NCBI GenBank assembly: GCA_016194975.1
Contig: JACQAM010000023.1
Coordinates: 124,001-188,000 of the forward strand
Direction of reading: 5' to 3'
DNA length: 64,000 nt
Source of the DNA: Bacteroidota bacterium
GTDB lineage: Bacteria; Bacteroidota; Bacteroidia; Palsa-965
Of this stretch, positions 1 through 64,000 are shown in pieces; the first letter of the stretch is position 1, and every line of letters starts with the position of its first letter. A program made the position numbers and the translations under genes. The notes beneath the pieces were generated by a model. It did not search any database and was not told the origin of the DNA. It saw nothing but the letters and a program-made list of their open reading frames with translations.

Positions 1-618
1 GGTTCCGAGAATTCTGTTATTGAGAAAAAGTGTGTCGAACACCGGAAGATTATTTGCATTATAAAATCCTGCATCAATGATCGCGATCTGCATTCCCTGC
101 CCGCGGAAACCTGCGTTGTGCAGGCAAACTCCGCCAAGCATATTGATCTGGTTGAACGAAGGGCCGTAGTTGAGCGACGATGAAGAAATTTCCCCGGTGC
201 GCTGCGTATTCTGCGGAAGCGGAGAAAAAGTTTCTTCCGAAAATTTATCATTGGTATTTGCAACGCGCGCACCAACTGCTGTGTTGCTTACCACATAAGG
301 CAAAGCGGCGATAGCTGTAAGTTGTGACGGGTTGGAAATAAAAACGACACAACCATTGAACCATTTCGATGTAGTGTGGACCGCAGCGCCTGTTGCTGCA
401 ACACCGGCAACGTAAGTTGGATTCACAGGAAGATCGGTAGAGTCGATGGCAATTCCCTGCGTGGTTCTTCGTGCAATGGCGCGCGCCGAAAGATATTGCG
501 AAGGTGTGCTGAGCGAATAAGGCGAATTATTTTTATCGTGGAACTGAACCCAGTATTTTGTCTGCGAAACTCCGCTAATGGAAATGATCAGAAAATAAAT
601 AAGGTAAATTTTTTTCAT
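1..618 (-). CDS. Subtilisin-like (S8) secreted serine protease, N-terminal part
   Basis: The 206 visible residues begin with a signal peptide (about residues 1-19, ending in GVSQT). A propeptide-like stretch of about 95 residues follows, and then the first catalytic block IAIIDAGF, whose Asp182 is the expected Asp of the Asp-His-Ser triad. The His and Ser blocks would lie beyond the left edge, so activity cannot be judged. The block just before it, with an N-Q-I-N-M-L pattern ahead of G-x-G, is usual in Bacteroidota secreted subtilases, many of which leave through the type IX system. The C-terminal sorting domain that would show this is outside the window. The ATG at 618 is the only start that places the signal peptide at the N-terminus. 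Confidence 0.82.
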   Translation of the reverse strand, partial: MKKIYLIYFLIISISGVSQTKYWVQFHDKNNSPYSLSTPSQYLSARAIARRTTQGIAIDSTDLPVNPTYVAGVAATGAAVHTTSKWFNGCVVFISNPSQLTAIAALPYVVSNTAVGARVANTNDKFSEETFSPLPQNTQRTGEISSSSLNYGPSFNQINMLGGVCLHNAGFRGQGMQIAIIDAGFYNANNLPVFDTLFLNNRILGT

Positions 619-676
619 TCTAAAAATGTTTTCTGCTTTTTACTTTATAATCCAACTCTGCTGCCGCTGCTTGCTG

Positions 677-1414
677 TTATCTCGGCCCCCAGTCAACTAA
701 TTTTATTGAATAAATTACTCCAGCATCAATTCTCGAAAGAACCGACGTTGGTTTCAATGAATCATCAGAAACATCATAAACATTTTTCTCTATGAGTCCT
801 ACGTTGCGTGCATAACGTTCGCGATACCATTGATAAGTTAACCTGTTCGTATCACATTTCTGTTCTACCAATGCTGTTGAATCGAAACTCATGGAGTTGA
901 TGGAATACGGCATATCGACTTCTTTGTATTTGTATTCCCAATCACCCATTGTATTGTAAGCATTTCCATTCCATGATTTTTCAACGCGTGGCACAAAAGT
1001 GACACGGATGAAACGCTGGTTCTCTTCATCTTTTTCTCCTTCGCTCTGCGTGCGCACGAACGACCACACGCGCGAGATGGTCCACGGCAATTGATTATAA
1101 GGAATCGTATCGATATAAGGACGTTTGTAACGTTCAACCCGCATTGCTTTTCTTCCCTGGTTGTCGGTGAAATAAGACTGGATCACTTCTTTCACCTGGT
1201 ATCTTGTATTTACAGTATCGTGAAAAAAATCGCGGTACTCGGTGGAATCCACTTCGTAAATGCACCAGTGTCCAATAGCATCAGGAAAATAATTGTAACC
1301 CGCATCGGGAACCTGGTGATCTTTTTTGCAATCGGAAAAAACAAAACAGATCATTGCGAAGAAAATAATTGTCCCCGGAATGAAAATAAAAATTGTTTTG
1401 TAATTTTTTTTCAT
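677..1414 (-). CDS. Hypothetical lipoprotein, 245 residues
   Basis: The protein starts with a basic N-terminus and a hydrophobic stretch (residues 8-26), followed by Cys29 in FSDCKKD. This resembles a lipobox, although Asp at -1 is unusual. The mature part is polar, rich in Tyr, Trp and charged residues, and has no motif I recognise. Its start ATG overlaps the stop of mnmA by four bases (1411-1414), so the two are probably translationally coupled. The coupling need not mean shared function. A cell-envelope location is inferred from the N-terminus only. Confidence 0.7.
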   Translation of the reverse strand: MKKNYKTIFIFIPGTIIFFAMICFVFSDCKKDHQVPDAGYNYFPDAIGHWCIYEVDSTEYRDFFHDTVNTRYQVKEVIQSYFTDNQGRKAMRVERYKRPYIDTIPYNQLPWTISRVWSFVRTQSEGEKDEENQRFIRVTFVPRVEKSWNGNAYNTMGDWEYKYKEVDMPYSINSMSFDSTALVEQKCDTNRLTYQWYRERYARNVGLIEKNVYDVSDDSLKPTSVLSRIDAGVIYSIKLVDWGPR

Positions 1415-2529
1415 TGCATTTTAAAATCAGGGCGATCGATAAATCCACCGCCAACTAAATCATCTCCTTCGTAAAACACAGCCGATTGTCCGGGAGCAAC
1501 GCCGGTAACGGACCGGTGAAAGAGTGTTTTTATTTTTTTCTTTCCAGAAATTTCTTCCTGAGTGAGTGTTGCGGGCGTGCCTGCATCTTTGTAACGTATA
1601 CGGGTTTGCCCCACAAAATTTTCCGGCAGAGATGAATATTTCACAAGATTATAATCGCGGATAAACATTTCCTGTTTTTCCAATTCCATTTTTGTTCCGA
1701 GAATAACGGTATTCGTTTCCGGAACGATCTGTGTTACGAACATCGGTTCTCCCATGGCGATCTCGAGCCCTTTACGCTGACCGATCGTATAGAAAGGATA
1801 ACCGCGGTGTTTGCCCACAATTTTTCCATCGGCGAGAATAAAATTTCCTCCTTCCACTTTTTCTTCGAGGCCAGGAACTTTGTGTTTTAAAAATGCACGG
1901 TAATCATTCTCAGGAATGAAACAGATCTCGTAGCTCTCACTTTTATTCGCAAGCTCGGCATAACCGGCATCCATTGCCATTTGACGGATCTCCGTTTTCC
2001 TGAATTTTCCCAATGGAAAAATAGTGCGCTTTAAACTTTCCTGCGAAAGTCCCCACAGAACATACGACTGATCTTTTGTATCGTCGAGTCCTTTTGAAAT
2101 TACATAGCGGCCTTCCTCACTGCGGACATTGGCATAATGTCCTGTAGCGATGAATTCGCAATCGAGCTGATCTGCCCGTTTCAATAATGCTTCCCACTTG
2201 ATGTGCGTGTTGCACAGCACGCATGGATTCGGTGTGCGCCCTGCGAGATATTCTTCTACAAAATTATTGATGATGTGATCGCCGAATTCTCCGCGTATAT
2301 CGAGAATGTAATGCGGGAAACCAAGATTCACTGCAAGAGTGCGAGCATCATTGATAGAATCGAGCGAGCAGCAACCGGTTTCTTTTTTCGATCCGCCCGA
2401 CGAAGCATAGTCCCATGTTTTCATGGTGATGCCGATCACTTCATATCCTTCCTCATGCAGCATAAGCGCGGTTACCGAACTGTCGATACCGCCGCTCATG
2501 GCCACAAGAACTTTTCCTTTTTTACTCAC
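1411..2529 (-). CDS. mnmA: tRNA-specific 2-thiouridylase MnmA
   Basis: MnmA activates U34 of Glu, Gln and Lys tRNAs with ATP and transfers sulfur to make 2-thiouridine. Counted from the start chosen here, the PP-loop SGGIDSS is at residues 12-18. The two catalytic cysteines are Cys106 (in NPCVLCN) and Cys203 (in ESYEICFI). Length, about 372 residues, fits the family. I prefer the GTG at 2529: it lies one base after the stop of the upstream gene and 8 bases after a GGAGG. An ATG at 2571 would add 14 polar residues and overlap that gene by about 40 bases. The downstream lipoprotein overlaps its stop. Confidence 0.93.
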   Translation of the reverse strand: MSKKGKVLVAMSGGIDSSVTALMLHEEGYEVIGITMKTWDYASSGGSKKETGCCSLDSINDARTLAVNLGFPHYILDIRGEFGDHIINNFVEEYLAGRTPNPCVLCNTHIKWEALLKRADQLDCEFIATGHYANVRSEEGRYVISKGLDDTKDQSYVLWGLSQESLKRTIFPLGKFRKTEIRQMAMDAGYAELANKSESYEICFIPENDYRAFLKHKVPGLEEKVEGGNFILADGKIVGKHRGYPFYTIGQRKGLEIAMGEPMFVTQIVPETNTVILGTKMELEKQEMFIRDYNLVKYSSLPENFVGQTRIRYKDAGTPATLTQEEISGKKKIKTLFHRSVTGVAPGQSAVFYEGDDLVGGGFIDRPDFKMQ

Positions 2530-2530
2530 G

Positions 2531-3349
2531 TCATTGTCCTCCGTTCGGATCTTTTCCATTCGATCCGTCATTCTGAAGATTGGGATCAGGTTTCATGTCG
2601 GCAGGTTTGATAACCGTTTCGCCGCTGATCAGTTTTCCATTCTTCCAGGTTTCTTTTCCTTTCACAATATATTTTCCATTCTCATCGAGGCCGTAATACA
2701 TCCACACGCCATTTTTCACAGCATGCTGGTAAGCACCCACGATGTTTATTTTTCCATCGGGGAAATACCACGTTGCAGTTCCTTCGAGATTCCCGGAATT
2801 ATAATTTGCAATTTCTTTTTTCGCACCATCTTCATAATATTCATAATACGGCCCGTTCTCCATTCCATTCACAAAAGTTGTTTCACTGGCAAGCTGTTTC
2901 GTTCCCGGAAAATAAGTCACCGATTTCCCTTCCTTCTTTCCCATATTATAATTCTCTTCCGAGAGCAACACTCCATCTTCCGTATAAAATTTCCACAGAG
3001 AATCTTTCTGCTGGTTCACATATTTTCCTTCTGCCTGAATTTTTCCGCTCACGCCATACATTGTTGCATAAGCAAGCGTTTCGCCTTTTACAAAATTCAT
3101 TTCCGTCATGATACGTCCGTCGGTATCGAAATATTTAAATACACCATACGGTTTGTCGTCTTTGAATTGTCCGACATAAATGCACGTACCATTTTCGTCC
3201 AGTTTTTTCCACGCACCTTGCTTTCGACCAAGTGTATCTACGGTGTTCGGGTAAACACCATCGGGTACCTGCGATTGCGCGTGCGAATAAAACGGAATAA
3301 CTATCATTACTATGAGCAATGACAGGAGGTTGATTTTCAAGCTTTTCAT
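2531..3349 (-). CDS. YwqK/MORN-repeat family exported protein
   Basis: After a signal peptide (residues 1 to about 24, ending SHAQS) the 272-residue protein carries repeated units of about 22 residues of the type G-x-W-x-x-Y/F-x-x-x-G-x-x-x-x-E/G. Examples are around QAEGKYVNQQKDSLWKFY and KEIANYNSGNLEGTATWYF. These match the MORN-like repeats often labelled YwqK family antitoxin component, a name that should not be read as function here because no toxin partner is visible. In Bacteroidota such proteins are common and uncharacterised. The ATG at 3349 is chosen because it begins the signal peptide; a longer frame reaching 3481 adds non-conserved sequence. mnmA follows one base after the stop. 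Confidence 0.78.
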   Translation of the reverse strand: MKSLKINLLSLLIVMIVIPFYSHAQSQVPDGVYPNTVDTLGRKQGAWKKLDENGTCIYVGQFKDDKPYGVFKYFDTDGRIMTEMNFVKGETLAYATMYGVSGKIQAEGKYVNQQKDSLWKFYTEDGVLLSEENYNMGKKEGKSVTYFPGTKQLASETTFVNGMENGPYYEYYEDGAKKEIANYNSGNLEGTATWYFPDGKINIVGAYQHAVKNGVWMYYGLDENGKYIVKGKETWKNGKLISGETVIKPADMKPDPNLQNDGSNGKDPNGGQ

Positions 3350-3522
3350 TATATACAAAGTTAAGAAGTTTAGGACTGAAAAGAAAGAGGCAAATTGCCT
3401 GCCACAGATATAAGGCGATGGTGCTAAAAAAGTAACGGTTCTGCACAATAAAAATTGCAGATTCCCGATCACACTTTTCATTTTGATGCGATGGACTTCC
3501 TCCTGATTTACTATTTTTCCGG

Positions 3523-4230
3523 ATGCATGAATTTGTGACGATAGCCACTTTTACTTTGCCGCATGAAGCTTCCATACTTGCGGCGCGGCTGGAAGATGAA
3601 GGAATAGAAACTTATTTGCGCGACGAACTAACCGTGCAACAGAATAATTTTTATTCGCATGCGCTCGGCGGTGTAAAACTCCAGGTAAGGGAGAATGATG
3701 TGGAAAATGCGCTGAAGATCATGCAGGGATCGGGCTACATCGGTGAACACGCTGCAAAAGAGATCTCCGATTCAGCCGCAATAAATTCCATTGATGAAAA
3801 GAAACAAAAAAAGATCAAACGCATTTTTATTTTTGTTTTTGTTCTCACAGCAATACTAACCATCATCGCGTACATTTCATCACGGCCAACGATGGAAGAA
3901 CTATTGACGCGGAAAAGCTGGAATATTGAAGAGATCACTTTCGACAGTGTGAAAGTACATGCGGCGACCCGTACAATTTCCATTGCGTGGAAAAATCACA
4001 AGAGCGAAGGAACACTTATTTTTTTCAGGAACGGTGAAGTAAGTTTGCCCGGGGTTGGCGGAAGTTCTGAAAATGGCCAATGGATCGTTGATGAAGATCG
4101 CATCCTGATCCATGGGCTCGGCCAGATGAAAAAAATATTTGAAGGAATTTATTCCATTAAAATTGACGGCAATGAATTAGTGCTTCGTTCAAGACATACC
4201 GTGATCCGTTGTACAAGAATGCCATGGTAG
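3523..4230 (+). CDS. DUF2007-like N-terminal domain protein with one membrane helix
   Basis: Residues 1-70 (FVTIATFTLPHEASILAARL, then LGGVKLQVRENDVENALKI) resemble the DUF2007 putative signal-transducing domain, a small alpha-beta fold whose role is unknown. A basic linker (KKQKKIKR) leads into a membrane helix at about 100-118. The remaining 115 residues form a beta-rich, lipocalin-like or DUF-type domain, probably outside the cytoplasm; I do not recognise it. The last codons overlap the start of the small zinc-ribbon gene downstream, so the three genes 3523-4579 probably form one transcript. Confidence 0.7.
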   Translation: MHEFVTIATFTLPHEASILAARLEDEGIETYLRDELTVQQNNFYSHALGGVKLQVRENDVENALKIMQGSGYIGEHAAKEISDSAAINSIDEKKQKKIKRIFIFVFVLTAILTIIAYISSRPTMEELLTRKSWNIEEITFDSVKVHAATRTISIAWKNHKSEGTLIFFRNGEVSLPGVGGSSENGQWIVDEDRILIHGLGQMKKIFEGIYSIKIDGNELVLRSRHTVIRCTRMPW

Positions 4231-4394
4231 AGAAAGAAATAATTTGTCCGCATTGTAATTCAGCAGAAACACGGAAGCAAAAGGTGGTCAACCGGTGGAG
4301 CTGGCTCTCTTTTATTCTAATGGGAATTCCGTTTCTTTTCATGAAAAGAAATTATCATTGCTTTGATTGCGGAAAAGATTTTGATAAAAAATAA
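4224..4394 (+). CDS. Small zinc-ribbon membrane protein, 56 residues
   Basis: Two CxxC pairs, Cys8/Cys11 (ICPHC) and Cys46/Cys49 (HCFDCG), flank a hydrophobic stretch (about residues 26-40). The pattern is a treble-clef or ribbon metal site interrupted by a hairpin or membrane segment. The ATG at 4224 overlaps the last codons and stop of the preceding gene, and this start puts the first CxxC at the usual short distance from the N-terminus. Function is unknown. The coupling to the DUF2007-like gene and the following Cys-rich gene suggests the three are expressed together. Confidence 0.62.
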   Translation: MVEKEIICPHCNSAETRKQKVVNRWSWLSFILMGIPFLFMKRNYHCFDCGKDFDKK

Positions 4395-4396
4395 TT

Positions 4397-4579
4397 ATGC
4401 CGCAGGAAAAAATTTGCCCGGAATGCAAAAGTAGTTTTCAGTGTTGTTCTGATAAACCGGGTTGCTGGTGCGAGCAACTTCCTAATGTAATTGTGCTGAA
4501 TGAAGATGCAGAATGTCTCTGTCCTTTATGCCTTGAGAAAAAAATAAAAGTAACATTCACACAAGGGAATCATCTGTGA
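4397..4579 (+). CDS. Cysteine-rich CWC family protein
   Basis: This 60-residue protein has nine cysteines arranged as C-PEC, QCC, GCWCEQLP and CLCPLC. The CWC tripeptide followed by the LP and the terminal C-x-C-x-x-C are the hallmark of the Cysteine-rich CWC family, presumed metal-binding. No enzymatic role is known to me. It begins two bases after the previous stop and so belongs to the same run. The family is widespread as a single short gene in Bacteroidota and Proteobacteria. Confidence 0.72.
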   Translation: MPQEKICPECKSSFQCCSDKPGCWCEQLPNVIVLNEDAECLCPLCLEKKIKVTFTQGNHL

Positions 4580-4662
4580 TCGCTTATACCAAAACGATCC
4601 TTATCAATTTTCCCCCGACTGCAACTGCCGCTTCCACGCGCAGTTTTTATTTCTTTCGATAT

Positions 4663-5100
4663 TCATCCATTGTCATATTTCCGGATAACCTCGTCGGCAG
4701 AAAATCGTCCTGAGCCGACGACGAGGAAAAGAAGTAATGCGCAGAAAACCGCAACAGAAATCCAGAATTCAGAATAGACATCGAACATTCCTGTTTTCAT
4801 TCCGTTCAGAATTATTGCAGCCGCAAGAATCGGCAACTGGAAAATAACTGCCCATCGGGTGATGAGTCCAAGCGCAATGGCGAGCCCGCCCGCGAAATGT
4901 GCAAGCGGAATGTAAGTGCTGAGGAACATCGATAGCAGTGTAAAATCAGTTCCCGGTATCATATTCCGGAGATCGTCTGCATCGCGGGCGAAAACAATTC
5001 CCTTATAGAAGAGATAACTTCCCAATGCGATCCGTAAAAAATCAAGCCACCCGGGATGATGCATGTCGCCCCAATGAAAAAACTTTACCATAGCATTCAT
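4663..5100 (-). CDS. DoxX family membrane protein
   Basis: The 145-residue protein has four predicted membrane helices: about residues 18-35 with LRIALGSYLFYKGIVF, 55-75, 78-98 and 110-128. The first helix motif R-I-x-L-G-x-x-x-x-x-x-G and the helix-two A-H-F-A-G-G-L pattern are typical of DoxX/SURF4-like proteins. The family has been tied to quinone chemistry and oxidative-stress membrane complexes, but no substrate can be assigned here. It is transcribed alone, divergent from nothing visible, and its upstream region carries several inverted repeats that could be operators. Confidence 0.82.
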   Translation of the reverse strand: MNAMVKFFHWGDMHHPGWLDFLRIALGSYLFYKGIVFARDADDLRNMIPGTDFTLLSMFLSTYIPLAHFAGGLAIALGLITRWAVIFQLPILAAAIILNGMKTGMFDVYSEFWISVAVFCALLLFLVVGSGRFSADEVIRKYDNG

Positions 5101-5240
5101 AATATTGCTCCTTTCTTTTTGCCAGGGATATTTTTTCCCTGAATCCTGTTATAAAATTATTACAGGTTTATTTAATTTTCAATTAAATACAGGTGAGAAA
5201 AAACATAGAGCAATAACCCGGAATTTTGTAAATTAGATAG
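5101..5240. promoter_or_regulatory. Upstream region of the DoxX gene with three inverted repeats
   Basis: Three palindromes follow one another upstream of the DoxX start. They are CAGGGA/TCCCTG at about 5123-5141, CCTGT/ACAGG at 5145-5166, and a perfect 9-bp repeat TATTTAATT-ttc-AATTAAATA at 5169-5189. The last has the size and symmetry of a dimeric regulator site. No regulator gene is adjacent, and which of these is a promoter, leader hairpin or operator is not decided by sequence alone. Confidence 0.35.
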
Positions 5241-5374
5241 ATTGGATTTTACCTGCCTATTCTTCCTGCGCCGTGTTTCCATCATTTCTCCAGCATTCAT
5301 CCTTGAACTGCGCAGGAATATTGCCACTGATTCTACCAGGTTACTTCACAGATTTCTGAATGCCGCTGCCGCTT

Positions 5375-6355
5375 TCAAACTGCCGCTTCTGCCTGCTGGC
5401 CACTTCCCACTTTTTTTTCTACTAAATAATGATTCCTGTCGTGAGAATTTCTTGCAATGAGTTCCGCTAAAAATCCGGCGAGAAAAAGTTGCGTGCCAAT
5501 GACCATGGCAACGAGTGAAATATAAAACCATGCACTTTCTGTAACACGCGGCGCAATTCCGTGATCATGATAAACGATCCAGAGTTTTGAAATGCCGAGC
5601 CAGGCAGCAGCAAAAAATCCGATCATGAACATAAGTGTGCCGATGAGCCCAAAAAAATGCATGGGACGTTTTCCGAATTTTGTGACGAATGAGATGGAGA
5701 GCAGATCGAGAAATCCATTGACAAAGCGTTCGATCCCGAATTTGCTCACGCCATATTTTCTGGCCTGGTGTGCTACGCTCTTCTCTCCTATTTTATCAAA
5801 CCCTGCGCGTTTTGCGATCACCGGAATGTAACGGTGCATTTCACCATAAACTTCAATGCTCTTCACTACATCACTCCGATACGCTTTCAATCCGCAATTG
5901 AAATCGTGCAATTTTATTCCCGACATTCTTCGGGTGGCAGCGTTGAATAATTTAGTCGGAATGGTTTTCGTGATCGGATCGAAACGTTTTTCCTTCCATC
6001 CGGAAACAAGATCATATCCATCCTGCGTGATCATTTTATAGAGTGAAGGAATTTCCTCGGGCGAATCCTGCAGGTCGGCATCCATGGTGATGATCACATT
6101 TCCATGCGTGGCTTCGAATCCAACATTAAGTCCGGCCGATTTTCCGTAATTCCTCCGAAATTTTATTCCCACAACAGCAGGATTTTTCTGCGCGAGTTCT
6201 TCAATTACTTTCCACGACTTGTCTTTACTTCCATCATCAACAAAAATTATTTCATACGAAAAATTATTCGCGGTCATCACCCGCGCGATCCAGTCGTGCA
6301 ATTCGGGCAATGATTCTTCTTCGTTGAAAAGAGGAATTACAATTGAAATATCCAT
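5375..6355 (-). CDS. Family 2 glycosyltransferase, DPM1/GtrB type
   Basis: Residues 1-225 form a GT-A domain with the opening SIVIPLFNEEESLPEL, FVDDGSKDKSW at 39-47 and the metal-binding DAD at 92-94 within ITMDADLQDSPEE. Two C-terminal membrane helices (about 235-260 and 283-308) give the topology of polyprenyl-phosphate glycosyltransferases. These load a sugar onto a lipid carrier at the inner face of the membrane. Length of 326 residues fits. The donor sugar cannot be read from sequence. The start ATG at 6355 overlaps the stop of the upstream DUF4199-like gene by one base. Confidence 0.88.
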   Translation of the reverse strand: MDISIVIPLFNEEESLPELHDWIARVMTANNFSYEIIFVDDGSKDKSWKVIEELAQKNPAVVGIKFRRNYGKSAGLNVGFEATHGNVIITMDADLQDSPEEIPSLYKMITQDGYDLVSGWKEKRFDPITKTIPTKLFNAATRRMSGIKLHDFNCGLKAYRSDVVKSIEVYGEMHRYIPVIAKRAGFDKIGEKSVAHQARKYGVSKFGIERFVNGFLDLLSISFVTKFGKRPMHFFGLIGTLMFMIGFFAAAWLGISKLWIVYHDHGIAPRVTESAWFYISLVAMVIGTQLFLAGFLAELIARNSHDRNHYLVEKKVGSGQQAEAAV

Positions 6356-6900
6356 CAGCCGAGGGGAGGAAATTGTTGCTGTTGTTCCGGCGTTCCGAAA
6401 ACTTCGGGTTTATCTTTTTTTACAAACGCTGAAATGATGAGGTTGAAAATAGTAAGGAAAAACATTCCGCCGAAAAGTGCGAGTACTGCCATCACCGGCG
6501 GAGAAGCAAATTTTTTCCCAAAATCGATGCCCATTTTAATTGATTCTTCCGGCAATCCCTGCTCGCGCATTTTTGCAGCTTGTTTTGCAAATTCGGCATC
6601 CATGATCGCGGGATCCATAATGTAAGACATGAACACATAAGCCCAGATTGCCATGATGATGCTGTAATACAATGCAAAAAAAGTGGTGTAGCCCATTGCC
6701 TGGCCATAACTCATGAAACCGTCCTTACCGTTTTTTCTCCAGTTAAGCGCGCCGAAAACAATGATCCCGATATAGAAAACATAGGAGAGGTAATTCCATG
6801 CTGAGTTTCTGAATCCGGCGAAATAAATTCCAAGTGAAAAAGCGATCACAAGGATTGCTGCGGAGACGGAATAGGTAAGCGAATGTTTGTGGATATTCAT
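6355..6900 (-). CDS. DUF4199-like membrane protein
   Basis: This 181-residue protein has four membrane helices: about residues 10-28, 38-53, 75-97 and 143-168. Between helices three and four lies a charged loop with E-F-A-K-Q-A-A-K-M-R-E-Q-G. That pattern, a conserved short loop after helix three followed by a last helix and a polar tail, is that of the DUF4199 family, restricted largely to Bacteroidota. In that phylum it often sits directly before a GT2 gene of the type found downstream here. Function is unknown. The ATG at 6900 is favoured over one 36 bases upstream because it begins the conserved N-terminus. Confidence 0.8.
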   Translation of the reverse strand: MNIHKHSLTYSVSAAILVIAFSLGIYFAGFRNSAWNYLSYVFYIGIIVFGALNWRKNGKDGFMSYGQAMGYTTFFALYYSIIMAIWAYVFMSYIMDPAIMDAEFAKQAAKMREQGLPEESIKMGIDFGKKFASPPVMAVLALFGGMFFLTIFNLIISAFVKKDKPEVFGTPEQQQQFPPLG

Positions 6901-6930
6901 GGTGGTTTGATTAAGGAACAAATATAGCTT

Positions 6931-7092
6931 ATTCAAAATTCAAGATTGAAAATTCAAGATTTCCGCAGCGGGTTAAGTAGAATTTGACGTTAATTATTGT
7001 CAAATTTTACCAGTGAGTACCCTAATTTTGAGCGCCTGCTATTTATCTCGGCAGAATGGCCAATTTTGAATCTTGAATTCTGAATTTTGAAT
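6931..7092. repeat. Word-type inverted repeat upstream of the SRP RNA gene
   Basis: The left arm (6931-6961) and right arm (7062-7092) are imperfect reverse complements of about 31 nt. Each is a string of ttcaaga/ttcaaaa words. In the loop a second hairpin has a perfect 8-bp stem AATTTGAC/GTCAAATT (6981-6988 and 6999-7006). The right arm ends one base before the end of the spacer of the SRP RNA promoter, so the repeat and the promoter overlap. It belongs to the window-wide class of word-type hairpins described in the findings. Confidence 0.6.
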
Positions 7093-7100
7093 TACCTTTG
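7073..7100 (+). promoter_or_regulatory. Predicted promoter of the SRP RNA gene
   Basis: A TACCTTTG at 7093-7100 fits the Bacteroidota -7 consensus TAnnTTTG, with a TTG at 7073-7075 seventeen bases upstream. The last base of the box is four bases before the first base of the SRP RNA stem at 7105. That is where transcription would be expected to begin. The agreement of box, RNA end and terminator makes this one of the firmer promoters in the window. Confidence 0.6.
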
Positions 7101-7104
7101 AATC

Positions 7105-7200
7105 GGGTAAGTCTTACACGACCAGCTCCTGCCGAATCCCCCAGGATCGGAAGGTAGCAAGGGTAGGCGGTTGTAGCGGTGCGATGTAAGTAGCTTACCC
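7105..7200 (+). ncRNA. ffs: Signal recognition particle RNA, small bacterial (4.5S) type
   Basis: The RNA pairs with Ffh to target membrane and secreted proteins co-translationally. Its apical region, around CAGGATCGGAAGGTAGCAAG at 7142-7161, has the GGAA tetraloop closed by C-G and the asymmetric internal loop that bind the Ffh M domain. The ends GGGTAAG (7105-7111) and CTTACCC (7194-7200) pair to close the hairpin, giving about 96 nt, the usual size. A run of ten T from 7202 serves as the terminator. Symbol ffs is by function and structure. Confidence 0.9.
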
Positions 7201-7212
7201 ATTTTTTTTTTC
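7201..7212 (+). terminator. T-run terminating the SRP RNA
   Basis: Ten consecutive T at 7202-7211 directly follow the closing stem of the SRP RNA, which itself acts as the terminator hairpin. Confidence 0.6.
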
Positions 7213-7326
7213 GCACCTCCTTTCGCACGGGAATGAACACGGATATGCAGATCGCAGATTGAATTGGGAACTGGGAATAAATATCCGCGATGGATATATT
7301 CATAAACATTTGTAATCCCTGACCTT

Positions 7327-7887
7327 TTGATTCCGCCTCTTTATCTCGAATCTTCACGACTTATTATTCGTCCATTTAAATTATCGGATGCTTCTTCTCT
7401 TTTTCACCTGGTGAATTCGAACAAAGATCTGCTTGAAGATTATTTTCCGATGACGGTAGAGAAAAATACTTCGGTGAATGCCAAGCGCATTTACATCATG
7501 GAAAGAAATCATGAACGCAATAATGGGAAAGCTCTTTTCGCCGGAATTTTTCTTCGCGATGAAAAAAAACTCATCGGCCAGATGTGTGCGAAGGATATCA
7601 ATCATCGTGTGCCTAAATGTGAAGCTGGATATTTCTTAGACAGGAATTTTCACAGGAAAGGACTTGCAACAGAAGCGCTGAATTTATTTTTGAATTTCTG
7701 TTTCAGCGAAATGAAAATGGCAAAGATCACGCTGCGCATTGAACCGAAAAATACTTCGTCCAAAGCACTGGCACAGAAATGCGGATTCACCATGATCGGT
7801 GTTTCTAAAAATGATTTCAGAAGTGCCAATGGCCGGCTGATGGAATGTGAACTCTGGGAGTTGTACGAAATACGAAAAGGATACTAA
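7327..7887 (+). CDS. GNAT family N-acetyltransferase (RimJ/RimL-like)
   Basis: The 186-residue protein opens with LESSRLIIRPFKLSDA, the first strand and helix of RimJ/RimL-type acetyltransferases. The acetyl-CoA-binding segment is around FHRKGLATEAL, where R/Q-x-x-G-x-A is expected and RKGLA is seen. FTMIGVSKNDF follows near the end. The only start that keeps the first strand is the TTG at 7327; an in-frame stop lies 24 bases upstream and the first ATG is far inside the domain. The last seven codons and the stop lie in the left arm of a perfect 36-bp inverted repeat. The substrate is unknown. Confidence 0.83.
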   Translation: MIPPLYLESSRLIIRPFKLSDASSLFHLVNSNKDLLEDYFPMTVEKNTSVNAKRIYIMERNHERNNGKALFAGIFLRDEKKLIGQMCAKDINHRVPKCEAGYFLDRNFHRKGLATEALNLFLNFCFSEMKMAKITLRIEPKNTSSKALAQKCGFTMIGVSKNDFRSANGRLMECELWELYEIRKGY

Positions 7888-7968
7888 AAGTTACGAAAGT
7901 ATTGCGTGAAGAAATTTTCGTACCCTTTGGTATTTCGTAACTTTTAGTATCCTTTTCGTATTTCGTAC
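7863..7968. repeat. Perfect 36-bp inverted repeat (tacgaaa words)
   Basis: Positions 7863-7898 are the exact reverse complement of 7933-7968, with a 34-nt loop. The arm is built of near-repeats of tacgaaa. The left arm encodes the C-terminus and stop of the GNAT gene; the right arm reaches to within 13 bases of the -7-like box (TAATTTTG, 7981-7988) of the fsa gene. A stem of this length would be a strong transcript-end structure, but without a T-run. It is the most perfect example of the word-type hairpins here. Confidence 0.85.
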
Positions 7969-8006
7969 TCTATGCTTTACTAATTTTGTAAATACAAACA
8001 CACACT

Positions 8007-8660
8007 ATGAAATTTTTCATCGACACAGCAGATCTCGCACAGATCAAAGAAGCACAGGACCTCGGCGTACTGGACGGAGTTACCACCAATCCTTCGCTGA
8101 TGGCGAAAGTGGGAATTTCAGGTGAAGCAGCAGTGACAAAACACTACATCGACATTTGCAGGATCGTTACCGGCGATGTGAGCGCAGAAGTGATCGCAAC
8201 CGATTTCGACGGCATTGTGAAAGAAGGAGAAAAACTTGCCGCACTCCACAAACAGATCGTGGTGAAAGTTCCGATGATAAAAGACGGGGTGAAAGCAATA
8301 AAATATTTTTCTAATAAAGGGATCCGCACAAACTGTACACTCGTTTTCTCACCCGGGCAGGCATTGCTCGCAGCGAAAGCCGGCGCCGCTTATGTTTCTC
8401 CGTTCATTGGCCGGCTCGATGATGTTTCTACCGACGGGTTGAATCTCATTGCGGAGATCCGGAATATTTACGACAACTACGGATTTAAAACACAGATCCT
8501 CGCCGCATCCATCAGGCACCCGATGCACATTGTAGATTGCGCAAAACTCGGCGCCGATGTTGCAACTTGTCCGCTGAGTGCAATTCTTGCTTTGCTGAAA
8601 CATCCGCTTACTGATAACGGGCTTGCGCAGTTCCTCGCTGATGCAAAAAAGTTTCAATAA
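8007..8660 (+). CDS. fsa: Transaldolase / fructose-6-phosphate aldolase (short type)
   Basis: At 217 residues this is the short transaldolase subfamily (TalB-like TIM barrel, MipB/FsaA/TalC). The opening MKFFIDTADLAQIKEAQ and DGVTTNPSLMAK are diagnostic. The Schiff-base lysine is in VVKVPMIKDGVKA, and TLVFSPGQALLAAKAGAAYVSPFIGRLDD supplies the phosphate-binding loop. It interconverts sugar phosphates of the non-oxidative pentose phosphate pathway. Sequence alone does not separate transaldolase from fructose-6-phosphate aldolase activity in this subfamily, so the symbol is a family label. A TAATTTTG box ends 18 bases before the start. Confidence 0.92.
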   Translation: MKFFIDTADLAQIKEAQDLGVLDGVTTNPSLMAKVGISGEAAVTKHYIDICRIVTGDVSAEVIATDFDGIVKEGEKLAALHKQIVVKVPMIKDGVKAIKYFSNKGIRTNCTLVFSPGQALLAAKAGAAYVSPFIGRLDDVSTDGLNLIAEIRNIYDNYGFKTQILAASIRHPMHIVDCAKLGADVATCPLSAILALLKHPLTDNGLAQFLADAKKFQ

Positions 8661-8667
8661 AATTGTA

Positions 8668-8768
8668 CTGTACGAACTACGAAATTGACGAAATACGAAA
8701 ACTACGAAGCATCAATTTATCAAGTCATTTCCTACTTCGTACATTTAGCGGATACATAGTTCGTACAG
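8668..8768. repeat. Imperfect inverted repeat (tacgaa words)
   Basis: CTGTACGAACTA (8668-8679) is the exact complement of 8757-8768, and TACGAAG (8703-8709) of 8735-8741. The intervening sequence carries further tacgaaa words, as in the repeat at 7863-7968 on the other side of fsa. The element fills the whole spacer between fsa and the YciO-like gene and ends three bases before the latter's ATG, so it lies in the untranslated leader. Confidence 0.6.
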
Positions 8769-8771
8769 CAG

Positions 8772-9395
8772 ATGCTTCTAAGAATAAATCCCGATAAACC
8801 CGATTCCGATTCCATTCACAGGGCAGCAGATATTCTTCGTGCGGGCGGGCTCATCATTTATCCTACTGATACGGTTTACGGAATTGGCTGCGACATTTAT
8901 CACCCGAAAACAATTGAGCGCCTGTGTAAATTAAAAGGCATTGCCCCCGAAAAATCTAATTTCTCCATTGTCTGCCACGACCTTTCTCATCTTTCCGATT
9001 TTACAAAACCAATTTCTACTTCTGTTTTCCGGGTTTTGAAAAAAGCATTGCCCGGCCCTTATACGTTTATCCTCGAAGCAAATTCTTCTGTTCCTAAAAT
9101 TTTTCAGGGAAAAAAGAAAACAGTTGGCATACGCGTGCCGGCGAATGCGATCGTACGTGCAGTGATACGCGAACTCGGAAATCCCATCGTCTCTTCTTCC
9201 GTTCACAATACCGAAGATGAAATGCTGGAATATTTTTCGGATCCCGAACTTATTTATGAAAAATATAAAGACATTGCCGACTGCGTGATCAATGGCGGGT
9301 ACAGCATGATGCAACCATCCACCGTCATTGATGCGACCGGTGGAAATTTTGAATTGCTGCGTGAAGGTGCGGGAGAAGTGAGTGGATTGTGGTAG
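8772..9395 (+). CDS. YciO/YrdC-type L-threonylcarbamoyladenylate synthase-like protein
   Basis: The 207-residue protein has the YrdC fold markers: LRAGGLIIYPTDTVYGIGCD at 27-46, the KLKGI block corresponding to the KxR region, GPYTFILEAN, and TVGIRVPAN at about 118-126. This last binds nucleotide and bicarbonate/threonine. True TsaC/Sua5 proteins make threonylcarbamoyl-AMP for t6A37 of tRNA. The YciO branch is close but its activity is less certain, and the length and C-terminus (STVIDATGGNFELLREGAGE) fit YciO. The start is three bases downstream of an inverted repeat. Confidence 0.83.
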   Translation: MLLRINPDKPDSDSIHRAADILRAGGLIIYPTDTVYGIGCDIYHPKTIERLCKLKGIAPEKSNFSIVCHDLSHLSDFTKPISTSVFRVLKKALPGPYTFILEANSSVPKIFQGKKKTVGIRVPANAIVRAVIRELGNPIVSSSVHNTEDEMLEYFSDPELIYEKYKDIADCVINGGYSMMQPSTVIDATGGNFELLREGAGEVSGLW

Positions 9396-9438
9396 GAAAA
9401 ACAGCGGCAGTAGGCAACAGGCAGAAAAAAATCAAAAA

Positions 9439-10632
9439 TTATTTCACGGCTTTCAAACCATAACCGGTGAGAAATACGAGAAAAGTAAATCCTATTGTGA
9501 TCCAGCCCACTGTTCCGTAGTTGTATAAAATTCCATGATCATTTTTTATTATGAGTCCGCCGATTATCGTTGTAGATGCAACACCTAATTGTTGCACGGC
9601 TGAATTCAATCCCATAAATCCTCCGCGATGTTCCGGCTCAATTGCAGAAGTGACCATTGTAGAAGACGGAACCATTCGCCCTCCCGAAAAAATAAAGAAC
9701 ATTGAAGCTGTACCTATCATCGCCCAGAAAGAATGCGAATTGAAATGCGAAATAAGAAAAATAGGAATAATGGCGAATGCATTCAGCACAATGAGCACTT
9801 TGTAACGGCCATGCCGGTCGGCTAGTTTACCAATGAGCGGTGCGGCAACCACAGTGAGCATTCCGCCGATAACGTACATGAAAACAACCTGGGTTTTGAG
9901 ATCGAACTTCATGTTATTCACCAGGTAATCGCTGATGTAAGGAATGATCCCGAAGTGCGCAATTACAACGGAGAGAGAAAATAGCAATGCCCGCACCTGG
10001 TTGCGGTTTGAAAAAACCACGCGATAAAGATTTTTTTTCTGTTCATTTTTATTCTGCAGGTGAATGGTGATACTTGGAATAGTAAAAATGATCATCAGGT
10101 AAACCGGCACTCCTATTCCGCAGATCATATAAAATGCAACGTGCCAGTTGAAATTCTCGGCGAGCACAATTCCCATTGGCACTCCCACGATCGATGCGAG
10201 CGAAAATCCGGCCATGAGTATTCCCATTCCACGTGCACGTCTTTCGAGCGGGATCACATCACCCACAATACTCAGAATGATCGCACCGGCAACTCCGCCG
10301 AAGAATCCGGTGAAGATCCTCGCACCAATGAAAAAACTATAGGTCTGCGCACATGCACACGCGCCTGTGCCAATGAGAAAACCGGTATATAAAAAAACCA
10401 TTACTTTTTTCCGGTCGAATTTATCGGCCCAGAAAGTGGAACAGATAGCAGAAACGAATGCAGAAAATCCATAGGAAGCAACCAGGAATCCGAAGTGGCG
10501 CGAATCGGAACAGATCGTTTTTTTTAAGTTCGGCGCAAGCGGCATAAGGATCATCGCGTCGAGTATGTGCGTGAATTGTACGAGCGCGAGCGTGAGCAGT
10601 AAAGAAATTTCTTTGCGTGTAAGTTTATTCAT
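9439..10632 (-). CDS. Major facilitator superfamily transporter (drug-efflux type)
   Basis: With 397 residues and about twelve hydrophobic segments this is a DHA1-like MFS protein. The loop between helices 2 and 3 reads ADKFDRKKVMVF, matching G-x-L-a-D-r-x-G-r-r in outline, and its second-half copy GKLADRHGRYKVLI at about 270 is clearer. Helix 5 carries a glycine-rich antiporter-like stretch GMGILMAGFSLASIVGVPMGI. Substrate is not predictable. It converges with the YciO-like gene and its own upstream region is a repeat-filled spacer. No regulator is next to it. Confidence 0.88.
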   Translation of the reverse strand: MNKLTRKEISLLLTLALVQFTHILDAMILMPLAPNLKKTICSDSRHFGFLVASYGFSAFVSAICSTFWADKFDRKKVMVFLYTGFLIGTGACACAQTYSFFIGARIFTGFFGGVAGAIILSIVGDVIPLERRARGMGILMAGFSLASIVGVPMGIVLAENFNWHVAFYMICGIGVPVYLMIIFTIPSITIHLQNKNEQKKNLYRVVFSNRNQVRALLFSLSVVIAHFGIIPYISDYLVNNMKFDLKTQVVFMYVIGGMLTVVAAPLIGKLADRHGRYKVLIVLNAFAIIPIFLISHFNSHSFWAMIGTASMFFIFSGGRMVPSSTMVTSAIEPEHRGGFMGLNSAVQQLGVASTTIIGGLIIKNDHGILYNYGTVGWITIGFTFLVFLTGYGLKAVK

Positions 10633-10997
10633 TGCGGCGCGTAAAGGTAACAGTCTGTAATTGTTTCTACTGATAAATTTTATCTATAAGTGAATCTAAT
10701 AGACAAAGGAATTGGCATTCATGAAATGGTTATGGAGTTATTGGGTTATTGAGTTATGAAGAAATTTTTTTATCGTTCTCTTCCAATAAATAATAATTTT
10801 TACTCCTAACACAAAAACTCAAATACGGACATCTCTAAAAACACAGAAATGCAAGGCGGGCAAGCCCGAAAAACCGGAATTTACTATTCGTAAATGAGGA
10901 TTTTGAGGACGTAGCCCAACGCAGCAGTTCGAAGTTATTAGAGATGCCCATACCCTAATAACTTCTTTTACTATATTCACAGCACAGAATTTCATTC
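10633..10997. other. Gene-free spacer, 365 bp, filled by repeats
   Basis: No open frame with gene-like features is present. The spacer holds a string of ggttatt/gagttat words (10728-10761), the 123-bp MITE-like element (10827-10949) and a word arm reading cataccctaataactt (about 10948-10965) that is roughly complementary to the first string. It separates divergent genes (the MFS transporter and the outer-membrane protein), so both promoters should lie here. I see no convincing TAnnTTTG box for either. Confidence 0.5.
10827..10949. mobile_element. MITE-like element, 123 bp
   Basis: The termini GGACATCTCTAA (10827-10838) and TTAGAGATGCCC (10938-10949) are inverted copies with one mismatch in twelve. 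The interior has no coding capacity but has inner palindromic patches, such as ggcgggcaagcccg and tactattcgtaaatga. Short non-coding elements with terminal inverted repeats fit a non-autonomous transposon or a mobile palindromic repeat. No clear target-site duplication was seen next to the ends, and no transposase is in the window. Confidence 0.45.
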
Positions 10998-11720
10998 ATG
11001 TTCCGGAAAATATTTTTCACATCCCTCTTGTCTTTTTGTTATTTTATTTCACAGCCGGTTGCGTGTTTTGCGCAGGCATTGGCACAAACCGACAGCACAA
11101 AGCATAAACTGCGGGAAGCCGATTCCACTTTTTCCAACCACGCATTTTATATCAAGACCACTCCGCTCACGCTTCTCGATTTTATGAATGGCGGATCGGC
11201 AAATCTCATTATTGAATCGCACCCGTTGCAGAAAATTTCTGTGAGCATGGAAATGGGTTTCTATTATCCTTTTGCGGCTTACAACATGAAACAGCTCTAT
11301 GGCTGGAGAAGCGGTTTCGAATTGCGTTACTATTACAGGAAATCGATAGTGGATGGAAAAGAAATGGAAAATTTCATTGGCGTGCGGTATCTCTACAGGA
11401 AGCAGGAATTCGATATGCACGATTCTATTTTCATTGACAAAGACATGCATTACGAAAAAAATTATCACATTTCACGTGTGGTGAATATTGCCGATTTTAC
11501 CTGTGGCATTCGCATGCTCGGCCCTAAAAATTTTGAGAATGAATTTTATTTCGGACTGGGTATCCGTTACAAAGAATCTGCTATCCGTGATCTTACACAA
11601 CAGGAGATTGACGACCGCAACTGGGGCGACTCATTTATTTTTCCCATTCTCATGAAGAGCGGAAATTATTTTGTGCCCGATGTTTTATTCGGATTGAAGA
11701 TCGGTTTCGGATTGAAATAA
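10998..11720 (+). CDS. Hypothetical outer-membrane-like protein, 240 residues
   Basis: A signal peptide (residues 1 to about 29, ending in ACFAQA) is followed by alternating polar and aromatic residues. These are typical of a small beta-barrel, as in TTPLTLLDFMNGGSANLIIE, VSMEMGFYYPF and FELRYYYR, and the chain ends in a strand LFGLKIGFGLK that ends close to the C-terminus, as barrel proteins do. It resembles DUF3575-type or other small outer-membrane proteins of Bacteroidota, but I cannot name the family. It appears to be monocistronic or co-transcribed with the TfoX-like gene 51 bases downstream. Confidence 0.62.
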   Translation: MFRKIFFTSLLSFCYFISQPVACFAQALAQTDSTKHKLREADSTFSNHAFYIKTTPLTLLDFMNGGSANLIIESHPLQKISVSMEMGFYYPFAAYNMKQLYGWRSGFELRYYYRKSIVDGKEMENFIGVRYLYRKQEFDMHDSIFIDKDMHYEKNYHISRVVNIADFTCGIRMLGPKNFENEFYFGLGIRYKESAIRDLTQQEIDDRNWGDSFIFPILMKSGNYFVPDVLFGLKIGFGLK

Positions 11721-11771
11721 GTTTCGGGTTTTATCATTCCAAAAAAGTTGAATGCTTTATTGTAAATAATC

Positions 11772-12152
11772 TTGAAGAAAAAACGAGACGTCCCCTTTCC
11801 TTTCATTGCAGAAGCGCTTTTCAGAATGAATCCCCGTGTGAATCCCATGTTCGGTTGTCATGCATTTTACGTGGGCGAAAAAATTATGCTCATTGTGCGC
11901 GATAAAGAAGATCATCCGGAAGCGAATGGTGTTTGGTTTGCCACTTCAAAAGAACATCACGCCTCATTGAAAAAAGAATTTCCTTCCATGCATTCAGTTT
12001 ACGTTCTTTCCGATGGAAAAAATGAAACCGATTGGCAGATGATACACAAGGATGACGATGAATTTGAGACCGCCTCGCTGAAAATCTGTGATCTTATTTT
12101 AAAGCGAGATCCGCGCATCGGGAAAATTCCGAAGAAGAGACGTGGGAAATGA
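11772..12152 (+). CDS. TfoX N-terminal-domain-like protein
   Basis: The 126-residue protein has the string ALFRMNPRVNPMFGCHAFYV, which matches the R-M-F-G-x-x-A-x-Y core of TfoX N-terminal domains, then KIMLIVRDKEDHPEANGVWFAT. TfoX of gammaproteobacteria affects competence, but stand-alone N-domains elsewhere have no known role. The C-terminus is basic (RIGKIPKKRRGK). The start must be the TTG at 11772, as no ATG or GTG lies before the conserved core. About a third of the sequence, residues 75-105, is not typical of TfoX, so the assignment is tentative. Confidence 0.55.
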   Translation: MKKKRDVPFPFIAEALFRMNPRVNPMFGCHAFYVGEKIMLIVRDKEDHPEANGVWFATSKEHHASLKKEFPSMHSVYVLSDGKNETDWQMIHKDDDEFETASLKICDLILKRDPRIGKIPKKRRGK

Positions 12153-12187
12153 GGCGTGAGATTTGAGATTAGTAAATTTATTTTTTT

Positions 12188-12312
12188 GCGGGCGGCCGGG
12201 CTATCCCCGCCCGACTGAACGTCGTTCGGGCGGGCGCTCTATCTTTTGTTTCACAAAAGGATGCCGCTTCTATCCCTGCCCGACAAAACGCAGTGAAGGC
12301 GGGCCTGCCCGG
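12188..12312. repeat. GC-rich dispersed intergenic element with nested hairpins
   Basis: Within AT-leaning surroundings this 125-bp tract is GC-rich and holds three palindromic parts. They are CCCGCCCGA/TCGGGCGGG (12206-12214 and 12226-12234), CTTTTGT/ACAAAAG (about 12243-12259) and a third cgggcag/ctgcccg pair further right. Read on the minus strand it contains GCGGCATCCTTTT...AAAAGATAGAGCGC. I recall that string as part of a palindromic element common between genes in Bacteroidota; this recollection was not checked against a database. It lies downstream of two converging genes. Confidence 0.6.
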
Positions 12313-12410
12313 AAAATTCGCCTATTCGTATTCTGTAGTATACCCCGTTTCTGTAAATTTTTTTTGGAATGAATTGCATCCCGCATCCCATAATTCTCAT
12401 CTCGGAATTC

Positions 12411-13556
12411 TCATCTCGGAATAGCCCGCTGCAGATAAATTTCTTTTCCGCCCAGCGGCCCTCCACTGGTTACTCCACTGAAAACAAAACTTCCGTCGTT
12501 GCTGTAATCAATTCCGTAACCGGCATCGTCTGCTAATGTTCCGTACCAGCCTTCTTTCAGCAAATTTCCATTCACATCAACCCGCAGAAAAAAAACATCT
12601 TCAAGATAACCGCTGTGACTGGAACTTCTCCCGATGATGTTACAGGTATTGTTCGCAACCACCATCGCTTCTCCCCCATCGTGATCGCTTCCACCGTACA
12701 ATTTATTCCAGAGTTGTGTTCCATCACAACCTATGTGCGCAAGAAAAACATCGTGCGTGGCGAGGTTCGAAGCAGACCCTTCATGGCCGGCAATCATCCA
12801 TCCGTTCCCATCAGGCGAAAGATCTATTGCATGCGGCTCATCATAATTTACTGTTCCGAAATCGTAATAATAAAGCAAGTTGCCGTCATCATTGATCACA
12901 AGTACAAAACCATCTGTGCTTCCTATACGCGAAGTGTTGGTGTATCCGGTAACAGCGTAAGTGCTGTCGGAATTGATGCACAAATCCATCGCGCCATCAT
13001 CTCCCGCCCCGCCGTAATTATAACTCCAGAGCGAATCACCGGAATTATTCAATTTCAGTATCCATGCATTATTATCATGTCCGCTGTTTGAAATTCCACA
13101 AATGATATACCCGTCGTTCACACATTTTATTTTAGTTGCAGTTTGGTCATGTGCGCCCCCGTAATATTTTTCCCAGGTGAGGTTTCCATCCGAATTCGTT
13201 TTTATCACCATGAAATCTTTATTTCCATTCCCATTCTTCGCAGTTCCGGCAACAACGAATCCCATATCCGGACGTTCATCTATCGACCATCCCTCGTCGC
13301 CGCTGATGTTTGAGTAATGCTGCAACCATTTTTCATTTCCATTATGATCCGTAAGTAAAATAAAAATTCCAAGATCATCATAACCCGTTACTGCAATATC
13401 TCCATTCCGCAATTGTTTCACCTGTCTTCCTGTTTCATTATTTCCTGCTCCAATGTAATTGACGAATTCAGAAGGAGCCGGCGGAATGGGAATATCTTTC
13501 CTGCACGATGAAAAAACAACCGCGGCGAAAATAAATATTGTCGTGAATTTATTCAT
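12411..13556 (-). CDS. Beta-propeller lipoprotein with PQQ/delta-60-like repeats
   Basis: The 381-residue protein has a lipoprotein signal (FIFAAVVFSSC, Cys17). Six or seven repeats of roughly 50 residues follow, each with the pattern D-x-x-x-x-x-G-Y/H, I/V-x-x-x-G-x-x-x-W-x-x-x-Y-G-G. Examples are GNLTWEKYYGG, GDSLWSYNYGG and GTQLWNKLYGG. This makes a propeller of the type found in many surface proteins of Bacteroidota. Ligand is unknown. The ATG at 13556 gives the lipobox at the right distance; longer frames reaching 13721 run into wbqC. The gene follows wbqC with an 8-base overlap. Confidence 0.72.
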   Translation of the reverse strand: MNKFTTIFIFAAVVFSSCRKDIPIPPAPSEFVNYIGAGNNETGRQVKQLRNGDIAVTGYDDLGIFILLTDHNGNEKWLQHYSNISGDEGWSIDERPDMGFVVAGTAKNGNGNKDFMVIKTNSDGNLTWEKYYGGAHDQTATKIKCVNDGYIICGISNSGHDNNAWILKLNNSGDSLWSYNYGGAGDDGAMDLCINSDSTYAVTGYTNTSRIGSTDGFVLVINDDGNLLYYYDFGTVNYDEPHAIDLSPDGNGWMIAGHEGSASNLATHDVFLAHIGCDGTQLWNKLYGGSDHDGGEAMVVANNTCNIIGRSSSHSGYLEDVFFLRVDVNGNLLKEGWYGTLADDAGYGIDYSNDGSFVFSGVTSGGPLGGKEIYLQRAIPR

Positions 13557-14142
13557 TGGAGAAATGAAGATACGATTTTGATTCCGGCCCGCAACAGAAA
13601 ACCAGGTCGATAATACTAAGATCGGGCTGGAATGGAAAACGATCGGAGAAAACCTGCGTGTATTTGAGTTGGGAGTTCGGAGTTGGGAGTTTGGAGAACA
13701 ACCGATGGTCGTCTTTTTCATAAGGAATGAATTCCTGCGAACGAATTATTTTTTTCTGCATTTTCAGAATATTCATCGTGGCATTCAGGAGTTCCTCATT
13801 CATCTCTGTGAGATATTTTATTTTTTTCTCTGTGAAATATTTTTCGAATTGTGCGGCGTAAAAATCAAAGTACGGCGATTGGCCGTAAGAAGAACGGATG
13901 GCTCCCCAGTGTTTTCGTTGCCAGTTCTCCGAATATTCTATTGTGACATCTTTCATCGGGCAATGATTCCGTGCATGAACGGGAATAACGAGATTCATTT
14001 CGCCGTTGGGCCCGCATATAGTGCATCGATTGCGGAAAGTTTGTTTTAAATAATGTTCGTGAATGTCAATAACAATTTCTTTCCCGGAAAATATTTTTCT
14101 GAAATAAGAAACGGGGCCAAAGTAGGTGGATGGCAAAAGCAT
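13549..14142 (-). CDS. WbqC family protein
   Basis: The 197-residue protein opens MLLPSTYFGPVSYF, has KIVIDI-type strand EIVIDIHEHYLKQTFRNRC, then LVIPVHARNHCPMKDVTIEYSENWQRKHWGAIRSSYGQSPYFDFY and the C-terminal PDLSIIDLVFCCGPE. These blocks are those of WbqC, linked by context to O-antigen or lipid synthesis but without proven activity. It sits directly after two signal peptidase genes, as in many Bacteroidota. About residues 155-166 (FSKLPTPNSQLK) are encoded by a string of aactccca words (13664-13699), which looks like a repeat that has entered the gene. The ATG at 14142 lies 10 bases past the lepB stop. Confidence 0.85.
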   Translation of the reverse strand: MLLPSTYFGPVSYFRKIFSGKEIVIDIHEHYLKQTFRNRCTICGPNGEMNLVIPVHARNHCPMKDVTIEYSENWQRKHWGAIRSSYGQSPYFDFYAAQFEKYFTEKKIKYLTEMNEELLNATMNILKMQKKIIRSQEFIPYEKDDHRLFSKLPTPNSQLKYTQVFSDRFPFQPDLSIIDLVFCCGPESKSYLHFSNE

Positions 14143-14152
14143 GTAGTACTCC

Positions 14153-15373
14153 TTACTCAATGACTTTGAAACAACGGTCCCATCGCACGCGCCCGCAGCG
14201 CCCGTCATAGGAGAAAAGTATCATTGATGCGCGGCCTACAATGTGATCTTCCGGTACAAATCCCCAATAACGCGAATCCATGGAATACTGGCGATTGTCG
14301 CCCATCACAAAATAATAGTTCATTTTAAAAGTATAAGCGGTTGAGTATTTTCCATTGATGAAAACAGAATCTCCTTTCACCTGCATGGAATTGCCCTCAT
14401 AATTCACGATGATCCTTTCGTAAAATGAAACATCATCGGCATTTAATTTTATTTTTGCTCCTTTTTCAGGAATACCGATGGGGCCATAATTATCGAGATT
14501 CCACGGAAATTTTTCATTGTGCGGAAATAATTGCTGGTCGTACAAACCGCTTTGAGCTATTTCCGGATCGACAGAAATAATATTTTTAATTAAACGAAGA
14601 CTATCGGCCTGTTGAGGAGTAATAGTTACAGAAGCAAATACGAATGCGCCCTGCACACTTTCCCTCAGCATTCCGAGTTTTTCCAGTTTCATTTTTCTGA
14701 AATCTGAAGAATCTGTTTTCACCGAATAATTAAACAACACTTTCTTCGGGAATGGAAGTTCCACTCCATTCACATACACCACACGGTCTTTGATCACCAC
14801 CGTATCGCCGGGCAAACCGATGCAGCGCTTGATGAAATGCGTGCGGTGATCAACAGGATAAACTTTTGCCTTACCATTGAGTGGAAGAATATCCTCGGCA
14901 GGAAAATTAAATACAAGTACATCATTCCTTTTCACCGTGGAATATCCCGGCAAACGATAATACGGAATGTTGATCCACGTGAGATAAGCAGGAACACCCC
15001 AGATGGTTTGATGCGCAAATGGAATACTCAGTAAAGTCATTGGTAAACGCGGACCATAAGCGAGTTTACTCACCACCACGTAATCGCCGGCGAGCAGCGT
15101 GTTATCCATGGAATCGGAAGGAATGGCGAACGGCTCGAAAATAAAAGCTTTCAGAAAAAGAACACCGATGAATGCAAACACCAATGCTTCTGTCCAGTCG
15201 CGGAGTAAAGATTTTTTTTTCTTTTTTTTCTTCCCGGAAATTTCTTCAGCTTGTGTCGCCTCATCAGTTTTTGCAACTTCATCTCCTACTTCATAATCGG
15301 CCGAAGGATCATCATTTCTTTCGAAGATCTCCTCTTCGGAATTCACTTCATGATGAAGAAGATTTTCTTCCAT
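14153..15373 (-). CDS. lepB: Signal peptidase I, shorter copy (406 residues)
   Basis: This membrane serine protease removes signal peptides. A charged cytoplasmic N-tail with a lysine run (residues 48-54) precedes one membrane helix (about 60-78). Catalytic Ser88 lies in IPSDSMDNT and the general base Lys182 in HFIKRCIGLPGD, and the third signature is GDNRQYSMDSRYWGFVP near residue 370. The middle insertion of about 130 residues is usual in Bacteroidota LepB. All catalytic residues are present, so it should be active. It follows a second, longer lepB by 31 bases and is read on the same transcript. Confidence 0.93.
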   Translation of the reverse strand: MEENLLHHEVNSEEEIFERNDDPSADYEVGDEVAKTDEATQAEEISGKKKKKKKSLLRDWTEALVFAFIGVLFLKAFIFEPFAIPSDSMDNTLLAGDYVVVSKLAYGPRLPMTLLSIPFAHQTIWGVPAYLTWINIPYYRLPGYSTVKRNDVLVFNFPAEDILPLNGKAKVYPVDHRTHFIKRCIGLPGDTVVIKDRVVYVNGVELPFPKKVLFNYSVKTDSSDFRKMKLEKLGMLRESVQGAFVFASVTITPQQADSLRLIKNIISVDPEIAQSGLYDQQLFPHNEKFPWNLDNYGPIGIPEKGAKIKLNADDVSFYERIIVNYEGNSMQVKGDSVFINGKYSTAYTFKMNYYFVMGDNRQYSMDSRYWGFVPEDHIVGRASMILFSYDGRCGRVRWDRCFKVIE

Positions 15374-15404
15374 TGGAAAATTTATCCGGTGTGCGGATTA
15401 CGAA

Positions 15405-17138
15405 TCATTTCTTTTTCGCCGTCGTTTTTTTCACAGGATCGGGAATTTTTTTCGGCCGGCTCCTGTTACGCACATAATTCAATGCGAAACCTCCAACGAT
15501 AAAAGTGATCACCCACCACAAATAGGATTTAGATAAACCTTCTTTCGAAACGAAACACATCATCCGGTCGGGACGGTAGCCGCTGAATTCTCCTTTCGAG
15601 AGCCAGACGAAAACAGGTTTTCCTACAATGTGATCATCAGGAACAAATCCCCAATAGCGCGAGTCGAGTGAGTTGTGGCGATTGTCTCCCATCATCCAGT
15701 AATAATCCTGTTTGAACGTATAGGAATCAGTTTGTTTTCCATTGATGAAAAACTTTCCATTTTTAATTTCAAGCGTATTTTCTTCATACACTTTAATGAT
15801 ACGTTCCCACGGTGCAATATTTTCCGGCGTGAGTTTTACGGTCATTCCTTTTTTCGGAATAGTTAGCGGGCCAAAATTATCGCGGTTCCATTTGAAGTGC
15901 GTCGTATCGTGCGGAAAAACCGCTTGTGCCGGTTCAAGAAATCCTTTCGGTTGAAGCGAAGGAGTTGTTTTACCAACGATCTTCTGGAAGGCCATAAGTT
16001 TCGAACTGTGCACAGGAACAGAAAACTGCAAAGCAGTATCGGCCTGCGATTGTCCGTAATCATCCGTTACACCAATAGCGCTGAACTGATCTTTCACCTG
16101 GTGATAGCGTTCATCACTTATGCGCACACCTTCCGGAGTTTGTTCGAGGATGGGAATTGGCGGATTGAAATCCTGCGACCATTGCGCGCCTTTCGCAACG
16201 AAGGCCGGAGCGCCGTTCACAAAAAGCTGCCGGTCTTTTATTTCAATTTTATCACCGGGAATTGCCACGCAACGTTTCACATAATTATCTTCTTTATCCA
16301 CCGGGTTTACGTTGATCATATTTCCATCGATGAGTTCTGTTCGCACCTGATCGGTAGAAATATTTCTTTCCCACGCCACATTTCTCAAATGGCCGTAATA
16401 ACTCTGGTTGCGATCGCCTGTCCACACGGTATCTCCTTCCGGAAAATTAAAAACAACAATGTCGTTGCGTTCTACTTTCTCGAGCGCGGGCAGGCGCATC
16501 TGCGGAAGTTGAATCCAATCAAGATAGGATGGCGTGGTTTCGGTGAATGGCATTGTATTATGCGTGAACGGAAACGTAAGCGGAATGGCAGGAACTTTTG
16601 CTCCGTAACTTAATTTACTCACGAAAAGATAATCGCCCACCATGAGGGTGCTTTCCATTGACGAAGAGGGAATGACAAATGCTTCAAAGAAAAAAGTGCG
16701 GATGAGTGTAGCTGCAACAACAGCAAAAATTCCGGCTTCACCCCACTCTCTCAGAATTCTCCAGAGTCCTCCGGCTTTTTCAGCAGGAGAAGTTCCTTTT
16801 TCCGGAACGCCCATCCATTTTAGATTTTGCGAAAATCCGAGATACGGGATCCAGATAAAATAAGCGACTATTGCAAAAACGTGTTGTGAGAATTTTCTTT
16901 TTCCGAAGCAATTGGAAAGAAGAACGATCATGATGGCGAGCATGTAAAATCCAACGGTGGGAATGAGCACAAGAAAGATCCACCACCAGGGTTTCTGAAT
17001 GATGCGCAGCCAGATCACGAAATTGTAAACGGGAACGAGCGCTTTCCATCCTTTCTCACCGGCTTTTTCAAAAGTTTTATAGAGTCCGGCGAGAAGAGTT
17101 ACGACCGAAAGAAGGAGAAAAATGTGAATGGGACGCAT
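15405..17138 (-). CDS. lepB: Signal peptidase I, longer copy (577 residues)
   Basis: The N-terminal 100 residues hold three or four membrane helices with several Trp residues, an extra region seen in Bacteroidota LepB (DUF5684-like). The peptidase part begins about residue 130 with catalytic Ser160 in VIPSSSMES and Lys288 in NYVKRCVAIPGD. The final signature is GDNRHNSLDSRYWGFVP. Both catalytic residues are present. A last hydrophobic segment and a very basic tail (RPKKIPDPVKKTTAKKK) end the protein. It lies between dapB (141 bases upstream) and the shorter lepB. Confidence 0.93.
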   Translation of the reverse strand: MRPIHIFLLLSVVTLLAGLYKTFEKAGEKGWKALVPVYNFVIWLRIIQKPWWWIFLVLIPTVGFYMLAIMIVLLSNCFGKRKFSQHVFAIVAYFIWIPYLGFSQNLKWMGVPEKGTSPAEKAGGLWRILREWGEAGIFAVVAATLIRTFFFEAFVIPSSSMESTLMVGDYLFVSKLSYGAKVPAIPLTFPFTHNTMPFTETTPSYLDWIQLPQMRLPALEKVERNDIVVFNFPEGDTVWTGDRNQSYYGHLRNVAWERNISTDQVRTELIDGNMINVNPVDKEDNYVKRCVAIPGDKIEIKDRQLFVNGAPAFVAKGAQWSQDFNPPIPILEQTPEGVRISDERYHQVKDQFSAIGVTDDYGQSQADTALQFSVPVHSSKLMAFQKIVGKTTPSLQPKGFLEPAQAVFPHDTTHFKWNRDNFGPLTIPKKGMTVKLTPENIAPWERIIKVYEENTLEIKNGKFFINGKQTDSYTFKQDYYWMMGDNRHNSLDSRYWGFVPDDHIVGKPVFVWLSKGEFSGYRPDRMMCFVSKEGLSKSYLWWVITFIVGGFALNYVRNRSRPKKIPDPVKKTTAKKK

Positions 17139-17209
17139 AAAATTTTCTTGAAATGAATGCGAAAGTTAAGGGTAATTTCTTCGCTGCAGAATGAAAGGTT
17201 ACAGATTAT

Positions 17210-17285
17210 GGATCTTTGATTTTGGATTTTGGATTTTTTATGAATCGCAAATCAACAATGAAGGATCAAAAATTCAAAATCATCC
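17210..17285. repeat. Word-type inverted repeat between dapB and lepB
   Basis: The left arm (17210-17234, ggattttg words) and right arm (17249-17285, gatcaaaaattcaaaatc) are imperfectly complementary. The right arm contains the dapB stop codon (17280-17282). The hairpin is in a within-operon spacer and could modulate read-through from dapB into lepB, but no T-run is present. Confidence 0.5.
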
Positions 17286-18008
17286 AAGCATCTCTTCCAT
17301 TCCGAAAATTCCTTTTTTACCTTTCATGAATTCCGCTGCGACAACTGCGCCAAGTGCGAATCCTTCCCTCGAGAATGCTTCGTGCATGATGAAAATTTTA
17401 TCGACGGAAGAAGTATAGATCACCGAATGAGTTCCGGGAACTTCACCGATGCGTTTGGAAATGATCGGAAGTTCATTTTTGCCGATAGCGGTTTTTATTT
17501 CCGCCGGATGATCTTTCCATTCTTTCACGCGATCCAGATTTTCAATAATTCCGTCGGCGATCGTGATCGCAGTTCCACTGGGCGAATCGAGTTTGTGAAT
17601 GTGATGGATCTCTTCCATCTCCACTTTATATTCAGGGTGAGCATTCATCATTTTCGCCAATTGTTTATTCAACTGGAAAAAAAGATTCACGCCAAGTGAA
17701 AAATTCGACGCCGTAAAAATTCCGCCATTCTTTTCTTTACATGCATTCGACACAAATTCCATTTTATCATTCCACGCAGTTGTGCCAACAACAACCGGAA
17801 CTCCATTGGAAAAACAATGCATGATATTTCCGATCACAGTTGCAGGTGTACTGAATTCTATTGCTACATCAGCAATTTTCAACTCGTTCGCCGGAAAAGG
17901 ATCGGCATTGTGTTTGTCAACGATCAGCGCGATCTCATGCCCGCGCGCATGCGCAATCCGCTCAATGACCTTTCCCATTTTTCCGTAACCAAGAAGTGCG
18001 ATTTTCAT
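17280..18008 (-). CDS. dapB: 4-hydroxy-tetrahydrodipicolinate reductase
   Basis: DapB makes tetrahydrodipicolinate with NAD(P)H on the way to diaminopimelate and lysine. The 242-residue protein starts with the Rossmann motif MKIALLGYGKMGKVIERIA. The substrate loop is EEIHHIHKLDSPSGTAITIADGI at about 155-175, where H-H-x-x-K-x-D-x-P-S-G-T-A is diagnostic. The ATG at 18008 is favoured because it begins the nucleotide fold; a frame reaching 18065 adds unrelated residues. Gene order dapB - lepB - wbqC is common in Bacteroidota. dapF for a later step is at 37.3 kb. Confidence 0.94.
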   Translation of the reverse strand: MKIALLGYGKMGKVIERIAHARGHEIALIVDKHNADPFPANELKIADVAIEFSTPATVIGNIMHCFSNGVPVVVGTTAWNDKMEFVSNACKEKNGGIFTASNFSLGVNLFFQLNKQLAKMMNAHPEYKVEMEEIHHIHKLDSPSGTAITIADGIIENLDRVKEWKDHPAEIKTAIGKNELPIISKRIGEVPGTHSVIYTSSVDKIFIMHEAFSREGFALGAVVAAEFMKGKKGIFGMEEMLG

Positions 18009-18026
18009 GATGCGAATATGGGAAAG

Positions 18027-18102
18027 ATTACAGATAATACAGATATACAGATATGGAATTGGCAACCTTAAGCCCGGGATCTGTATCTGTATTATCTGTA
18101 AT
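18027..18102. repeat. Inverted repeat of acagata words between dapB and rpsP
   Basis: The left arm starting at 18027 and the right arm 18079-18102 are complementary over 19 perfect pairs (attacagataatacagata). A 2-nt bulge and five more pairs follow. The arms are made of repeated acagata words. The element is in the divergent spacer between dapB and rpsP, so it cannot be a simple terminator for both; it could form in either transcript's leader or be a DNA-level structure. Confidence 0.7.
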
Positions 18103-18131
18103 TCTCCCCAATTTCAGTAGCGTAAAAACAT

Positions 18132-18139
18132 TATCTTTG
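18132..18139 (+). promoter_or_regulatory. -7 box of rpsP
   Basis: TATCTTTG fits TAnnTTTG. It is followed by cgtc and a 36-base interval to the rpsP ATG. No clear -33 TTTG is seen; the best candidate around 18111 is only partial. Confidence 0.45.
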
Positions 18140-18175
18140 CCGTCCCAATTAAGGGAAAACTAAAAACAAAAATCA

Positions 18176-18706
18176 ATGCCTACAAAGATCAGACTACAGC
18201 GCTATGGAAAAAAAGCTCATGCTTATTTCCACATCGTGATTGCGGATGGTCGTGCCCCACGGGATGGGAAGTTTATTGAGAAAATAGGCAGCTACAACCC
18301 GAACACGAATCCGGCAACCATTGAGATTGACAGCGAAAAAGCTTTCGAATGGCTGAAAAAAGGTGCACAGCCCTCGGACACTTGCCGTGCGATCCTTTCT
18401 TACAAAGGGATCATGTATCGCAACCATCTTTATCGCGGAGTTCAGAAAGGCGCGATCACACAGGAGCAGGCCGACGCGAAACTCGAGAAATGGTTGCAGG
18501 AAAAACAAGCAAAGATCGATTCAAAGATCAGCAAACTTGCAGATGCAGAAACCAGTTCAGACAAATCCCGTCTTGATGCTGAAAAAACTGCGAACGAAGC
18601 ACGCCGTACAAAAATTGCTGCGAAAGCCACTGCAAAAACAGAAGCGCCCGCTGCAGAAACTACAGAAGCTCCGGCTGCCCCTGCTGAGAATACGGAAAAC
18701 GCTTAA
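18176..18706 (+). CDS. rpsP: 30S ribosomal protein S16
   Basis: Residues 1-80 carry the S16 fold: KIRLQRYGKKAHAYFHIVIADGRAPRDGKFIEKIGSYNP is the standard N-terminus. The rest of the 176 residues is an Ala/Glu/Lys-rich extension, typical of Bacteroidota S16, ending in a repetitive low-complexity tail (KTEAPAAETTEAPAAPAENTENA). S16 is an early assembly protein of the small subunit. rimM, an assembly factor for the same subunit, follows about 130 bases downstream behind a terminator-like hairpin. Confidence 0.95.
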   Translation: MPTKIRLQRYGKKAHAYFHIVIADGRAPRDGKFIEKIGSYNPNTNPATIEIDSEKAFEWLKKGAQPSDTCRAILSYKGIMYRNHLYRGVQKGAITQEQADAKLEKWLQEKQAKIDSKISKLADAETSSDKSRLDAEKTANEARRTKIAAKATAKTEAPAAETTEAPAAPAENTENA

Positions 18707-18709
18707 TCA

Positions 18710-18820
18710 GAACTGAGAGCTCAGGACATAGAGCTGAGACAAAAGCCTGGGGATCTCCCTGGGCTTTTTTCATTGGGTCAAATTCAAAATCTAAGTTCTA
18801 AGTTCTCCGCTCTAAGCTCT
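18710..18820. repeat. Degenerate word arms flanking the rpsP terminator
   Basis: The left arm (18710-18740) and right arm (18790-18820) are about 70 percent complementary by hand alignment and made of gagctgaga/tctaagctct words. The rpsP terminator hairpin lies in the loop. The right arm reaches to within seven bases of the -7-like box of rimM. Confidence 0.4.
18742..18770 (+). terminator. Terminator of rpsP
   Basis: The stem AAGCC/GGCTT with inner GGGGA/TCTCC pairing (18743-18765) is followed by six T (18765-18770), a conventional intrinsic terminator. Confidence 0.6.
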
Positions 18821-18826
18821 CCTCCC

Positions 18827-18834
18827 TATCTTTG
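18827..18834 (+). promoter_or_regulatory. -7 box adjoining the rimM start
   Basis: TATCTTTG ends only four bases before the rimM ATG at 18839. Transcription from it would begin at or next to the ATG, giving a leaderless or nearly leaderless mRNA. No -33 box is obvious. Confidence 0.4.
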
Positions 18835-18838
18835 AAAT

Positions 18839-19387
18839 ATGAACTCGTCCGATTATTTCTACTTGGGAAAAATTGTCCGCACTGTCGGACTGAAAGGTGA
18901 ATTCGCGGTGCAGCTGGATGTGGATGATCCGTTGAAATATCAATCGGTGAAAAAAATTTTCATTGCTGAAACAAGTGAATTTGTTGCTTACAAAAAAAAA
19001 TCAGCTCGTGTGAATGGGATGCAGCTGATCATTTCCATTGAAGGAACAAGTGATATAGATGAAGCGAAGAAACTCATCGGGAAAAATATTTTTCTTCCGT
19101 TGAGTGATCTTCCATTACTGAACGATACACGATTTTATTTTCACGAAATTCCGGGCTATGAAGTAAGCGATGCGCATCATGGTGTGATAGGAATTGCAGA
19201 AGAAGTAATGGAGCGTTCCATACAGCCGGTGCTGGTGGTGAAAAAAGAAAAAACAGAAATTCTCATTCCGCTTGCGGAAAATATCATTCAGAAAATAGAC
19301 AGAAAAAATAAGACACTGTACATAAATGCGCCCGAAGGATTGATCGATATTTATCTTAACAAAAGTTCCTCCTCAGAGGAAGAGTGA
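18839..19387 (+). CDS. rimM: Ribosome maturation factor RimM
   Basis: RimM assists maturation of the 3' domain of 16S rRNA, binding S19. The 182-residue protein has the N-terminal RimM barrel (YLGKIVRTVGLKGEFAVQLDVD; G-K-I-x-x-x-h-G-x-x-G) and the C-terminal PRC-barrel, in which FYFHEIPGYEVSD is clear at about residues 98-110. The tail is acidic and Ser-rich. Position after rpsP is the common bacterial order, although here trmD is not next to them. A terminator between suggests some separate control. Confidence 0.93.
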   Translation: MNSSDYFYLGKIVRTVGLKGEFAVQLDVDDPLKYQSVKKIFIAETSEFVAYKKKSARVNGMQLIISIEGTSDIDEAKKLIGKNIFLPLSDLPLLNDTRFYFHEIPGYEVSDAHHGVIGIAEEVMERSIQPVLVVKKEKTEILIPLAENIIQKIDRKNKTLYINAPEGLIDIYLNKSSSSEEE

Positions 19388-19432
19388 TCTCTCTTTACAA
19401 TTGGTTGGTCTTTTTTTCGTTGGTCGTGGGTC

Positions 19433-19473
19433 GTGCTGCTTTTCTATGAAAGACCGGAGAATAAAAGCAGCAC
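19433..19473 (+). terminator. Hairpin downstream of rimM
   Basis: GTGCTGCTTTT (19433-19443) pairs perfectly with AAAAGCAGCAC (19463-19473) around a 19-nt loop. It is preceded by a ttggtcg word string (19401-19434). There is no T-run, only gaaaaaataaattt, so termination would have to be of a non-canonical kind. Confidence 0.45.
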
Positions 19474-19564
19474 TCCCGAAAAAATAAATTTGTTTCATCG
19501 ATTATTTTTTTCGTACACTTGCGGCCTTTTTATTTCAATTTTATTCATTTAATATTTTTTACTC

Positions 19565-19942
19565 ATGAAAAAAGCAGGTTACAAAGAATTGACCGTTTAC
19601 CAAATTTCCTATGAAAGTGCGTTGAAAATTCATCAACTCACAAAATCATTTCCTCCGGAAGAAAAATTTTCTCTCATTGATCAAATACGAAGATCTTCCA
19701 GATCGGTAGTTGCGAACATTGGAGAAGGTTACAGAACGCGACAATACCCAAAGAATTTTGCAAAAAAACTTTCTATTTCGAATGGAGAAGCTACCGAAAC
19801 TCAGATCTGGCTGGACTTTGCAAAAGATTTCGGATATATTAAGCAAGACATATATGAAGAGCTTTATGAAAAATATGAGCGGGTTGGAAGTATGTTGGGT
19901 AATATGATCACCGCTCCGGAAAAATTCAAACCGAGAAGTTGA
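19565..19942 (+). CDS. Four-helix bundle protein (23S rRNA intervening-sequence family)
   Basis: The 125-residue protein matches the family named after ORFs in 23S rRNA intervening sequences. It has YKELTVYQISYESALKIHQLTKSFPPEEKFSLIDQIRRSSRSVVANIGEGYRTRQYPKNFAKKLSISNGEATETQIWL, with the core R-R-S-x-x-S-V-x-A-N-I-G-E-G. Known structures form a homopentamer of four-helix bundles; function is unproved. In Bacteroidota copies occur singly at many loci. Here it is flanked by similar cgttggtcg...gtcgt strings (19419-19435 and 19955-19971), which hints at insertion as a unit. Confidence 0.88.
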   Translation: MKKAGYKELTVYQISYESALKIHQLTKSFPPEEKFSLIDQIRRSSRSVVANIGEGYRTRQYPKNFAKKLSISNGEATETQIWLDFAKDFGYIKQDIYEELYEKYERVGSMLGNMITAPEKFKPRS

Positions 19943-19950
19943 TTTTGGGT

Positions 19951-20020
19951 TTGCCGTTGGTCGCAGGTCGTCAATTTGTGATAACTCGACCACCGAATAA
20001 CGACCGAGACCAACGGCAAA
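19951..20020. repeat. Inverted repeat of ttggtcg words after the four-helix bundle gene
   Basis: TTGCCGTTGGTC (19951-19962) is complementary to 20008-20019, and GGTCGT to ACGACC (20000-20005) after a bulge. The left arm resembles the 19419-19435 string before the gene, so the gene is bracketed by like sequences. Confidence 0.6.
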
Positions 20021-20070
20021 ACGACCAACTTTTTCGTATATTAGATACATCCAACGGCTAAACCCCGTTT

Positions 20071-20793
20071 ATGTCAGCAAACACTTTCGCTTTCAAAAAA
20101 TTTACAATTCACCAGGAAAAATGCGCGATGAAAGTCGGCACGGATGCTGTGCTGCTCGGTGCGTGGGCAAAAACGTATGGCGTGCGTCACGCGCTCGACA
20201 TAGGTACGGGTACGGGCGTGATCGCGCTCATGCTCGCACAGAAATGCGGAGCACAGATAGACGCGATAGACATTGATAGAATTTCGTGCGAAGAAGCCAA
20301 TGAAAATGTGAAAGCAAGTGCGTGGACCGACCGCATACATGTGCAGAATATTTCGCTCCAGGATTTTTCAAAAATTGCCGATGAGAAATACGAACTCATT
20401 GTGAGCAATCCGCCTTACTTCAATGATTCACTTCGTGCCTCGGAAGAATCGCGCACAAAAGCAAGACATACCGTGTTGCTTTCTTTCGAAGACCTTATTC
20501 ATTCTGTAAAAAAATTACTCTCGAAAGACGGAAAATTTTACCTGATACTTCCAACGAAAGAAGGAGAACAGTTCCGTGCGCTTGTGGGCGAGAGCGGGTT
20601 ACACCTGCGCCGGCTTACACGCGTGAGGACGACTCCTGAAAAAAGTGAAAAGCGTTTACTCATGCAATTTGGTTTTACGGCAAAGGAAAAAGTTTCGGAG
20701 AGTGAACTGGTGATAGAAAAAGATCATATGAACGCACAGCATTACTCGGAAGAGTACAAAGAACTGACGAAGGATTTTTATTTGAATTTCTAG
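20071..20793 (+). CDS. trmN6: tRNA1(Val) (adenine37-N6)-methyltransferase
   Basis: The protein of 240 residues is an SAM-dependent N6-adenine methyltransferase of the YfiC/TrmN6 type. The SAM-binding motif is ALDIGTGTGVIALMLAQ at about 41-57, and the catalytic SNPPYF is at about 111-116, the N-P-P-Y motif of adenine N6 methylases. The opening FAFKKFTIHQEKCAMKVGTDAVLLGAW is also typical. It modifies A37 of tRNA-Val; the name follows E. coli yfiC. It ends before a convergent hairpin (20851-20877) shared with the next gene. Confidence 0.9.
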   Translation: MSANTFAFKKFTIHQEKCAMKVGTDAVLLGAWAKTYGVRHALDIGTGTGVIALMLAQKCGAQIDAIDIDRISCEEANENVKASAWTDRIHVQNISLQDFSKIADEKYELIVSNPPYFNDSLRASEESRTKARHTVLLSFEDLIHSVKKLLSKDGKFYLILPTKEGEQFRALVGESGLHLRRLTRVRTTPEKSEKRLLMQFGFTAKEKVSESELVIEKDHMNAQHYSEEYKELTKDFYLNF

Positions 20794-20850
20794 GGGAAGA
20801 TTATGAATTTTACAGATATACGGATTACGAATTGGGGAATTTCTAAGCGA

Positions 20851-20877
20851 AGATTGTTAGAATTATTTCGACAATCT
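20851..20877. terminator. Hairpin between converging genes
   Basis: AGATTGT (20851-20857) pairs with ACAATCT (20871-20877) around a 13-nt loop, between the ends of trmN6 and the phospholipase D-like gene. Its right arm overlaps the stop of the latter. It may serve both strands. Confidence 0.4.
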
Positions 20878-22273
20878 AATCGGAATTCTTAAATGAAAAT
20901 TTCAAGTCCTGTATTTTAATCTCATTAACAGAAATAATTTTATCATTCTTATCAAACACAAATTCTTCATGGACTTTGCACTTTTCATATTGCACTTTTG
21001 ATACACGGAAACATTTGAAATTAACCCAAAAACCAACAGCGATATTACCTCGTGGGTCTTTTGAAATCGCAAACGTCGAATCAATAATCTTTGACTCGCC
21101 ATACATGAATTCTTTTGTTCCAACATTGATCAGCGAATCTACTCCCGCAGGCGTAATGTTCTTCACTTTGAAATAATTTTCAACTGCGGGAGAAAAATAT
21201 TTGGAAACTCTGATTGTCGGATTATTCAAATCAGAATAATAATTGTGAACTATTTCCTTTAACACATCGTCGTGATTTTTTATAATCGGAGAATCACTCT
21301 TGAAATAGTTGAAAAGTACCCATGCTCCAAGAGAAAGGACAATTACAATAATCGAGGTGGTCAGGTATTTTTTCGTGGATTTATTTTCATCAGATGAAAT
21401 AGATGAATTTGCTCTCGGAACCTCTATAATTGGTTTTGATTTTTCAACCGCATCTTTTTTGGAAATCGGTGGCATCTCTTGTGGGGATGGTGGTTCTGAT
21501 TTTGGTTTCCTTTTATTGTTTAATTCAATATTGGGATTTGCAAACTCCTCATATTTTCTAAAACATGAAATGCAAAAAGGTTTGCGTTTTGATGTAGGAG
21601 TTTCTGTTTTACACCAATGACAAAAATTCTCCTTGTAATTCCAATCGTTGTAAATTGCCCAAACATTATAGTGTGTGGAACATAATGGAAAATTACCATT
21701 CAAATAATTGACGCCATCACCACAACGAATGCAAACACCCTTTTGATCTGGAATCGGTTTGAAGAAAGTCAATTTTAAATTATCATAATTGTACGAATTG
21801 ATTGGGGTAAATATTTTCTTCTTTGCAAATTCATTAGAACGAGGAATTCTGCTGATTGCATCACGGACAATCATTTCAGGTTGTGCCGAAGCTCTATAAA
21901 ATCGGTCGGGATTTTCCGTCTTTTTGAAAACCGTACTATTTTCAATATTATGTTGTTCAGAATATCTTGAAAGGTTCAAAGATGTGCTGATCAACAATTC
22001 TTCATTGTAATAACACTTTGCATGTACATCTTCATGGTTTAGAATTTCGAGATTTTTCATTCTGCTCAATTTACCTTTCACTTCATCCTTCAATTTGTTT
22101 TCGATGCAAACTAGAAGGATTGATTTTCCCAATGAAGAAGCTTTTTCCAACTCAGCAAAAAAATTATCTGATGGATCAACAAACGGAGAAATCAGAATAA
22201 TTCGGTTTCTTGCAGTACGAATTATTTCCAAAATAATATCAGCAGCTTCTTTTGTATTTGGGAATTCGTTCAT
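20876..22273 (-). CDS. Phospholipase D-like nuclease domain, zinc ribbons and membrane anchor
   Basis: Residues 1-120 form one phospholipase D-like half-site with H84-x-K86-x4-E91 in VHAKCYYNEELL, followed by STSLNLS. The family usually has Asp where Glu91 stands. Two zinc-binding sites follow: C181/C184/C198/H201 and C218/C221/C234/C237. A Pro/Ser-rich linker (250-300), one membrane helix (about 303-324) and a C-terminal domain of about 140 residues follow. The last resembles the NTF2/SnoaL alpha-beta fold. A single HKD-type site implies dimerisation and suggests nuclease rather than lipase use. The gene is visibly more AT-rich than its neighbours, which suggests transfer. Confidence 0.72.
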   Translation of the reverse strand: MNEFPNTKEAADIILEIIRTARNRIILISPFVDPSDNFFAELEKASSLGKSILLVCIENKLKDEVKGKLSRMKNLEILNHEDVHAKCYYNEELLISTSLNLSRYSEQHNIENSTVFKKTENPDRFYRASAQPEMIVRDAISRIPRSNEFAKKKIFTPINSYNYDNLKLTFFKPIPDQKGVCIRCGDGVNYLNGNFPLCSTHYNVWAIYNDWNYKENFCHWCKTETPTSKRKPFCISCFRKYEEFANPNIELNNKRKPKSEPPSPQEMPPISKKDAVEKSKPIIEVPRANSSISSDENKSTKKYLTTSIIVIVLSLGAWVLFNYFKSDSPIIKNHDDVLKEIVHNYYSDLNNPTIRVSKYFSPAVENYFKVKNITPAGVDSLINVGTKEFMYGESKIIDSTFAISKDPRGNIAVGFWVNFKCFRVSKVQYEKCKVHEEFVFDKNDKIISVNEIKIQDLKFSFKNSD

Positions 22274-22449
22274 GAAAATTCATTCTCAATTAATGCAACT
22301 ATCAACAGAAATTCATTTGGGATATTAAATATAGGCAAAACAGGTGTTTTTTCCTCCTATAAAAATAATATCAGACAACAAACGTTTATAAACGAGCAGC
22401 AATTGACAATTCATTAAATTTGCAGAAATTGCGGATTTGCAGATACCAA

Positions 22450-22854
22450 ATGACGGATTACAGATTTCTTTGGGTAATATTTTTTGCTTTTATTTTTTCA
22501 TGTTCGGCGCCGAAGGATATTGCCGGCGACTATTATGCCAAAATTGACGATAGCTTGTATAAAATTTATCATTTTACTGCTGATAAAAGATTTGATTGGG
22601 ACGGCATTTACCAGGGAAACGTCCTGGCTCAGGATTCCGGAAGTTATTTCATGAGAAATGATTCCATTTTTTTCTGTTCTGATGATTCAAGTTCCTCGAA
22701 TTGCGATGGGATGCGCATTAGCTGCCGCATGCATGGAACATTCGTTCTTCATTTTTTAGGATCCTATATTCGAACTTGTGGTACTGGTAATGGTGCGGGT
22801 GAAGTGACTTTCAAAGAAAAATTGATTCTCAAAAAATTAAAACCAAAAGACTGA
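22450..22854 (+). CDS. Small lipoprotein, 134 residues
   Basis: The protein has a lipoprotein signal (FFAFIFSCSAPKD, Cys at about residue 17) and then DIAGDYYAKIDDSLYKIYHFTADKRFDWDG, leading to a beta-rich body with G-S-Y-F and T-C-G-T-G. The A-G-D-Y-Y after the lipobox recurs in the next gene at the same place, so the two are probably diverged relatives. The fold looks lipocalin-like (strand plus G-x-Y-x-x), but I cannot name it. The ATG at 22450 is preferred to an upstream start that adds ten polar residues before the signal peptide. Confidence 0.6.
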   Translation: MTDYRFLWVIFFAFIFSCSAPKDIAGDYYAKIDDSLYKIYHFTADKRFDWDGIYQGNVLAQDSGSYFMRNDSIFFCSDDSSSSNCDGMRISCRMHGTFVLHFLGSYIRTCGTGNGAGEVTFKEKLILKKLKPKD

Positions 22855-22894
22855 TTTTTTATGGAATCGGAAAACAGGATCCGTCCTTATTAAA

Positions 22895-23587
22895 ATGCGT
22901 TATTTATTTTTCCTTTTTCTGATCTTTCATTCTTCCTGTGCTTTTCATACAAAACTTGCAGGCGATTACTACGAATCATTCGGTGCGATGGGTGGCGGCG
23001 CCAATTATCATTTCTCGAAAAACGGAATGTTTACTTATTCATCACACTATGATGTGGGAGGAGAGGTTGGCAGTGGAACCTACAAAGTAAGGTTGCATTC
23101 AATTATTTTCAATTTCTCGGCCTACGATCAAAAGAAAGACAGTTCTTCAATTACTGTCAGTAAAAACGATAGCATAAATGTCAATTATTGGGAAGTAGAA
23201 GTCACCGTTAGCGACACGTCGAAATATCCTATGATTGGTGCAATGATTATTTATTCTGATTCGATGGGAAACAAATTAGGCGGAAAGAGTTGCGATCTCG
23301 ATGGAAAAGCGAGGATACATGTGGCTGATTATCTGGGAGCATTGAACATTGAAATAAAAATGACTGGTTATAATTCATGCACACTGAAACTCCGGCAACG
23401 AGGGCATTACCGGGTGAATGTTTCCATGAAAGAAAGCGGATACTTTACCGTTGTTGCAGACGGTACGAAATGGAAATATCATTTGAATTATTTTTCCCGC
23501 GATGAAATAAAATGTGTTCGGTTTGTTCCTTGCGGTGAATGCGCGAAGAAAAACTACCGCAAGAAAATTGTTCTTGAAAAAAAATAA
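22895..23587 (+). CDS. Lipoprotein related to its upstream neighbour, 230 residues
   Basis: The lipoprotein signal FLFLIFHSSC (Cys15) is followed by AFHTKLAGDYYESFG and a block with GGGANYHFSKNGMFTYSSHYDVGGEVGSGTYKV, a lipocalin-like strand pattern. It is longer than the preceding protein by a C-terminal carboxypeptidase-regulatory-like beta domain (about 105-175: YPMIGAMIIYSDSMGNKLGGKSC, then GKARIHVADY). The two lie 40 bases apart on the same strand and probably form one transcript. Role unknown. Confidence 0.6.
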   Translation: MRYLFFLFLIFHSSCAFHTKLAGDYYESFGAMGGGANYHFSKNGMFTYSSHYDVGGEVGSGTYKVRLHSIIFNFSAYDQKKDSSSITVSKNDSINVNYWEVEVTVSDTSKYPMIGAMIIYSDSMGNKLGGKSCDLDGKARIHVADYLGALNIEIKMTGYNSCTLKLRQRGHYRVNVSMKESGYFTVVADGTKWKYHLNYFSRDEIKCVRFVPCGECAKKNYRKKIVLEKK

Positions 23588-23591
23588 TTTT

Positions 23592-23692
23592 TGCGTGAGG
23601 GATGCGAAGGGTTTAGCCCATGCAAAGCATGGCCGGAGCCCGGAGCAGCCCGGCCCCGATCCTGAGCTTGCCGAAGGACGGGGACACGCCCC
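23592..23692. repeat. GC-rich dispersed element (CCTGAGC...GAAGG type)
   Basis: A GC-rich block between two AT-rich gene ends contains CCATGC/GCATGG (23618-23632) and a hairpin with stem CCCCG/CGGGG enclosing TCCTGAGCTTGCCGAAGGA (about 23654-23682). Strings of the form CCTGAGCNTGNCGAAGG recur in intergenic DNA of many bacteria as part of a palindromic repeat; this is recollection, not a search. Outer ends gcgtg and cacgc are also complementary. The run tgtacattgtacatt follows it. Confidence 0.55.
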
Positions 23693-23737
23693 AAAAACAA
23701 ATTGTACATTGTACATTATTGTAAATAGTAAATTAAA

Positions 23738-24256
23738 ATGGGTCTCAAAAAATTAATTGCCAAAGCAGTGAAAAACCTGGAAGGAAAATTCCAGAAGCAC
23801 AAAACTTCATTGAAAGCCGGGGACAAAGCGCCGGTGATAGAAGGAATTTTAAATGATGAGAATACTTTTGACAAAAAAATTGCAAGCGGAAAAAAGATCG
23901 TGCTTTATTTTTACCCGGAAGACAATACACCCGGATGTACTGCGCAGGCCTGTAGTTTGCGCGATAATTATTCCTTACTGCTCAAGCAGGGTTTTTATGT
24001 GATAGGTGTGAGCGCCAATACGGTGAAGAAACACCAGAACTTCATTAAGAAATATGAGTTGCCTTTTCCGTTGATTGCGGATACTGAAAAAAAACTGATA
24101 AAGAAATTTGATGTGTGGGGGAAAAAACAATTCATGGGAAGAATTTACGACGGAATTGTGCGCACTACTTTTATTATTGACGAGAAAGGATTTATTGAAG
24201 AAGTTATTTCTGACGTGGACACGGCGGAGCATGCAAAACAGGTGATGAGGAAATGA
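23738..24256 (+). CDS. bcp: Thioredoxin-dependent peroxiredoxin (Bcp/PrxQ)
   Basis: The peroxidatic Cys67 is in FYPEDNTPGCTAQAC and the resolving Cys72 is five residues later, the atypical 2-Cys pattern of PrxQ. The last part, RTTFIIDEKGFIEEVISDVDTAEHAKQVM, is the usual Bcp end. It reduces hydrogen and organic peroxides with thioredoxin. The 20 N-terminal residues (MGLKKLIAKAVKNLEGKFQK) are an extra basic helix before the domain. It is followed by a perfect 34-nt palindrome. Confidence 0.92.
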   Translation: MGLKKLIAKAVKNLEGKFQKHKTSLKAGDKAPVIEGILNDENTFDKKIASGKKIVLYFYPEDNTPGCTAQACSLRDNYSLLLKQGFYVIGVSANTVKKHQNFIKKYELPFPLIADTEKKLIKKFDVWGKKQFMGRIYDGIVRTTFIIDEKGFIEEVISDVDTAEHAKQVMRK

Positions 24257-24272
24257 TTTGCAAAAATCAGCT

Positions 24273-24306
24273 TTGGTAGAGATACGAAGCTTCGTATCTC
24301 TACCAA
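24273..24306. repeat. Perfect 34-nt palindrome between bcp and recA
   Basis: TTGGTAGAGATACGAAG (24273-24289) is followed without a loop by its exact complement (24290-24306). The GGTAGAGA...TCTCTACC ends match a palindromic repeat that I recall as widespread in Bacteroidota and cyanobacteria intergenic DNA. It could end the bcp transcript; a short AT-rich stretch but no T-run follows. Confidence 0.7.
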
Positions 24307-24440
24307 TTTATAGGCAAACATAATAATTTTACATCTTTTCAATCGTTTTTCCTATATTTAATAATATACTATATATCAATTATTTAACTTTAAAATTTTC
24401 ATAAATTATAGGTAATGTTAATAACTTTTGCGACGTGTAA

Positions 24441-24471
24441 TTTGCCGGTATTAAGTTTTGCTATATGTTTG
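24441..24471 (+). promoter_or_regulatory. recA promoter
   Basis: TTTG (24441-24444) and TATGTTTG (24464-24471) are separated by 19 bases, which is the canonical Bacteroidota arrangement TTTG-N19-TAnnTTTG. The recA ATG is 46 bases downstream. I saw no LexA-like palindrome overlapping the promoter. Confidence 0.7.
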
Positions 24472-24517
24472 CATTGTTCAATTCAAATTAATTATTCACG
24501 CAATAACCTTATCAATT

Positions 24518-25546
24518 ATGAGCAAAGAAGTAAACAAAGAAAAACTGAAAGCACTTCAGTTGACCATCGACAAACTTGAAAAAACGTATGGCAAAGGAAC
24601 CATCATGAAACTCGGCGACGAAGCTGTCGAACAAATGGAAGTGATTCCTACAGGATCACTCACGCTTGACATTGCGCTGGGTGTGGGCGGGTTTCCTAAA
24701 GGACGCGTCGTAGAAATTTACGGGCCTGAATCGTCCGGAAAAACAACGCTCGCTATTCATGCAATAGCAGAAGTGCAGAAAGCCGGAGGAATTGCAGCAT
24801 TCATTGATGCAGAGCATGCGTTCGACCGTTTCTATGCACAACGGCTTGGCGTGAACATCGACGACCTTCTTATTTCTCAACCGGATAATGGAGAACAGGC
24901 GCTCGAGATCACAGAAAATTTAATTCGTTCCGGCGCAATCGATATCATCGTTGTCGATTCTGTTGCTGCTCTTACACCGAAAGCGGAAATAGAAGGAGAA
25001 ATGGGTGAAAGCAAAATGGGATTGCAGGCACGTCTTATGTCGCAGGCATTGCGCAAACTCACCGGCACGATCAGTAAAACAGGATGCTGCTGCATCTTTA
25101 TCAATCAGCTTCGCGAAAAGATCGGCGTGATGTTCGGAAATCCGGAAACTACCACAGGAGGAAACGCACTGAAATTCTACGCTTCCATTCGTCTCGATAT
25201 ACGTCGTGCCGGACAAATAAAAGAAGGAGAAGTTGCTACAGGAAATCGTGCGCGTGTGAAAGTGGTGAAGAATAAAGTTGCTCCGCCATTCCGCACTGCA
25301 GAATTCGATATTCTTTTCGGTGAAGGAATTTCACGCGTGGGTGAGATCATCGATCTCGGCGTTGATCACAACATCATCAAGAAAAGCGGATCCTGGTTCA
25401 GTTATGATGAAACCAAACTCGGGCAGGGACGCGATGCCGTGAAGCAACTCTTCCACGACAACCCGGAACTGATGGAACGCATTGAAGCGGAGATACGCCT
25501 GGCAGTGAAATCGAAAGCAGACGGAGAAACAGTTATAGCCGAATAA
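24518..25546 (+). CDS. recA: Recombinase RecA
   Basis: RecA filaments on single-stranded DNA carry out homologous strand exchange and trigger SOS autocleavage. The 342-residue protein has Walker [10 protein letters not shown] at 69-77, Walker [22 protein letters not shown] around 160, loop L2 and [36 protein letters not shown]. The C-terminal tail is short and less acidic than in E. coli. The ATG at 24518 is chosen because it gives the conserved length; a longer frame adds 20 non-conserved residues. Its promoter is one of the best in the window. Confidence 0.97.
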
Positions 25547-25922
25547 TTTTAACCGGAGAAAAAATCCATTCAAACAGATCATTTAAATCCTGTCCCGGTT
25601 TTGGTTTTTGAAAAATTAAGCGACGAATTTTGGATGGTAACTTCCCGATAAAATGGAGAAGTATGTGGAATGGATTTATTTCCCCGGCTAATTTCCCGGA
25701 CTGATTGCAATCGTCTCGTAAAATGAATCCGGATTTGCAGAAATGCGATCCGGATTTCTTTTCCTTCTTTACAGCAAGTCATGCTCCATTGAAAATATTT
25801 TATTTTTTCATTTAGACATCCTCTTATTCCTTTATGCAACTGACCTCAGCAAAACTGAAAATAATTTCTCAAGAGAGAATTCAACTTAATGGAACCCCGC
25901 AAAGATTACATTTGCGGAACCA
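25547..25922. other. Gene-free spacer, 376 bp, downstream of recA
   Basis: A weak hairpin AACCGG (25551-25556)/CCGGTT (25595-25600) followed by ttggttttt may end recA transcription. Near 25727-25760 the string atccggattt occurs twice, each copy self-complementary at its core. A TACATTTG box (25907-25914) ends eight bases before the next ATG. Otherwise I see no feature; the long frames on either strand lack coding character. Confidence 0.4.
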
Positions 25923-26528
25923 ATGAAACTTTTTTTCATAACGATCTTATTGCTCTTCGCAATTTTTCTTGTTCAATGCGGTGAAAATAATGTAGATCAA
26001 ATTCCCATTGTAAATGATACTGTGAAGCCGATCGAAAAGATCACCAAAAATAAACCGGATACTTTTCAGATCATCGATATCCTGGTGAATGGGATAAAAG
26101 AAAATATCAGTACAGGAAAATTGAGTAGGAAAGATGAAGCCCAAATGGATCCCGTTGGCGGACTGGTTTACGGATATTTTTATTCGCACGATTCTATCGC
26201 GAATTTATTTTCCAGCTATGGTGGCGAGGCCGGCAGAGATGAAACACAGTCTTATTTCAGAAATGGGAAACTTCTTTTTTCCGAATACAGTTTTTATTGG
26301 TTTACGCTCGATAAAAACATGAACAAAACCGGCGAAACGCTGACGGCAAAAAAAATATTCTATCTCCCCCACTCTCCCTGCGCGAAAGACAGCATTCTTT
26401 ATTTCAACGATTCCATCAAGGGTTTCTATCCAGGTATGAAATTTCACCGATCAGAATTCCCTTCCGATTCCGCAATCACTGATAGGATTGAAAAGATGCG
26501 GGTGAATCTGGTGAAGTGGACTAAATAA
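25923..26528 (+). CDS. Hypothetical lipoprotein, 201 residues
   Basis: The signal FLVQCGEN puts the lipobox Cys at residue 19. The mature protein has a block with VNGIKENISTGKLSRKDEAQMDPVGG, which appears only in this protein here, and a beta-rich rest with FRNGKLLFSEYSFYWF, where a G-K-L-x-x-x-E-x-x-F string suggests a MORN-like or lipocalin-like strand. I do not recognise the family. A -7-like box ends only eight bases before its ATG, so its mRNA leader would be very short. Confidence 0.6.
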   Translation: MKLFFITILLLFAIFLVQCGENNVDQIPIVNDTVKPIEKITKNKPDTFQIIDILVNGIKENISTGKLSRKDEAQMDPVGGLVYGYFYSHDSIANLFSSYGGEAGRDETQSYFRNGKLLFSEYSFYWFTLDKNMNKTGETLTAKKIFYLPHSPCAKDSILYFNDSIKGFYPGMKFHRSEFPSDSAITDRIEKMRVNLVKWTK

Positions 26529-26583
26529 AAATCTGAATTTTCAACACTTGTTTCTCTTTTGGTTCATTATTCCTTCTGTTTCA

Positions 26584-26617
26584 TTGTAAGAACCTCCGCC
26601 TTTCCTTCCTACCTTTG
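26584..26617 (+). promoter_or_regulatory. uvrA promoter candidate
   Basis: TACCTTTG (26610-26617) is a perfect -7 match, with TTG at 26584-26586 as a -33 candidate at 23 bases, slightly long. The uvrA TTG start is at 26641. Confidence 0.45.
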
Positions 26618-26640
26618 CGCCGAATTTTCCTGCAAAGGTC

Positions 26641-29532
26641 TTGGAAACAGAAACCGCAATTCCATCTATTACCCGAAGTGAGAACGAAACACTCGAAGTG
26701 ATAGGCGCGCGCGTTCATAACCTGCGCGATCTGAGCGTTTCTATTCCGCGCGATAAACTCGTTGTCATTACCGGTCTCAGCGGCAGCGGAAAATCTTCTC
26801 TTGCATTCGATACAATTTACGCCGAAGGCCAGCGTCGTTATATTGAAACGTTCTCTGCATATGCACGTCAATTTCTCGGCGATCTCGAAAGGCCTGATGT
26901 GGACAAGATCACAGGACTTTCTCCCGTGATTTCCATTGAGCAGAAAACGGTCAACAAAAATCCGAGATCGACCGTTGGAACGATCACGGAGATCTATGAT
27001 TTTCTTCGTTTACTTTTCGCACGTGCATCCGACGCGTACTCGTACGTGACCGGCGAAAAAATGGTGCGCTACACCGATGACCAGATTATTGACCTGATCC
27101 TCTCGTCGTACGAAGGAAAAAAAATATTCCTGCTCGCTCCCGTTGTAAAAGGAAGAAAAGGTCATTACCGCGAACTCTTCGAACAGATTCGCAAGCAGGG
27201 ATTTTTGCGCGCGCGCGTGGATGGAGAAATTATGGAACTCACGAACAGAATTCAGCTCGACCGTTATAAAGTTCATGATATAGAAATTCTCATTGACCGT
27301 ATCCAGGTTTCTGTCGATGATCGCCAGCGTATTTCAGAATCGGTGAAACTTGCTCTTCGTCATTCAAAAGGAACGATGATGGTTGCTGAATCGGATGAGA
27401 AAGGAAAAAAAGTTGTGAATAATGAAGTGCGCCATTTCAGCCGTCACCTGATGTGCCCTACTTCAGGAATTGCTTACGATGATCCTGCTCCAAATTTATT
27501 TTCTTTCAATTCTCCGTATGGCGCTTGTTCGAAGTGCAATGGGCTCGGCCATATTTTAGAAATTGACATCAATAAAATTATTCCGAACAAATCGAAAAGT
27601 ATTAAAGCAGGCGCCATCATTCCCATTGGAGAATTCAGGAATTCCTGGATCTTCAAACAGATCGAAGCCATCGCCGACAAATACAAATTCAGAATTTCTG
27701 ATCCGGTGAAAGATATTCCGGAAGATGCACTCAATGCAATTCTTTTTGGAACTGATGAAATGCTGAAAGTGAAGAATGACAACAGCAGTGGAACAAGTTA
27801 CGCGCTCTCATTCGAAGGTGTGGTGAATTTTCTTGCGCGACAGGAACAGGAAGGGCCTGCCGGTGTGCAGAAATGGGCGGCAGAATTCATGAACGAAGCC
27901 GTGTGTCCGAAATGCAATGGAACCCGATTAAAAAAAGAAGCGCTGAATTTTCGCATCAATGAAAAAAATATTTCTGAATTATCTTCTCTCGGCCTTCTCG
28001 AATTGAACGAGTGGATGAAAGATCTTGAATCGAAGATCAGCGAAAGACAACGAACTATTGCCACAGAAGTTTTGAAAGAGATTCGAAATCGCCTGCAATT
28101 TCTTCTCGACGTTGGACTTGATTATCTAAGCATTGACAGAAGTTCGCGCTCACTTTCGGGTGGAGAAGCGCAACGCATTCGTCTCGCTACGCAGATTGGT
28201 TCGCAATTGGTCGGTGTGTTGTACATTCTCGATGAACCGAGTATTGGTTTGCACCAGCGCGATAATGTTCGGCTGATAGAAGCGCTGAGAAATCTTCGCG
28301 ACATCGGGAATTCGGTGATCGTTGTTGAACATGACAAAGAAATGATTCTCGCTGCAGATCATGTGATCGACATTGGTCCGCGCGCGGGTGTGCATGGCGG
28401 ACACGTAGTCGCGCAGGGAAGACCGGATGAACTTTTAAAATTCAACACGCTCACCACAGATTACATCACCGGGAAAAAAGAAATTTCTATTCCTGAAATC
28501 CGACGGAAAGGAAATGGAAAAAGAATTATTCTCGACGGATGCACCGGGCACAATCTCAAAAATGTAACGGTCGATTTTCCATTGGGGAAATTCATCTGCG
28601 TTACAGGCGTGAGCGGAAGCGGAAAATCATCGCTCATTAATGAAACGCTTTATCCGATTCTCAGCAAACATTTTTACAGGAGTGAAAAACGCCCGTTGCC
28701 TTACAGAAAAATAGTCGGACTCGAACATATTGACAAAGTGATCGAGATCGATCAGTCGCCGATCGGAAGAACGCCGCGATCGAATCCTGCAACGTACACC
28801 AATGTTTTTGCCGACATCCGGAATCTTTTTTCTATTATTCCTGAAGCGAAGATCCGCGGTTATAAACCCGGAAGATTTTCTTTTAATGTGAAAGGTGGCC
28901 GATGTGAAACCTGCCAGGGAGCCGGGTTGCGCACAATAGAAATGAATTTTCTTCCCGATGTTTATGTTCATTGCGAATCGTGTAATGGAAAAAGATATAA
29001 TCGTGAAACGCTTGAAGTGCGTTACAAAGGAAAAAGCATCAGTGATGTTCTTGAAATGACGATTGATGCGGCTGTGGAATTTTTCGAACCGGTTCCTTCC
29101 ATTTACCAGCGCATAAAAGCTTTGCACGATGTGGGACTCGGTTATGTAACGCTCGGCCAGCAAAGCACTACGCTTTCCGGTGGAGAAGCACAGCGTGTGA
29201 AACTCGCCACTGAACTTGCAAAAAAACAAACAGGAAATACACTTTACATTCTTGATGAACCCACAACAGGTTTGCATTTCGAAGACATACGCATCTTGCT
29301 CGAAGTGCTCAATAAATTTGTGGACCAGGGAAACACGGTGCTTGTCATTGAACATAATATGGACATCATCAAAGTTGCTGATCATATTATTGACCTCGGC
29401 CCCGAGGGAGGAAAGCGCGGCGGAGAAATACTTGCCATAGGTACGCCGGAATCGGTTTCGAAGAATGAAAAAAGTTTTACTGCAGAATTTCTCGCGAAAG
29501 AACTGAAAAGAAAGATAAGCGCAATGTCCTGA
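26641..29532 (+). CDS. uvrA: Excinuclease ABC subunit UvrA
   Basis: UvrA scans DNA for helix distortion and loads UvrB. The 963-residue protein shows two ABC modules. Module one has Walker A TGLSGSGKSS at 44-53, a Cys4 zinc module (CPTSG..., then CSKCNGLG and CPKCNGTRL) and LSGGEAQRIRLATQIGSQLVGVLYILDEPSIGL. Module two has TGVSGSGKSS, CETCQGAG...CESCNGKRY and LSGGEAQRVKLATELAKK...LYILDEPTTGL. The likely start is the TTG at 26641, as no ATG or early GTG precedes the fold; AAAGG lies just upstream. Neighbouring recA also belongs to DNA repair but is a separate transcript. Confidence 0.96.
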   Translation: METETAIPSITRSENETLEVIGARVHNLRDLSVSIPRDKLVVITGLSGSGKSSLAFDTIYAEGQRRYIETFSAYARQFLGDLERPDVDKITGLSPVISIEQKTVNKNPRSTVGTITEIYDFLRLLFARASDAYSYVTGEKMVRYTDDQIIDLILSSYEGKKIFLLAPVVKGRKGHYRELFEQIRKQGFLRARVDGEIMELTNRIQLDRYKVHDIEILIDRIQVSVDDRQRISESVKLALRHSKGTMMVAESDEKGKKVVNNEVRHFSRHLMCPTSGIAYDDPAPNLFSFNSPYGACSKCNGLGHILEIDINKIIPNKSKSIKAGAIIPIGEFRNSWIFKQIEAIADKYKFRISDPVKDIPEDALNAILFGTDEMLKVKNDNSSGTSYALSFEGVVNFLARQEQEGPAGVQKWAAEFMNEAVCPKCNGTRLKKEALNFRINEKNISELSSLGLLELNEWMKDLESKISERQRTIATEVLKEIRNRLQFLLDVGLDYLSIDRSSRSLSGGEAQRIRLATQIGSQLVGVLYILDEPSIGLHQRDNVRLIEALRNLRDIGNSVIVVEHDKEMILAADHVIDIGPRAGVHGGHVVAQGRPDELLKFNTLTTDYITGKKEISIPEIRRKGNGKRIILDGCTGHNLKNVTVDFPLGKFICVTGVSGSGKSSLINETLYPILSKHFYRSEKRPLPYRKIVGLEHIDKVIEIDQSPIGRTPRSNPATYTNVFADIRNLFSIIPEAKIRGYKPGRFSFNVKGGRCETCQGAGLRTIEMNFLPDVYVHCESCNGKRYNRETLEVRYKGKSISDVLEMTIDAAVEFFEPVPSIYQRIKALHDVGLGYVTLGQQSTTLSGGEAQRVKLATELAKKQTGNTLYILDEPTTGLHFEDIRILLEVLNKFVDQGNTVLVIEHNMDIIKVADHIIDLGPEGGKRGGEILAIGTPESVSKNEKSFTAEFLAKELKRKISAMS

Positions 29533-29544
29533 GAAATAATTCCA

Positions 29545-30132
29545 ATGAATACTCCGAGAGAAATACTCAGTAAATTCTACAGTGACAATCATCTTCCGCC
29601 GGATGGCGGGCAAAGCAGCAGTAGTGTTAAAATACAACTCACGGAAAAATTCCATTTTTATTTTCCGAATTTCAAAGCGAGGAGGAAAGCCGTCATCAAG
29701 CACGACATTCATCATTTGCTGACGGGATATTCTGCTTCGTCCATCATCGGTGAAAGCGAGATCAGTACCTGGGAACTGGCATCGGGCTGCAAAAAGTATT
29801 GGGTGGCATTCCTGATCGATACTTCTGGAATGATGCTCGGATTCTGGATCAACCCTATGAAATTACTTCGGGCATTTGCGCGCGGAAGAAGAACAGGAAA
29901 CCTTTATCATGATCTTCTTACCGATGAGAAAGCGCTCGACACGCCGGTCGATGATCTGAAAAAGATGACGCGGCTCGATGAGTTCGGGATGAATTGCAAG
30001 CCGAATGCAACGGATGTTTTTCTTTTTTTGCTTTTATTATTTTTCGGTGCGATCTTTTCCATTGCTTCATTGGCGCTGATTCCTTTCCTTATTCTTTACA
30101 CGACCTTCATTATGATCGCCGGGAAAAAGTAG
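29545..30132 (+). CDS. Coq4-like protein with C-terminal membrane hairpin
   Basis: The 195-residue protein has H53-D54-x-x-H57 within KHDIHHLLTGYSASSIIGE, the zinc-binding site of the Coq4 family (H-D-x2-H-x11-E). Here the spacing to Glu70 is 12 rather than 11. Coq4 acts in ubiquinone C1 decarboxylation and hydroxylation in eukaryotes; bacterial relatives are uncharacterised. Residues 100-130 are basic, and the end (158-192) holds two hydrophobic helices. A role in lipid or quinone metabolism is inference only. It follows uvrA by 12 bases and probably shares its transcript. Confidence 0.6.
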   Translation: MNTPREILSKFYSDNHLPPDGGQSSSSVKIQLTEKFHFYFPNFKARRKAVIKHDIHHLLTGYSASSIIGESEISTWELASGCKKYWVAFLIDTSGMMLGFWINPMKLLRAFARGRRTGNLYHDLLTDEKALDTPVDDLKKMTRLDEFGMNCKPNATDVFLFLLLLFFGAIFSIASLALIPFLILYTTFIMIAGKK

Positions 30133-30141
30133 TTCGCATTC

Positions 30142-32181
30142 CTACTTCACTTCTACAGGAAACATTTCCCTGCTCAGCAAAATTTTATCAATATCGATCT
30201 TTCCGCCGGTTGCCGCTTTGAATTCTAAAACGTGGCTTGACTGCGGATCGAAAAAGAATGAAGCTTCCTTTCCATTTACTTTCACGCAAAGCCATTTGAA
30301 TTCTTCCCGTGATTCGATAGTAGCTTGCTGTTGCTTTCCATTGTCATAACGGAAATTCAGCAGCACTTGCTTTGACCGGCAATCATTATCGATCCGCGCA
30401 CGAATCCAGATGTAATAAACGCTGTCGGTGCGTGATTCTAAATTATAACTGGCCCATGTCACATCATTCAGTTGAATGTAGGTGGTGAACTGTGTGAAAT
30501 CATCTTTCTTCACAGTTGCAGGACGATCGGTGCGGATAGAATGAGAAAGAGTATCGTCGAATAACTCGGCTTCAATTTCAAAATCTTTCGACCAGTAATA
30601 AGGATGCGAAGCCTCGTGCCAACTATCGAGCTGGTAAAAAATCACATTGGAAGAATCGCTCTTGTCATAAATGTAAACGGAACCTTGTTTCCGCGCATTC
30701 ACTTTTATTTTTTCTCCGCCAATATCAGCGATCACTATCTGGTCGTGATAATCCTTCGGATCGTCATCATGAAAAACTGCCGCGTCGATCACGTATCGTT
30801 CTTTTGCATTTTCTTTGCGCACAATACAAAGTGTATTTTTCTTTCGCTGGTAATCGAATGAAGAGGAATTATAAAAAATATCAGCGTAGTGCGACGTTAT
30901 CGCCTGCGCATAGGAAAGCATAGCCACCTGGTAAATATATCCTCGTGGATCATTCGGAATTTTCTGAGAAGGATTCACTGTATTGAAATAGGCACCATAA
31001 AAAAAATCTGCTCCCATAGCACACATCGCTTTCGAAGCAGCAAGCCATTCTGCCGGGCGATAATTCATGGAATCTGCAAACCATCCACCACACATGAAAG
31101 GAGAAAAATAATTATCGCCGCAACTGATCTCGTAATTTCTTCCTGTGGCAATACAATCAATTCCATGATAAGCAGCATAACGATCAAAAATATTATGATC
31201 CACCATGCCGGGATAAAAATCGGGAGTAGAATAATAGGAATGCGGATGTTCATACAATGGAGAATTGATGTAACGCATTTCTTTCCATTCGGAATAATAC
31301 AACGGAAGAAATCCGGAAACCTGGTAAAATGAAAAAGAAGTTTCTTTCAATCCGGGAATGGAATCGTTGCCCATGAATTGTTTTTTGTACGTATTAAAAA
31401 CATGATATTGCCATCGCGCGCGCAACGCCCGCGCATTCCCGGAATCGGGCTGAATGCAATCTATCATTTTATTTCCCCGATACCCTTCTGCATTCGGCGT
31501 CCACGCTTCTCCGAATTTTTCTCCATTCTCATTTATGAAATCAATTTTCCTGTTCAACGCACGATCGGGAAGAACAGCAATCAATTTTTCTAAATTTTTT
31601 CTCTGCGTGATGCCGTCCTTAGCAATATTTAAAAAAGAAGTGTCGGCACACGGATCAATATTCGCATTCGAAAAAACATAAGCACGTTTCGAATCAAATC
31701 CTGCTTTGGAAGGATTCACTCCAGGCCAGAAAATATAAGTGCACACCTGCATTTGCGGATTTGCATTAGCATAAGCAGCAATTGCCCCGGGAAAAGTTTT
31801 TGGATTTGCAAATGAATTGTAATTGTAAGTGGGTGTTGGAATATTGAAATAAAAATTCCAGTGATCATACATTTCCCTGTTCAATGCAATAGCAGCATCT
31901 GCGTGCGGAATCCTGTTCCAGTCGGGATACACATACGTTTTTGTTTTTTCATTGTAGAAAACTTTCGAATAATCATAACTCATGTAAAGAAAATCGTACC
32001 ACGAAAAATTTCTGTCGACAGGATGTGTAGGCGAATAACGGGGAGAAGGAAAACTTTTCATCTGATCTGCTTGAGAAACCGTGTAGGTCGGATATCCCGG
32101 CGCATATTCGAGTGTATCTGCTTTCTGAGCAAACACATTCACATAAAATAAAACAAGAGGGGAGAGAAAAAACGTACGCAT
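30142..32181 (-). CDS. Large secreted protein of unknown function, 679 residues
   Basis: A signal peptide (residues 1-18, ending in VFAQ) starts a protein rich in Tyr, Trp and Phe. The middle third, with ETSFSFYQVSGFLPLYYSEWKEMRY, GIDCIATGRNYEISCGDNYF and RPAEWLAASKAMCAMGADFFYGAYFN, looks like strands and helices of a large barrel, as in glycoside hydrolases. The last 130 residues, with FTTYIQLNDVTWASYNLESRT...YYIWIRARI and VLEFKAATGGKIDIDKILLSREM, look like a carbohydrate-binding-type beta sandwich. I cannot assign a family or catalytic residues. It converges with the Coq4-like gene, nine bases apart. Confidence 0.6.
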   Translation of the reverse strand: MRTFFLSPLVLFYVNVFAQKADTLEYAPGYPTYTVSQADQMKSFPSPRYSPTHPVDRNFSWYDFLYMSYDYSKVFYNEKTKTYVYPDWNRIPHADAAIALNREMYDHWNFYFNIPTPTYNYNSFANPKTFPGAIAAYANANPQMQVCTYIFWPGVNPSKAGFDSKRAYVFSNANIDPCADTSFLNIAKDGITQRKNLEKLIAVLPDRALNRKIDFINENGEKFGEAWTPNAEGYRGNKMIDCIQPDSGNARALRARWQYHVFNTYKKQFMGNDSIPGLKETSFSFYQVSGFLPLYYSEWKEMRYINSPLYEHPHSYYSTPDFYPGMVDHNIFDRYAAYHGIDCIATGRNYEISCGDNYFSPFMCGGWFADSMNYRPAEWLAASKAMCAMGADFFYGAYFNTVNPSQKIPNDPRGYIYQVAMLSYAQAITSHYADIFYNSSSFDYQRKKNTLCIVRKENAKERYVIDAAVFHDDDPKDYHDQIVIADIGGEKIKVNARKQGSVYIYDKSDSSNVIFYQLDSWHEASHPYYWSKDFEIEAELFDDTLSHSIRTDRPATVKKDDFTQFTTYIQLNDVTWASYNLESRTDSVYYIWIRARIDNDCRSKQVLLNFRYDNGKQQQATIESREEFKWLCVKVNGKEASFFFDPQSSHVLEFKAATGGKIDIDKILLSREMFPVEVK

Positions 32182-32271
32182 AAACTAAAAATACGAAAAT
32201 CGTGCCCTGTTTGTCCAAAAAAAATCCATCCCGGAAAGGAATGGATCTATTGATAAATCTCATTCGCAATA

Positions 32272-33753
32272 TTAATAATACCTGAGACGGATAACTTCCG
32301 CGAGATATTTCGAAAAGCGAAGCACCTGCCTGGTATAACCATACTCATTGTCGTACCACACATAAAGCACCATACTTTTTTTATCAGGCGAAACGATAGT
32401 TGCCTGGCTGTCGAAAACGGATGAACAGGGATTACCGATCACATCTGAACTCACCAATTCATTGGAGAAAGCATACTGGATCTGTTCCACGAGATCTCCG
32501 TGCAAAGCATAATCACGCATCACATTATTCACATCCTCTTTTGAAATTTCTTTTTTAACCGTGATGTTGAGAATGGCAAGCGAAACATTCGGCGTAGGAA
32601 CACGAACAGAATTCGCAGTGAATTTTCCGGCCAACTTCGGAAGAACTTTTTTCAATGCACTCTCCGCGCCGGTTTCAGTAATCACCATATTCAACGGAGC
32701 CGAACGCCCGCGACGGTATTTCTTGTGATAATTGTCGAGAAGATTCTGATCGTTTGTGAACGAGTGAACCGTTTCAATATGTCCTTTCTCAACTCCGAAT
32801 TCTTTCTCCACCACATAAAGGATCGGCATGATCGCATTCGTGGTGCAGGATGCAGCAGAAAATATTTTATCTCCGTTCGGATCAACGGTTTCATGATTCA
32901 CACCGTACACCACGTTCGAAATATCTCCTTTTCCAGGCGCAGTGAGTAAAACTTTTGAAACACCTTTCGCTTTCAGGTGACGACTCAATCCATCGCGATC
33001 ACGGAAAACTCCTGTGTTGTCGATCACGAGTGCATCGTGTATCCCGTATTTTGTATAATCAACATCTTCCGGATTATTTGCGTTGATCATGTGAATGAGG
33101 TGCCCGTTCACGATGAGCATTTTATTTTCAAGATCTTCAATGATCGTTCCCGGGAATGGCCCGTGCACAGAATCCATTCGGAGAAGATCGGCGCGCTTCA
33201 CAATTTCTTCCGGGCTGTTGCCGCGTGTAACGATCGCACGTACGCGCAACTGATCACCCTTGCCCGCCTGCGCAATGAGCTCGCGCGCTGCAAGACGCCC
33301 GATACGACCGAAGCCGTAAAGCACAACATCTTTTGGAGTGATGGTTCCTTTTCCGTTACCGATAAAATCGCGGAGCTTGTCTGCAACAAATGCGCGAAGA
33401 TCTTTGTAATTATTTTTTTCTTCCGTCCATTCCGAACAGAGTTTACCAATGTCAATCCTCGAAGGAGCGAGATCAAGTTTGGAAAGCTCAGCAGCGATCG
33501 CAGCAGTTTCATGTACGTCGATCGGGCGCTTTACAATATCTTTTGCGTACTGGTGAAGATTGAGGATCTCACTCGTGCTCCTGTCGATCAGCACATTTCT
33601 GAAAATGATCAATTCAACCGATCGTTCAAACCAGAGATTTCCTATGTGAGAATTCAATTCAATTGCAGCGCGTTCACTGCTTATCCATTCGTTGCGTTCC
33701 GCTTCATAAGATCTGGCCACGCCTTTTCTGGGCTCCATCGTTTCAAGTGTCAT
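32272..33753 (-). CDS. gap: Glyceraldehyde-3-phosphate dehydrogenase, extended form
   Basis: The catalytic domain carries the Rossmann GFGRIG at 147-152, catalytic Cys303 in FSAASCTTNAIMP, and HSFTNDQNLLDNYHKK. The last part is SSVFDSQATIVSPDKKSMVLYVWYDNEYGYTRQVLRF. It is about 150 residues longer than classical GapA because of an N-terminal helical extension (1-140). Long GAPDHs of this sort exist in Bacteroidota and some other bacteria; what the extension does I do not know. The enzyme makes or uses 1,3-bisphosphoglycerate. It follows rpoD after a hairpin and a -7 box, so it has its own promoter. Confidence 0.93.
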   Translation of the reverse strand: MTLETMEPRKGVARSYEAERNEWISSERAAIELNSHIGNLWFERSVELIIFRNVLIDRSTSEILNLHQYAKDIVKRPIDVHETAAIAAELSKLDLAPSRIDIGKLCSEWTEEKNNYKDLRAFVADKLRDFIGNGKGTITPKDVVLYGFGRIGRLAARELIAQAGKGDQLRVRAIVTRGNSPEEIVKRADLLRMDSVHGPFPGTIIEDLENKMLIVNGHLIHMINANNPEDVDYTKYGIHDALVIDNTGVFRDRDGLSRHLKAKGVSKVLLTAPGKGDISNVVYGVNHETVDPNGDKIFSAASCTTNAIMPILYVVEKEFGVEKGHIETVHSFTNDQNLLDNYHKKYRRGRSAPLNMVITETGAESALKKVLPKLAGKFTANSVRVPTPNVSLAILNITVKKEISKEDVNNVMRDYALHGDLVEQIQYAFSNELVSSDVIGNPCSSVFDSQATIVSPDKKSMVLYVWYDNEYGYTRQVLRFSKYLAEVIRLRYY

Positions 33754-33788
33754 GAGAAAAAAATGATTGGTGTGTGTACTATAAAATC

Positions 33789-33839
33789 GAAGACCGCAAA
33801 GATATTCGGAACGTGTGTCTTCTTATCCTTGCGGTCTTC
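33789..33839. terminator. Hairpin between rpoD and gap with embedded -7 box
   Basis: GAAGACCGCAA (33789-33799) pairs perfectly with TTGCGGTCTTC (33829-33839). On the minus strand it follows rpoD, and its distal arm overlaps TATCTTTG (33804-33797), a -7-like box for gap. Thus the same bases may end one transcript and start the next. Confidence 0.45.
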
Positions 33840-33857
33840 AGAAATTTTCAAATCATA

Positions 33858-34721
33858 TTAACCGAGATACGCTTTGAGCAATTTGCTCCGGGAACTGTGG
33901 CGTAATCTGCGAATCGCTTTTTCTTTGATCTGGCGAACACGCTCACGTGTAAGATCGAATTTTGCACCAATCTCTTCGAGCGTCAATCCATGCTGACAAC
34001 CAATACCGAAGAAAAGTTTGATCACATCGCGTTCGCGTTCTGTCAATGTTGCCAATGAACGTTCGATCTCTTTCTGAAGAGATTCGTTCATGAGCAAACG
34101 ATCGGCGCGCGGAGAATCATGATTGATGATTACATCAAGCAAACTGTTGTCTTCTCCGTTAAGCAAAGGAGCATCCATGGAAACATGGCGGCCGGAAACT
34201 CTCATTGTATCTGCCACTTTATCTTCAGGAAGATCGAGTACAGTTGAAAGTTCTGAAGCAGTTGGTTCTCGTTCGAATTCCTGTTCAAGGCGCGAGTATG
34301 CTTTATTTATTTTATTAAGAGATCCAACCTGGTTGAGTGGAAGACGAACAATGCGTGATTGTTCTGCCAATGCCTGAAGAATAGATTGGCGGATCCACCA
34401 AACTGCGTAAGAAATAAATTTGAAACCACGTGTTTCATCAAAACGTCTTGCAGCTTTTATAAGTCCGAGATTTCCTTCGTTGATCAAATCGGGAAGACTC
34501 AATCCCTGATTCTGATATTGTTTGGAAACAGAAACTACGAAACGAAGATTTGCTTTCACCATTTTGGCAAGAGCGCGTTCATCTCCATCACGAATCTTCT
34601 TAGCGAGAACTACTTCTTCTTCCGCGGTAATAAGTTCTTCACGTCCAATCTCCTGCAGGTACTTGTCAAGTGATGCACTTTCGCGGTTCGTGATCGACTT
34701 GGTTATTTTGAGTTGTCTCAT
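33858..34721 (-). CDS. rpoD: Primary RNA polymerase sigma factor
   Basis: At 287 residues this is the compact housekeeping sigma of Bacteroidota. It has region 1.2 ([27 protein letters not shown]), region 2 ([59 protein letters not shown]) and region 3. Region 4.2 is [30 protein letters not shown]. It lacks the long acidic region 1.1 and the nonconserved insert of E. coli RpoD. Region 2.4 of this type recognises TAnnTTTG, the box seen throughout the window. Confidence 0.95.
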
Positions 34722-34785
34722 TTTCTTAGGTTTAACTCCTTTTTAAAGAACGCTGGCAAAGCCATCTTGTTGTTGAATTCTACCG

Positions 34786-34816
34786 CAAAGTTACGATACC
34801 GTGAAATGGAATTCAA
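34786..34816 (-). promoter_or_regulatory. rpoD promoter
   Basis: On the minus strand TTG (34816-34814) and TAACTTTG (34793-34786) are 20 bases apart, close to the Bacteroidota consensus. The ATG at 34721 is 64 bases downstream. Confidence 0.55.
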
Positions 34817-34919
34817 GACTTAAAGAGAACTTTTTACAACAAATCGTTAATTAGCTCATTATCTTGATGTAACAAGTTGAAAAAATCGATGAGTTGGTCA
34901 ATATAATCGACGAAGCAGC

Positions 34920-36365
34920 TCACATTCCGAAGGCGTAATAGGCCTGTGAACCATTCGGATACATACCTTCAATGAGGATGCCGCCCTTCTTATTGTCGAG
35001 TATTTTTTTGAGATCGTCCGGATTTCCAACTGGATTCTTGTCAACATTGGTAATAATAAATCCTTCTCTGATTCCTGCATTCCGCAATTTTCCCGCTTCG
35101 AGTTTACTCACACGCAATCCTTCCGTTATTCCCAATCGTTTTAAATCTTCAGGAGCAACAGTTTCAAATGTTGCACCGAGCGACTCAGCCGTATTACTTA
35201 CATCATCTTTTTTCAGTAAAGCGGTTTTGTTATTTTTATTTTTCAATGTTACAGCAACAGTTTTTTCTTTTGTTCCGCGCGAATAAGTGATCATCACTTT
35301 ATCACCGGGACGAAAGCGATTGATCTGTTCCTGCAATTCGGCAACACTGCTCACATCAATATCGCCGACTTTAGTGATCACATCTCCCGATTCAATTCCC
35401 GCATCAGAAGCAGAACCATCATCGATCACACCATCCACATAAACTCCTTTTATCTGGTTGAGATTTTTTTCTTTCACGAGTGCAGCATCCACATCACGGA
35501 TATTCACACCGAGATAACCGCGCTCCACCGTTCCGAACTCGATGATATCAGCAACAACTTTTTTTACAAGATTCACAGGGATCGCAAAAGAATAACCGGA
35601 ATAACTTCCGGTATTGGATGCAATGGCAGAATTTATTCCCACAAGTTGTCCTGCTGTATTCACCAATGCACCACCGCTGTTTCCCGGATTCACAGCAGCA
35701 TCAGTTTGAATGAACGCTTCTACTGCGCCTGTTCCGCTTCCATTGGAAGAAATGAGATTGATGTTGCGCGCTTTTGCACTTACAATTCCGGCGGTAACAG
35801 TAGAAGTAAGATTGAAAGGATTTCCAACGGCAAGCACCCACTCTCCTACTTTCACATCATCGGAATTTCCATAACTGATGAACGGAAGATCTTTTTCATC
35901 GATCTTGAGAACCGCGAGATCGGTATTAATATCGGTTCCCACAACTGTTGCATCATACGTGCGTTTATCATTGAGAATTACCTGTATCACGTCTGCATTT
36001 TCCACGACATGATTATTCGTAACAATATATCCGTCGGTAGTAATAATTACTCCGGAACCCGATCCTTCCTGTTCGCGCGGAATAACCTGCATTCCGTTTC
36101 CGCCGAAAAATCCCTGGAAGGGATCGTAATAAGTTTGCTGCGTTGTACTTTTTGTTTTCACATGAACAACCGCTTGCACAGTCTGACTTGCTGCACCAGT
36201 GAAATCAACGCCAACTGCTGCGGACGATCCGCCAGTAAAATGAACCGGTTGCGGATTTCCGGCAGCCACCACAACCGGGTTTTGTTTGAAAATTAAATGA
36301 TCGAGTCCAACTACGAGGACAGCACTTGCGAGTGCGATACTTACATTGAGGATCAGCTTTTTCAT
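34920..36365 (-). CDS. degQ: HtrA/DegQ-type periplasmic serine protease
   Basis: After an N-terminal membrane anchor or signal (residues 4-22), the trypsin-like domain has His119 (GYIVTNNHVV), Asp149 (DINTDLAVLKI) and Ser230 (VNPGNSGGALVN), a complete triad. Two PDZ domains follow, at about 275-375 (GYLGVNIRDVD...GDVITKVGDIDV) and 400-480. It degrades or refolds damaged proteins in the periplasm. The symbol is by architecture; DegP, DegQ and DegS cannot be told apart by text alone, but two PDZ domains exclude DegS. A GAACTTTG box with an upstream TTTG at 21 bases suggests its own promoter. Confidence 0.9.
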   Translation of the reverse strand: MKKLILNVSIALASAVLVVGLDHLIFKQNPVVVAAGNPQPVHFTGGSSAAVGVDFTGAASQTVQAVVHVKTKSTTQQTYYDPFQGFFGGNGMQVIPREQEGSGSGVIITTDGYIVTNNHVVENADVIQVILNDKRTYDATVVGTDINTDLAVLKIDEKDLPFISYGNSDDVKVGEWVLAVGNPFNLTSTVTAGIVSAKARNINLISSNGSGTGAVEAFIQTDAAVNPGNSGGALVNTAGQLVGINSAIASNTGSYSGYSFAIPVNLVKKVVADIIEFGTVERGYLGVNIRDVDAALVKEKNLNQIKGVYVDGVIDDGSASDAGIESGDVITKVGDIDVSSVAELQEQINRFRPGDKVMITYSRGTKEKTVAVTLKNKNNKTALLKKDDVSNTAESLGATFETVAPEDLKRLGITEGLRVSKLEAGKLRNAGIREGFIITNVDKNPVGNPDDLKKILDNKKGGILIEGMYPNGSQAYYAFGM

Positions 36366-36463
36366 AATGAATGGAATTTTATTGATTCAAAGTTCTGAAA
36401 TAGAAACAGAATTATGCAAATGAAAATTGTTGTTGCCGGTGAGTTTTAACAACATTTAAAAAA

Positions 36464-36539
36464 AGTTGTTGGTTAATGGTTGCTGGTTAATACTGTTTTA
36501 TTAATAATTCCCATAACCCATAACTGATAACCCACAACT
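36464..36539. repeat. Word-type inverted repeat (ggttaat words)
   Basis: The left arm (36464-36491) and right arm (36513-36539) are complementary at about 20 of 27 positions and consist of ggttaat / ataaccc words. They lie between divergent degQ and the next gene. Confidence 0.5.
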
Positions 36540-36582
36540 CATTAACACTTTTTCTCTAACTTTACTCTCTCCAATTTTCCCA

Positions 36583-37254
36583 ATGAAAGTAAGGTCCCGC
36601 TTCTCCAATTTCCGCGATAAACTGCAGGTGTTCTTCCTCGGTTTACTTTTCGGGCTTGTACTAGGCGGCGGATTTTTTGTATTGAAACTCGATCAGTATG
36701 TGAAGGAACTTTCTTTTTATAAATCGCTCACGCAACAAAGTGATAAAGCAGATACGGATCAAACCGATCTGAAAACGGATGTCAGTAAATCCAAACCAAA
36801 AAAAATAAAAAAGATCACGCCGGTTAGTGTGGTCAATGATTCTTCCTCAAATGCGATGAAGGGCGACAGCACACTTCCTTCTGTATTCGATGTCGATAAA
36901 TCGGACGATGGAATTGTGATCCGTAAAGATGAATTGATCGGCCAACTGAATTATACCTTGCACCCATTGCGGAATGTGGGCTTGGATTCTGCTGCGGCAA
37001 AAGAACCGAATTCTTCCGCCGGATATGTAATCGTAGAATTCTGGAGATCCCCGCTCAACTACCGCGGCTATAAATTTACACGCAACAAAGTTGTTCTCTT
37101 CGGCCTTGAATCGGGAGATGTGCGTTCTTTCTGGTCCGGCGATAATATCACTTATCTGAAATCCACCAATGGAATTTACAAGCTGGATGTTACTTCAGAT
37201 TTTCACCAGTTGGAACGTGTGACGGATGAGATCCTCATCAGCAGAATGCAATGA
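36583..37254 (+). CDS. Single-pass membrane protein of unknown function, 223 residues
   Basis: A basic N-terminus and one hydrophobic helix (about 16-36) with a glycine-rich core (LLFGLVLGGGFFVL) anchor a protein whose next 90 residues are charged and low-complexity (KADTDQTDLKTDVSKSKPKKIKK). The last 105 residues form a beta-rich domain (SAGYVIVEFWRSPLNYRGYKFTRNKVVLFGLESGDVRSFW). I do not recognise it; similar proteins precede dapF in other Bacteroidota as far as I recall. Its stop overlaps the dapF ATG by four bases. Confidence 0.6.
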   Translation: MKVRSRFSNFRDKLQVFFLGLLFGLVLGGGFFVLKLDQYVKELSFYKSLTQQSDKADTDQTDLKTDVSKSKPKKIKKITPVSVVNDSSSNAMKGDSTLPSVFDVDKSDDGIVIRKDELIGQLNYTLHPLRNVGLDSAAAKEPNSSAGYVIVEFWRSPLNYRGYKFTRNKVVLFGLESGDVRSFWSGDNITYLKSTNGIYKLDVTSDFHQLERVTDEILISRMQ

Positions 37255-38033
37255 GAAAAGTTTTTTACAAATACCACGGTACCGGAAATGATTTCATCGT
37301 GTTTGACGATCGTGAAAATTCTTTTTCGGAAAAAAATGAAAAACTCATTGAAAAACTCTGCCATCGCCGGTTCGGTATCGGTGCCGATGGAATTCTGCTT
37401 TTGCGCAATGAAAATAATTTTGATTTCCGGATGATCTACGTGAACTCCGATGGAAAACCAAGTTCCATGTGCGGAAACGGTGCACGCTGCATTTCACGTT
37501 TCGCTTCGGATATAGGCGCTGTAAAAAAAAATGAGATCAGTTTTATTGCCGTCGATGGTTCTCATGATGCAGTGATCACCAACTTAACAGTCAAAGTCAA
37601 AATGAGCGATGTAGATCACATTGAAAAAAATACCGATCATTTCTTTCTCGATACAGGTTCGCCTCATTATGTAAAATTTGAAAGTAATGTGAATAATACG
37701 GATGTTTTTCACGAAGGAAAAAAAATCCGCAACAGTGATCGTTTCCTGAATGAAGGAACGAATGTGAATTTTGTCGAACAACTTCCGGACGGAATTTTCG
37801 TTCGCACTTATGAGCGCGGTGTGGAAGATGAAACACTTTCCTGCGGAACGGGCGTCACCGCGAGCGCACTCGTATGCGCCATGCAGTCCGACGCGCCCGC
37901 ACAGGGAAAAATAAATGTGCGCACACCGGGAGGACAACTTTCCGTTCATTACAAAAAAAATAACCAGATGTTTACTGACGTGTGGCTGGAAGGCCCTGCT
38001 GAATTTGTTTTCAAAGGAGAAATTGAGTTGTAA
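37251..38033 (+). CDS. dapF: Diaminopimelate epimerase
   Basis: DapF converts LL- to meso-diaminopimelate, needed for lysine and peptidoglycan. The two catalytic cysteines are Cys74 in SSMCGNGARC and Cys198 in LSCGTGVTA; the opening YKYHGTGNDFIVFDDR is standard. The 260-residue length fits. The start overlaps the upstream stop. Together with dapB at 17.3 kb it places two steps of the pathway in this window but in separate transcripts. Confidence 0.95.
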   Translation: MRKVFYKYHGTGNDFIVFDDRENSFSEKNEKLIEKLCHRRFGIGADGILLLRNENNFDFRMIYVNSDGKPSSMCGNGARCISRFASDIGAVKKNEISFIAVDGSHDAVITNLTVKVKMSDVDHIEKNTDHFFLDTGSPHYVKFESNVNNTDVFHEGKKIRNSDRFLNEGTNVNFVEQLPDGIFVRTYERGVEDETLSCGTGVTASALVCAMQSDAPAQGKINVRTPGGQLSVHYKKNNQMFTDVWLEGPAEFVFKGEIEL

Positions 38034-38091
38034 ATTTCCAAATCTCAAATTCCAACAACCAACTCAAAACTCATAACTCATAACTCAAAAC

Positions 38092-39150
38092 ATGAGTGCA
38101 GCACAAGGCATCACCAATACCGATAAACTGAATTACCTGAACATCGGGCTGATCCTTCTTTCGGTGGGCGTTGCTTATTTCATTCCATTCGAACTTTTTC
38201 TTTTTTCATACGCCATTCTCGGTCCGGCACATTATCTTACTGAAATTTCCTGGCTGCACGAAAGGAATTATTTCTCGAAAGGAAAAAGAGATTACATTTT
38301 TCTCGGCGTTGCGGGCATCATTCTTTTCATGCTCATCTATGTAAATCCACACATAAATATCTTCGATAAGGAAACGAATAACCACCTCACAACAGCCGTA
38401 GTTTACATTGCATTCGCTGCGTCACTCGCAATGGTACTGCTCAAAAAAGCGATACAGCGTTTCATTGCGTTTATTTTTATTGCTGCCACGGCTTCACTCA
38501 CTTCGTCGATGAGCGCCATTCTTTTCTTTTCTGTTTTTCTTCCCACCATCATTCACGTTTATCTTTTCACCGGATTATTCATGCTGTATGGTGCACTCAA
38601 AGGAAGAAGCCGGAGCGGTTATCTTTCCTGTCTTATTCTTTTTATTGTACCGGTAATTTTTATTTATCTAACGCCGCCTTCATTCGGAATTTCTTCGTAC
38701 GCACTCCAGCATTACCGCATGTTCCAGGCCGTGAATATTGAAGCGATGAAACTTTTCAATATCGATGTTTTCCATAGTTACAAACCGCAGGTGAATGCCG
38801 TTTATCTTTCGAACACCGGGCTCATCGTGATGCGCTTCATTGCATTTGCATACACGTATCATTATCTCAACTGGTTTTCTAAAACTTCTGTGATCAAGTG
38901 GCACAACGTTCCGAAAAAACGTTTGATCGTGATCGGTATTCTATGGGCTGCTTCCGTAGGATTTTACCTGTATGATTACACCATAGGATTCAACGTGCTT
39001 TTCCTGCTCAGCTTTCTGCACGTATTTCTTGAATTCCCGCTCAACCATACTTCCTTCATTGGAATTTTCCAGGAAACGCGTTCTATTTTTTCGGGTAAAC
39101 CTATTGCAACCGCCACAGTGAAGAAAGGAACGGTGAAAAAGAAAAAATGA
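38092..39150 (+). CDS. Multi-pass membrane protein of unknown function, 352 residues
   Basis: Nine or ten hydrophobic helices are visible, starting at residue 14. Between helices two and three lies GPAHYLTEISWLHERNYFSKGKRDY, whose His and Glu residues next to a membrane face suggest a metal or catalytic site. A second histidine cluster, YTYHYLNWFSKTSVIKWHNVPK, lies near residue 262. The protein is unlike transporters I know; a membrane-bound enzyme is possible. Its stop overlaps the next gene by four bases. Upstream is a run of ctcataactcataactcaa words. Confidence 0.55.
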   Translation: MSAAQGITNTDKLNYLNIGLILLSVGVAYFIPFELFLFSYAILGPAHYLTEISWLHERNYFSKGKRDYIFLGVAGIILFMLIYVNPHINIFDKETNNHLTTAVVYIAFAASLAMVLLKKAIQRFIAFIFIAATASLTSSMSAILFFSVFLPTIIHVYLFTGLFMLYGALKGRSRSGYLSCLILFIVPVIFIYLTPPSFGISSYALQHYRMFQAVNIEAMKLFNIDVFHSYKPQVNAVYLSNTGLIVMRFIAFAYTYHYLNWFSKTSVIKWHNVPKKRLIVIGILWAASVGFYLYDYTIGFNVLFLLSFLHVFLEFPLNHTSFIGIFQETRSIFSGKPIATATVKKGTVKKKK

Positions 39151-39704
39151 ATTCTCCTTTTACGCTCCGCAACATTCACCACAGCAACGGCAAAGAAATT
39201 TTTCACGGAAATTTTATTGTGATCTTTCACGCGCGCCGCGTACCTCCGCACCTGCTCGCGAGCGTACACGGAAATACATTTTCCATTTCCGTGCAAGGCC
39301 CTTTTGCATACGAACCCCTGGAAAAGATTCTTGACTATGTGAAAAGAAAAAAAGTAGAATGTCTTTTCATAGAATGGAATCTACCGAAAGATATTCCGAT
39401 CAATAAATTGCTGTTGCATCTTGAAAAAAATATTCTTCTCTGCAAGAAAGTGATTGCAGGCAAAAATAGTTGCCTCTCTCCTATCCGTGAAACCATTGCA
39501 GAAATTTCAGGAAATGAAATGCGTGACGCCTGTTTCATTTTTGACCTGCTTCCCATTATGGAATCGAAAAAACTACTCGGTAAAATCTATGCACTGAATA
39601 TGGAAAATGTCATTCACAATGGAATTTTTCCTCTCGTAACTTATTCGCAGGAAGAACTGAATGAAGCGATAGTAGCTGCCGGAAAAAAAATTCTTCAATC
39701 ATAA
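39147..39704 (+). CDS. Unrecognised protein coupled to the membrane protein, 185 residues
   Basis: No signal peptide or membrane helix is evident; the sequence is alpha-beta with one cluster H-A-R-R-V-P-P-H and a later CLSPIRETIAEISGNEMRDACFIFDLLPIMESKKLLGKIYALN. Four-base overlap with the preceding gene argues for joint function, perhaps a soluble partner of the membrane protein. I do not recognise a family. Confidence 0.5.
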   Translation: MNSPFTLRNIHHSNGKEIFHGNFIVIFHARRVPPHLLASVHGNTFSISVQGPFAYEPLEKILDYVKRKKVECLFIEWNLPKDIPINKLLLHLEKNILLCKKVIAGKNSCLSPIRETIAEISGNEMRDACFIFDLLPIMESKKLLGKIYALNMENVIHNGIFPLVTYSQEELNEAIVAAGKKILQS

Positions 39705-39772
39705 ACTCATGCTTCCGAAAACCGGTTACAGATTTATCTTCCGCGCTTCCAACTAATTTTTATCTTTAATTC

Positions 39773-40312
39773 ATGATCCAGGTACAATTGCTTTTAGGTG
39801 AAAGAATCCGTTTGCGTGCACTCGAGCCGCAGGATGTTGAATTGCTTTACAAATGGGAAAATGATACTTCCGTTTGGGTAGCCAGCAACACGCAAACTCC
39901 TTTTTCAAGATTTGTTCTTGAACAATACATCGCTTCTTCTCATCTTGATCTGCACACGAACAAACAATTGCGGCTCATGATCACGACACGCGACGGACTC
40001 GATGTGGGCGCTATAGATCTTTTTGATTTTGATCCCCAGCACCAGCGCGCCGGAATAGGAATTCTCATTGCAGAAAAACAGGATCGCGGGAAAGGCCTTG
40101 CGACTGAAGCGCTCAACCTTCTAATCCAATATTGTTTTCAACAGTTGCATATTCACCAGTTGTATTGCAACGTTACCGTGAATAACGAAGAGAGCATTCA
40201 TCTTTTCAAAAAACATCAGTTCGTTATCACCGGAATAAAAAAAGAATGGATCCGTATCGGCGATCAGTTCGTGGATGAACTGCTCATGCAATTGGTGAGA
40301 AAAGGACATTGA
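39773..40312 (+). CDS. GNAT acetyltransferase (SpeG/RimL-like)
   Basis: The 179-residue protein opens LLLGERIRLRALEPQDVELLYKWENDTSVW, as RimJ/RimL- and SpeG-type enzymes do. The acetyl-CoA loop is EKQDRGKGLATEALNLLIQYCFQ, where D-R-G-K-G-L-A gives the Q/R-x-x-G-x-A motif. LYCNVTVNNEESIHLFKKHQFVITG follows, with N-E-x-S-x-x-L-x-x-K. It is similar in size to the GNAT gene at 7.3 kb but not close. Substrate unknown; spermidine or ribosomal protein acetylation are both possible for the family. Confidence 0.84.
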   Translation: MIQVQLLLGERIRLRALEPQDVELLYKWENDTSVWVASNTQTPFSRFVLEQYIASSHLDLHTNKQLRLMITTRDGLDVGAIDLFDFDPQHQRAGIGILIAEKQDRGKGLATEALNLLIQYCFQQLHIHQLYCNVTVNNEESIHLFKKHQFVITGIKKEWIRIGDQFVDELLMQLVRKGH

Positions 40313-40507
40313 CAGTATGCAGAAGGCCGGTGATCTCAATCCGGCAAGAAAAGAAGTTTTTTTATCAACGAAAAAATACATTTTTTCTTTTTTATTTTTC
40401 TTTTTGTCTCCGTAATTTTTTCGCCCACTTATTCAGAAAAACAACTCACTTATCATTACCACACATTGCCGGAATGATTTACTCCATAAATTCGTGCTGA
40501 CTCCGCA

Positions 40508-42556
40508 ATGAAACGTTTTCGTTTTTTATTTGTCGTAACGCTGTTGATCTCCGTGGTCTGCATTCTTTCTTATTGCGGAAACGATGGCGGGAAAAAAAAT
40601 AATTCCGATTCAGTTACGAAACTTCTTTACCTCAATCATTCCGACAGCGCGCATTACGTGGGTATGCAGGTGTGCAGGAAATGCCACGAGAATATTTTTG
40701 AAACTTTCATTCATACCGGGATGGGACAATCGTTCGATCTTGCCACACTTCATAAATCCTCAGCGAAATTCGGAAAGGAAAGTACGATCTATGATAAATC
40801 GCGCGATCTCTGGTACCATTCTTATTTCCAGGATTCGGTTATGTTCATCTGTGAATTCCGGCTGAAAGGGAAAGACACAACTTACAAACGCACAGAAAAA
40901 GTGAATTACATTGTCGGGTCGGGCCAACACACGAATTCGCACATGTACAATGTGAACGGATATATTTTCCAGATGCCGATGACTTTTTATACGCAGAAAG
41001 GACAGTGGGATCTACCTCCGGGATTTGAAAATGGTTTCAACAGCAGATTCTCGAGACAGATCGGGCTTGAATGTATGAGCTGTCATAATTCTCTTCCGGG
41101 ATTTGTGAAAGGTTCGGAAAATAAATTCGATAGTATTCCGAATGGTATTGGTTGCGAAAGATGTCATGGCCCCGGATCGATTCATGTAGCGATGAAGGAA
41201 TCGGGAAATATTGTTGACACTTCTAAATACATTGATTACTCCATTGTGAATCCCGGAAAACTTTCTCCCGATCTGCAGTTCGATGTTTGCCAGCGTTGTC
41301 ACTTGCAGGGAAATGCTGTGCTGCACGATGGGAAATCTTTTTATGATTTCCGCCCTGGAATGAAATTGTCGGATTACATCACGGTGTTCATGCCTGAATA
41401 TGCGGGAGAAGAAAATCAGTTCATCATGGCCTCGCACGCCGAGCGTTTGAAAATGAGCCAGTGTTTTCTTCAAACAGAAAAAGAAAATAATTCATTGAAT
41501 ACCGACGCGCTTCATCCTTATAAAAATTCACTTACGTGCGTTACGTGTCATAACCCGCATGTGAGTGTGCGCGAAACTGCCGACGAACATTTCAACCAGG
41601 TTTGTATGAATTGTCATTATGAACAACAACCCGGAAAACCAATTCATAAAACATGCCCGATGGTGAAAGATCCTTCGGTGGATGATAAAAACAGCAATTG
41701 CGTTTCCTGTCACATGCCGCGTTCGGGGGCAATAGATATTCCGCACGTTTCAGTTCACGATCATTACATCAGGAAAAATTATGCTTCGAATGATACTTCT
41801 GCCGTGAAAGGAAAATTTCTCGGGTTGTATGCAGTGAACGACAAGCATCCGTCGAACGGGATCATTGCAAAAGCTTACCTGCAGCAATATGAAAAATTCG
41901 GAAAAGAAAATATTTTCCTGGATTCCGCTGAAAAGTTCCTTCCGGAAAATTCGATTACTGATCTAAGAAAAAATTTCTCCGATCTTGTCCACTTGTATTA
42001 TTTGCGTGAAGATTTTCAGGAAATAAAAAATATTACAGATAAAGCCGGAAGGAAATTTGTACTCGATTCTATTCTGCTGACTCCTTCATTCGACAACGGT
42101 GATGCATGGACAGCGTATCGGGTAGGAGAAGCATTTTTCAAACTTGGCGATTATCCTTCGGCAGAAGTATTTTACAAAAAGGCAGTTGATCTTGCACCTT
42201 ATCATCCCGATTTCAGAAGTAAGTATGCTTTGTCGCTTGCAACTCAACAGAAAAATTTTGATGCACGTGCGCAATACCAGCAAGTAATTAATGAAGATCC
42301 GGAATTCGTTCCTGCACTTACGAATCTCGGGTACCTGTGGCTGGAAGAAGGCGATGATAAAAAAGCAGAATCATTTTACAAGCAGGCGCTCGCGCTCGAT
42401 CCCGATGATGAGCAGGCGCTTGTGAATATGGCCGGGCTTTTTGCTTACCGGAAAAATTTTGCAGAAGCAAATAAGTATGCAAAACTTTGTCTTGAAAAAC
42501 ATCCGGGCAATAAACAGGCGGCTTTGCTGATCGAACAACTGAAAGAAATAAACTGA
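40508..42556 (+). CDS. Seven-haem cytochrome c lipoprotein with TPR domain
   Basis: The 682-residue protein has an export signal with a possible lipobox Cys near residue 23. Seven CxxCH haem sites follow: CRKCH at 56-60, CMSCH, CERCH, CQRCH, CVTCH, CMNCH and CVSCH. The first part resembles the cytochrome c554/c' family. From about residue 540 at least four TPR units follow (AEVFYKKAVDLAPYHPDF, ARAQYQQVINEDPEF, AESFYKQALALDPDD). A periplasmic electron carrier or redox enzyme with a protein-binding arm fits; electron donor and substrate are unknown. The next gene, mltG, begins at the base after its stop. Confidence 0.85.
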   Translation: MKRFRFLFVVTLLISVVCILSYCGNDGGKKNNSDSVTKLLYLNHSDSAHYVGMQVCRKCHENIFETFIHTGMGQSFDLATLHKSSAKFGKESTIYDKSRDLWYHSYFQDSVMFICEFRLKGKDTTYKRTEKVNYIVGSGQHTNSHMYNVNGYIFQMPMTFYTQKGQWDLPPGFENGFNSRFSRQIGLECMSCHNSLPGFVKGSENKFDSIPNGIGCERCHGPGSIHVAMKESGNIVDTSKYIDYSIVNPGKLSPDLQFDVCQRCHLQGNAVLHDGKSFYDFRPGMKLSDYITVFMPEYAGEENQFIMASHAERLKMSQCFLQTEKENNSLNTDALHPYKNSLTCVTCHNPHVSVRETADEHFNQVCMNCHYEQQPGKPIHKTCPMVKDPSVDDKNSNCVSCHMPRSGAIDIPHVSVHDHYIRKNYASNDTSAVKGKFLGLYAVNDKHPSNGIIAKAYLQQYEKFGKENIFLDSAEKFLPENSITDLRKNFSDLVHLYYLREDFQEIKNITDKAGRKFVLDSILLTPSFDNGDAWTAYRVGEAFFKLGDYPSAEVFYKKAVDLAPYHPDFRSKYALSLATQQKNFDARAQYQQVINEDPEFVPALTNLGYLWLEEGDDKKAESFYKQALALDPDDEQALVNMAGLFAYRKNFAEANKYAKLCLEKHPGNKQAALLIEQLKEIN

Positions 42557-43585
42557 GTGAAGAAATTTTTGAAAATAACTATTCCCATAATACTCGTTCT
42601 CGCGTGTGCGGGCGCGTGGTATTTCTGGAGAATTTATTACCGGCCCGTTGTGCACACGCCTGAAAAAAAAGCGGAATACATTCTTATTCACACCGGTTCT
42701 ACGATGAATGATCTGTTGAATGAACTTTTCACTTTGAAGATCATTGACGACACCTCGACTTTTCATACCATCACTAATCTGAAAAAATTCTATTCACCAA
42801 AACCGGGAAGGTACCGCATTACCGATGGAATGAGTAACCGCGATCTCGTGGATCTTCTCCGCAGCGGGAAACAGGAACCCGTTACTTTCACTTTCAACAA
42901 CATCAGGACGAAAGAACAACTCGCCTCGCGCGTAGGCGGAAAACTGGAAGCCGATTCTGCAAAATTTCTTTTCCTGATCAACGATCCCGGATTTCTCAGC
43001 AAGTACGGTTTGACGCCGGAAACCATCATGACACTTTTCATACCGAATTCATACCAGTTGTACTGGAACACAACCGAAGAACAATTTGTTGACCGGATGG
43101 CAACGGAGTATAAAAAATTCTGGACCGATGAAAGGAAAGCGAAAGCCGCTGCCCTCGGGCTCAGCCAGTCGGAAGTGGTGACGCTTGCTTCCATTGTAGA
43201 ATCGGAACAAACGCAATATCCTGATGAGCGTCCCACGATAGCCGGATTGTACATCAATCGCCTTCGCCAGAAAATTCCGCTGCAATCCGATCCGACAATT
43301 ATTTATGCGCTCGGAGATTTCAATATTAAACGTGTACTTGACACCGATCTTAAAATCGATTCCCCTTACAACACGTACAAATATGCCGGCCTTCCGCCCG
43401 GGCCTATTCGCATTCCTGAAACGGCGAGTATAGATGCGGTTCTTAATTATGTGAAGAGCGATTACATTTATATGTGCGCCGATTTTGGAACAGGTCATCA
43501 CCGTTTTACAAATGATTATAATGTGCATCTGAAAAACGCGCACGATTACCAGGATGCGTTGAACAAAGCGAATATTAAGCGATGA
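42557..43585 (+). CDS. mltG: Endolytic transglycosylase MltG
   Basis: MltG cleaves nascent glycan strands and helps set their length. After a membrane anchor (about 6-23), the LysM-like subdomain precedes the YceG fold. The catalytic Glu is in VTLASIVESEQTQYPDERPTIAGLYINRL, followed by PLQSDPTIIYALGD and PGPIRIPETASIDAVLNY. Length of 342 fits. The GTG at 42557 touches the stop of the cytochrome gene. MltG in many bacteria sits beside dapF- or tmk-type genes, here beside a cytochrome. Confidence 0.92.
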   Translation: MKKFLKITIPIILVLACAGAWYFWRIYYRPVVHTPEKKAEYILIHTGSTMNDLLNELFTLKIIDDTSTFHTITNLKKFYSPKPGRYRITDGMSNRDLVDLLRSGKQEPVTFTFNNIRTKEQLASRVGGKLEADSAKFLFLINDPGFLSKYGLTPETIMTLFIPNSYQLYWNTTEEQFVDRMATEYKKFWTDERKAKAAALGLSQSEVVTLASIVESEQTQYPDERPTIAGLYINRLRQKIPLQSDPTIIYALGDFNIKRVLDTDLKIDSPYNTYKYAGLPPGPIRIPETASIDAVLNYVKSDYIYMCADFGTGHHRFTNDYNVHLKNAHDYQDALNKANIKR

Positions 43586-43858
43586 GTTATCAGTGATGAA
43601 CGATAAGATTTAGTTGGTGATTGGATGATGATGGTTGGTAGTGTTTGATGTTTTGAGAGGAGAAATGCAGAAATTGCGACTGCACTCCGATGACTTGCAT
43701 TATTTACTTAAGATTCCTTATCGCTTTGTGGTGATTCAATTACATCACGACTAACTAATACTCTATGTTTGCGGTGAACAAACCACCACCATGAGATCAA
43801 AGCGTGATTAAAACGAAAACAAGTTGGTGAATTCCTCACAATAAATTGAAATGGTATA
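43586..43858. other. Spacer after mltG with word strings
   Basis: About 270 bases without a gene. Strings ttggtgattggatgatgat and tggttggtagtgtttgatg (43612-43650) face caaaccaccaccat (43785-43798), which is partly complementary to the second. A TATGTTTG (43764-43771) may be a -7 box for the lipoprotein gene downstream. Confidence 0.35.
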
Positions 43859-44596
43859 ATGAAAACAAAACTTTTCCTCATTCCCGTAATAATTTTGCTG
43901 CTCTTTTCCTGCGGAAGAAAAGAATATCTTGAAGGTAGCGTTGTTGATGTTTTTACAGGCGCTCCAATTGCTAATATGAGAATCTATTTAGAGCACCAAC
44001 ACGATTGCCTGACCTGTTTCAACGGTCCGAACTCCGACAATCTTGGCCAGGCAACCACTGGTTCTGACGGAAGAGCGCTATTTGATTTCCGAAGTAAAAG
44101 AAATAATGACCGGCAGCAATATTATATTGGTCTTGATGGTGAAGACCGCAAAGTTCTTTTACTCGATTTTTCAAATCCCGGCGTAAATGAAGCCCCCCTG
44201 GTTTCTCAGCAGGATACGGCTCTTAATTATGCAGAATATTATACAAACACTCGCTTCGGAACAGTTCCTTTCCCTAAGGTCCCAAAAGAGAGGAACGCAA
44301 CTGCAACCATCCGGCTTGCATCTCTTTCAAGAATTGAAATAAAAGTCAGCAATATTGGAACTACAAATTCTTCTGATGCTTTATTCGGAATAAAATTCGT
44401 GAGAGGCGTCGATACATTATATATTGCAGGTGGCGCTTCGGGTATTTCATCTGCCATTTTTCATTACCGGTTTTTCCCTTCTGACGGAAAAGTGAACGTA
44501 CAATATGTTACCGAAAATGAACTAGGCAGCGTCCTCCACTCCGATACGATCTTAGTTGCACCTTTCGCTAAAACTATTTACCAGATCAATTATTGA
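43859..44596 (+). CDS. Lipoprotein with carboxypeptidase-regulatory-like domain
   Basis: The signal ILLLFSCGRKEYLEG puts the lipobox Cys at residue 19. It is followed directly by GSVVDVFTGAPIANMRIYLEHQHD, the strand pattern of carboxypeptidase regulatory-like (CarboxypepD_reg) domains, here without a TonB-dependent receptor. The remaining 130 residues are beta-rich with LASLSRIEIKVSNIGTTNSSDALF, perhaps a second sandwich domain. Cell surface or periplasm is likely; ligand is unknown. It lies between mltG and ispH with word-type strings on both sides. Confidence 0.66.
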   Translation: MKTKLFLIPVIILLLFSCGRKEYLEGSVVDVFTGAPIANMRIYLEHQHDCLTCFNGPNSDNLGQATTGSDGRALFDFRSKRNNDRQQYYIGLDGEDRKVLLLDFSNPGVNEAPLVSQQDTALNYAEYYTNTRFGTVPFPKVPKERNATATIRLASLSRIEIKVSNIGTTNSSDALFGIKFVRGVDTLYIAGGASGISSAIFHYRFFPSDGKVNVQYVTENELGSVLHSDTILVAPFAKTIYQINY

Positions 44597-44619
44597 TTTC
44601 AAGAAATCGTGCGGGGAAG

Positions 44620-44627
44620 TATCTTTG
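44620..44627 (+). promoter_or_regulatory. -7 box of ispH
   Basis: TATCTTTG ends 47 bases before the ispH ATG; the leader that follows is a string of accaac words (ccacctaccaacaacc). No -33 box was found. Confidence 0.4.
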
Positions 44628-44674
44628 TTGTTACCAATGCCACCTACCAACAACCAAACTACCACCAACCTTAA

Positions 44675-45892
44675 ATGAAATCCTTCTCCATTCCGGAATT
44701 CTACCGCAGCCTGGTCATCTCGAAGATCAAGGAGGCCAGGAAAGAAAAAGATCCGAAGAAAAAAGATTTCTCTCCAACCGTGCTCGACTTCGGCCCGGTG
44801 ATCGTTTACATTGCACGGCATTTTGGTTTCTGTTATGGTGTGGAGAATGCGGTGGAAATTTCTTTTCGCGCGGTGAGTGAAAATCCAGGGAAAAATATTT
44901 TCCTGCTCAGCCAGATGATTCATAATCCGGAAGTGAATAATGATCTTGTTTCTCACGGCGTACGTTTTTTGATGGATACAAATGGAAAACAAATAATTCC
45001 ATTCTCAGAATTAAAAAAAGAAGACATCGTGATCATTCCTGCATTCGGAACCACCATTGAAATTGAAAAACAACTTTCTTCCATCGGGATTGAACCGCAA
45101 CGTTACAATACCACCTGCCCGTTCGTGGAGCGCGTTTGGAAAAAATCGGGCGAACTTTCCAAAGAAGAATATACCGTGATCATTCACGGAAAACCGGATC
45201 ACGAGGAAACGAAAGCTACTTTTTCCCATAGCGTGCAACACAGCCCTTCCATTATTGTGAAAAATATTGCTGAAGCAGAATTACTCGCAGCAATTATGCT
45301 CGGAAAAATTCCATTGGAGGATTTTGAAAAACATTTTCATGGTCGTGCAAACAAGAATTTCGATTCGGAAAAAGATCTCGTGCGCGTGGGCGTGATCAAC
45401 CAGACGACCATGCTCGCCACGGAGACGCAGGAGATCGCTGACCATTTTAAAAATGTGATGGTGGAAAAATTTGGTATTGAAAATATTAAAAATCATTTTG
45501 CCGATACGCGCGATACGCTTTGTTATGCCACCAATGAAAATCAGGATGCAACGTATGGTTTGCTGGAAATAAATGCAGATTGCGCTATCGTGGTCGGTGG
45601 ATACAATAGTTCCAATACGTCGCACCTTGTCGAATTATGCGAACGGAAATTCAAAACCTATTTTATCAAAGACGATTCTGAGATTCTTCCGGGAAATATT
45701 ATCCATCATTTTGATCTGCATTCTAAAAAAGTTATGGAGAGCGGCAACTGGCTTCCTTCTTCTTCGCCGGCAAAAATTATTCTCTCGAGCGGAGCAAGTT
45801 GTCCCGACAGTGTGATTGAGCGCGTGCTGGAGAAACTTATTCATTTATTTCCGGAATCAAAAAAAACGGAAACGGTGCTGAGTGAATTGTGA
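44675..45892 (+). CDS. ispH: 4-hydroxy-3-methylbut-2-enyl diphosphate reductase
   Basis: IspH makes isopentenyl and dimethylallyl diphosphate in the last step of the MEP pathway with a 4Fe-4S cluster. The three cluster cysteines are Cys53 (RHFGFCYGVENA), Cys148 (YNTTCPFVERVW) and Cys283 (RDTLCYATNENQ), and VVGGYNSSNTSHLVELC binds substrate. At 405 residues it belongs to the longer type of Bacteroidota with an N-terminal extension of about 40 residues. The ATG at 44675 fits the -7 box upstream. Confidence 0.95.
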   Translation: MKSFSIPEFYRSLVISKIKEARKEKDPKKKDFSPTVLDFGPVIVYIARHFGFCYGVENAVEISFRAVSENPGKNIFLLSQMIHNPEVNNDLVSHGVRFLMDTNGKQIIPFSELKKEDIVIIPAFGTTIEIEKQLSSIGIEPQRYNTTCPFVERVWKKSGELSKEEYTVIIHGKPDHEETKATFSHSVQHSPSIIVKNIAEAELLAAIMLGKIPLEDFEKHFHGRANKNFDSEKDLVRVGVINQTTMLATETQEIADHFKNVMVEKFGIENIKNHFADTRDTLCYATNENQDATYGLLEINADCAIVVGGYNSSNTSHLVELCERKFKTYFIKDDSEILPGNIIHHFDLHSKKVMESGNWLPSSSPAKIILSSGASCPDSVIERVLEKLIHLFPESKKTETVLSEL

Positions 45893-46157
45893 TGAACTGA
45901 AAAGGCGCTCCTGCACACGATGAAATAATATTGCCACAGGTTTACATAGATTAAGACACAGATTTTTACAACAAACTAAAAACAACAAACATTCCATTGG
46001 AACAAATTAAACTCCTCTTAAAGAATTATCTTTTCGGAAGAACAACAACAAACTGCAAACATTTAATTTACACTATGAAATATCCAATCCAAATGATACC
46101 TGCCTGATGACTGTCACCAATGTCTATTGACTCATGACCAATAATTAACTTCACCCC
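45893..46157. other. Spacer of 265 bp before the acyltransferase
   Basis: I see nothing coding here. The sequence holds words of the type cacaggtttacatagattaagacacag and aacaacaaac, but no clear hairpin or promoter. Confidence 0.3.
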
Positions 46158-47534
46158 TTGCTCTATCCCATCCTGAAAATATTATTCCGATTAACGTTTA
46201 AAGTTTTTTTCAGAAAGACTTTCAAACATCATGCATCACGCGTTCCTGCGCATGGGCCCTTGCTCATCTGCGCGAATCATCCCGGTGCTTTTCTGGATCC
46301 GATCGTCATTGCGTCGCTTGTTAACCGGAAAGTTTTTTTTCTTGCAAAAGGTTCTGTTTTCAAAGGCGGATTTGCAAAATGGTTCCTGCCGAAATTGAAT
46401 GTGATCCCCGTGTATCGCGCGCAGGATGATCCCACGCAGATGCACAAGAACCAGGAAACTTTTATCCGTTGTTTCGAACATCTCGGCAAAGGCGGGACGA
46501 TCCTCATTTTTCCTGAAGGAATAAGTATCACGGAAAGAAAATTGCGTCCGTTGAAAACAGGAGCAGCAAGGATCGCAATCGGTGCAGAAGAAAAATATGG
46601 CAGCAAACTTAATGTACATATTCAATGCGTTGGACTCAACTATGAAGATCCTCACACTTTCCGCAGAGATGTTTTCGTTGGTTTTGCTGAACCAATCCGC
46701 GTAAATGATTTCATTGAAGAAAATAAAACGCAGGGTTTTGAAGCGGCAGAAAAATTAACGGAAGAGATCCGCATTCGTCTCGAAGAACAGATGATCGTGA
46801 CTTCGGATCCGGAAACCGATCTGCTGGTGAAAAATATCGAGCGGCTTTACAAATATGACCTGATGAAACAACAGCATATTGATGCGAAGGATAAAACCGG
46901 CGAATTTGAACTGACGAAAAGAATTGTGAAGACAGTAAATTATTTCCGTGAAAAAGATCCCGGACGAGTAATAAATATTTCCGGTGAGATCAAACAGTAT
47001 TTTTCCCGCATCGATGAACTCGGGCTTAGTGACCGGATGGTGAAATCGGATGAAAAAAGAAAAAGTATTTTTTCAAAAGCATTCGCCGATCTTCTGCTCA
47101 TCATTACCGGTTTCCCTTTTTATCTCTACGGTATCCTCCACAATTATCTTCCTTTCATTGGAGCATCATGGCTGTCGAAAAATCTTATCAAGCAAGTAGA
47201 ATGGCGTGGCGCGATCGGTGCTGCAGCCGGAATGGTTTTTTTTATCATCTGGTACACCACGCTCGGTTTTTTTTCCTGGTATTATTTTCACAAATGGGAA
47301 ATCACTTCACATCCCGGCTGGATGTTCCTCCTTTATTTTATTTCCTGGCCGGCCACAGGCCTTTTCGCGTGGCTGTATTACCGCACCATTTATTACATCA
47401 GTAAGCGATGGCTGATGGTCTCACTTTTTTTCAGGAGAACGGCCATCATTTCAGAATTGGTATTGCAGCGGAAAAAACTAATCGGTGAATTTGAAAAAGC
47501 GATAGAGGAACGCGGACCGATCAGCGAATTATGA
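46158..47534 (+). CDS. 1-acyl-sn-glycerol-3-phosphate acyltransferase-like protein
   Basis: The PlsC-type domain has NHPGAFLDPI at about residue 38, where H-x5-D replaces the usual H-x4-D, FVLPK-type LNVIPVYR at about 85, and the phosphate-binding FPEGISITERKLRPLKTGA at about 118. Two to three C-terminal membrane helices (about 310-330, 350-378 and 387-407) follow a helical linker. Enzymes of this layout acylate lysophospholipids, but the acceptor here is inferred from family only. The start is the TTG at 46158, since no ATG precedes the fold. The H-x5-D variant also occurs in other Bacteroidota members as I recall. Confidence 0.83.
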   Translation: MLYPILKILFRLTFKVFFRKTFKHHASRVPAHGPLLICANHPGAFLDPIVIASLVNRKVFFLAKGSVFKGGFAKWFLPKLNVIPVYRAQDDPTQMHKNQETFIRCFEHLGKGGTILIFPEGISITERKLRPLKTGAARIAIGAEEKYGSKLNVHIQCVGLNYEDPHTFRRDVFVGFAEPIRVNDFIEENKTQGFEAAEKLTEEIRIRLEEQMIVTSDPETDLLVKNIERLYKYDLMKQQHIDAKDKTGEFELTKRIVKTVNYFREKDPGRVINISGEIKQYFSRIDELGLSDRMVKSDEKRKSIFSKAFADLLLIITGFPFYLYGILHNYLPFIGASWLSKNLIKQVEWRGAIGAAAGMVFFIIWYTTLGFFSWYYFHKWEITSHPGWMFLLYFISWPATGLFAWLYYRTIYYISKRWLMVSLFFRRTAIISELVLQRKKLIGEFEKAIEERGPISEL

Positions 47535-47990
47535 TTTTTTTGAAATTGAAATGAAAAGATCGCCGGACACTGTCGTGCAGATCATCACTTCTTCCCCTGG
47601 TTTCAGTTTTTTTATTTCTTCCGCGGGAATTTTTATTCGCTGGTTGGAAATCTGCACAACATTTCCATCAATGAAATCAATAACGCCGCGAAAAACTTTT
47701 TTCTGCCAAAACGCAAGTGTTTTGCGATAACGGATCACCGCACCTACGAGCAGGCGCATGGGAAGCAATGTAAGAATGACGAGCGAAACATTGATAAAAC
47801 TCCTTAGATTTTCATTTTCCAGTCCGAGTCCCATGTAGTGCCCGTTCACATAAAAAACAGCATACCCCGAAACAAGAAAGCAAGGAACAAAAATGTAAAT
47901 CTTCGTGTTCATCTCTTTCTTTGCTTTCACGGCAAGAATATCTTTTTCTGCTTCGGTGATATTCTCCAATGTAACAACGGGTGGATTCAT
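47529..47990 (-). CDS. Membrane protein of unknown function, 153 residues
   Basis: Two hydrophobic helices (about 30-52 and 67-86) lie between a charged N-terminus and a C-terminal beta domain with GVIDFIDGNVVQISNQRIKIPAEEIKKLKPGEEVMICTTVSGDLFISI, which resembles a small SH3-like or PH-like fold. Its stop overlaps the stop region of the acyltransferase on the other strand by a few bases. No family is recognised. Confidence 0.55.
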   Translation of the reverse strand: MNPPVVTLENITEAEKDILAVKAKKEMNTKIYIFVPCFLVSGYAVFYVNGHYMGLGLENENLRSFINVSLVILTLLPMRLLVGAVIRYRKTLAFWQKKVFRGVIDFIDGNVVQISNQRIKIPAEEIKKLKPGEEVMICTTVSGDLFISISKKS

Positions 47991-48041
47991 GTACTGTGTT
48001 TTTTACAAAAGTACGAATGCGCGGAAGATGATGATAAATCT

Positions 48042-48049
48042 TATTTTTG
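48042..48049 (+). promoter_or_regulatory. -7-like box just before cmk
   Basis: TATTTTTG ends six bases before the cmk ATG at 48056 and three before an in-frame-less ATG. As for rimM, the mRNA leader would be almost absent. No -33 box is clear. Confidence 0.35.
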
Positions 48050-48055
48050 GCATGA

Positions 48056-48757
48056 ATGAGAAAGATCACGATCGCCATCGACGGTTATTCATCGTGCGGG
48101 AAAAGTACTGTAGCGAAAGCGATCGCGTCCAGGATCGGTTACAATTATGTGGATTCGGGCGCCATGTACCGTTGTGTTACGTTGTACTGCCTTGAACATG
48201 GTATTATCAAAGATCACGCTTTTGATGAACACGAAGTGGTGCTTGCACTCGACGATATTCATCTTTCCTTTCATTTCAATCCTGCTGCAAATTCTTCCGA
48301 AACTTTCATGAATGAAAAAAATGTGGAAAAAGATATTCGTCTTCCTGAAGTTTCGAATAATGTGAGTCCCATTTCGAAAATTCATGACGTACGCGTACAC
48401 ATGGTTGCGCTGCAGCGTGCGATGGGAAAAAATAAAGGCGTGGTAATGGATGGACGCGACATTGGCACTAATGTTTTCCCCGGAGCAGAATTGAAAATTT
48501 TCATGACCGCCGATCCGGAAGTGAGAGTGAAAAGGCGATTCGATGAACTCAATGCAAACGGAACGAAAGTGAGCCTGGATGATGTGCGCAATAATCTTGC
48601 TTCGCGCGATCATGAAGACACTCACCGTAAAGAAAATCCATTAGTGAAAGCAGATGACGCTGTTGTACTCGACAATTCCGATCTTACTAAGGAAGAACAA
48701 CTGGATTTCATTATGAAACTTGTGGAAGAACGACTCACGATCATGAGTAAAAAATAA
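48056..48757 (+). CDS. cmk: Cytidylate kinase
   Basis: Cmk phosphorylates CMP and dCMP. The P-loop is GYSSCGKST at 10-18, with YVDSGAMYRCVTLYCL binding the monophosphate and VVMDGRDIGTNVFPGAELKIFMTADPEVRVKRR in the lid region. Length of 233 is standard. A short AT-rich region follows, then the C-terminus of a gene on the other strand that overlaps a repeat. Confidence 0.95.
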   Translation: MRKITIAIDGYSSCGKSTVAKAIASRIGYNYVDSGAMYRCVTLYCLEHGIIKDHAFDEHEVVLALDDIHLSFHFNPAANSSETFMNEKNVEKDIRLPEVSNNVSPISKIHDVRVHMVALQRAMGKNKGVVMDGRDIGTNVFPGAELKIFMTADPEVRVKRRFDELNANGTKVSLDDVRNNLASRDHEDTHRKENPLVKADDAVVLDNSDLTKEEQLDFIMKLVEERLTIMSKK

Positions 48758-48815
48758 TTTGGAGAAGTAATATTCTGAAAATTTAGAAAATTTATTTTTT
48801 TATTTTTTCGTGCTT

Positions 48816-48926
48816 AGAGGCTGTTTAAAATTCATTTTTTGGAATTGTTATGATGCCATTTTTGTTCAGCCGAGACGCATTTTGCAGGCCATAGTGGAGC
48901 GACTACGGCCAAGAAATGCAACGAAG
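48816..48926. repeat. Repeat-like tract at the end of the 199-residue gene
   Basis: AGAGGCTGTTTAAAATTC (48816-48833) has the look of an insertion-sequence end. The following 90 bases, with two more patches recalled from Bacteroidota repeat DNA, encode the last 15-20 codons of the gene on the minus strand. I could not find a second terminal repeat, so this may be a truncated element. Confidence 0.3.
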
Positions 48927-49465
48927 GATGGTTTACCATCACCGTATTCATCGCATCCCCAACTGTAAGAAACGAGTATCCAATCTCCTTCAATGGCGAG
49001 AACATCAAACATAGTACAGGAACAAGTGGATGGTTCTGTGAGTCGCGATCTTTCATTGGGTTCTGTATGAAAACGATTACCTTTTTCTGTAGGTGCTGTT
49101 ACTCCATCCGCATCATTCCACCATGCATACCACGACACAAATGAATTGAGCGAATCTTTTTCGATCCAGCATATTTTCTTCGGATCAATATTATCCATTA
49201 TTGCCCATCTCGACCAGCTTTCGCCTACACACTGGTAAGCAATATTATTTGACCCGCCGAAATAAAAAAAAGAAGTCAACGCGGAGTCCAGTTGTTGTAC
49301 TCCTTTGCATTTGCAATAAGCGATCGTATCCGCCGGGGAGCGGAATAAATTTATTTCACGTTCGTTAGTAAGGTTGGAACTGAAATCGATAGTGATCACA
49401 CCTGTACTTTTCTGTGCCGAAATAATTTGTGGTAAAAGAAAAAGAAGTAAAAAATATTTTCTCAT
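48866..49465 (-). CDS. Secreted protein of unknown function, 199 residues
   Basis: A signal peptide (residues 1-17, ending in ISAQ) begins a beta-rich protein with Cys pairs (YCKCKG, SCTC-type TCSCTMFDV). It may be a small secreted or periplasmic protein stabilised by disulfides. Its last residues (FLGRSRSTMACKMRLG) are encoded by the repeat-like tract at 48816-48926, which suggests that the original C-terminus was replaced. The family is not recognised. Confidence 0.5.
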   Translation of the reverse strand: MRKYFLLLFLLPQIISAQKSTGVITIDFSSNLTNEREINLFRSPADTIAYCKCKGVQQLDSALTSFFYFGGSNNIAYQCVGESWSRWAIMDNIDPKKICWIEKDSLNSFVSWYAWWNDADGVTAPTEKGNRFHTEPNERSRLTEPSTCSCTMFDVLAIEGDWILVSYSWGCDEYGDGKPSFVAFLGRSRSTMACKMRLG

Positions 49466-49524
49466 CGTTCTAATATAAAAAGTCGCGTCAATTCTTTTAA
49501 TGTAATTCCTGCACTTATTAGCCG

Positions 49525-49532
49525 TACCTTTG
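49525..49532 (+). promoter_or_regulatory. -7 box of the DEAD-box helicase gene
   Basis: TACCTTTG is 109 bases before the ATG. The leader contains CAGCC/GGCTG (49562-49566 and 49575-49579), a small hairpin. Long leaders on RNA-helicase genes are often regulatory in the cold, but nothing here proves it. Confidence 0.4.
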
Positions 49533-49641
49533 CCTCCTCTTGAGACGGACGAGTGTAAGGTCAGCCGTGTTTGTGGCTGATAACGAGATGCAACTTACCA
49601 ATGTTCGGAACAGGAAAAAATAAACTGTACGAACTTTCACT

Positions 49642-51753
49642 ATGACAAAATTTGCTGAACTGGGCCTCAGGCCCGAACTGGCTGCTGCTGTGGCCGAACT
49701 TGGTTTTATTCAACCAACTCCCATCCAGGAGCAGGCGATTCCCGCTTTGCTCGAAAATAAACGCGACCTCGTTGGACTCGCACGCACGGGCACAGGAAAA
49801 ACTGCTGCTTTCGGTTTGCCGCTTTTGCATTTTATTAACGCAGATAAAAAAATTCCACAGGCATTGGTGCTTTGCCCTACAAGAGAATTGTGTATGCAGA
49901 TCTCCGGCGATCTCAAAAGCTACGCGAAAAAATTGCCGGGCGTTTTTGTTCTTCCTGTTTATGGCGGAGCAAGCATCAGCATGCAGATTAAAGATCTTCG
50001 CCGCGGTGTACAAGTCATTGTAGGAACACCGGGACGATTGAATGATATGATTGAACGCGGTGCACTCAAACTCGGTGAAGTGGAAATGGTGGTGCTTGAT
50101 GAAGCCGATGAAATGCTGAACATGGGTTTCCGCGATGCGATCGATACGATTCTTGCAGAAACTCCTTCAACAAAAACTACTTGGCTTTTTTCTGCAACCA
50201 TGCCCGATGGTGTTGCACGCATTGCGCGCAGTTACATGAAAGATCCGATCAGTCTCAGCGTGAAAAGTTCGCAAGATACCGACGGAAAGATCGATCACTT
50301 TTATTGCATGGTTCATGCGCGCGACCGCTATCCCGCATTGCGCCGCGTGATTGATGCGCATCCCGATATTTATGGAATTGTTTTTTGCAGGACAAAAGCG
50401 GAAACGCAGGATGTGGCCGATCATCTTATCCGGGACGGATACATGGCCGATTCTCTTCACGGCGATCTTTCGCAGGCGCAGCGGGATCATGTGATGAAAC
50501 GCTTCCGTCATAAAACATTGCAGCTACTTGTTGCGACTGATGTTGCAGCACGTGGAATTGATGTGGACGACATCACTCACGTTATGCATTACCAGGTGCC
50601 TGATGAGCCGGAAAGTTACACGCACAGGAGCGGGCGCACAGGACGCGCAGGCAAAAGCGGAATTTCTATTTTATTTTTAAATGCGCGCGAATCCGGGAAA
50701 CTCCGCGAGATAGAACGAAGAACAAATAAGAAAATTATTTACCTCCCGGTTCCAGCCGGTGCTGATGTGGTGAAGAATCAACTCGTTTCTTTTGCAGCAA
50801 GATTGAAAACAACTGATTCGCAGAATTTAGTTTCTCCGGAATACATGAGCTTATTGAAAGAGGCAATGGGAGAAATGAGTTCGGATGAGTTGCTCGAAAA
50901 ATTCATGGCGCTTTCGTTGAGTAAATTGCTTGGCGATTATGCAAAAGCTCCCGACCTGAATGTGAATGCACGCGGTACAAAAGAGCGCGATCATACTCCG
51001 CGTGAACGCCGCGAACCCGAAGGAGAAAAACATACTTTCTTTTTCAGTCTTGGAAGAATGGATAATGTAGATCCCGGCCAGCTGCTCAGAATTTGCTGCG
51101 ACCAGATGAATATTAACCGCGATCATATTGGCCGCATCGATCTGAAACATAATTTCAGTTTCATACAGATGATAGGCGTTGAACCTGCAAATGTGCTGCG
51201 TGCGTTCGATGATTTTTCTTTCCAGGGAAGAAAAATTCGTGTGAACCAGGCAGAAAACGGCGGAACAGAACGGAGAGATGACAGCGGGGAGAATGGAGAA
51301 AGAAGAAGTTATGGTGAGCGGCGCAATTATGGCGAAAGGAAAAGTTACGGGGAAAAAAGATCGTATGGTGGAGAAAGAAAAAGTTACGGCGAGAAAAGAT
51401 CTTATGGCGATCGTGAAAACCGCAACTTTGGTGAGAAAAAAAGTTACGGCGAGAAAAGATCGTATGGCGATCATGAAAACCGCAACTTCGGAGAGAAAAA
51501 AAGTTACGGCGAGAAAAGATCGTATGGCGATCGTGAAAACCGCGGCTTTGAAGAGAAAAAAAGTTACGGCGGGAAAACTGATTCCGGAACTTCGTCAAGA
51601 AATAAATACGGAAAGAAAAGTGAAGACGTGAATCCCGGAAAAGGATTCGGACACAAAGAGGAGAAAGAACACGGTGCTGATGAATGGAAAAAACTGATGA
51701 AGGATGAACCGGTTACCGACCGGAAGAAAAAATTTGGAAAGAAGAAGTGGTAA
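49642..51753 (+). CDS. DEAD-box ATP-dependent RNA helicase with basic repeat tail
   Basis: RecA-like domain one has the Q motif (GFIQPTPIQEQAIP), Walker A ARTGTGKT at 47-54, PTRELCMQI, VLDEADEMLNMGF and SAT (FSATMPDGVARI). Domain two has GIVFCRTKAETQDVADHL, TDVAARGIDVDDI and HRSGRTGRAGKSG. A DbpA-type RNA-binding domain follows (about 455-535: HTFFFSLGRMDNVDPGQLLRICCD...IGRIDLKHNFSFIQM). The last 170 residues are a low-complexity tail of [R/K]-S-Y-G-E and 20-residue repeats, very basic. This resembles CsdA/DbpA helicases with arginine- or lysine-rich tails that hold RNA or condense. ATP hydrolysis and RNA remodelling in ribosome assembly or cold adaptation are likely. Confidence 0.92.
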   Translation: MTKFAELGLRPELAAAVAELGFIQPTPIQEQAIPALLENKRDLVGLARTGTGKTAAFGLPLLHFINADKKIPQALVLCPTRELCMQISGDLKSYAKKLPGVFVLPVYGGASISMQIKDLRRGVQVIVGTPGRLNDMIERGALKLGEVEMVVLDEADEMLNMGFRDAIDTILAETPSTKTTWLFSATMPDGVARIARSYMKDPISLSVKSSQDTDGKIDHFYCMVHARDRYPALRRVIDAHPDIYGIVFCRTKAETQDVADHLIRDGYMADSLHGDLSQAQRDHVMKRFRHKTLQLLVATDVAARGIDVDDITHVMHYQVPDEPESYTHRSGRTGRAGKSGISILFLNARESGKLREIERRTNKKIIYLPVPAGADVVKNQLVSFAARLKTTDSQNLVSPEYMSLLKEAMGEMSSDELLEKFMALSLSKLLGDYAKAPDLNVNARGTKERDHTPRERREPEGEKHTFFFSLGRMDNVDPGQLLRICCDQMNINRDHIGRIDLKHNFSFIQMIGVEPANVLRAFDDFSFQGRKIRVNQAENGGTERRDDSGENGERRSYGERRNYGERKSYGEKRSYGGERKSYGEKRSYGDRENRNFGEKKSYGEKRSYGDHENRNFGEKKSYGEKRSYGDRENRGFEEKKSYGGKTDSGTSSRNKYGKKSEDVNPGKGFGHKEEKEHGADEWKKLMKDEPVTDRKKKFGKKKW
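51370..51569 (+). repeat. 60-bp tandem repeat in the helicase tail
   Basis: At least three copies of a 60-bp unit encode the 20-residue string EKKSYGEKRSYGDxENRxFG, with a copy-to-copy change of one or two bases. They follow shorter 12- to 15-bp repeats (GERRSYGE-like). Slippage-type expansion is expected to vary the copy number between strains. Confidence 0.8.
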
Positions 51754-51991
51754 TTAAGTTGAATGAGTTGCTTGTGTTGGTTAAGTTAGTTGTGATGGAA
51801 GAATAGCTACCGGAACTATTTTTTTCAGCATTAGAGTTTATATCGGTTAAGAGTTGTATAACAATGATTGCAAGCGCTCCATTATTAAAAACTGAGCATT
51901 TGCAAGGCATTACCGATGCTCAGTCTGATTCATTTGAATGTCAAAAAGTTTCCTGTTTCGCATTTAGTATCTTATTCGGAATAAACTCTAT
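51754..51991. other. Spacer after the helicase gene
   Basis: Word strings of ttggttaag type (51766-51795) and a hairpin ACTGAGCAT (51891-51899)/ATGCTCAGT (51916-51924) with a 16-nt loop are seen; the hairpin may end transcripts of the converging genes. No coding frame is convincing. Confidence 0.4.
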
Positions 51992-52627
51992 TTATTTACT
52001 GAGTGTGTTCACGATGTCGAATAATTGTTCGAGATCGGGAAGCCGGTCGGAGTGACAGAAAACATGAATGTGCTTTACCGAATCGAGATCGATGAATGTT
52101 TCCCGTTGCGTGTATTCGTCGGTGATGTATTCCACCCAATTTACTTTTTGACCGAGTAATTTTCCGGAAAAATTATTTTGTGTATACTGGCGCGACGGTG
52201 GTTTGCGATTCGGATATTTTCCGATGTAAATTCCGGCTTGCCCGTGAATGGAGATCGTATCTTTTGGCGTGAAGTAATAAACAAATTCACCGGGGTCTGC
52301 TGTGTCGGAAGTAAAATTGAATCCCTCGGGTAGTGTTATAACATAACCCGTGTTGCTCACCGCAGTTTTTGTACCGGAAACAGGACGCGGATCGTGCGTG
52401 GCAACAGGAACAGAATCTGTTGAAGAATTATTTTTTTCTTTTTCACTGCAACTGAAATTGCAACTGATAAAAAAGAGAATTAAAAGTGATGCAGTAATTT
52501 TCCCAGCCCCGATGAAGTGCTTTCCCGTCCCGATCCTGATCGGGACGGAATAACGCCAGCGGGACAGGAGTGATTTTAAAGATTCTCCGCCGCCGCTCCA
52601 AAAAAACATTAAAAAAATATTTTTCAT
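51992..52627 (-). CDS. Lipoprotein with a repeat-interrupted N-terminus
   Basis: The frame opens at the ATG 52627, which overlaps the clc stop by four bases. A hydrophobic lipobox-like segment LLILFFISCNFSC begins only at about residue 48, too far in for a signal peptide. Between them residues 20-42 are encoded by a GC-rich palindromic repeat (52503-52570) and read LLSRWRYSVPIRIGTGKHFI. No ATG, GTG or TTG exists between the repeat and the lipobox. So either translation starts at 52627 with an altered leader, or the gene is damaged. The body, with SNTGYVITLPEGFNFTSD and the later FIDLDSVKHIHVFC, is unrecognised. Confidence 0.5.
   Translation of the reverse strand: MKNIFLMFFWSGGGESLKSLLSRWRYSVPIRIGTGKHFIGAGKITASLLILFFISCNFSCSEKEKNNSSTDSVPVATHDPRPVSGTKTAVSNTGYVITLPEGFNFTSDTADPGEFVYYFTPKDTISIHGQAGIYIGKYPNRKPPSRQYTQNNFSGKLLGQKVNWVEYITDEYTQRETFIDLDSVKHIHVFCHSDRLPDLEQLFDIVNTLSK
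52503..52570. repeat. GC-rich palindromic element inside a coding start
   Basis: A perfect 11-bp stem CCGTCCCGATC (52525-52535) / GATCGGGACGG (52538-52548) with a 2-nt loop sits within a 68-bp tract flanked by AGCCCCGATGAAGTG and CGCCAGCGGGACAGG. The flanks match the dispersed Bacteroidota element that I recall as AGCCCCGAT...AGCGGGACAGG, and relate it to the 12.2-kb tract. It lies in the 5' part of the lipoprotein gene on the minus strand and keeps the frame open. Confidence 0.6.
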
Positions 52628-54405
52628 TCACTTGTATTTCTGATCAGCACTTCACGATAACGGCTGAAGATGCTCGACTTTGAAATGAAACCAATGTAAG
52701 CGCCATTCTCGATCACAGGAAGATTCCACGCTCCGGTGTCGTCGAATTTTTTCATCACCATGAACATATCGTCGTCGGGTTGAATGATGGCTGCGGGCGA
52801 GCGCATGAGTTGTTGGGCATTGACGGTATCGTATAATTCATTCCTGAACATGATCTCGCGGATCTGGTCGAGAAGAATTATTCCGAGCAGCGTTCCTTCC
52901 TTATCCACCACCGGAAAAATATTCCTGTGCGAGTGTGCGATCACATTCACAAAATCGCGCAACTTCATCGCCGGATCCACTTTCTGAAAATCGGTTTCGA
53001 GAATCTTCGGCACTTTAAGCCGGCTTAGAATATTCCGGTCTTTGTTCGCTGTGAAAATATGTCCTTTGCTGGCGAGTTTTTTTGTGTCCATTGAAAACTG
53101 TTCGAAATAACGAACGACAGAAAAGCTGAGCGCAGAAACGATCATGAGCGGAATCATAAGTCCGTATCCGCCGGTTATTTCTGCAATAAGAAAGATACCG
53201 GTGAGTGGTGAGTGAAAAACTCCGCTGAGAATTCCAGCCATGGCGACAAGTGCAAAATTTGAAACAGGAATATCTGCAACCTGGAGATGATTGAGGAGTG
53301 TGGAAAAAACAAAACCAAGATAGGCGCCTACAAAAAGCGCGGGAGCAAAATTTCCGCCGTTGCCACCGCTTCCCACTGTGATAGCAGTTGCAAAAACTTT
53401 GATGAGCATGATGGCGGTGAAGAATGCCAGCACGAACCAAATGTTCCCTGAATAGGAATTGAAAAGACTATTGCGAAACAGATCAGTCGGATGCGGGCCG
53501 GAAAGAGTTTTGATGCTTGCATATCCTTCGCCGTACAGTGAAGGAAATACCCAGATCAATAATCCGAGAATGATTCCTCCGATGAGTGCATTCATGTAAG
53601 TGAAACGTTTTCGCGCGCGGAAAAATCCTTCCACCTTCGGATAGATGCGCGAATAATAAAGTGAAATGAACCCTGCGAGAATTCCCAGGAGAATGTACCA
53701 ATGTGTGTTGTGCCAGTTGAACGGCTTCTGCATCGGGAATAAAAAAAGAATATCTTCTGCAAGAATTATTTTTGAAAGAAGTGCGCCGGTCGCTGCTGCA
53801 ATAATGAGCGGGATAAAAGTGGAAAGGGTAACATCAGCAAGCAGCACTTCCATCGCAAATAAAACTCCGGCTATCGGCGCATTGAAAGCAGCGGCAATTC
53901 CGGCAGCGGCTCCGCAAGCAAGAAGAAGCGTGCGGTCTTTATAAGTAAGATGATATGTTTTTCCGAAATTGGAACCGATGGCAGCTCCGGTGGTGAGGAT
54001 CGGCGACTCGAGCCCGGCGCTTCCACCGAAACCAACTGTGAGCGCGCTCGTGATCACGTGCGAGTACATTTGGTCTGCGGGAAGTCGTGCTCCTTTTTTT
54101 GCGATCGCATGCAGCACATTTGCATTTCCTCTTCCGAGTTTTCCTTTGAGAACTTTTTTTACAAAAAAAACAGTGAGCAGGATTCCGAGCGAAGGAAGTA
54201 CGAGATAAAAAACATACTGGTGAGGAATGTGATAATCGTAAGTGGCAGCGAAGGAAATATAGTGTACCAGTAATTTCAGAATGACGGCTGCGAGTCCTGC
54301 TGTGATGCCGACGAGCATGCTTGAGAAGATGAGGAATTGTTTCTTGTCAAGTTTGTCGTGAAGCCATTCAATAAAATGCTGCGGAAGACGAAGGACTTTG
54401 GTCAC
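52624..54405 (-). CDS. ClC-type chloride channel/transporter with CBS pair
   Basis: The 593-residue protein has the ClC membrane domain. The GSAGLESP motif stands for GREGP, with Glu of the gating position kept. GGNGGNFAPALFVGA and the next ITG (FLIAEITGGYGL) also fit. After the membrane part a CBS pair follows (about 450-590: VDPAMKLRDFVNVIAHSHRNIFPVVD and MRSPAAIIQPDDDMFMVMKKFDDTGAWNLPVIENGAYIGFISKS). It is either a chloride/proton exchanger or a channel; the sequence GLESP with L for R or K does not settle it. The gene follows no partner except the lipoprotein that overlaps its stop. Confidence 0.9.
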   Translation of the reverse strand: MTKVLRLPQHFIEWLHDKLDKKQFLIFSSMLVGITAGLAAVILKLLVHYISFAATYDYHIPHQYVFYLVLPSLGILLTVFFVKKVLKGKLGRGNANVLHAIAKKGARLPADQMYSHVITSALTVGFGGSAGLESPILTTGAAIGSNFGKTYHLTYKDRTLLLACGAAAGIAAAFNAPIAGVLFAMEVLLADVTLSTFIPLIIAAATGALLSKIILAEDILFLFPMQKPFNWHNTHWYILLGILAGFISLYYSRIYPKVEGFFRARKRFTYMNALIGGIILGLLIWVFPSLYGEGYASIKTLSGPHPTDLFRNSLFNSYSGNIWFVLAFFTAIMLIKVFATAITVGSGGNGGNFAPALFVGAYLGFVFSTLLNHLQVADIPVSNFALVAMAGILSGVFHSPLTGIFLIAEITGGYGLMIPLMIVSALSFSVVRYFEQFSMDTKKLASKGHIFTANKDRNILSRLKVPKILETDFQKVDPAMKLRDFVNVIAHSHRNIFPVVDKEGTLLGIILLDQIREIMFRNELYDTVNAQQLMRSPAAIIQPDDDMFMVMKKFDDTGAWNLPVIENGAYIGFISKSSIFSRYREVLIRNTSE

Positions 54406-54516
54406 CGCGTAAAATTAGGGAAAGTTATGGGTTTGAAATGTTCAAAGTTTAAAGTTCAATGAATAATAAAATAAATTCTCAGTACTCAATACTCATTAGC
54501 CATAACTCATTACTCC

Positions 54517-54524
54517 TAACTTTG
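54517..54524 (+). promoter_or_regulatory. -7 box adjoining the aminotransferase start
   Basis: TAACTTTG ends four bases before the ATG at 54529, again a leaderless-type spacing. It follows a string of actcat words. No -33 box was found. Confidence 0.4.
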
Positions 54525-54528
54525 CAAC

Positions 54529-55713
54529 ATGATCACCAACCGGCAATTATTCCTGAATCATCTTGCACAAACTTCTCCGCTCCCTCTTGGAATTGAAGTG
54601 TCGCTTGCAGAAGGATCTTTTCTTTTTGATCCCGCAGGAAAAAAATATATTGATCTCGTGGCAGGTGTTTCTGTGAGCAATGTGGGACATCGTCACCCGA
54701 AAGTGGTGAAAGCAATTCATGAACAGCTCGAACGTTATATGCATGTGATGGTTTATGGTGAATTCATTCTTTCTCCGCAAACTAAATTAGCAGAGAAGAT
54801 CGCATCGCTACTTCCTCCTACTCTCAATTGCACTTATTTCACGAATTCCGGAACAGAAGCCGTAGAAGGCGCAATGAAACTTGCTAAACGTGTAACAGGA
54901 AGAACTGAAATAATTTCTTTTCACAACGCTTATCATGGAAGTACACAGGGCGCACTCAGCATCATGGGAAGTGAATTTTTCAAAACTGCTTTCCGTCCGT
55001 TGCTTCCGGGAACAAAACAAATTCCTTTCAATGATGAAAGTGTGCTGAAAGAAATTACAGAAAAGACCGCGTGCGTTATTGCAGAACCGATCCAGGGTGA
55101 AGCCGGTGCAGTTGTTCCTGCAGCAGGATATCTTGAAAAATTACGTGAACGTTGCAAGGAAAAAGGTGCGCTGCTCATCTTCGATGAAATTCAAACCGGT
55201 TTCGGGCGTACAGGAAAAATGTTCGGCTTCGAGAATAGTTCGGCGATACCGGATGTCATTATTTTCGCGAAAGGGCTCGGGGGCGGTTTGCCGATCGGCG
55301 CGTTTGTTTCTTCTATCGAAAATATGTCGACGTTCACGAATGATCCTGTTCTGGGGCATATCACTACGTTCGGTGGAAACCCGGTTTGTTGCGCCGCAGC
55401 GCTTGCGACCATCGGCGTTATACAGGAAGAAAATATTGTAGCGTCGGTTGAACGGAAAGAACAGATCATCCGGAAAACACTTTCGCATAAAAATATTATT
55501 TCACTCCGCGGAAAAGGAATGTTGTATGCTCTTTCGCTGAAAGATGAAGCGGCTGTACATTTTGTGATACGTGAAGCCATCCACCGCGGCGTGATCACTG
55601 ACTGGTTTTTATTCAATATGAATTCGATCCGCATTGCACCACCGCTGAATATTGATGATGAAACGCTGGAGCACGCATTGAAAGTATTGCTTGAGATCAT
55701 TGACAAAATTTAG
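54529..55713 (+). CDS. Class III PLP aminotransferase (acetylornithine/ornithine type)
   Basis: The 394-residue protein has the class III pattern. TNSGTEAVEGAMKLAK at 105-120 holds the phosphate, ALLIFDEIQTGFGRTGKMF supplies Asp219, and the PLP lysine is Lys248 in IIFAKGLGGGLPIGA. TTFGGNPVCCAAALATI is the usual next block. The nearest named families are acetylornithine aminotransferase (ArgD) and ornithine aminotransferase, but no arginine genes lie nearby, so the substrate is open. Length is normal. Confidence 0.88.
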   Translation: MITNRQLFLNHLAQTSPLPLGIEVSLAEGSFLFDPAGKKYIDLVAGVSVSNVGHRHPKVVKAIHEQLERYMHVMVYGEFILSPQTKLAEKIASLLPPTLNCTYFTNSGTEAVEGAMKLAKRVTGRTEIISFHNAYHGSTQGALSIMGSEFFKTAFRPLLPGTKQIPFNDESVLKEITEKTACVIAEPIQGEAGAVVPAAGYLEKLRERCKEKGALLIFDEIQTGFGRTGKMFGFENSSAIPDVIIFAKGLGGGLPIGAFVSSIENMSTFTNDPVLGHITTFGGNPVCCAAALATIGVIQEENIVASVERKEQIIRKTLSHKNIISLRGKGMLYALSLKDEAAVHFVIREAIHRGVITDWFLFNMNSIRIAPPLNIDDETLEHALKVLLEIIDKI

Positions 55714-55736
55714 GTTTTCCCCTGAACACATTCCAT

Positions 55737-55744
55737 TATCTTTG
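55737..55744 (+). promoter_or_regulatory. -7 box of psd
   Basis: TATCTTTG ends 17 bases before the psd ATG, leaving a leader of roughly a dozen bases. The nearest -33 candidate (TTTT at 55715-55718) is weak. Confidence 0.4.
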
Positions 55745-55761
55745 ACCCACATTTTTTCCCA

Positions 55762-56418
55762 ATGAGATTTCACCGCGAAGGCACATTCACTATTATCATG
55801 ACGATTATTTTCTGCATCGTTGTGAACGCAGGAATTTTTCTGATCTATCCTTCTTTCGGAATCGTGAATGCAGCCGCACTTCTGTGCACACTTGTCCTGC
55901 TTTACATCATTCTCCAGTTTTTCCGTAACCCGGTGCGTACGATAAAAAAAGATCCACGTCATATCATTGCTCCTGCAGATGGAAAAGTAGTGGTGATAGA
56001 AGAAGTGGATGAAAAAGAATATTTCAACGACAGCAGAATTCAGCTTTCCATTTTCATGTCACCTTTCAATGTTCATGTTAACCGGAATCCGATCGGCGGA
56101 AAATTCGAATATGTAAAATATCATCCCGGCCTTTATCTTGTAGCATGGCATCCGAAATCTTCCACGGAAAATGAACGCACAACTATTGTCATTAAAAATG
56201 AAGAAGGACAGGAAGTTCTTTTCCGGCAGATAGCAGGTGCAATGGCAAAACGAATTGTTTATTATGCGGTGAAAGGTGAAACTGCAGAGCAGGGAGCGCA
56301 AATGGGTTTCATTAAATTCGGATCACGCGTAGATGTACTCTTGCCGGTAAATGCAAAGATCAATGTGAAACTGAATGAGACTGTGCGCGGAGGAGAAACA
56401 GTGATCGCAACATTCTGA
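55762..56418 (+). CDS. psd: Phosphatidylserine decarboxylase family protein (short type)
   Basis: Psd turns phosphatidylserine into phosphatidylethanolamine. The protein of 218 residues is the short form found in Bacteroidota and archaea. A membrane pair (about 10-50) precedes the decarboxylase core with IAPADGKVVVIEEV. The autocleavage site is Gly187-Ser188 in GFIKFGSRVDVLLP, where serine becomes the pyruvoyl group. FMSPFNVHVNRNP around 98-110 is another conserved block. No phosphatidylserine synthase gene is adjacent. Confidence 0.92.
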   Translation: MRFHREGTFTIIMTIIFCIVVNAGIFLIYPSFGIVNAAALLCTLVLLYIILQFFRNPVRTIKKDPRHIIAPADGKVVVIEEVDEKEYFNDSRIQLSIFMSPFNVHVNRNPIGGKFEYVKYHPGLYLVAWHPKSSTENERTTIVIKNEEGQEVLFRQIAGAMAKRIVYYAVKGETAEQGAQMGFIKFGSRVDVLLPVNAKINVKLNETVRGGETVIATF

Positions 56419-56499
56419 AATCATTTTGTTAAAATCGGTGAACGGTGTTTCATTTCAGGATTTACAGATTAACTTTACATCACCAACAAAAAAAACGAC

Positions 56500-56751
56500 A
56501 TGAAAAAAATATTCATCATTCTCGCATTGGCAGGATTAACAGGCAGCGTTTCTGCTGCTACTGTTTCTTCTTTCACACATCATCACGCGATCGTCAATAA
56601 CAATGGCGACAAAAAAGACAAAAAGAAAAAAGACAAGAAAAAATCCTGCTGCAGCGGTGATGCTAATTCAGGAAAATGTTCGAGCGGAGGAGGATGCTGC
56701 CACGGAAAAACTGCTGCAGCTCCCGCAGAAGGAACAGGAACACCAAAATAA
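56500..56751 (+). CDS. Small secreted Lys- and Cys-rich protein, 83 residues
   Basis: A signal peptide (1-19, ending in SVSAA) is followed by a His pair (THHHAI), a lysine run DKKDKKKKDKKK (residues 37-48) and then SCCSGDANSGKCSSGGGCCHGK with six cysteines in two pairs and two singles. The tail is Ala-rich. The Cys-His composition fits metal binding in the periplasm, but no family is known to me. A terminator follows directly. Confidence 0.6.
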   Translation: MKKIFIILALAGLTGSVSAATVSSFTHHHAIVNNNGDKKDKKKKDKKKSCCSGDANSGKCSSGGGCCHGKTAAAPAEGTGTPK

Positions 56752-56770
56752 TTTTTTGAATTCATAAAAG

Positions 56771-56812
56771 ATCCCCGCTCGTGGATAAACTCCCGGCGGG
56801 GATTTTTATTTT
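56771..56812. terminator. Bidirectional terminator after the Cys-rich gene
   Basis: ATCCCCGC (56771-56778) pairs with GCGGGGAT (56796-56803) and is followed by ttttatttt. It lies between two converging genes and has A-rich sequence on its left, so it can end both. Confidence 0.7.
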
Positions 56813-57504
56813 GCAAGAATTCCGTTCATCTCTTCGAGCAATGCGATCTCATACGTTACTTCTTCACTGTGTTTTCCGCGGGAAGGATTAAAAAATACCT
56901 GGTCCCAACCTGCTTCGCGCGCACCGACAATATCCACAGCGAGGTCATCACCGATCATAATGGCCTCTTCTTTTTTTGCGCCGGTCATTTGAAGTGCGTG
57001 AAAAAATATTTTTTTATCGGGCTTTGTGTGCCCGCAACCTTCCGACGTGATCACATGGTTGAAATATTCTTCGAGCCCCGAATGATTTATTTTGTGCAAT
57101 TGTGTTTCGTGAAATCCATTCGTGATGATGTGAAGTGAAAAATCATCGCGCAATGCATCAAGCAATTCTTTTGCGCCGGGAACAAGATTTCTTTTTTTCG
57201 GAGCTTCCGTAATATATTCCGTATCAAAAATTGCAGAAAGATTCCTGTCATGAATTCCGAAGTGTGCGAAGGTTTGTTTAAAACGAAGTGCGCGCAACGT
57301 CGATTTGTCAATGATCTTTCTCCGGTAACGATCCCACAACAAATCATTGTACCGGTTGTAATGAAAAATAAATTCATTCGCCGATTGTATTCCTTTCTGA
57401 TCAAGCTCATACCTGAAAAATAATTCTGCCAGGGTTTCGCGTGCATTTTTTTCCATATCCCACAGCGTGCGGTCGAGATCGAAAAAAATGTGACGGTACT
57501 TCAT
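56806..57504 (-). CDS. yjjG: YjjG-type HAD nucleotidase
   Basis: The 232-residue HAD protein has Asp9 and Asp11 in FFDLDRTLWDM, the catalytic pair, LHIITNGFHETQ (Thr of motif II) and KIFFHALQMTGAKKEEAIMIGDDLAVDIVGAREAGW (motifs III and IV). The N-terminal cap pattern and LDRTLWD are those of YjjG-type noncanonical pyrimidine nucleotidases, which clear modified nucleotides. The gene name is by similarity of pattern only. It is the last of a minus-strand run after upp. Confidence 0.86.
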   Translation of the reverse strand: MKYRHIFFDLDRTLWDMEKNARETLAELFFRYELDQKGIQSANEFIFHYNRYNDLLWDRYRRKIIDKSTLRALRFKQTFAHFGIHDRNLSAIFDTEYITEAPKKRNLVPGAKELLDALRDDFSLHIITNGFHETQLHKINHSGLEEYFNHVITSEGCGHTKPDKKIFFHALQMTGAKKEEAIMIGDDLAVDIVGAREAGWDQVFFNPSRGKHSEEVTYEIALLEEMNGILAK

Positions 57505-57507
57505 GGA

Positions 57508-58023
57508 TCAGGAATGATGGGGAATGTATTGGGAGAAATGGAGAATCTGTGCAAGTCCGTTCAATATCAGCGACCAGAGAAGGAGTGATGAAAGAAGATA
57601 AAGCAGTACCGGTTTTCTCTTCCTGAAAAAATGCGCCGCAACGATGGTACCGATAGGAATTGAGATGACACATGGAGTGACGAAAGCAATTCCCATAAGA
57701 CCGAATTTCATTTTTATTCCTACTACGAATCGCCTGCCGCGTGTGAATATCCGGGTTGGTTTTCTTTCGATCACTGCTGCGGGCTTGCGAAGAAAAACAG
57801 ATTTGATCACCGCTTTGGTGTGCTTCCACCATGTTGCGATGTTGGCGCCTGCAAAATAAAAAACAAAAATTCCGATGATGCCGCCAAGAGTTGTAATGAC
57901 AAAGGATTGTCCGAAATTGAAATTATAACGTTCTGCTTCGAAAGGAGCGAACAGGAATTTCACACTCGCTATAAATGCGACCTCCAGTATTTTCAGCCAA
58001 TGTGTGACCTGGTCGCTGTGCAT
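57508..58023 (-). CDS. Small membrane protein of unknown function, 171 residues
   Basis: Three or four membrane helices (about 10-25, 35-55, 108-133 and 140-160) with a basic loop VERKPTRIFTRGRRFVVGIKMKFG. It is followed 3 bases on by yjjG and preceded by upp, and probably belongs to their transcript. The ATG at 58023 is preferred because upstream codons overlap upp. I do not recognise a family, though it resembles small DedA- or DUF-type proteins only in size. Confidence 0.55.
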   Translation of the reverse strand: MHSDQVTHWLKILEVAFIASVKFLFAPFEAERYNFNFGQSFVITTLGGIIGIFVFYFAGANIATWWKHTKAVIKSVFLRKPAAVIERKPTRIFTRGRRFVVGIKMKFGLMGIAFVTPCVISIPIGTIVAAHFFRKRKPVLLYLLSSLLLWSLILNGLAQILHFSQYIPHHS

Positions 58024-58030
58024 GTTCCGC

Positions 58031-58678
58031 TCAGATTTTTGTTCCGTATGCAAGATCGCCCGCATCACCAAGACCGGGAACGATATAAGATTGCGCAGTA
58101 AGTTCTTCGTCGATAGCGCAGGTCCAGATGGAAGTACTTTCCGGCATGTGTTTTTTCAGGTAATCGATACCATACATACTTGAGATTACGGAAGCGACAT
58201 GAACATGTTTCGGTTTTCCCCGGCGAAGAAGTGCCTGGTAAGTGAGCACCATGGAAGTTCCGGTTGCAAGCATGGGATCGCAGATAATAAGTTCTTTTCC
58301 GTCGAGCGAAGGACAAGCCATATAATCGACATGCACTTCGAATGTTCCGTCTTTGTGATGCTGGCGATATGCAGAGATGAAAGCATTTTCAGCTTTATCA
58401 AAAATTTCAAGCATTCCCTGCTGAACAGGAAGTCCTGCACGAAGAATTCCTGCAATCACAGGTTGCTCTTTCAAAACAGATGCGCGCGCAATGCCGAGCG
58501 GCGTGGTCACTTCTTTATTGGAATATTCAAGCCCTTTGCTAATCTCGTAACCGAGTATCATTCCCATTCGCTCGAGATTTTTCCGGAAGCGCATAGGATC
58601 TTTTTGAATTTTTATGTCGCGTAATTCCGACATGTACAAATTCACAATGGAAGAATGTTTGCTGAGATCGTTGACCAT
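58031..58678 (-). CDS. upp: Uracil phosphoribosyltransferase
   Basis: Upp salvages uracil to UMP with PRPP. The PRPP-binding loop is LIICDPMLATGTSMVLTYQAL, the N-terminal flexible part has RMGMILGYEISKGLEY, and the C-terminal uracil-binding region ends in TAQSYIVPGLGDAGDLAYGT. The length (215) fits. It starts a minus-strand run with the small membrane protein and yjjG, a combination that makes sense as pyrimidine salvage plus nucleotide clean-up. Confidence 0.94.
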   Translation of the reverse strand: MVNDLSKHSSIVNLYMSELRDIKIQKDPMRFRKNLERMGMILGYEISKGLEYSNKEVTTPLGIARASVLKEQPVIAGILRAGLPVQQGMLEIFDKAENAFISAYRQHHKDGTFEVHVDYMACPSLDGKELIICDPMLATGTSMVLTYQALLRRGKPKHVHVASVISSMYGIDYLKKHMPESTSIWTCAIDEELTAQSYIVPGLGDAGDLAYGTKI

Positions 58679-58706
58679 AAATTTTTATTTATCCGGCGGT
58701 GTTCAA

Positions 58707-59621
58707 TCAACTTTTCAGGAAACGAACCGGCCATGGAAGCCGATTGCACCGGGCTTGTAAATATACGCATTCTTTAGCGCCGAATCCCCTATAGAAACGT
58801 GCGAGATTCGCATCATTGCTTCCTTCAAAATCAAGCACAAGATTCTTCTGTGAATTTTCATGGATAAATTGATCGATGAGCATAAACATGGCGCCGGTTT
58901 CTTTTCCCAGTTCATTTAAACCAGAAAAAAGAAAGATCACTTTTCCATTCGAATCAAGGAGAAAAGCGCCCGCGATCAATTCACCATTCTCATGCCCGAC
59001 ACCACACGTATGCAGGCGCCCGCGCGAATCGGCCGATTGGAGAAGTCTCCGGAGTGTATCATAATTATTTTCCTGGAGATTTTTCACTTCACTTCCCCTG
59101 CCCGTTCTGAAAAGGGTAATGATCTCTTCGCGCGATGGTTTTGCAACACTTTTTATCGGCGACTGTTTTGCTTTACGGATATTCCGTTTTGCATTATCGC
59201 TGTAATTTTTTGAAATGTTCTCGTATGAATCGATCAGGTCAAGTTCGTGTGTGAGATTCGGGCGGAATTCAAAATCTTCACCTGTCACTTTATTGAACGT
59301 ATTCAAATTGATTTCCCAATAGCGGAATTTTGCCGGAACTGCTTTTAAAAAACGCAGCGTGTCTTCGGCCGTAAGTTTATTAATTGAAAAAACACCGAGT
59401 TGCTGAACGAAGAAAGGAGGAAAAAGATATTCGATCCCGATCTTCTTTCCCTTCGTGAGTGGCATTACCGCGCGGTAATCATCCTCTATGAGTGCTTCCC
59501 ATTGCGGCGCCACCACATCGAGATACCAGGAATAGGCATAAATAATTCCGTTGAAAGATCGTCGAACGCAATCGTCCCATCTTTCCCTGTCAATTTCCGG
59601 TTGCTGCAAATATTTTATCAC
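58707..59621 (-). CDS. FemAB/GNAT-like acyltransferase, 304 residues
   Basis: The protein has two GNAT-like halves, with an N-terminal block PLTKGKKIGIEYLFPPFFVQQLG and a C-terminal LIAGAFLLDSNGKVIFLFSGLNELGKETGAMFMLIDQFI. The latter is seen in FemAB and lipid-II peptidyltransferases and in BioF2-like (CelD/cellulose) acetyltransferases. Substrate could be an amino sugar of a surface polysaccharide or peptidoglycan. It overlaps the next gene by four bases in the same direction, so it belongs to the polysaccharide run of 58.7-62.1 kb. Confidence 0.75.
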   Translation of the reverse strand: MIKYLQQPEIDRERWDDCVRRSFNGIIYAYSWYLDVVAPQWEALIEDDYRAVMPLTKGKKIGIEYLFPPFFVQQLGVFSINKLTAEDTLRFLKAVPAKFRYWEINLNTFNKVTGEDFEFRPNLTHELDLIDSYENISKNYSDNAKRNIRKAKQSPIKSVAKPSREEIITLFRTGRGSEVKNLQENNYDTLRRLLQSADSRGRLHTCGVGHENGELIAGAFLLDSNGKVIFLFSGLNELGKETGAMFMLIDQFIHENSQKNLVLDFEGSNDANLARFYRGFGAKECVYLQARCNRLPWPVRFLKS

Positions 59622-60952
59622 GCTCGTTCGGGTTGGACGGTTACTGCTGCTTTCTCAATGAGTTTTTCATAAACTTCTCTCCATCCTTTCCATTGTTTCT
59701 CATCACTCAGCGTTTCATTGTGCCAGAGCGAAACAAATTCTCCGTTCACTTTCTTCACTTCATCCACCAGTTCATTTATTTTCTGCGTTGCTTCATCAGG
59801 GGTAAGATGCATATAAAGGTTGAGTGTTGCATCCATCAATGCAAACGGGTGAATGCGAAGAGAAGTTTCGGATTCGAGATCAAGATCATAAAAATTAAAC
59901 GTCGAAGAAATTCCGGCGCGAAAACCGATCTCATTTGCAAATCCCATCGTATAATCGTCGGTGATATCAGCGTCAATGAGATTACGATAAGTGTCCGGGA
60001 ATTTGAGCATCAGGAAATGCTGGCGGCTGCGTGATATATCGGCGTGAAGAATATTTTTAAGCCGGCCCGATTCTGTTTTCAAACGCGATGGTATTCTTGC
60101 AGAAGCAAAAGAAGGATGAACGCCCACATCGGAATAATCTGCAATATGACGGATGAGTTCACGAAATTTCCTGTTCTGCACCGAAAGATTTTTATCATTC
60201 ACTCCATAATCGCCGACGAGAAAAAAATAAACCGGGCGAAGAGAATATTTTTTCTGAAGCGCAAGCTGGTACGCGTACGTGTCATACGGGTCGCGCTGCA
60301 GGCGCAGGAGCACTTTCGTGCGCGAGCGCATATCGGAAAAATCAAAATGAAAAAATGATTTTACATAACCGCCCAGCGTGCGCATGAATCCCTTTTGCCG
60401 ATACGCATAGGCATTGTCAATGTCAAGCGTCGGAGTGAAACGGTATTCCCTGTTTCCGAAATTCAGTTCCGGATATTTTTCACTTAGCAGGTGCTTTACC
60501 ATTATCGCCCATTGATTCACCACCGGTTTCATAAGAAAACCGTGCTGCCACGCGAGTGAATTCTTTGCATCGAAACGATCGATGTTGTCACGGATGTGCG
60601 GAAGATATTCCTCGTAACGGCTCACCATGTAAAATGCCGCAGCAAAAGGATCGAAAGGAAGTGCGGAAGATTTTCCTGTTGCAAAAAAAACTTTTTGCCC
60701 ATTCCATTCGAAAACAGAAATATTCTGATCCGCAATACCGCTTTCGAAAAGGAGATTCCTCGAATAGAAAAAAAGTGCGTCTCCCACCGGCTGCGTACTG
60801 TAACAGAGCTTAGGACCCGGTTCAGAAGAAAATTTCCGGGCATCATTGGTAACTGAAATATCGAGCCCCATGAGTTCACGAAAAAAAAGACGGAACATGT
60901 ATTTGTTCCTGCCCGTGATCTTCGGCGTGAAAATGGACAGGAGTTTTGTCAT
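59618..60952 (-). CDS. Polysaccharide deacetylase-like protein
   Basis: The 444-residue protein has a region with FTPTLDIDNAYAYRQKG, where D-x-D is the metal-binding pair of carbohydrate esterase 4-type deacetylases. GVHPSFAS (His of the H-x3-S/T motif) is seen further on, with LWHNETL near the end. The N-terminal 170 residues form a DUF7033-like domain. It probably removes acetyl groups from a surface sugar. Overlaps of four bases with both neighbours (wecB and the FemAB-like gene) bind it to one operon. Confidence 0.75.
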   Translation of the reverse strand: MTKLLSIFTPKITGRNKYMFRLFFRELMGLDISVTNDARKFSSEPGPKLCYSTQPVGDALFFYSRNLLFESGIADQNISVFEWNGQKVFFATGKSSALPFDPFAAAFYMVSRYEEYLPHIRDNIDRFDAKNSLAWQHGFLMKPVVNQWAIMVKHLLSEKYPELNFGNREYRFTPTLDIDNAYAYRQKGFMRTLGGYVKSFFHFDFSDMRSRTKVLLRLQRDPYDTYAYQLALQKKYSLRPVYFFLVGDYGVNDKNLSVQNRKFRELIRHIADYSDVGVHPSFASARIPSRLKTESGRLKNILHADISRSRQHFLMLKFPDTYRNLIDADITDDYTMGFANEIGFRAGISSTFNFYDLDLESETSLRIHPFALMDATLNLYMHLTPDEATQKINELVDEVKKVNGEFVSLWHNETLSDEKQWKGWREVYEKLIEKAAVTVQPERA

Positions 60953-62088
60953 GAAAGGTCGCTGATAATTTTTTCACCTATAAATTCCGCCGCATGCCCG
61001 TCGCCGAACAGCTGTGGATAATTTATTTTCCTGCCCAATAATTCTTCAATTGCTTTTTCAATTTTTTTCTCATTTGTACCAGTAAGTATCGCAGCGCCGC
61101 ACTCCACCAGTTCCACCCATTCTGTTTCTTCACGAAGGATCACGCAGGGTTTGTGAAAATAAAAAGCTTCCTTCTGCACGCCACCGGAATCGGTAAGAAC
61201 AAGCGCCGCATTTTTTTCAAGCCAGATCATTTCCAGAAAGGAAACCGGCGGAAGCAGGATCAGATTTTCATCCGCAGAAATTTCGAGCATCAGATCTTCC
61301 TGGTCGCTGAGCATCTTTTTCGTTCTTGGGTGAAGAGGAACTACAACTTTCCTGTGCTGTTTTTTTCCGGCATTCATCAGAGCAGAAAAAAGTGATCTCA
61401 ATTGCGAAGGATCATCCGTATTGGACTGGCGATGGATGGTGGCAAGGAAAAACTTTCCGGGTTGCAGATCATGCTCAGTCATAAACTTATTTTTCTTTTC
61501 AGCCAGATCAGAAAAATACAAACTGTTGTCGTACATGATATCGCCGCAATGATAAACATGTGGATGATCGGTGGTGGCGTTCGATACTTGTGAATGAATA
61601 ATTCCTTCTTTAAACAGATTTTCAATCCCTGTTTTTGTTGGAGAAAAAAGCAGAGTGGACAAACGATCGGTGATAATGCGGTTTATTTCTTCCGGCATGG
61701 TTTTCTCGAATGAACGCAATCCGGCTTCAACGTGAATGAGCGGAAGATTCATTTTTTCTGCCGTCACTGCGCCGGCCAGCGTTGAATTTGTATCGCCATA
61801 CACGAGCAGCGCACCCGGTTTTTCCCTGAGAATTATTTTTTCAATTCCTTCCATCATCAGCGCAACTTGCGACACCGGGGAAACAGATCCTACATTCAAC
61901 TGGTGATCGGGTTCGGGAATTCCAAGCTCAGCAAAAAAAACACGCGACATATTCTCATCATAGTGCTGGCCCGTATGCAAAATAGTTTCGCGGATCTTTC
62001 CTGCGAAAGATTTTTTTATGGCACGGCTGAGCGCCGCAGCTTTTATGATCTGCGGCCTTGCACCAATGACAGTGAGAAGATGAAACAT
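60949..62088 (-). CDS. wecB: UDP-N-acetylglucosamine 2-epimerase (non-hydrolysing)
   Basis: WecB makes UDP-ManNAc for surface polysaccharides. The opening MFHLLTVIGARPQIIKAAA is standard for the family, followed by ETILHTGQHYDENMSRVFF and LVYGDTNSTLAGAV. LIHVEAGLRSFEKTMPEEINRIITDRLSTLLFSPT (catalytic Asp, Glu and His) and LTDSGGVQKEAFYFHKPCVILREETEWVE follow. The ATG at 62088 is chosen because it starts the fold; the longer frame to 62142 runs into radC. It leads the run wecB - deacetylase - FemAB-like. Confidence 0.9.
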   Translation of the reverse strand: MFHLLTVIGARPQIIKAAALSRAIKKSFAGKIRETILHTGQHYDENMSRVFFAELGIPEPDHQLNVGSVSPVSQVALMMEGIEKIILREKPGALLVYGDTNSTLAGAVTAEKMNLPLIHVEAGLRSFEKTMPEEINRIITDRLSTLLFSPTKTGIENLFKEGIIHSQVSNATTDHPHVYHCGDIMYDNSLYFSDLAEKKNKFMTEHDLQPGKFFLATIHRQSNTDDPSQLRSLFSALMNAGKKQHRKVVVPLHPRTKKMLSDQEDLMLEISADENLILLPPVSFLEMIWLEKNAALVLTDSGGVQKEAFYFHKPCVILREETEWVELVECGAAILTGTNEKKIEKAIEELLGRKINYPQLFGDGHAAEFIGEKIISDLS

Positions 62089-62098
62089 AATGCGGAGT

Positions 62099-62794
62099 TC
62101 AGAGAAGTCCTTCGTCTGCAAAGCTAAAATATGTATTGGCACCCACGATAATATGATCGATCAGCGAGATGTCGAGCAATAACGCTCCTTCCTTCAGTTT
62201 TCGTGTGAGGCGAATATCATTTTCACTGGGCTTTACTTCTCCCGATGGATGATTATGGCAAATGACAATGGAATTTGCGCCAAGTGCAACCGCCGAACGG
62301 AAAACCATTCTCGGATCAACCACAGTTGCATTCATTCCGCCTTTGCTTACCTGTTCTTTCCGGAGCACTTTATTTGATCGCGTCAATAGCAATACCCAGA
62401 ATTCTTCGTGAACAAGATCTTCCATATCGCGGCGGAAAAACTGGTAAGCATCGCCGCTCCTGGTTACCTGCAACACTTCATTCGACTGGCAATTACTTCT
62501 GCGCCGGCCGAGTTCGAGTGCGGCAATCACATTCACGGCCTTCGCCTCTCCTACTCCATTGTACTGTTGCAACTCGGCAAAAGCCATTGTCCCTATCCTG
62601 TTCAGATCATTTCCTGAATCGGCAAGGATGCGTTTCGCGAGATCTACTGCCGTTTCTTTCCGGTTTCCTGATCCGAGAATAATAGCAAGTAATTCAGCAT
62701 CGCTCAATGAATGTTTTCCTTTGAGCATCATTTTTTCACGCGGGCGATCGTCTTCGGCCCAGCTGGTGATCGGTAATTTTTCTGTTTCGTACAT
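62099..62794 (-). CDS. radC: RadC family JAMM-domain protein
   Basis: The 231-residue protein has the UPF0758 N-terminal part (LPITSWAEDDRPREKMMLKGKHSLSDAELLAIILGSGNR) and the JAB/MPN domain with the zinc site HNHPSGEVKPSENDI (H-x-H-x10-D). The final LLDISLIDHIIVG is typical. Despite its name a direct repair role is doubtful. It is 11 bases before wecB on the same strand but unlikely to be part of sugar metabolism. Confidence 0.9.
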   Translation of the reverse strand: MYETEKLPITSWAEDDRPREKMMLKGKHSLSDAELLAIILGSGNRKETAVDLAKRILADSGNDLNRIGTMAFAELQQYNGVGEAKAVNVIAALELGRRRSNCQSNEVLQVTRSGDAYQFFRRDMEDLVHEEFWVLLLTRSNKVLRKEQVSKGGMNATVVDPRMVFRSAVALGANSIVICHNHPSGEVKPSENDIRLTRKLKEGALLLDISLIDHIIVGANTYFSFADEGLL

Positions 62795-62867
62795 ATGCGT
62801 AAATAAATTGGTGAACTATAAATTAAATTCTGATCCTAAAAAGTTTTAAAGCACTGCGCTGACCACC

Positions 62868-62897
62868 AAAAAAAAACATCGCTTTTTTATGGCGATG
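62868..62897 (-). terminator. Terminator of rpsT
   Basis: On the minus strand the stem CATCGC/GCGATG (62877-62882 and 62892-62897) is followed by nine T (62876-62868). It lies 28 bases past the rpsT stop. Confidence 0.75.
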
Positions 62898-62924
62898 CTT
62901 TTTCAGTAAGGTAATTCGGTGGAC

Positions 62925-63182
62925 TTATTTTCCGAGTGAAGCTACATGTCTCGTTAATTTTGATTTGATGTTGGCTGCCTTGTTCTTGTGAATGATGTTC
63001 TTCTTCGCAAGTTTATCAAGCATGGAAACGATGCCTGAAAGTTTTTTCTCCGCCGCCTTTTTATCTTTTTCTTCGCGGATATTTTTCAATGCAGTGCGTG
63101 TCGATTTTGCCTGGTATCGATTTACGAGGCGCTTTGCATTATTCGAGCGGATACGTTTTACTGATGATTTGTGATTTGCCAT
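62925..63182 (-). CDS. rpsT: 30S ribosomal protein S20
   Basis: S20 binds 16S rRNA early in small-subunit assembly. The 85-residue protein begins MANHKSSVKRIRSNNAKRLVNRYQAKSTRTALKN and is helical and basic throughout, ending in GKL-type SLGK. Its promoter and terminator are both recognisable, so it is a monocistronic unit. It is divergent from mnmH. Confidence 0.95.
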   Translation of the reverse strand: MANHKSSVKRIRSNNAKRLVNRYQAKSTRTALKNIREEKDKKAAEKKLSGIVSMLDKLAKKNIIHKNKAANIKSKLTRHVASLGK

Positions 63183-63208
63183 CTCTCTATTGTTTATTTT
63201 TAAGGACG

Positions 63209-63238
63209 CAAATATATGCCTTTTTCACTTTCTACCAA
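63209..63238 (-). promoter_or_regulatory. rpsT promoter
   Basis: On the minus strand TTG (63238-63236) and TATATTTG (63216-63209) are 19 bases apart, the canonical Bacteroidota spacing. The ATG is 26 bases downstream. The box overlaps one of the two possible mnmH starts on the other strand. Confidence 0.65.
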
Positions 63239-63248
63239 CAGTGGAAAC

Positions 63249-64000
63249 ATGCCAAAACCATTATTCATAGCTGATTTCCTCTCTAAAACTCCCGAAATTC
63301 CGGTGGTTGACGTGCGTTCTCCTGCGGAATTTGGGTCGGGGCATATTCCGGGCGCTTTCAATATTCCACTTTTCTCGAATGAAGAAAGAGCCGAGATCGG
63401 AACTATCTACAAGAAAAAAGGTCGGAAAAATGCGGTACTTCGCGGACTGGAAATTGTGGGGCCAAAAATGTCCCGGCTTGTTCAGGAAGCTTTAAAAATT
63501 GCGAAAGAAGAAAAATTATTGGTTCATTGCTGGCGTGGTGGAATGCGCAGCGCTTCGATGGCGTGGCTGTTTGAGTCGGCGGGAATACAATGCGAAACAC
63601 TCATTGGCGGATATAAATCTTTCCGCCGGCACGTGCTGGAAAGTTTTAATGTACCACTGAAACTACTCGTCATTGGCGGAGAAACAGGTTCTGGTAAAAC
63701 GGAAATTCTTCATCAACTTAAAAATGCAGGCGAACAGATACTTGATCTCGAAGCAATGGCTCATCACCGCGGATCTTCATACGGCGCAATTGGCCAGTTG
63801 CCGCAGCCAACCAGTGAACAATTTGAAAATGATCTTTTCATTGTCCTTCAAAAACTTGATTTAAATAAAAATATCTGGATGGAAGATGAATCGCGGAACA
63901 TAGGGCGCGTTTCTATTCCCAAAGCAATATGGGATCAGAAAATAACTGCACCTTGTTACCGGTTGAAAATTCCATTCGAGATACGCGTTCAGCGATTGGT
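63249..64000 (+). CDS. mnmH: tRNA 2-selenouridine synthase MnmH, N-terminal part
   Basis: MnmH replaces sulfur by selenium at wobble 2-thiouridine, or adds geranyl. The rhodanese domain is at 17-125, with DVRSPAEFGSGHIPGAFNIPL and the active Cys94 in LVHCWRGGMRS. The P-loop domain follows with GGETGSGKTEIL at 143-154, then LDLEAMAHHRGSSYG. The gene continues past the right edge. mnmA, which makes the substrate, is at the other end of this window. An in-frame ATG at 63216 gives 11 more residues but overlaps the rpsT promoter; I prefer 63249. Confidence 0.92.
   Translation, partial: MPKPLFIADFLSKTPEIPVVDVRSPAEFGSGHIPGAFNIPLFSNEERAEIGTIYKKKGRKNAVLRGLEIVGPKMSRLVQEALKIAKEEKLLVHCWRGGMRSASMAWLFESAGIQCETLIGGYKSFRRHVLESFNVPLKLLVIGGETGSGKTEILHQLKNAGEQILDLEAMAHHRGSSYGAIGQLPQPTSEQFENDLFIVLQKLDLNKNIWMEDESRNIGRVSIPKAIWDQKITAPCYRLKIPFEIRVQRL

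Follow-up and report, generated by a model that had tools for sequence, protein, structure and literature searches.

The perfect hairpin at 7863-7968 belongs to a dispersed, species-specific family of palindromic repeats at gene ends. The window (i.e. the whole stretch of 64,000 nucleotides that was analysed) carries this copy on the 3' end of a GNAT acetyltransferase gene. We consider it rather probable that the family's main role is that of a gene-end unit, combining a stop codon with a probable two-way RNA 3' end. If this is true, gene ends in these bacteria are shaped by a spreading palindrome that supplies the stop and rewrites the final codons of conserved genes, among them those for the acetyltransferase, PurD and release factor 2.

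Structure of the hairpin

The features of the region are as follows.

7098-7204, small SRP RNA gene (Rfam RF04183)
7327-7887, + strand, GNAT acetyltransferase gene (PF13302, E 1.1e-24), 3' end apparently overwritten
7863-7898, + strand, left arm of the palindrome, GTACGAAATACGAAA-AGGAT-ACTAAAAGTTACGAAA, inside the last GNAT codons (repeat search and family alignment)
7864-7887, + strand, final GNAT codons lying in the element, YEIRKGY plus the stop TAA (from the sequence; orthologue tails differ)
7899-7932, + strand, loop of 34 nt, longer in most full-length family copies (repeat search, family alignment)
7923-7967, + strand, internal direct repeat with a 28-nt step, CCCTTTGGTATTTCGTA and CCTTTTCGTATTTCGTA (repeat search, family D2)
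7933-7968, + strand, right arm, the exact complement of the left arm (repeat search)
8007-8660, + strand, transaldolase-like gene 3' of GNAT (same order in G001, G002, G003 and G006)

An inverted-repeat search of the window recovered two arms (7863-7898 and 7933-7968) of 36 nt each, 100% complementary and 34 nt apart, with a score of 36, the highest among the four inverted repeats in the window. The chance level was gauged in 464 kb of this genome, where inverted repeats scoring at least 15 numbered 24 and mirror repeats only 1. The predicted RNA fold of the hairpin was -57.3 kcal/mol, compared with -22.6 (sd 3.2) in dinucleotide shuffles (z -10.7). The stem is A+T-rich, and no Rfam model matched 7863-7968 above its gathering score, the small SRP RNA being the sole match in the window. 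An earlier note on this DNA had described a perfect 36-bp stem with a 34-nt loop and no T-run; the repeat search bore out this structure, far above chance, but that single-site reading had missed the other copies of the dispersed family.

A species-specific dispersed family

The word TACGAAATACGAAA was matched 63 times in the 4.1-Mb Bacteroidia genome to which the window belongs, and the reversed control word 0 times. Across 59 genomes, the same word was found in the window's own genome (63 matches), once or twice in each of five others, and in none of the remaining 53; among six genomes of the same genus, one has a single match. Searches of genome_contigs and viral_contigs, both of which may leave out the window's own genome, returned 0 exact matches to the family pattern, and carriage by phages or other genomes was rejected on these counts.

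A full-length family member is an imperfect palindrome of roughly 110-140 bp whose ends have the form [GT]AGTACGAAATACGAAA...TTTCGTATTTCGTACT[CA] (the element end may also be given as [GT]AGTACGAAA). Flanks of the copies show a layout of [GT]AGTACGAAATACGAAA, a spacer of 4-5 nt, ACTAAAAGTTACGAAATACGAAA, a variable middle and then the complement. Nine copies were used to build a covariance model, which, with 150 of 1269 candidates scored and E values of up to 1 accepted, gave at least 77 strand-hits in the genome itself. A search of the genus at E up to 0.1 gave 9 weaker matches, all in G001, five other genomes having none. The 14-mer sites and 36 places found by the model (E up to 0.107) were merged into 53 sites; C7:344371, C8:336050 and C23:55791 (E 0.14 to 0.76) were left out. 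At sites known by the 14-mer alone the edges were set at the word, so that gaps are over-estimated, and in a few cases the model edges may begin outside the true element.

An exact asymmetric 18-nt loop core is common to 4 of the 53 sites and shows, because it is shared, common descent for at least those four copies. Single-arm copies are common, and pairing is therefore not indispensable. Nested within some copies are short palindromes (TCCCGAA..TTCGGGA) as well as a longer palindrome. The longer palindromic element (GTAGTG..CAGTTTG ... CAAACTGAGCCACTAC) was seen nested inside TACGAAA hairpins at L004, L024 and L040. One family copy (L042 near 1985) contains GAGGCTGTCTAAAATT, which we take from its appearance to be an insertion-sequence end and which is also an arm of another inverted repeat (G000 C7:153647-153778).

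Altered C-termini

As the earlier note had pointed out, the last seven residues of GNAT and its stop are encoded in the left arm, codons 7864-7887 reading TAC GAA ATA CGA AAA GGA TAC TAA (YEIRKGY and TAA). The comparison with orthologues that it had called for was performed on the GNAT-transaldolase pair in G001, G002, G003 and G006. None of these four syntenic orthologues carries this hairpin, and their last residues all differ from those seen here: WELYEIRKGY in the window vs WEKIKK (G001), WERIPPAK (G006), FELLK (G003) and YELYA (G002), with alignments ending at residue 179 of 186 (G001, G006) or 181 of 186 (G002, G003). Tails that differ past the conserved region, together with hairpin-free orthologues, support the suggestion that the GNAT C-terminus was overwritten by the element. 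The nearest GNAT found is 64% identical, and the four syntenic gaps that lack the element are too distant to serve as a base-level empty site; two distant loci were recovered from a scan of named genomes, and no close strain in which the site is empty.

The same kind of junction was found at all three gene ends compared (GNAT, PurD and release factor 2). PurD here ends GQDLL-EYEIRNPE, the tail being read from the element, while in ten relatives GQDLL, or a motif like it, is followed by short tails of their own. Release factor 2 (RF2) here ends ASWN-LG with its TAG joined to TACGAAATACGAAA, vs longer forms such as WNTELKT or WNVDLK in six relatives. In the case of GNAT, a family copy would have come to lie on the 3' end, most plausibly by insertion, replaced the variable tail and supplied the stop codon. 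GNAT and PurD have short tails that vary in every relative, and the cost of their replacement was therefore probably small.

Position at stop codons

Genes were called with a simple codon model rather than taken from curated annotation. The 53 sites comprised 29 in codirectional, 16 in convergent and 7 in divergent gaps, with one undecided. Gaps of 8 nt or less separated the element from the neighboring gene in 34 of 61 cases on the stop side vs 5 of 44 on the start side (p 2e-6). For the family alone, neither the depletion of divergent gaps (7/52, p 0.15) nor the enrichment of convergent gaps (16/52, p 0.06) was significant.

Stop usage pointed in the same direction. Among 40 abutted ends (abutting being defined as -40 to +8 nt for this count), stops were TAG in 20, TGA in 15 and TAA in 5, compared with 48, 114 and 138, respectively, in a background of 300 genes that includes a few element-abutted genes of contig C7 (TAG excess at abutted ends, p 5e-6). 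At eight of the listed ends, TACGAAATACGAAA follows directly from the TAG, whose G is also the element's. These data show that the first bases of the element give or abut stop codons.

Such positions might also be expected of a purely selfish or neutral palindromic repeat that lands anywhere and survives in intergenic gaps and dispensable last codons, with no job at gene ends. The variation of GNAT and PurD tails in all relatives indicates that insertions there are tolerated, many half copies and nested insertions occur, and 17 of the 53 sites abut no stop. Tolerance alone, however, predicts neither that about half of the stop-side gaps measure 8 nt or less nor the complementary spacers described below, and we regard a selfish origin of the whole pattern as rather unlikely.

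Complementarity of the arms

The spacer between the words was exactly complementary across the arms in 10 of 14 two-armed copies, involving six different spacers, and did not match in the other four. Permutation of the spacers gave a mean of 2.6, and 0 of 20000 permutations were as high as 10; after removal of five copies of the commonest type the count was 5 of 9 (p 0.00025). The alignment of nine copies has 95.2% of its cells paired and five pairs in which both partners change, vs 1.9 in shuffles, figures that are biased towards structure since the structure was read from the same copies. Among hairpins between codirectional genes (G000, G001 and G007), sense-strand mismatches were G-U in 13 cases vs A-C in 7, a difference on which we base no claim of RNA-level selection. 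The spacer counts show that complementarity of the arms is either maintained or newly created; selection for pairing, fold-back synthesis and correction would each be consistent with this.

The earlier note had read the perfect arms as a sign that one had recently been corrected by the other. A mutational product of this kind, in which a single arm of repeated words was folded back and copied, or one arm corrected the other with no selection for pairing, would account for perfect arms and for a variable spacer that is matched within copies. Single-arm copies also exist, one of them identical to the window arm. It leaves the stop-codon position unexplained, however, and several other copies elsewhere carry a different but well-paired arm set; we find this explanation improbable. 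The right arm (7933-7968), read on the - strand, is the same 36-mer that stands as a single arm at C22:112125, its words are those of the family consensus, and perfect arms alone are thus no proof of recent correction.

Transcript ends

The long stem can form in transcripts of either strand, where it would probably act as a two-way transcript end or as a barrier at the 3' end. A canonical terminator was rejected: no sites with a short G+C-rich stem followed by a T-run were called in 6800-8900 and the hairpin itself has no T-run, in keeping with the previous remark that it lies far beyond a normal terminator. An ordinary intrinsic (Rho-independent) terminator of GNAT that grew in place would likewise be a hairpin at the 3' end of a gene, and the right arm does have short T runs. 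Unlike such terminators, the element combines a long A+T-rich stem with a 34-nt loop, holds a stop codon inside an arm that overlaps coding sequence, and belongs to a dispersed sequence family with 63 word copies elsewhere and no terminator call. We therefore give this origin hardly any weight.

With the abutting range extended to -40 to +20 nt, a strict pattern detected canonical terminators at 1 of the 42 gene ends that abut an element and at 5 of the 19 that lie beside one without abutting it; in the background the counts were 0 of 20 and 16 of 184, respectively. Five convergent gaps have the element against the stop of the near gene and a separate canonical terminator for the far gene. This distribution fits an element that serves as a gene end, but the support is weak because canonical terminators were rarely detected at all.

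The hairpin could instead set mRNA stability or processing without ending transcription, as reported for ERIC and NEMIS in the excerpted text of PMC2229807. Along with these precedents, a long perfect stem in a predicted transcribed 3' region would suit such a role. The frequent copies between convergent genes (16/53) are better suited to a two-way end, and we judge an RNA-level element to be as unlikely as a selfish repeat.

Comparison with known repeat systems

ERIC/RU-1 is, by analogy, the closest known system in form and behaviour. Excerpts of PMC2229807 and PMC2759123 describe ERIC/RU-1 as a palindromic, MITE-like element of about 127 bp with reported effects on mRNA, and give a case in which RU-1 is fused to an amidase gene, removing the normal stop and adding an element-coded tail. 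According to the same excerpts, the likeness with ERIC, IRU and RU-1 extends to a length of about 100-130 bp, an imperfect palindrome, many intergenic copies and the occurrence of nested or partial copies (PMC2229807, PMC2759123). Many dispersed copies with shared ends were also found here (63 word matches, 53 merged sites and the listed flanks). Unlike those elements, the outer bases of the present family very often supply the stop, the arms hold repeated words, no target duplication is seen and the lineage is Bacteroidia; the likeness is one of form, and no sequence relation is claimed. In particular, none of the 19 listed flanks has a target-site duplication: GA or TA stands on nearly all left sides and TC or TA on most right sides, i.e. 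the flanks are complementary, not direct.

REP and REPIN sequences with their RAYT (Y1 transposase) genes are likewise dispersed, species-specific palindromes, as far as the excerpts of PMC6006769 and PMC12306157 go, and the former reports that Y1 genes of subclass 2.6 in Bacteroidetes have atypical structures on their flanks, copies of which also occur at other places. The definition excerpted from PMC6006769 has a GTAG/GTGG tag beside a basal stem of 7-20 bp with a loop of 2-5 nt, as opposed to the 36-bp stem, 34-nt loop and absence of a GTAG tag next to the foot found here. A RAYT flanked by copies of the repeat was not found: the genome's three Y1 loci, one of which (L043) is cut by a contig end, had one lone TTCGTA and no doublet word of the family within about 1.5 kb. 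With no family words near any of these Y1 genes, a RAYT partnership was rejected, and no partnered transposase was found among the Y1 genes checked. One Y1 transposase gene lies beside a REP-like array of ATGTCGGGTGTTATCACGCG units (L045 1190-1309), whose words are unrelated to the family; it is probably a RAYT with its own REPs.

Period-7 hairpins in related genomes

Cyanobacterial STRR heptamers are heptamer repeats, and a seven-base step was also evident among long hairpins of this and related genomes. Long inverted repeats (score at least 15) outnumbered mirror repeats by 16 vs 2 in G001, 13 vs 0 in G007, 6 vs 0 in G006 and 5 vs 0 in G005; the counts were 0 vs 1 in G003 and 0 vs 0 in G002. 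For arms with a loop of at least 10, identity at lag 7 was 0.54 in the window's own genome, G000 (22 arms, z 10.8), 0.56 in G001 (14 arms, z 12.0) and 0.43 in G007 (11 arms, z 4.9). Arms reaching 0.6 at this lag numbered 9/22, 8/14 and 4/11, respectively, vs random-piece means of 1.0, 0.5 and 0.2. The hairpin class thus has the seven-base period of a heptamer array in three genomes, a pattern that rests on small samples. No period 7 was detected in the arms of G006 (4 arms, z -0.9), and intergenic sequence outside these repeats gave no lag-7 signal (0.27 to 0.29). The window arm itself has a weak lag-7 identity (12/29), its best lag being 11. Why unrelated hairpin arms in three related genomes share a period of 7, while other intergenic sequence does not, is the question posed by these data.

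The words differ from one long hairpin to the next. In G000 and G001 combined, long hairpins were commoner between convergent genes (14/34 vs 69/371, p 0.004) and often began at a stop codon. The GNAT-transaldolase gap of G001 (L054 1143-1415) holds a different, imperfect hairpin of GATGTGC-like words, which begins one base before the GNAT stop and has a second palindrome nested in its loop; it lies below the scan score and was spotted by eye, then aligned and folded. A different hairpin at the same gene end indicates, therefore, that the architecture persists while the sequence does not.

More tentatively, these hairpins may form a general class of gene-end structures, present in some Bacteroidia and kept by architecture rather than by sequence, although we hold this to be a possibility somewhat on the unlikely side. 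Its members would be inverted, degenerate seven-base words starting at or in a stop codon, with words that are species-specific and replaceable wholesale at one gene end, as in the GNAT-transaldolase gap of G000 vs G001. They would provide a portable translation stop and a two-way transcript end, made by a process with a seven-base step.

A full-text literature search, with most subscription journals outside its scope, found no description of heptad-word hairpins at Bacteroidota stop codons. Arrays of the heptamer TAACTGA occur in Beggiatoaceae, Cyanobacteria and Bacteroidetes and, in the excerpts of PMC4679880, share with the present hairpins the seven-base step, the intergenic location and a patchy distribution across related species. 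As excerpted there, however, each array repeats a single word in direct orientation and most lie immediately ahead of start codons, whereas the words here are degenerate, inverted and at stop codons (PMC4679880).

Three further repeats of this general appearance were observed in the window. A heptad-type inverted repeat (ATTCAAAATTCAAGATTGAAAATT and its complement) at 6931-7085 lies just before the small SRP RNA gene and, unlike most, is on the start side of its neighbor gene. Past the transaldolase stop, at 8668-8768, a second word family (CTGTACGAACTA / TAGTTCGTACAG) has relatives at L022 and L035. Another word hairpin, at 18027-18102, consists of ATTACAGATAATACAGATA with its exact complement.

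Follow-up and report, generated by a model that had tools for sequence, protein, structure and literature searches.

The DNA analysed here, a 64,000-nt stretch of a Bacteroidota genome referred to as the window, carries a clc-type chloride channel gene directly followed on the same strand by a lipoprotein-like ORF (Table 1). A Pfam search assigned the ORF product to no family. The original prediction held that a palindromic element sits near the 5′ end of this ORF without closing the frame, and that the ATG overlapping the clc stop looks like the original start. We find the ORF free of stop codons throughout the element, confirm the ATGA overlap, and place the ATG outside the element boundaries. 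The claimed perfect 11-bp stem is also there, formed by CCGTCCCGATC (52525-52535) and GATCGGGACGG (52538-52548) around the 2-nt loop CT. The core (52501-52570) folded better than 200 of 200 dinucleotide shuffles on both strands, with a z score of -3.5 on the plus strand; on the mRNA strand, its fold reached -38.8 kcal/mol (z -4.7 against 200 dinucleotide shuffles). Elsewhere in the window lie a Bacteroidales small SRP RNA (RF04183, 113.8 bits; 7098-7204, plus strand), an inverted repeat with perfect 36-nt arms separated by 34 nt (7863-7968), and in-frame 60-nt tandem repeats (KSYGEKRSYGD-type) encoding the C-terminal tail of a nearby DEAD-box RNA helicase gene (51293-51577).

Table 1 Features of the clc-lipoprotein locus (window coordinates; approximate values marked ~)
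Feature	Position	Strand	Basis
clc-type chloride channel gene, immediately upstream of the lipoprotein-like ORF	52624-54405	-	homologues in 8 relatives
Lipoprotein-like ORF, 211 aa, element at codons ~8-51	51992-52627	-	homologues in G003 and G006
Start region (MKNIFLM), not part of the element, ATG overlapping the clc stop as ATGA	52606-52627	-	
Hydrophobic segment and candidate lipobox, I44-C56, joint element/host	52460-52498	-	sequence, hydropathy
Whole dispersed element (extended, Flavo-1-like)	52468-52605	+	leave-one-out nhmmer, R1, information content of 50 copies
Conserved boundaries; an A-rich tail extends beyond them to 52605	~52475-52599	+	information content, 50 copies
Flavo-1 (RF01705) core, full model length	52501-52570	+	25.2 bits
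Left arm (direct-repeat arm); gene strand encodes ~ITASLLIL	52475-52500	+	boundaries, arm alignment
Palindrome, 11 bp around a 2-nt loop; in the window copy, this is the variable inner hairpin	52525-52548	.	perfect arms, folding
Right arm, ending in GCTCC and the A-tail	52571-52605	+	information-content boundaries

Used as a plain DNA query, the window copy matched only itself and short pieces. The copies are too divergent for such a search, so profile models were needed. For the extended element we built a covariance model, R1, from nine copies, the window copy among them; it matched the window at 52465-52606. As the training set thus contained the copy in question, we prepared a new profile from 29 further copies, leaving the window copy out. 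This leave-one-out nhmmer profile recovered 52468-52605 with an E value of 1.4e-21, and it gave no match on the reversed window. The window copy therefore measures about 138 letters, with boundaries taken from the models. The 68 nt originally proposed (52503-52570) correspond to the core, and the full element is about twice as long; likewise, it does lie in frame near the start, but it spans codons ~8-51 instead of residues 20-42 within the first 42 codons.

Performing an R1 search of the 4.1-Mb source genome, we obtained 59 matches at E<=1 and about 56 below 0.01, which bears out the predicted dispersal across the genome. We put the family at about 55 copies, a detection that relied on search filters and may miss weak copies. 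When copies were aligned with their flanks, the similarity ran well past the Rfam model on both sides. The information content of 50 copies defines sharp ends. The right one is GCGCTCC with an A-rich tail behind it, and the left one is an abrupt limit about 30 nt before TAGCCCC. The left and right arm profiles carry related direct repeats, their best alignment being direct at an offset of 36.

The hairpin between the arms is conserved as a structure. Its outer pairs are fixed or compensated, stem position 2 being C-G in 34 copies, G-C in 7 and T-A in 4. Among 49 related copies of one genome, which do not represent independent lineages, this position was paired in 45 (shuffle maximum, 38) and position 8 in 31 (shuffle maximum, 25). 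The inner stem is rewritten between copies with pairing kept in most, and a mismatch, A.G or G.A, is conserved in it.

Judged by crude ORF inspection, 49 of the 50 inspected copies are intergenic and occur in all gene orientations; the window copy alone separates a start codon from the body of its gene. In search of further in-gene cases, we read the long ORFs that cross copies. One (L113) has a plausible start after the element, and the rest look spurious.

Flavo-1 (RF01705), which is reportedly listed as an sRNA in a review, shares with our element the core helix (CCCSGAT/AGCGGG with a purine-purine mismatch) and the occurrence in Bacteroidota. The Flavo-1 model aligned over its full length to the window copy (model positions 1-76 of 76) with 25.2 bits, below the gathering score of 42. 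It found further copies in the source genome, one of which passes the cut-off (44.1 bits). A second, weaker Flavo-1-like match in the window (12220-12289, minus strand, 28 bits) belongs to a different subfamily and has a near-identical paralogue at G000:C26:21331-21402. In four genomes (G001, G005, G006 and G032), R1 and above-cut-off Flavo-1 matches coincide at similar offsets, for example at G001:C139, G006:C15 and G032:C1:2107400. The window element belongs, as a divergent member, to the family that has Rfam's Flavo-1 as its core. The element differs from Flavo-1 as catalogued in reaching about 30-36 nt further on each side, with conserved arms absent from the 76-position model, and in behaving as a dispersed repeat rather than a single-locus sRNA.

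R1 matches occur mainly in the source genus and a single sister genus; those elsewhere in the class are weak. Flavo-1 is multicopy in several Bacteroidota genomes, with up to 34 matches at E<=0.001. In relatives, several copies occupy contig ends, a position typical of repeats. A pair of nearly identical Flavo-1-type copies about 39 kb apart on one contig (L195 and L196, G052:C5) have the core, the left arm (~60 nt) and the right end in common while their outer flanks differ, which suggests dispersal and makes the pair helpful for placing the element ends precisely. Flavo-1 was described in 2010 and catalogued as an RNA (PMC2864571). In the F. psychrophilum transcriptome, its matches were sense and antisense, many of them outside transcribed regions, and that study drew no function for it (PMC9723704). 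The literature that names Flavo-1, searched mostly outside subscription journals, gave no account of arms or of copies in coding sequence.

We compared the element with known repeat classes. The original prediction likened it to the Rickettsia palindromic elements (RPE), and the likeness holds for the window copy, a palindromic repeat in frame at the N-terminus of a protein-coding gene. It does not extend to the family, since 49 of 50 copies look intergenic, while many different genes carry RPE (PMC3733652 and references there); the phylum is also different, as is the sequence so far as compared. REP elements are similarly dispersed, intergenic hairpins with a conserved foot, occasionally found inside ORFs (PMC3733652). 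However, they measure 20-40 nt against about 130 nt with direct-repeat arms here, and no dedicated Y1 transposase emerged for our element from the Y1 loci scanned. REPs carry a GTAG or CGTC tag at the hairpin foot; the profile of our element has a conserved TAGC before the CCC foot. MITEs resemble it in size, dispersal and lack of coding capacity, but its arms align best as direct rather than terminal inverted repeats, and it gives no target-site duplication signal: across the family, the longest shared flank averaged 3.82 nt against a null of 3.62 (null maximum, 4.02). The shared TTTTTT flanks of the window copy are indistinguishable from the A-rich tail of the family.

Four Y1 transposase genes (L244, L245, L246 and L233) have a Flavo-1 or R1 element within about 300 nt. 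In G002 and G025, the Y1-adjacent Flavo-1 is the genome's only match at E<=0.001, and the Y1 gene is likewise the only match of its kind. The Y1 subclass they resemble is described as generally without typical terminal structures (PMC6006769). We rejected a Y1 (HuH)/RAYT transposase as general mobiliser: the four adjacent cases were noticed post hoc, and about 39 further Y1 loci gave none, the single match among them (L264) being the already known G025 locus.

We also examined the N-terminus of the host protein. Homologues of the lipoprotein were found in two congeners of the source genome, G003 (E 8.6e-31, 39-43% identity) and G006 (E 4.1e-19, 32% identity). They start MVKSLIPSLALVVSLISC and MKIFFAAAVFLLLHAC, respectively, a compact lipoprotein signal without the extra residues, and neither is adjacent to clc. 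Homologues of clc occur in eight relatives; at the seven loci that were read, no lipoprotein homologue but other neighbours stand beside it. No strain or close species with an empty site was found, and the homologues are only 31-43% identical.

In the window protein, MKNIFLM before the element and FFISC after it are host-derived, FF being ambiguous within the uncertainty of the element end; the FF/FF (TTTTTT) flanks lie exactly 44 codons apart. By sequence inspection, the candidate lipoprotein signal has a hydrophobic core at 44-54 and FIS-C56, but an n-region of about 43 residues. The hydrophobic segment, earlier placed at residue 48 and judged unusable, in fact covers residues 44-55 ahead of the candidate lipobox Cys at 56. 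Most of this stretch, ITASLLIL, is encoded by the left arm of the element, and the hydropathy of the stretch, taken over 11 residues, is 2.8, in the range of the homologue signals (2.5 and 3.1). Because the core is largely element-derived and of homologue-like hydrophobicity, the earlier view that the signal could not work is an assumption. No in-frame ATG, GTG or TTG lies between the element and Cys56, so a standard start, if any, is ATG1 or ATG7.

Taken together, the identity of the element, its boundaries and copy number, the conservation of its hairpin, the open frame and the absence of the residues in homologues are directly established. We think it probable that a Flavo-1-type element inserted into the 5′ end of the lipoprotein gene, which is still translated and whose product may still be exported. 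In such an event, a non-coding dispersed element of ~130-138 nt would have landed just inside the gene, about 20 nt downstream of clc, as an insertion and not by some other rearrangement of the 5′ end. Translation would proceed from the original ATG and yield a protein with an extended basic n-region of about 43 residues. Most of its hydrophobic core would come from the element, so that the lipoprotein might still be exported, and the hairpin on the mRNA strand may also slow translation. The insertion is supported by the leave-one-out E value, the ~55 copies, the sharp ends and the compensatory stem changes, by the coincidence of R1 with above-cut-off Flavo-1, and by the two homologues without the residues. 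The lack of a start between the element and Cys56, the spacing of the flanks and the modest chance of an open passage, given below, add to this. The account is weakened by the missing empty site, the absence of a family-wide target-site duplication and the sub-threshold Flavo-1 score. The literature warns that a repeat at the N-terminus of an ORF often proves extragenic because the start was misplaced, yet it also reports expression of R. conorii proteins with an N-terminal RPE-1 (PMC3733652).

The strongest rival is a pseudogene in which an element in or beside the 5′ end destroyed the signal peptide, the frame being open by chance or recency. An open frame is not rare, since 64 of 150 antisense copy/frame combinations (43%) are open. 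Together with the one-third frame requirement, this gives a chance of about 14% for open in-frame passage (64/150 x 1/3), so by itself the open frame says little about function and favours a maintained frame only modestly. As the sole genic exception in a family that otherwise avoids genes, the window copy may instead have landed beside the gene: the location of the other 49 copies favours an arrival in the gap between clc and a gene whose start had been lost. Relatives also have no homologue at the clc locus. Against a pseudogene, the remainder of the ORF is undamaged, with 39-43% identity to a homologue; its ATG meets the clc stop in the common ATGA overlap, and nothing is missing from the hydrophobic segment before Cys56. 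We regard a pseudogene as rather unlikely, though it is the rival to be taken most seriously.

Far less probable is a cis-regulatory RNA or translational attenuator kept for that role in the clc-lipoprotein transcript. Such a role would fit the very stable hairpin on the mRNA strand and the listing of Flavo-1 as an RNA. Against it, copies occur in all gene orientations with no conserved target gene seen, and the F. psychrophilum matches run in both senses and often outside transcribed regions. Finally, an ancestral, element-free extension resembling the repeat by chance is scarcely credible, having nothing beyond the open frame in its favour and being contradicted by the leave-one-out match over the full element length and by homologues without the residues.

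Since 2010, Flavo-1 has stood in the catalogues as an RNA without assigned function. Our data suggest a dispersed repeat of constrained structure and defined ends, of which Flavo-1 is the core and whose mobility and effects on the host thereby become testable. We raise, as a tentative and rather doubtful proposal, that Flavo-1 is, rather than primarily an sRNA, the core of a mobile DNA repeat that has its own arms and extends across Bacteroidota, one copy of which was recruited here as coding sequence for a working lipoprotein signal core. If true, the copy that supplies most of the hydrophobic core of this signal would be a clear case, outside Rickettsia, of a non-coding repeat turned into coding sequence.
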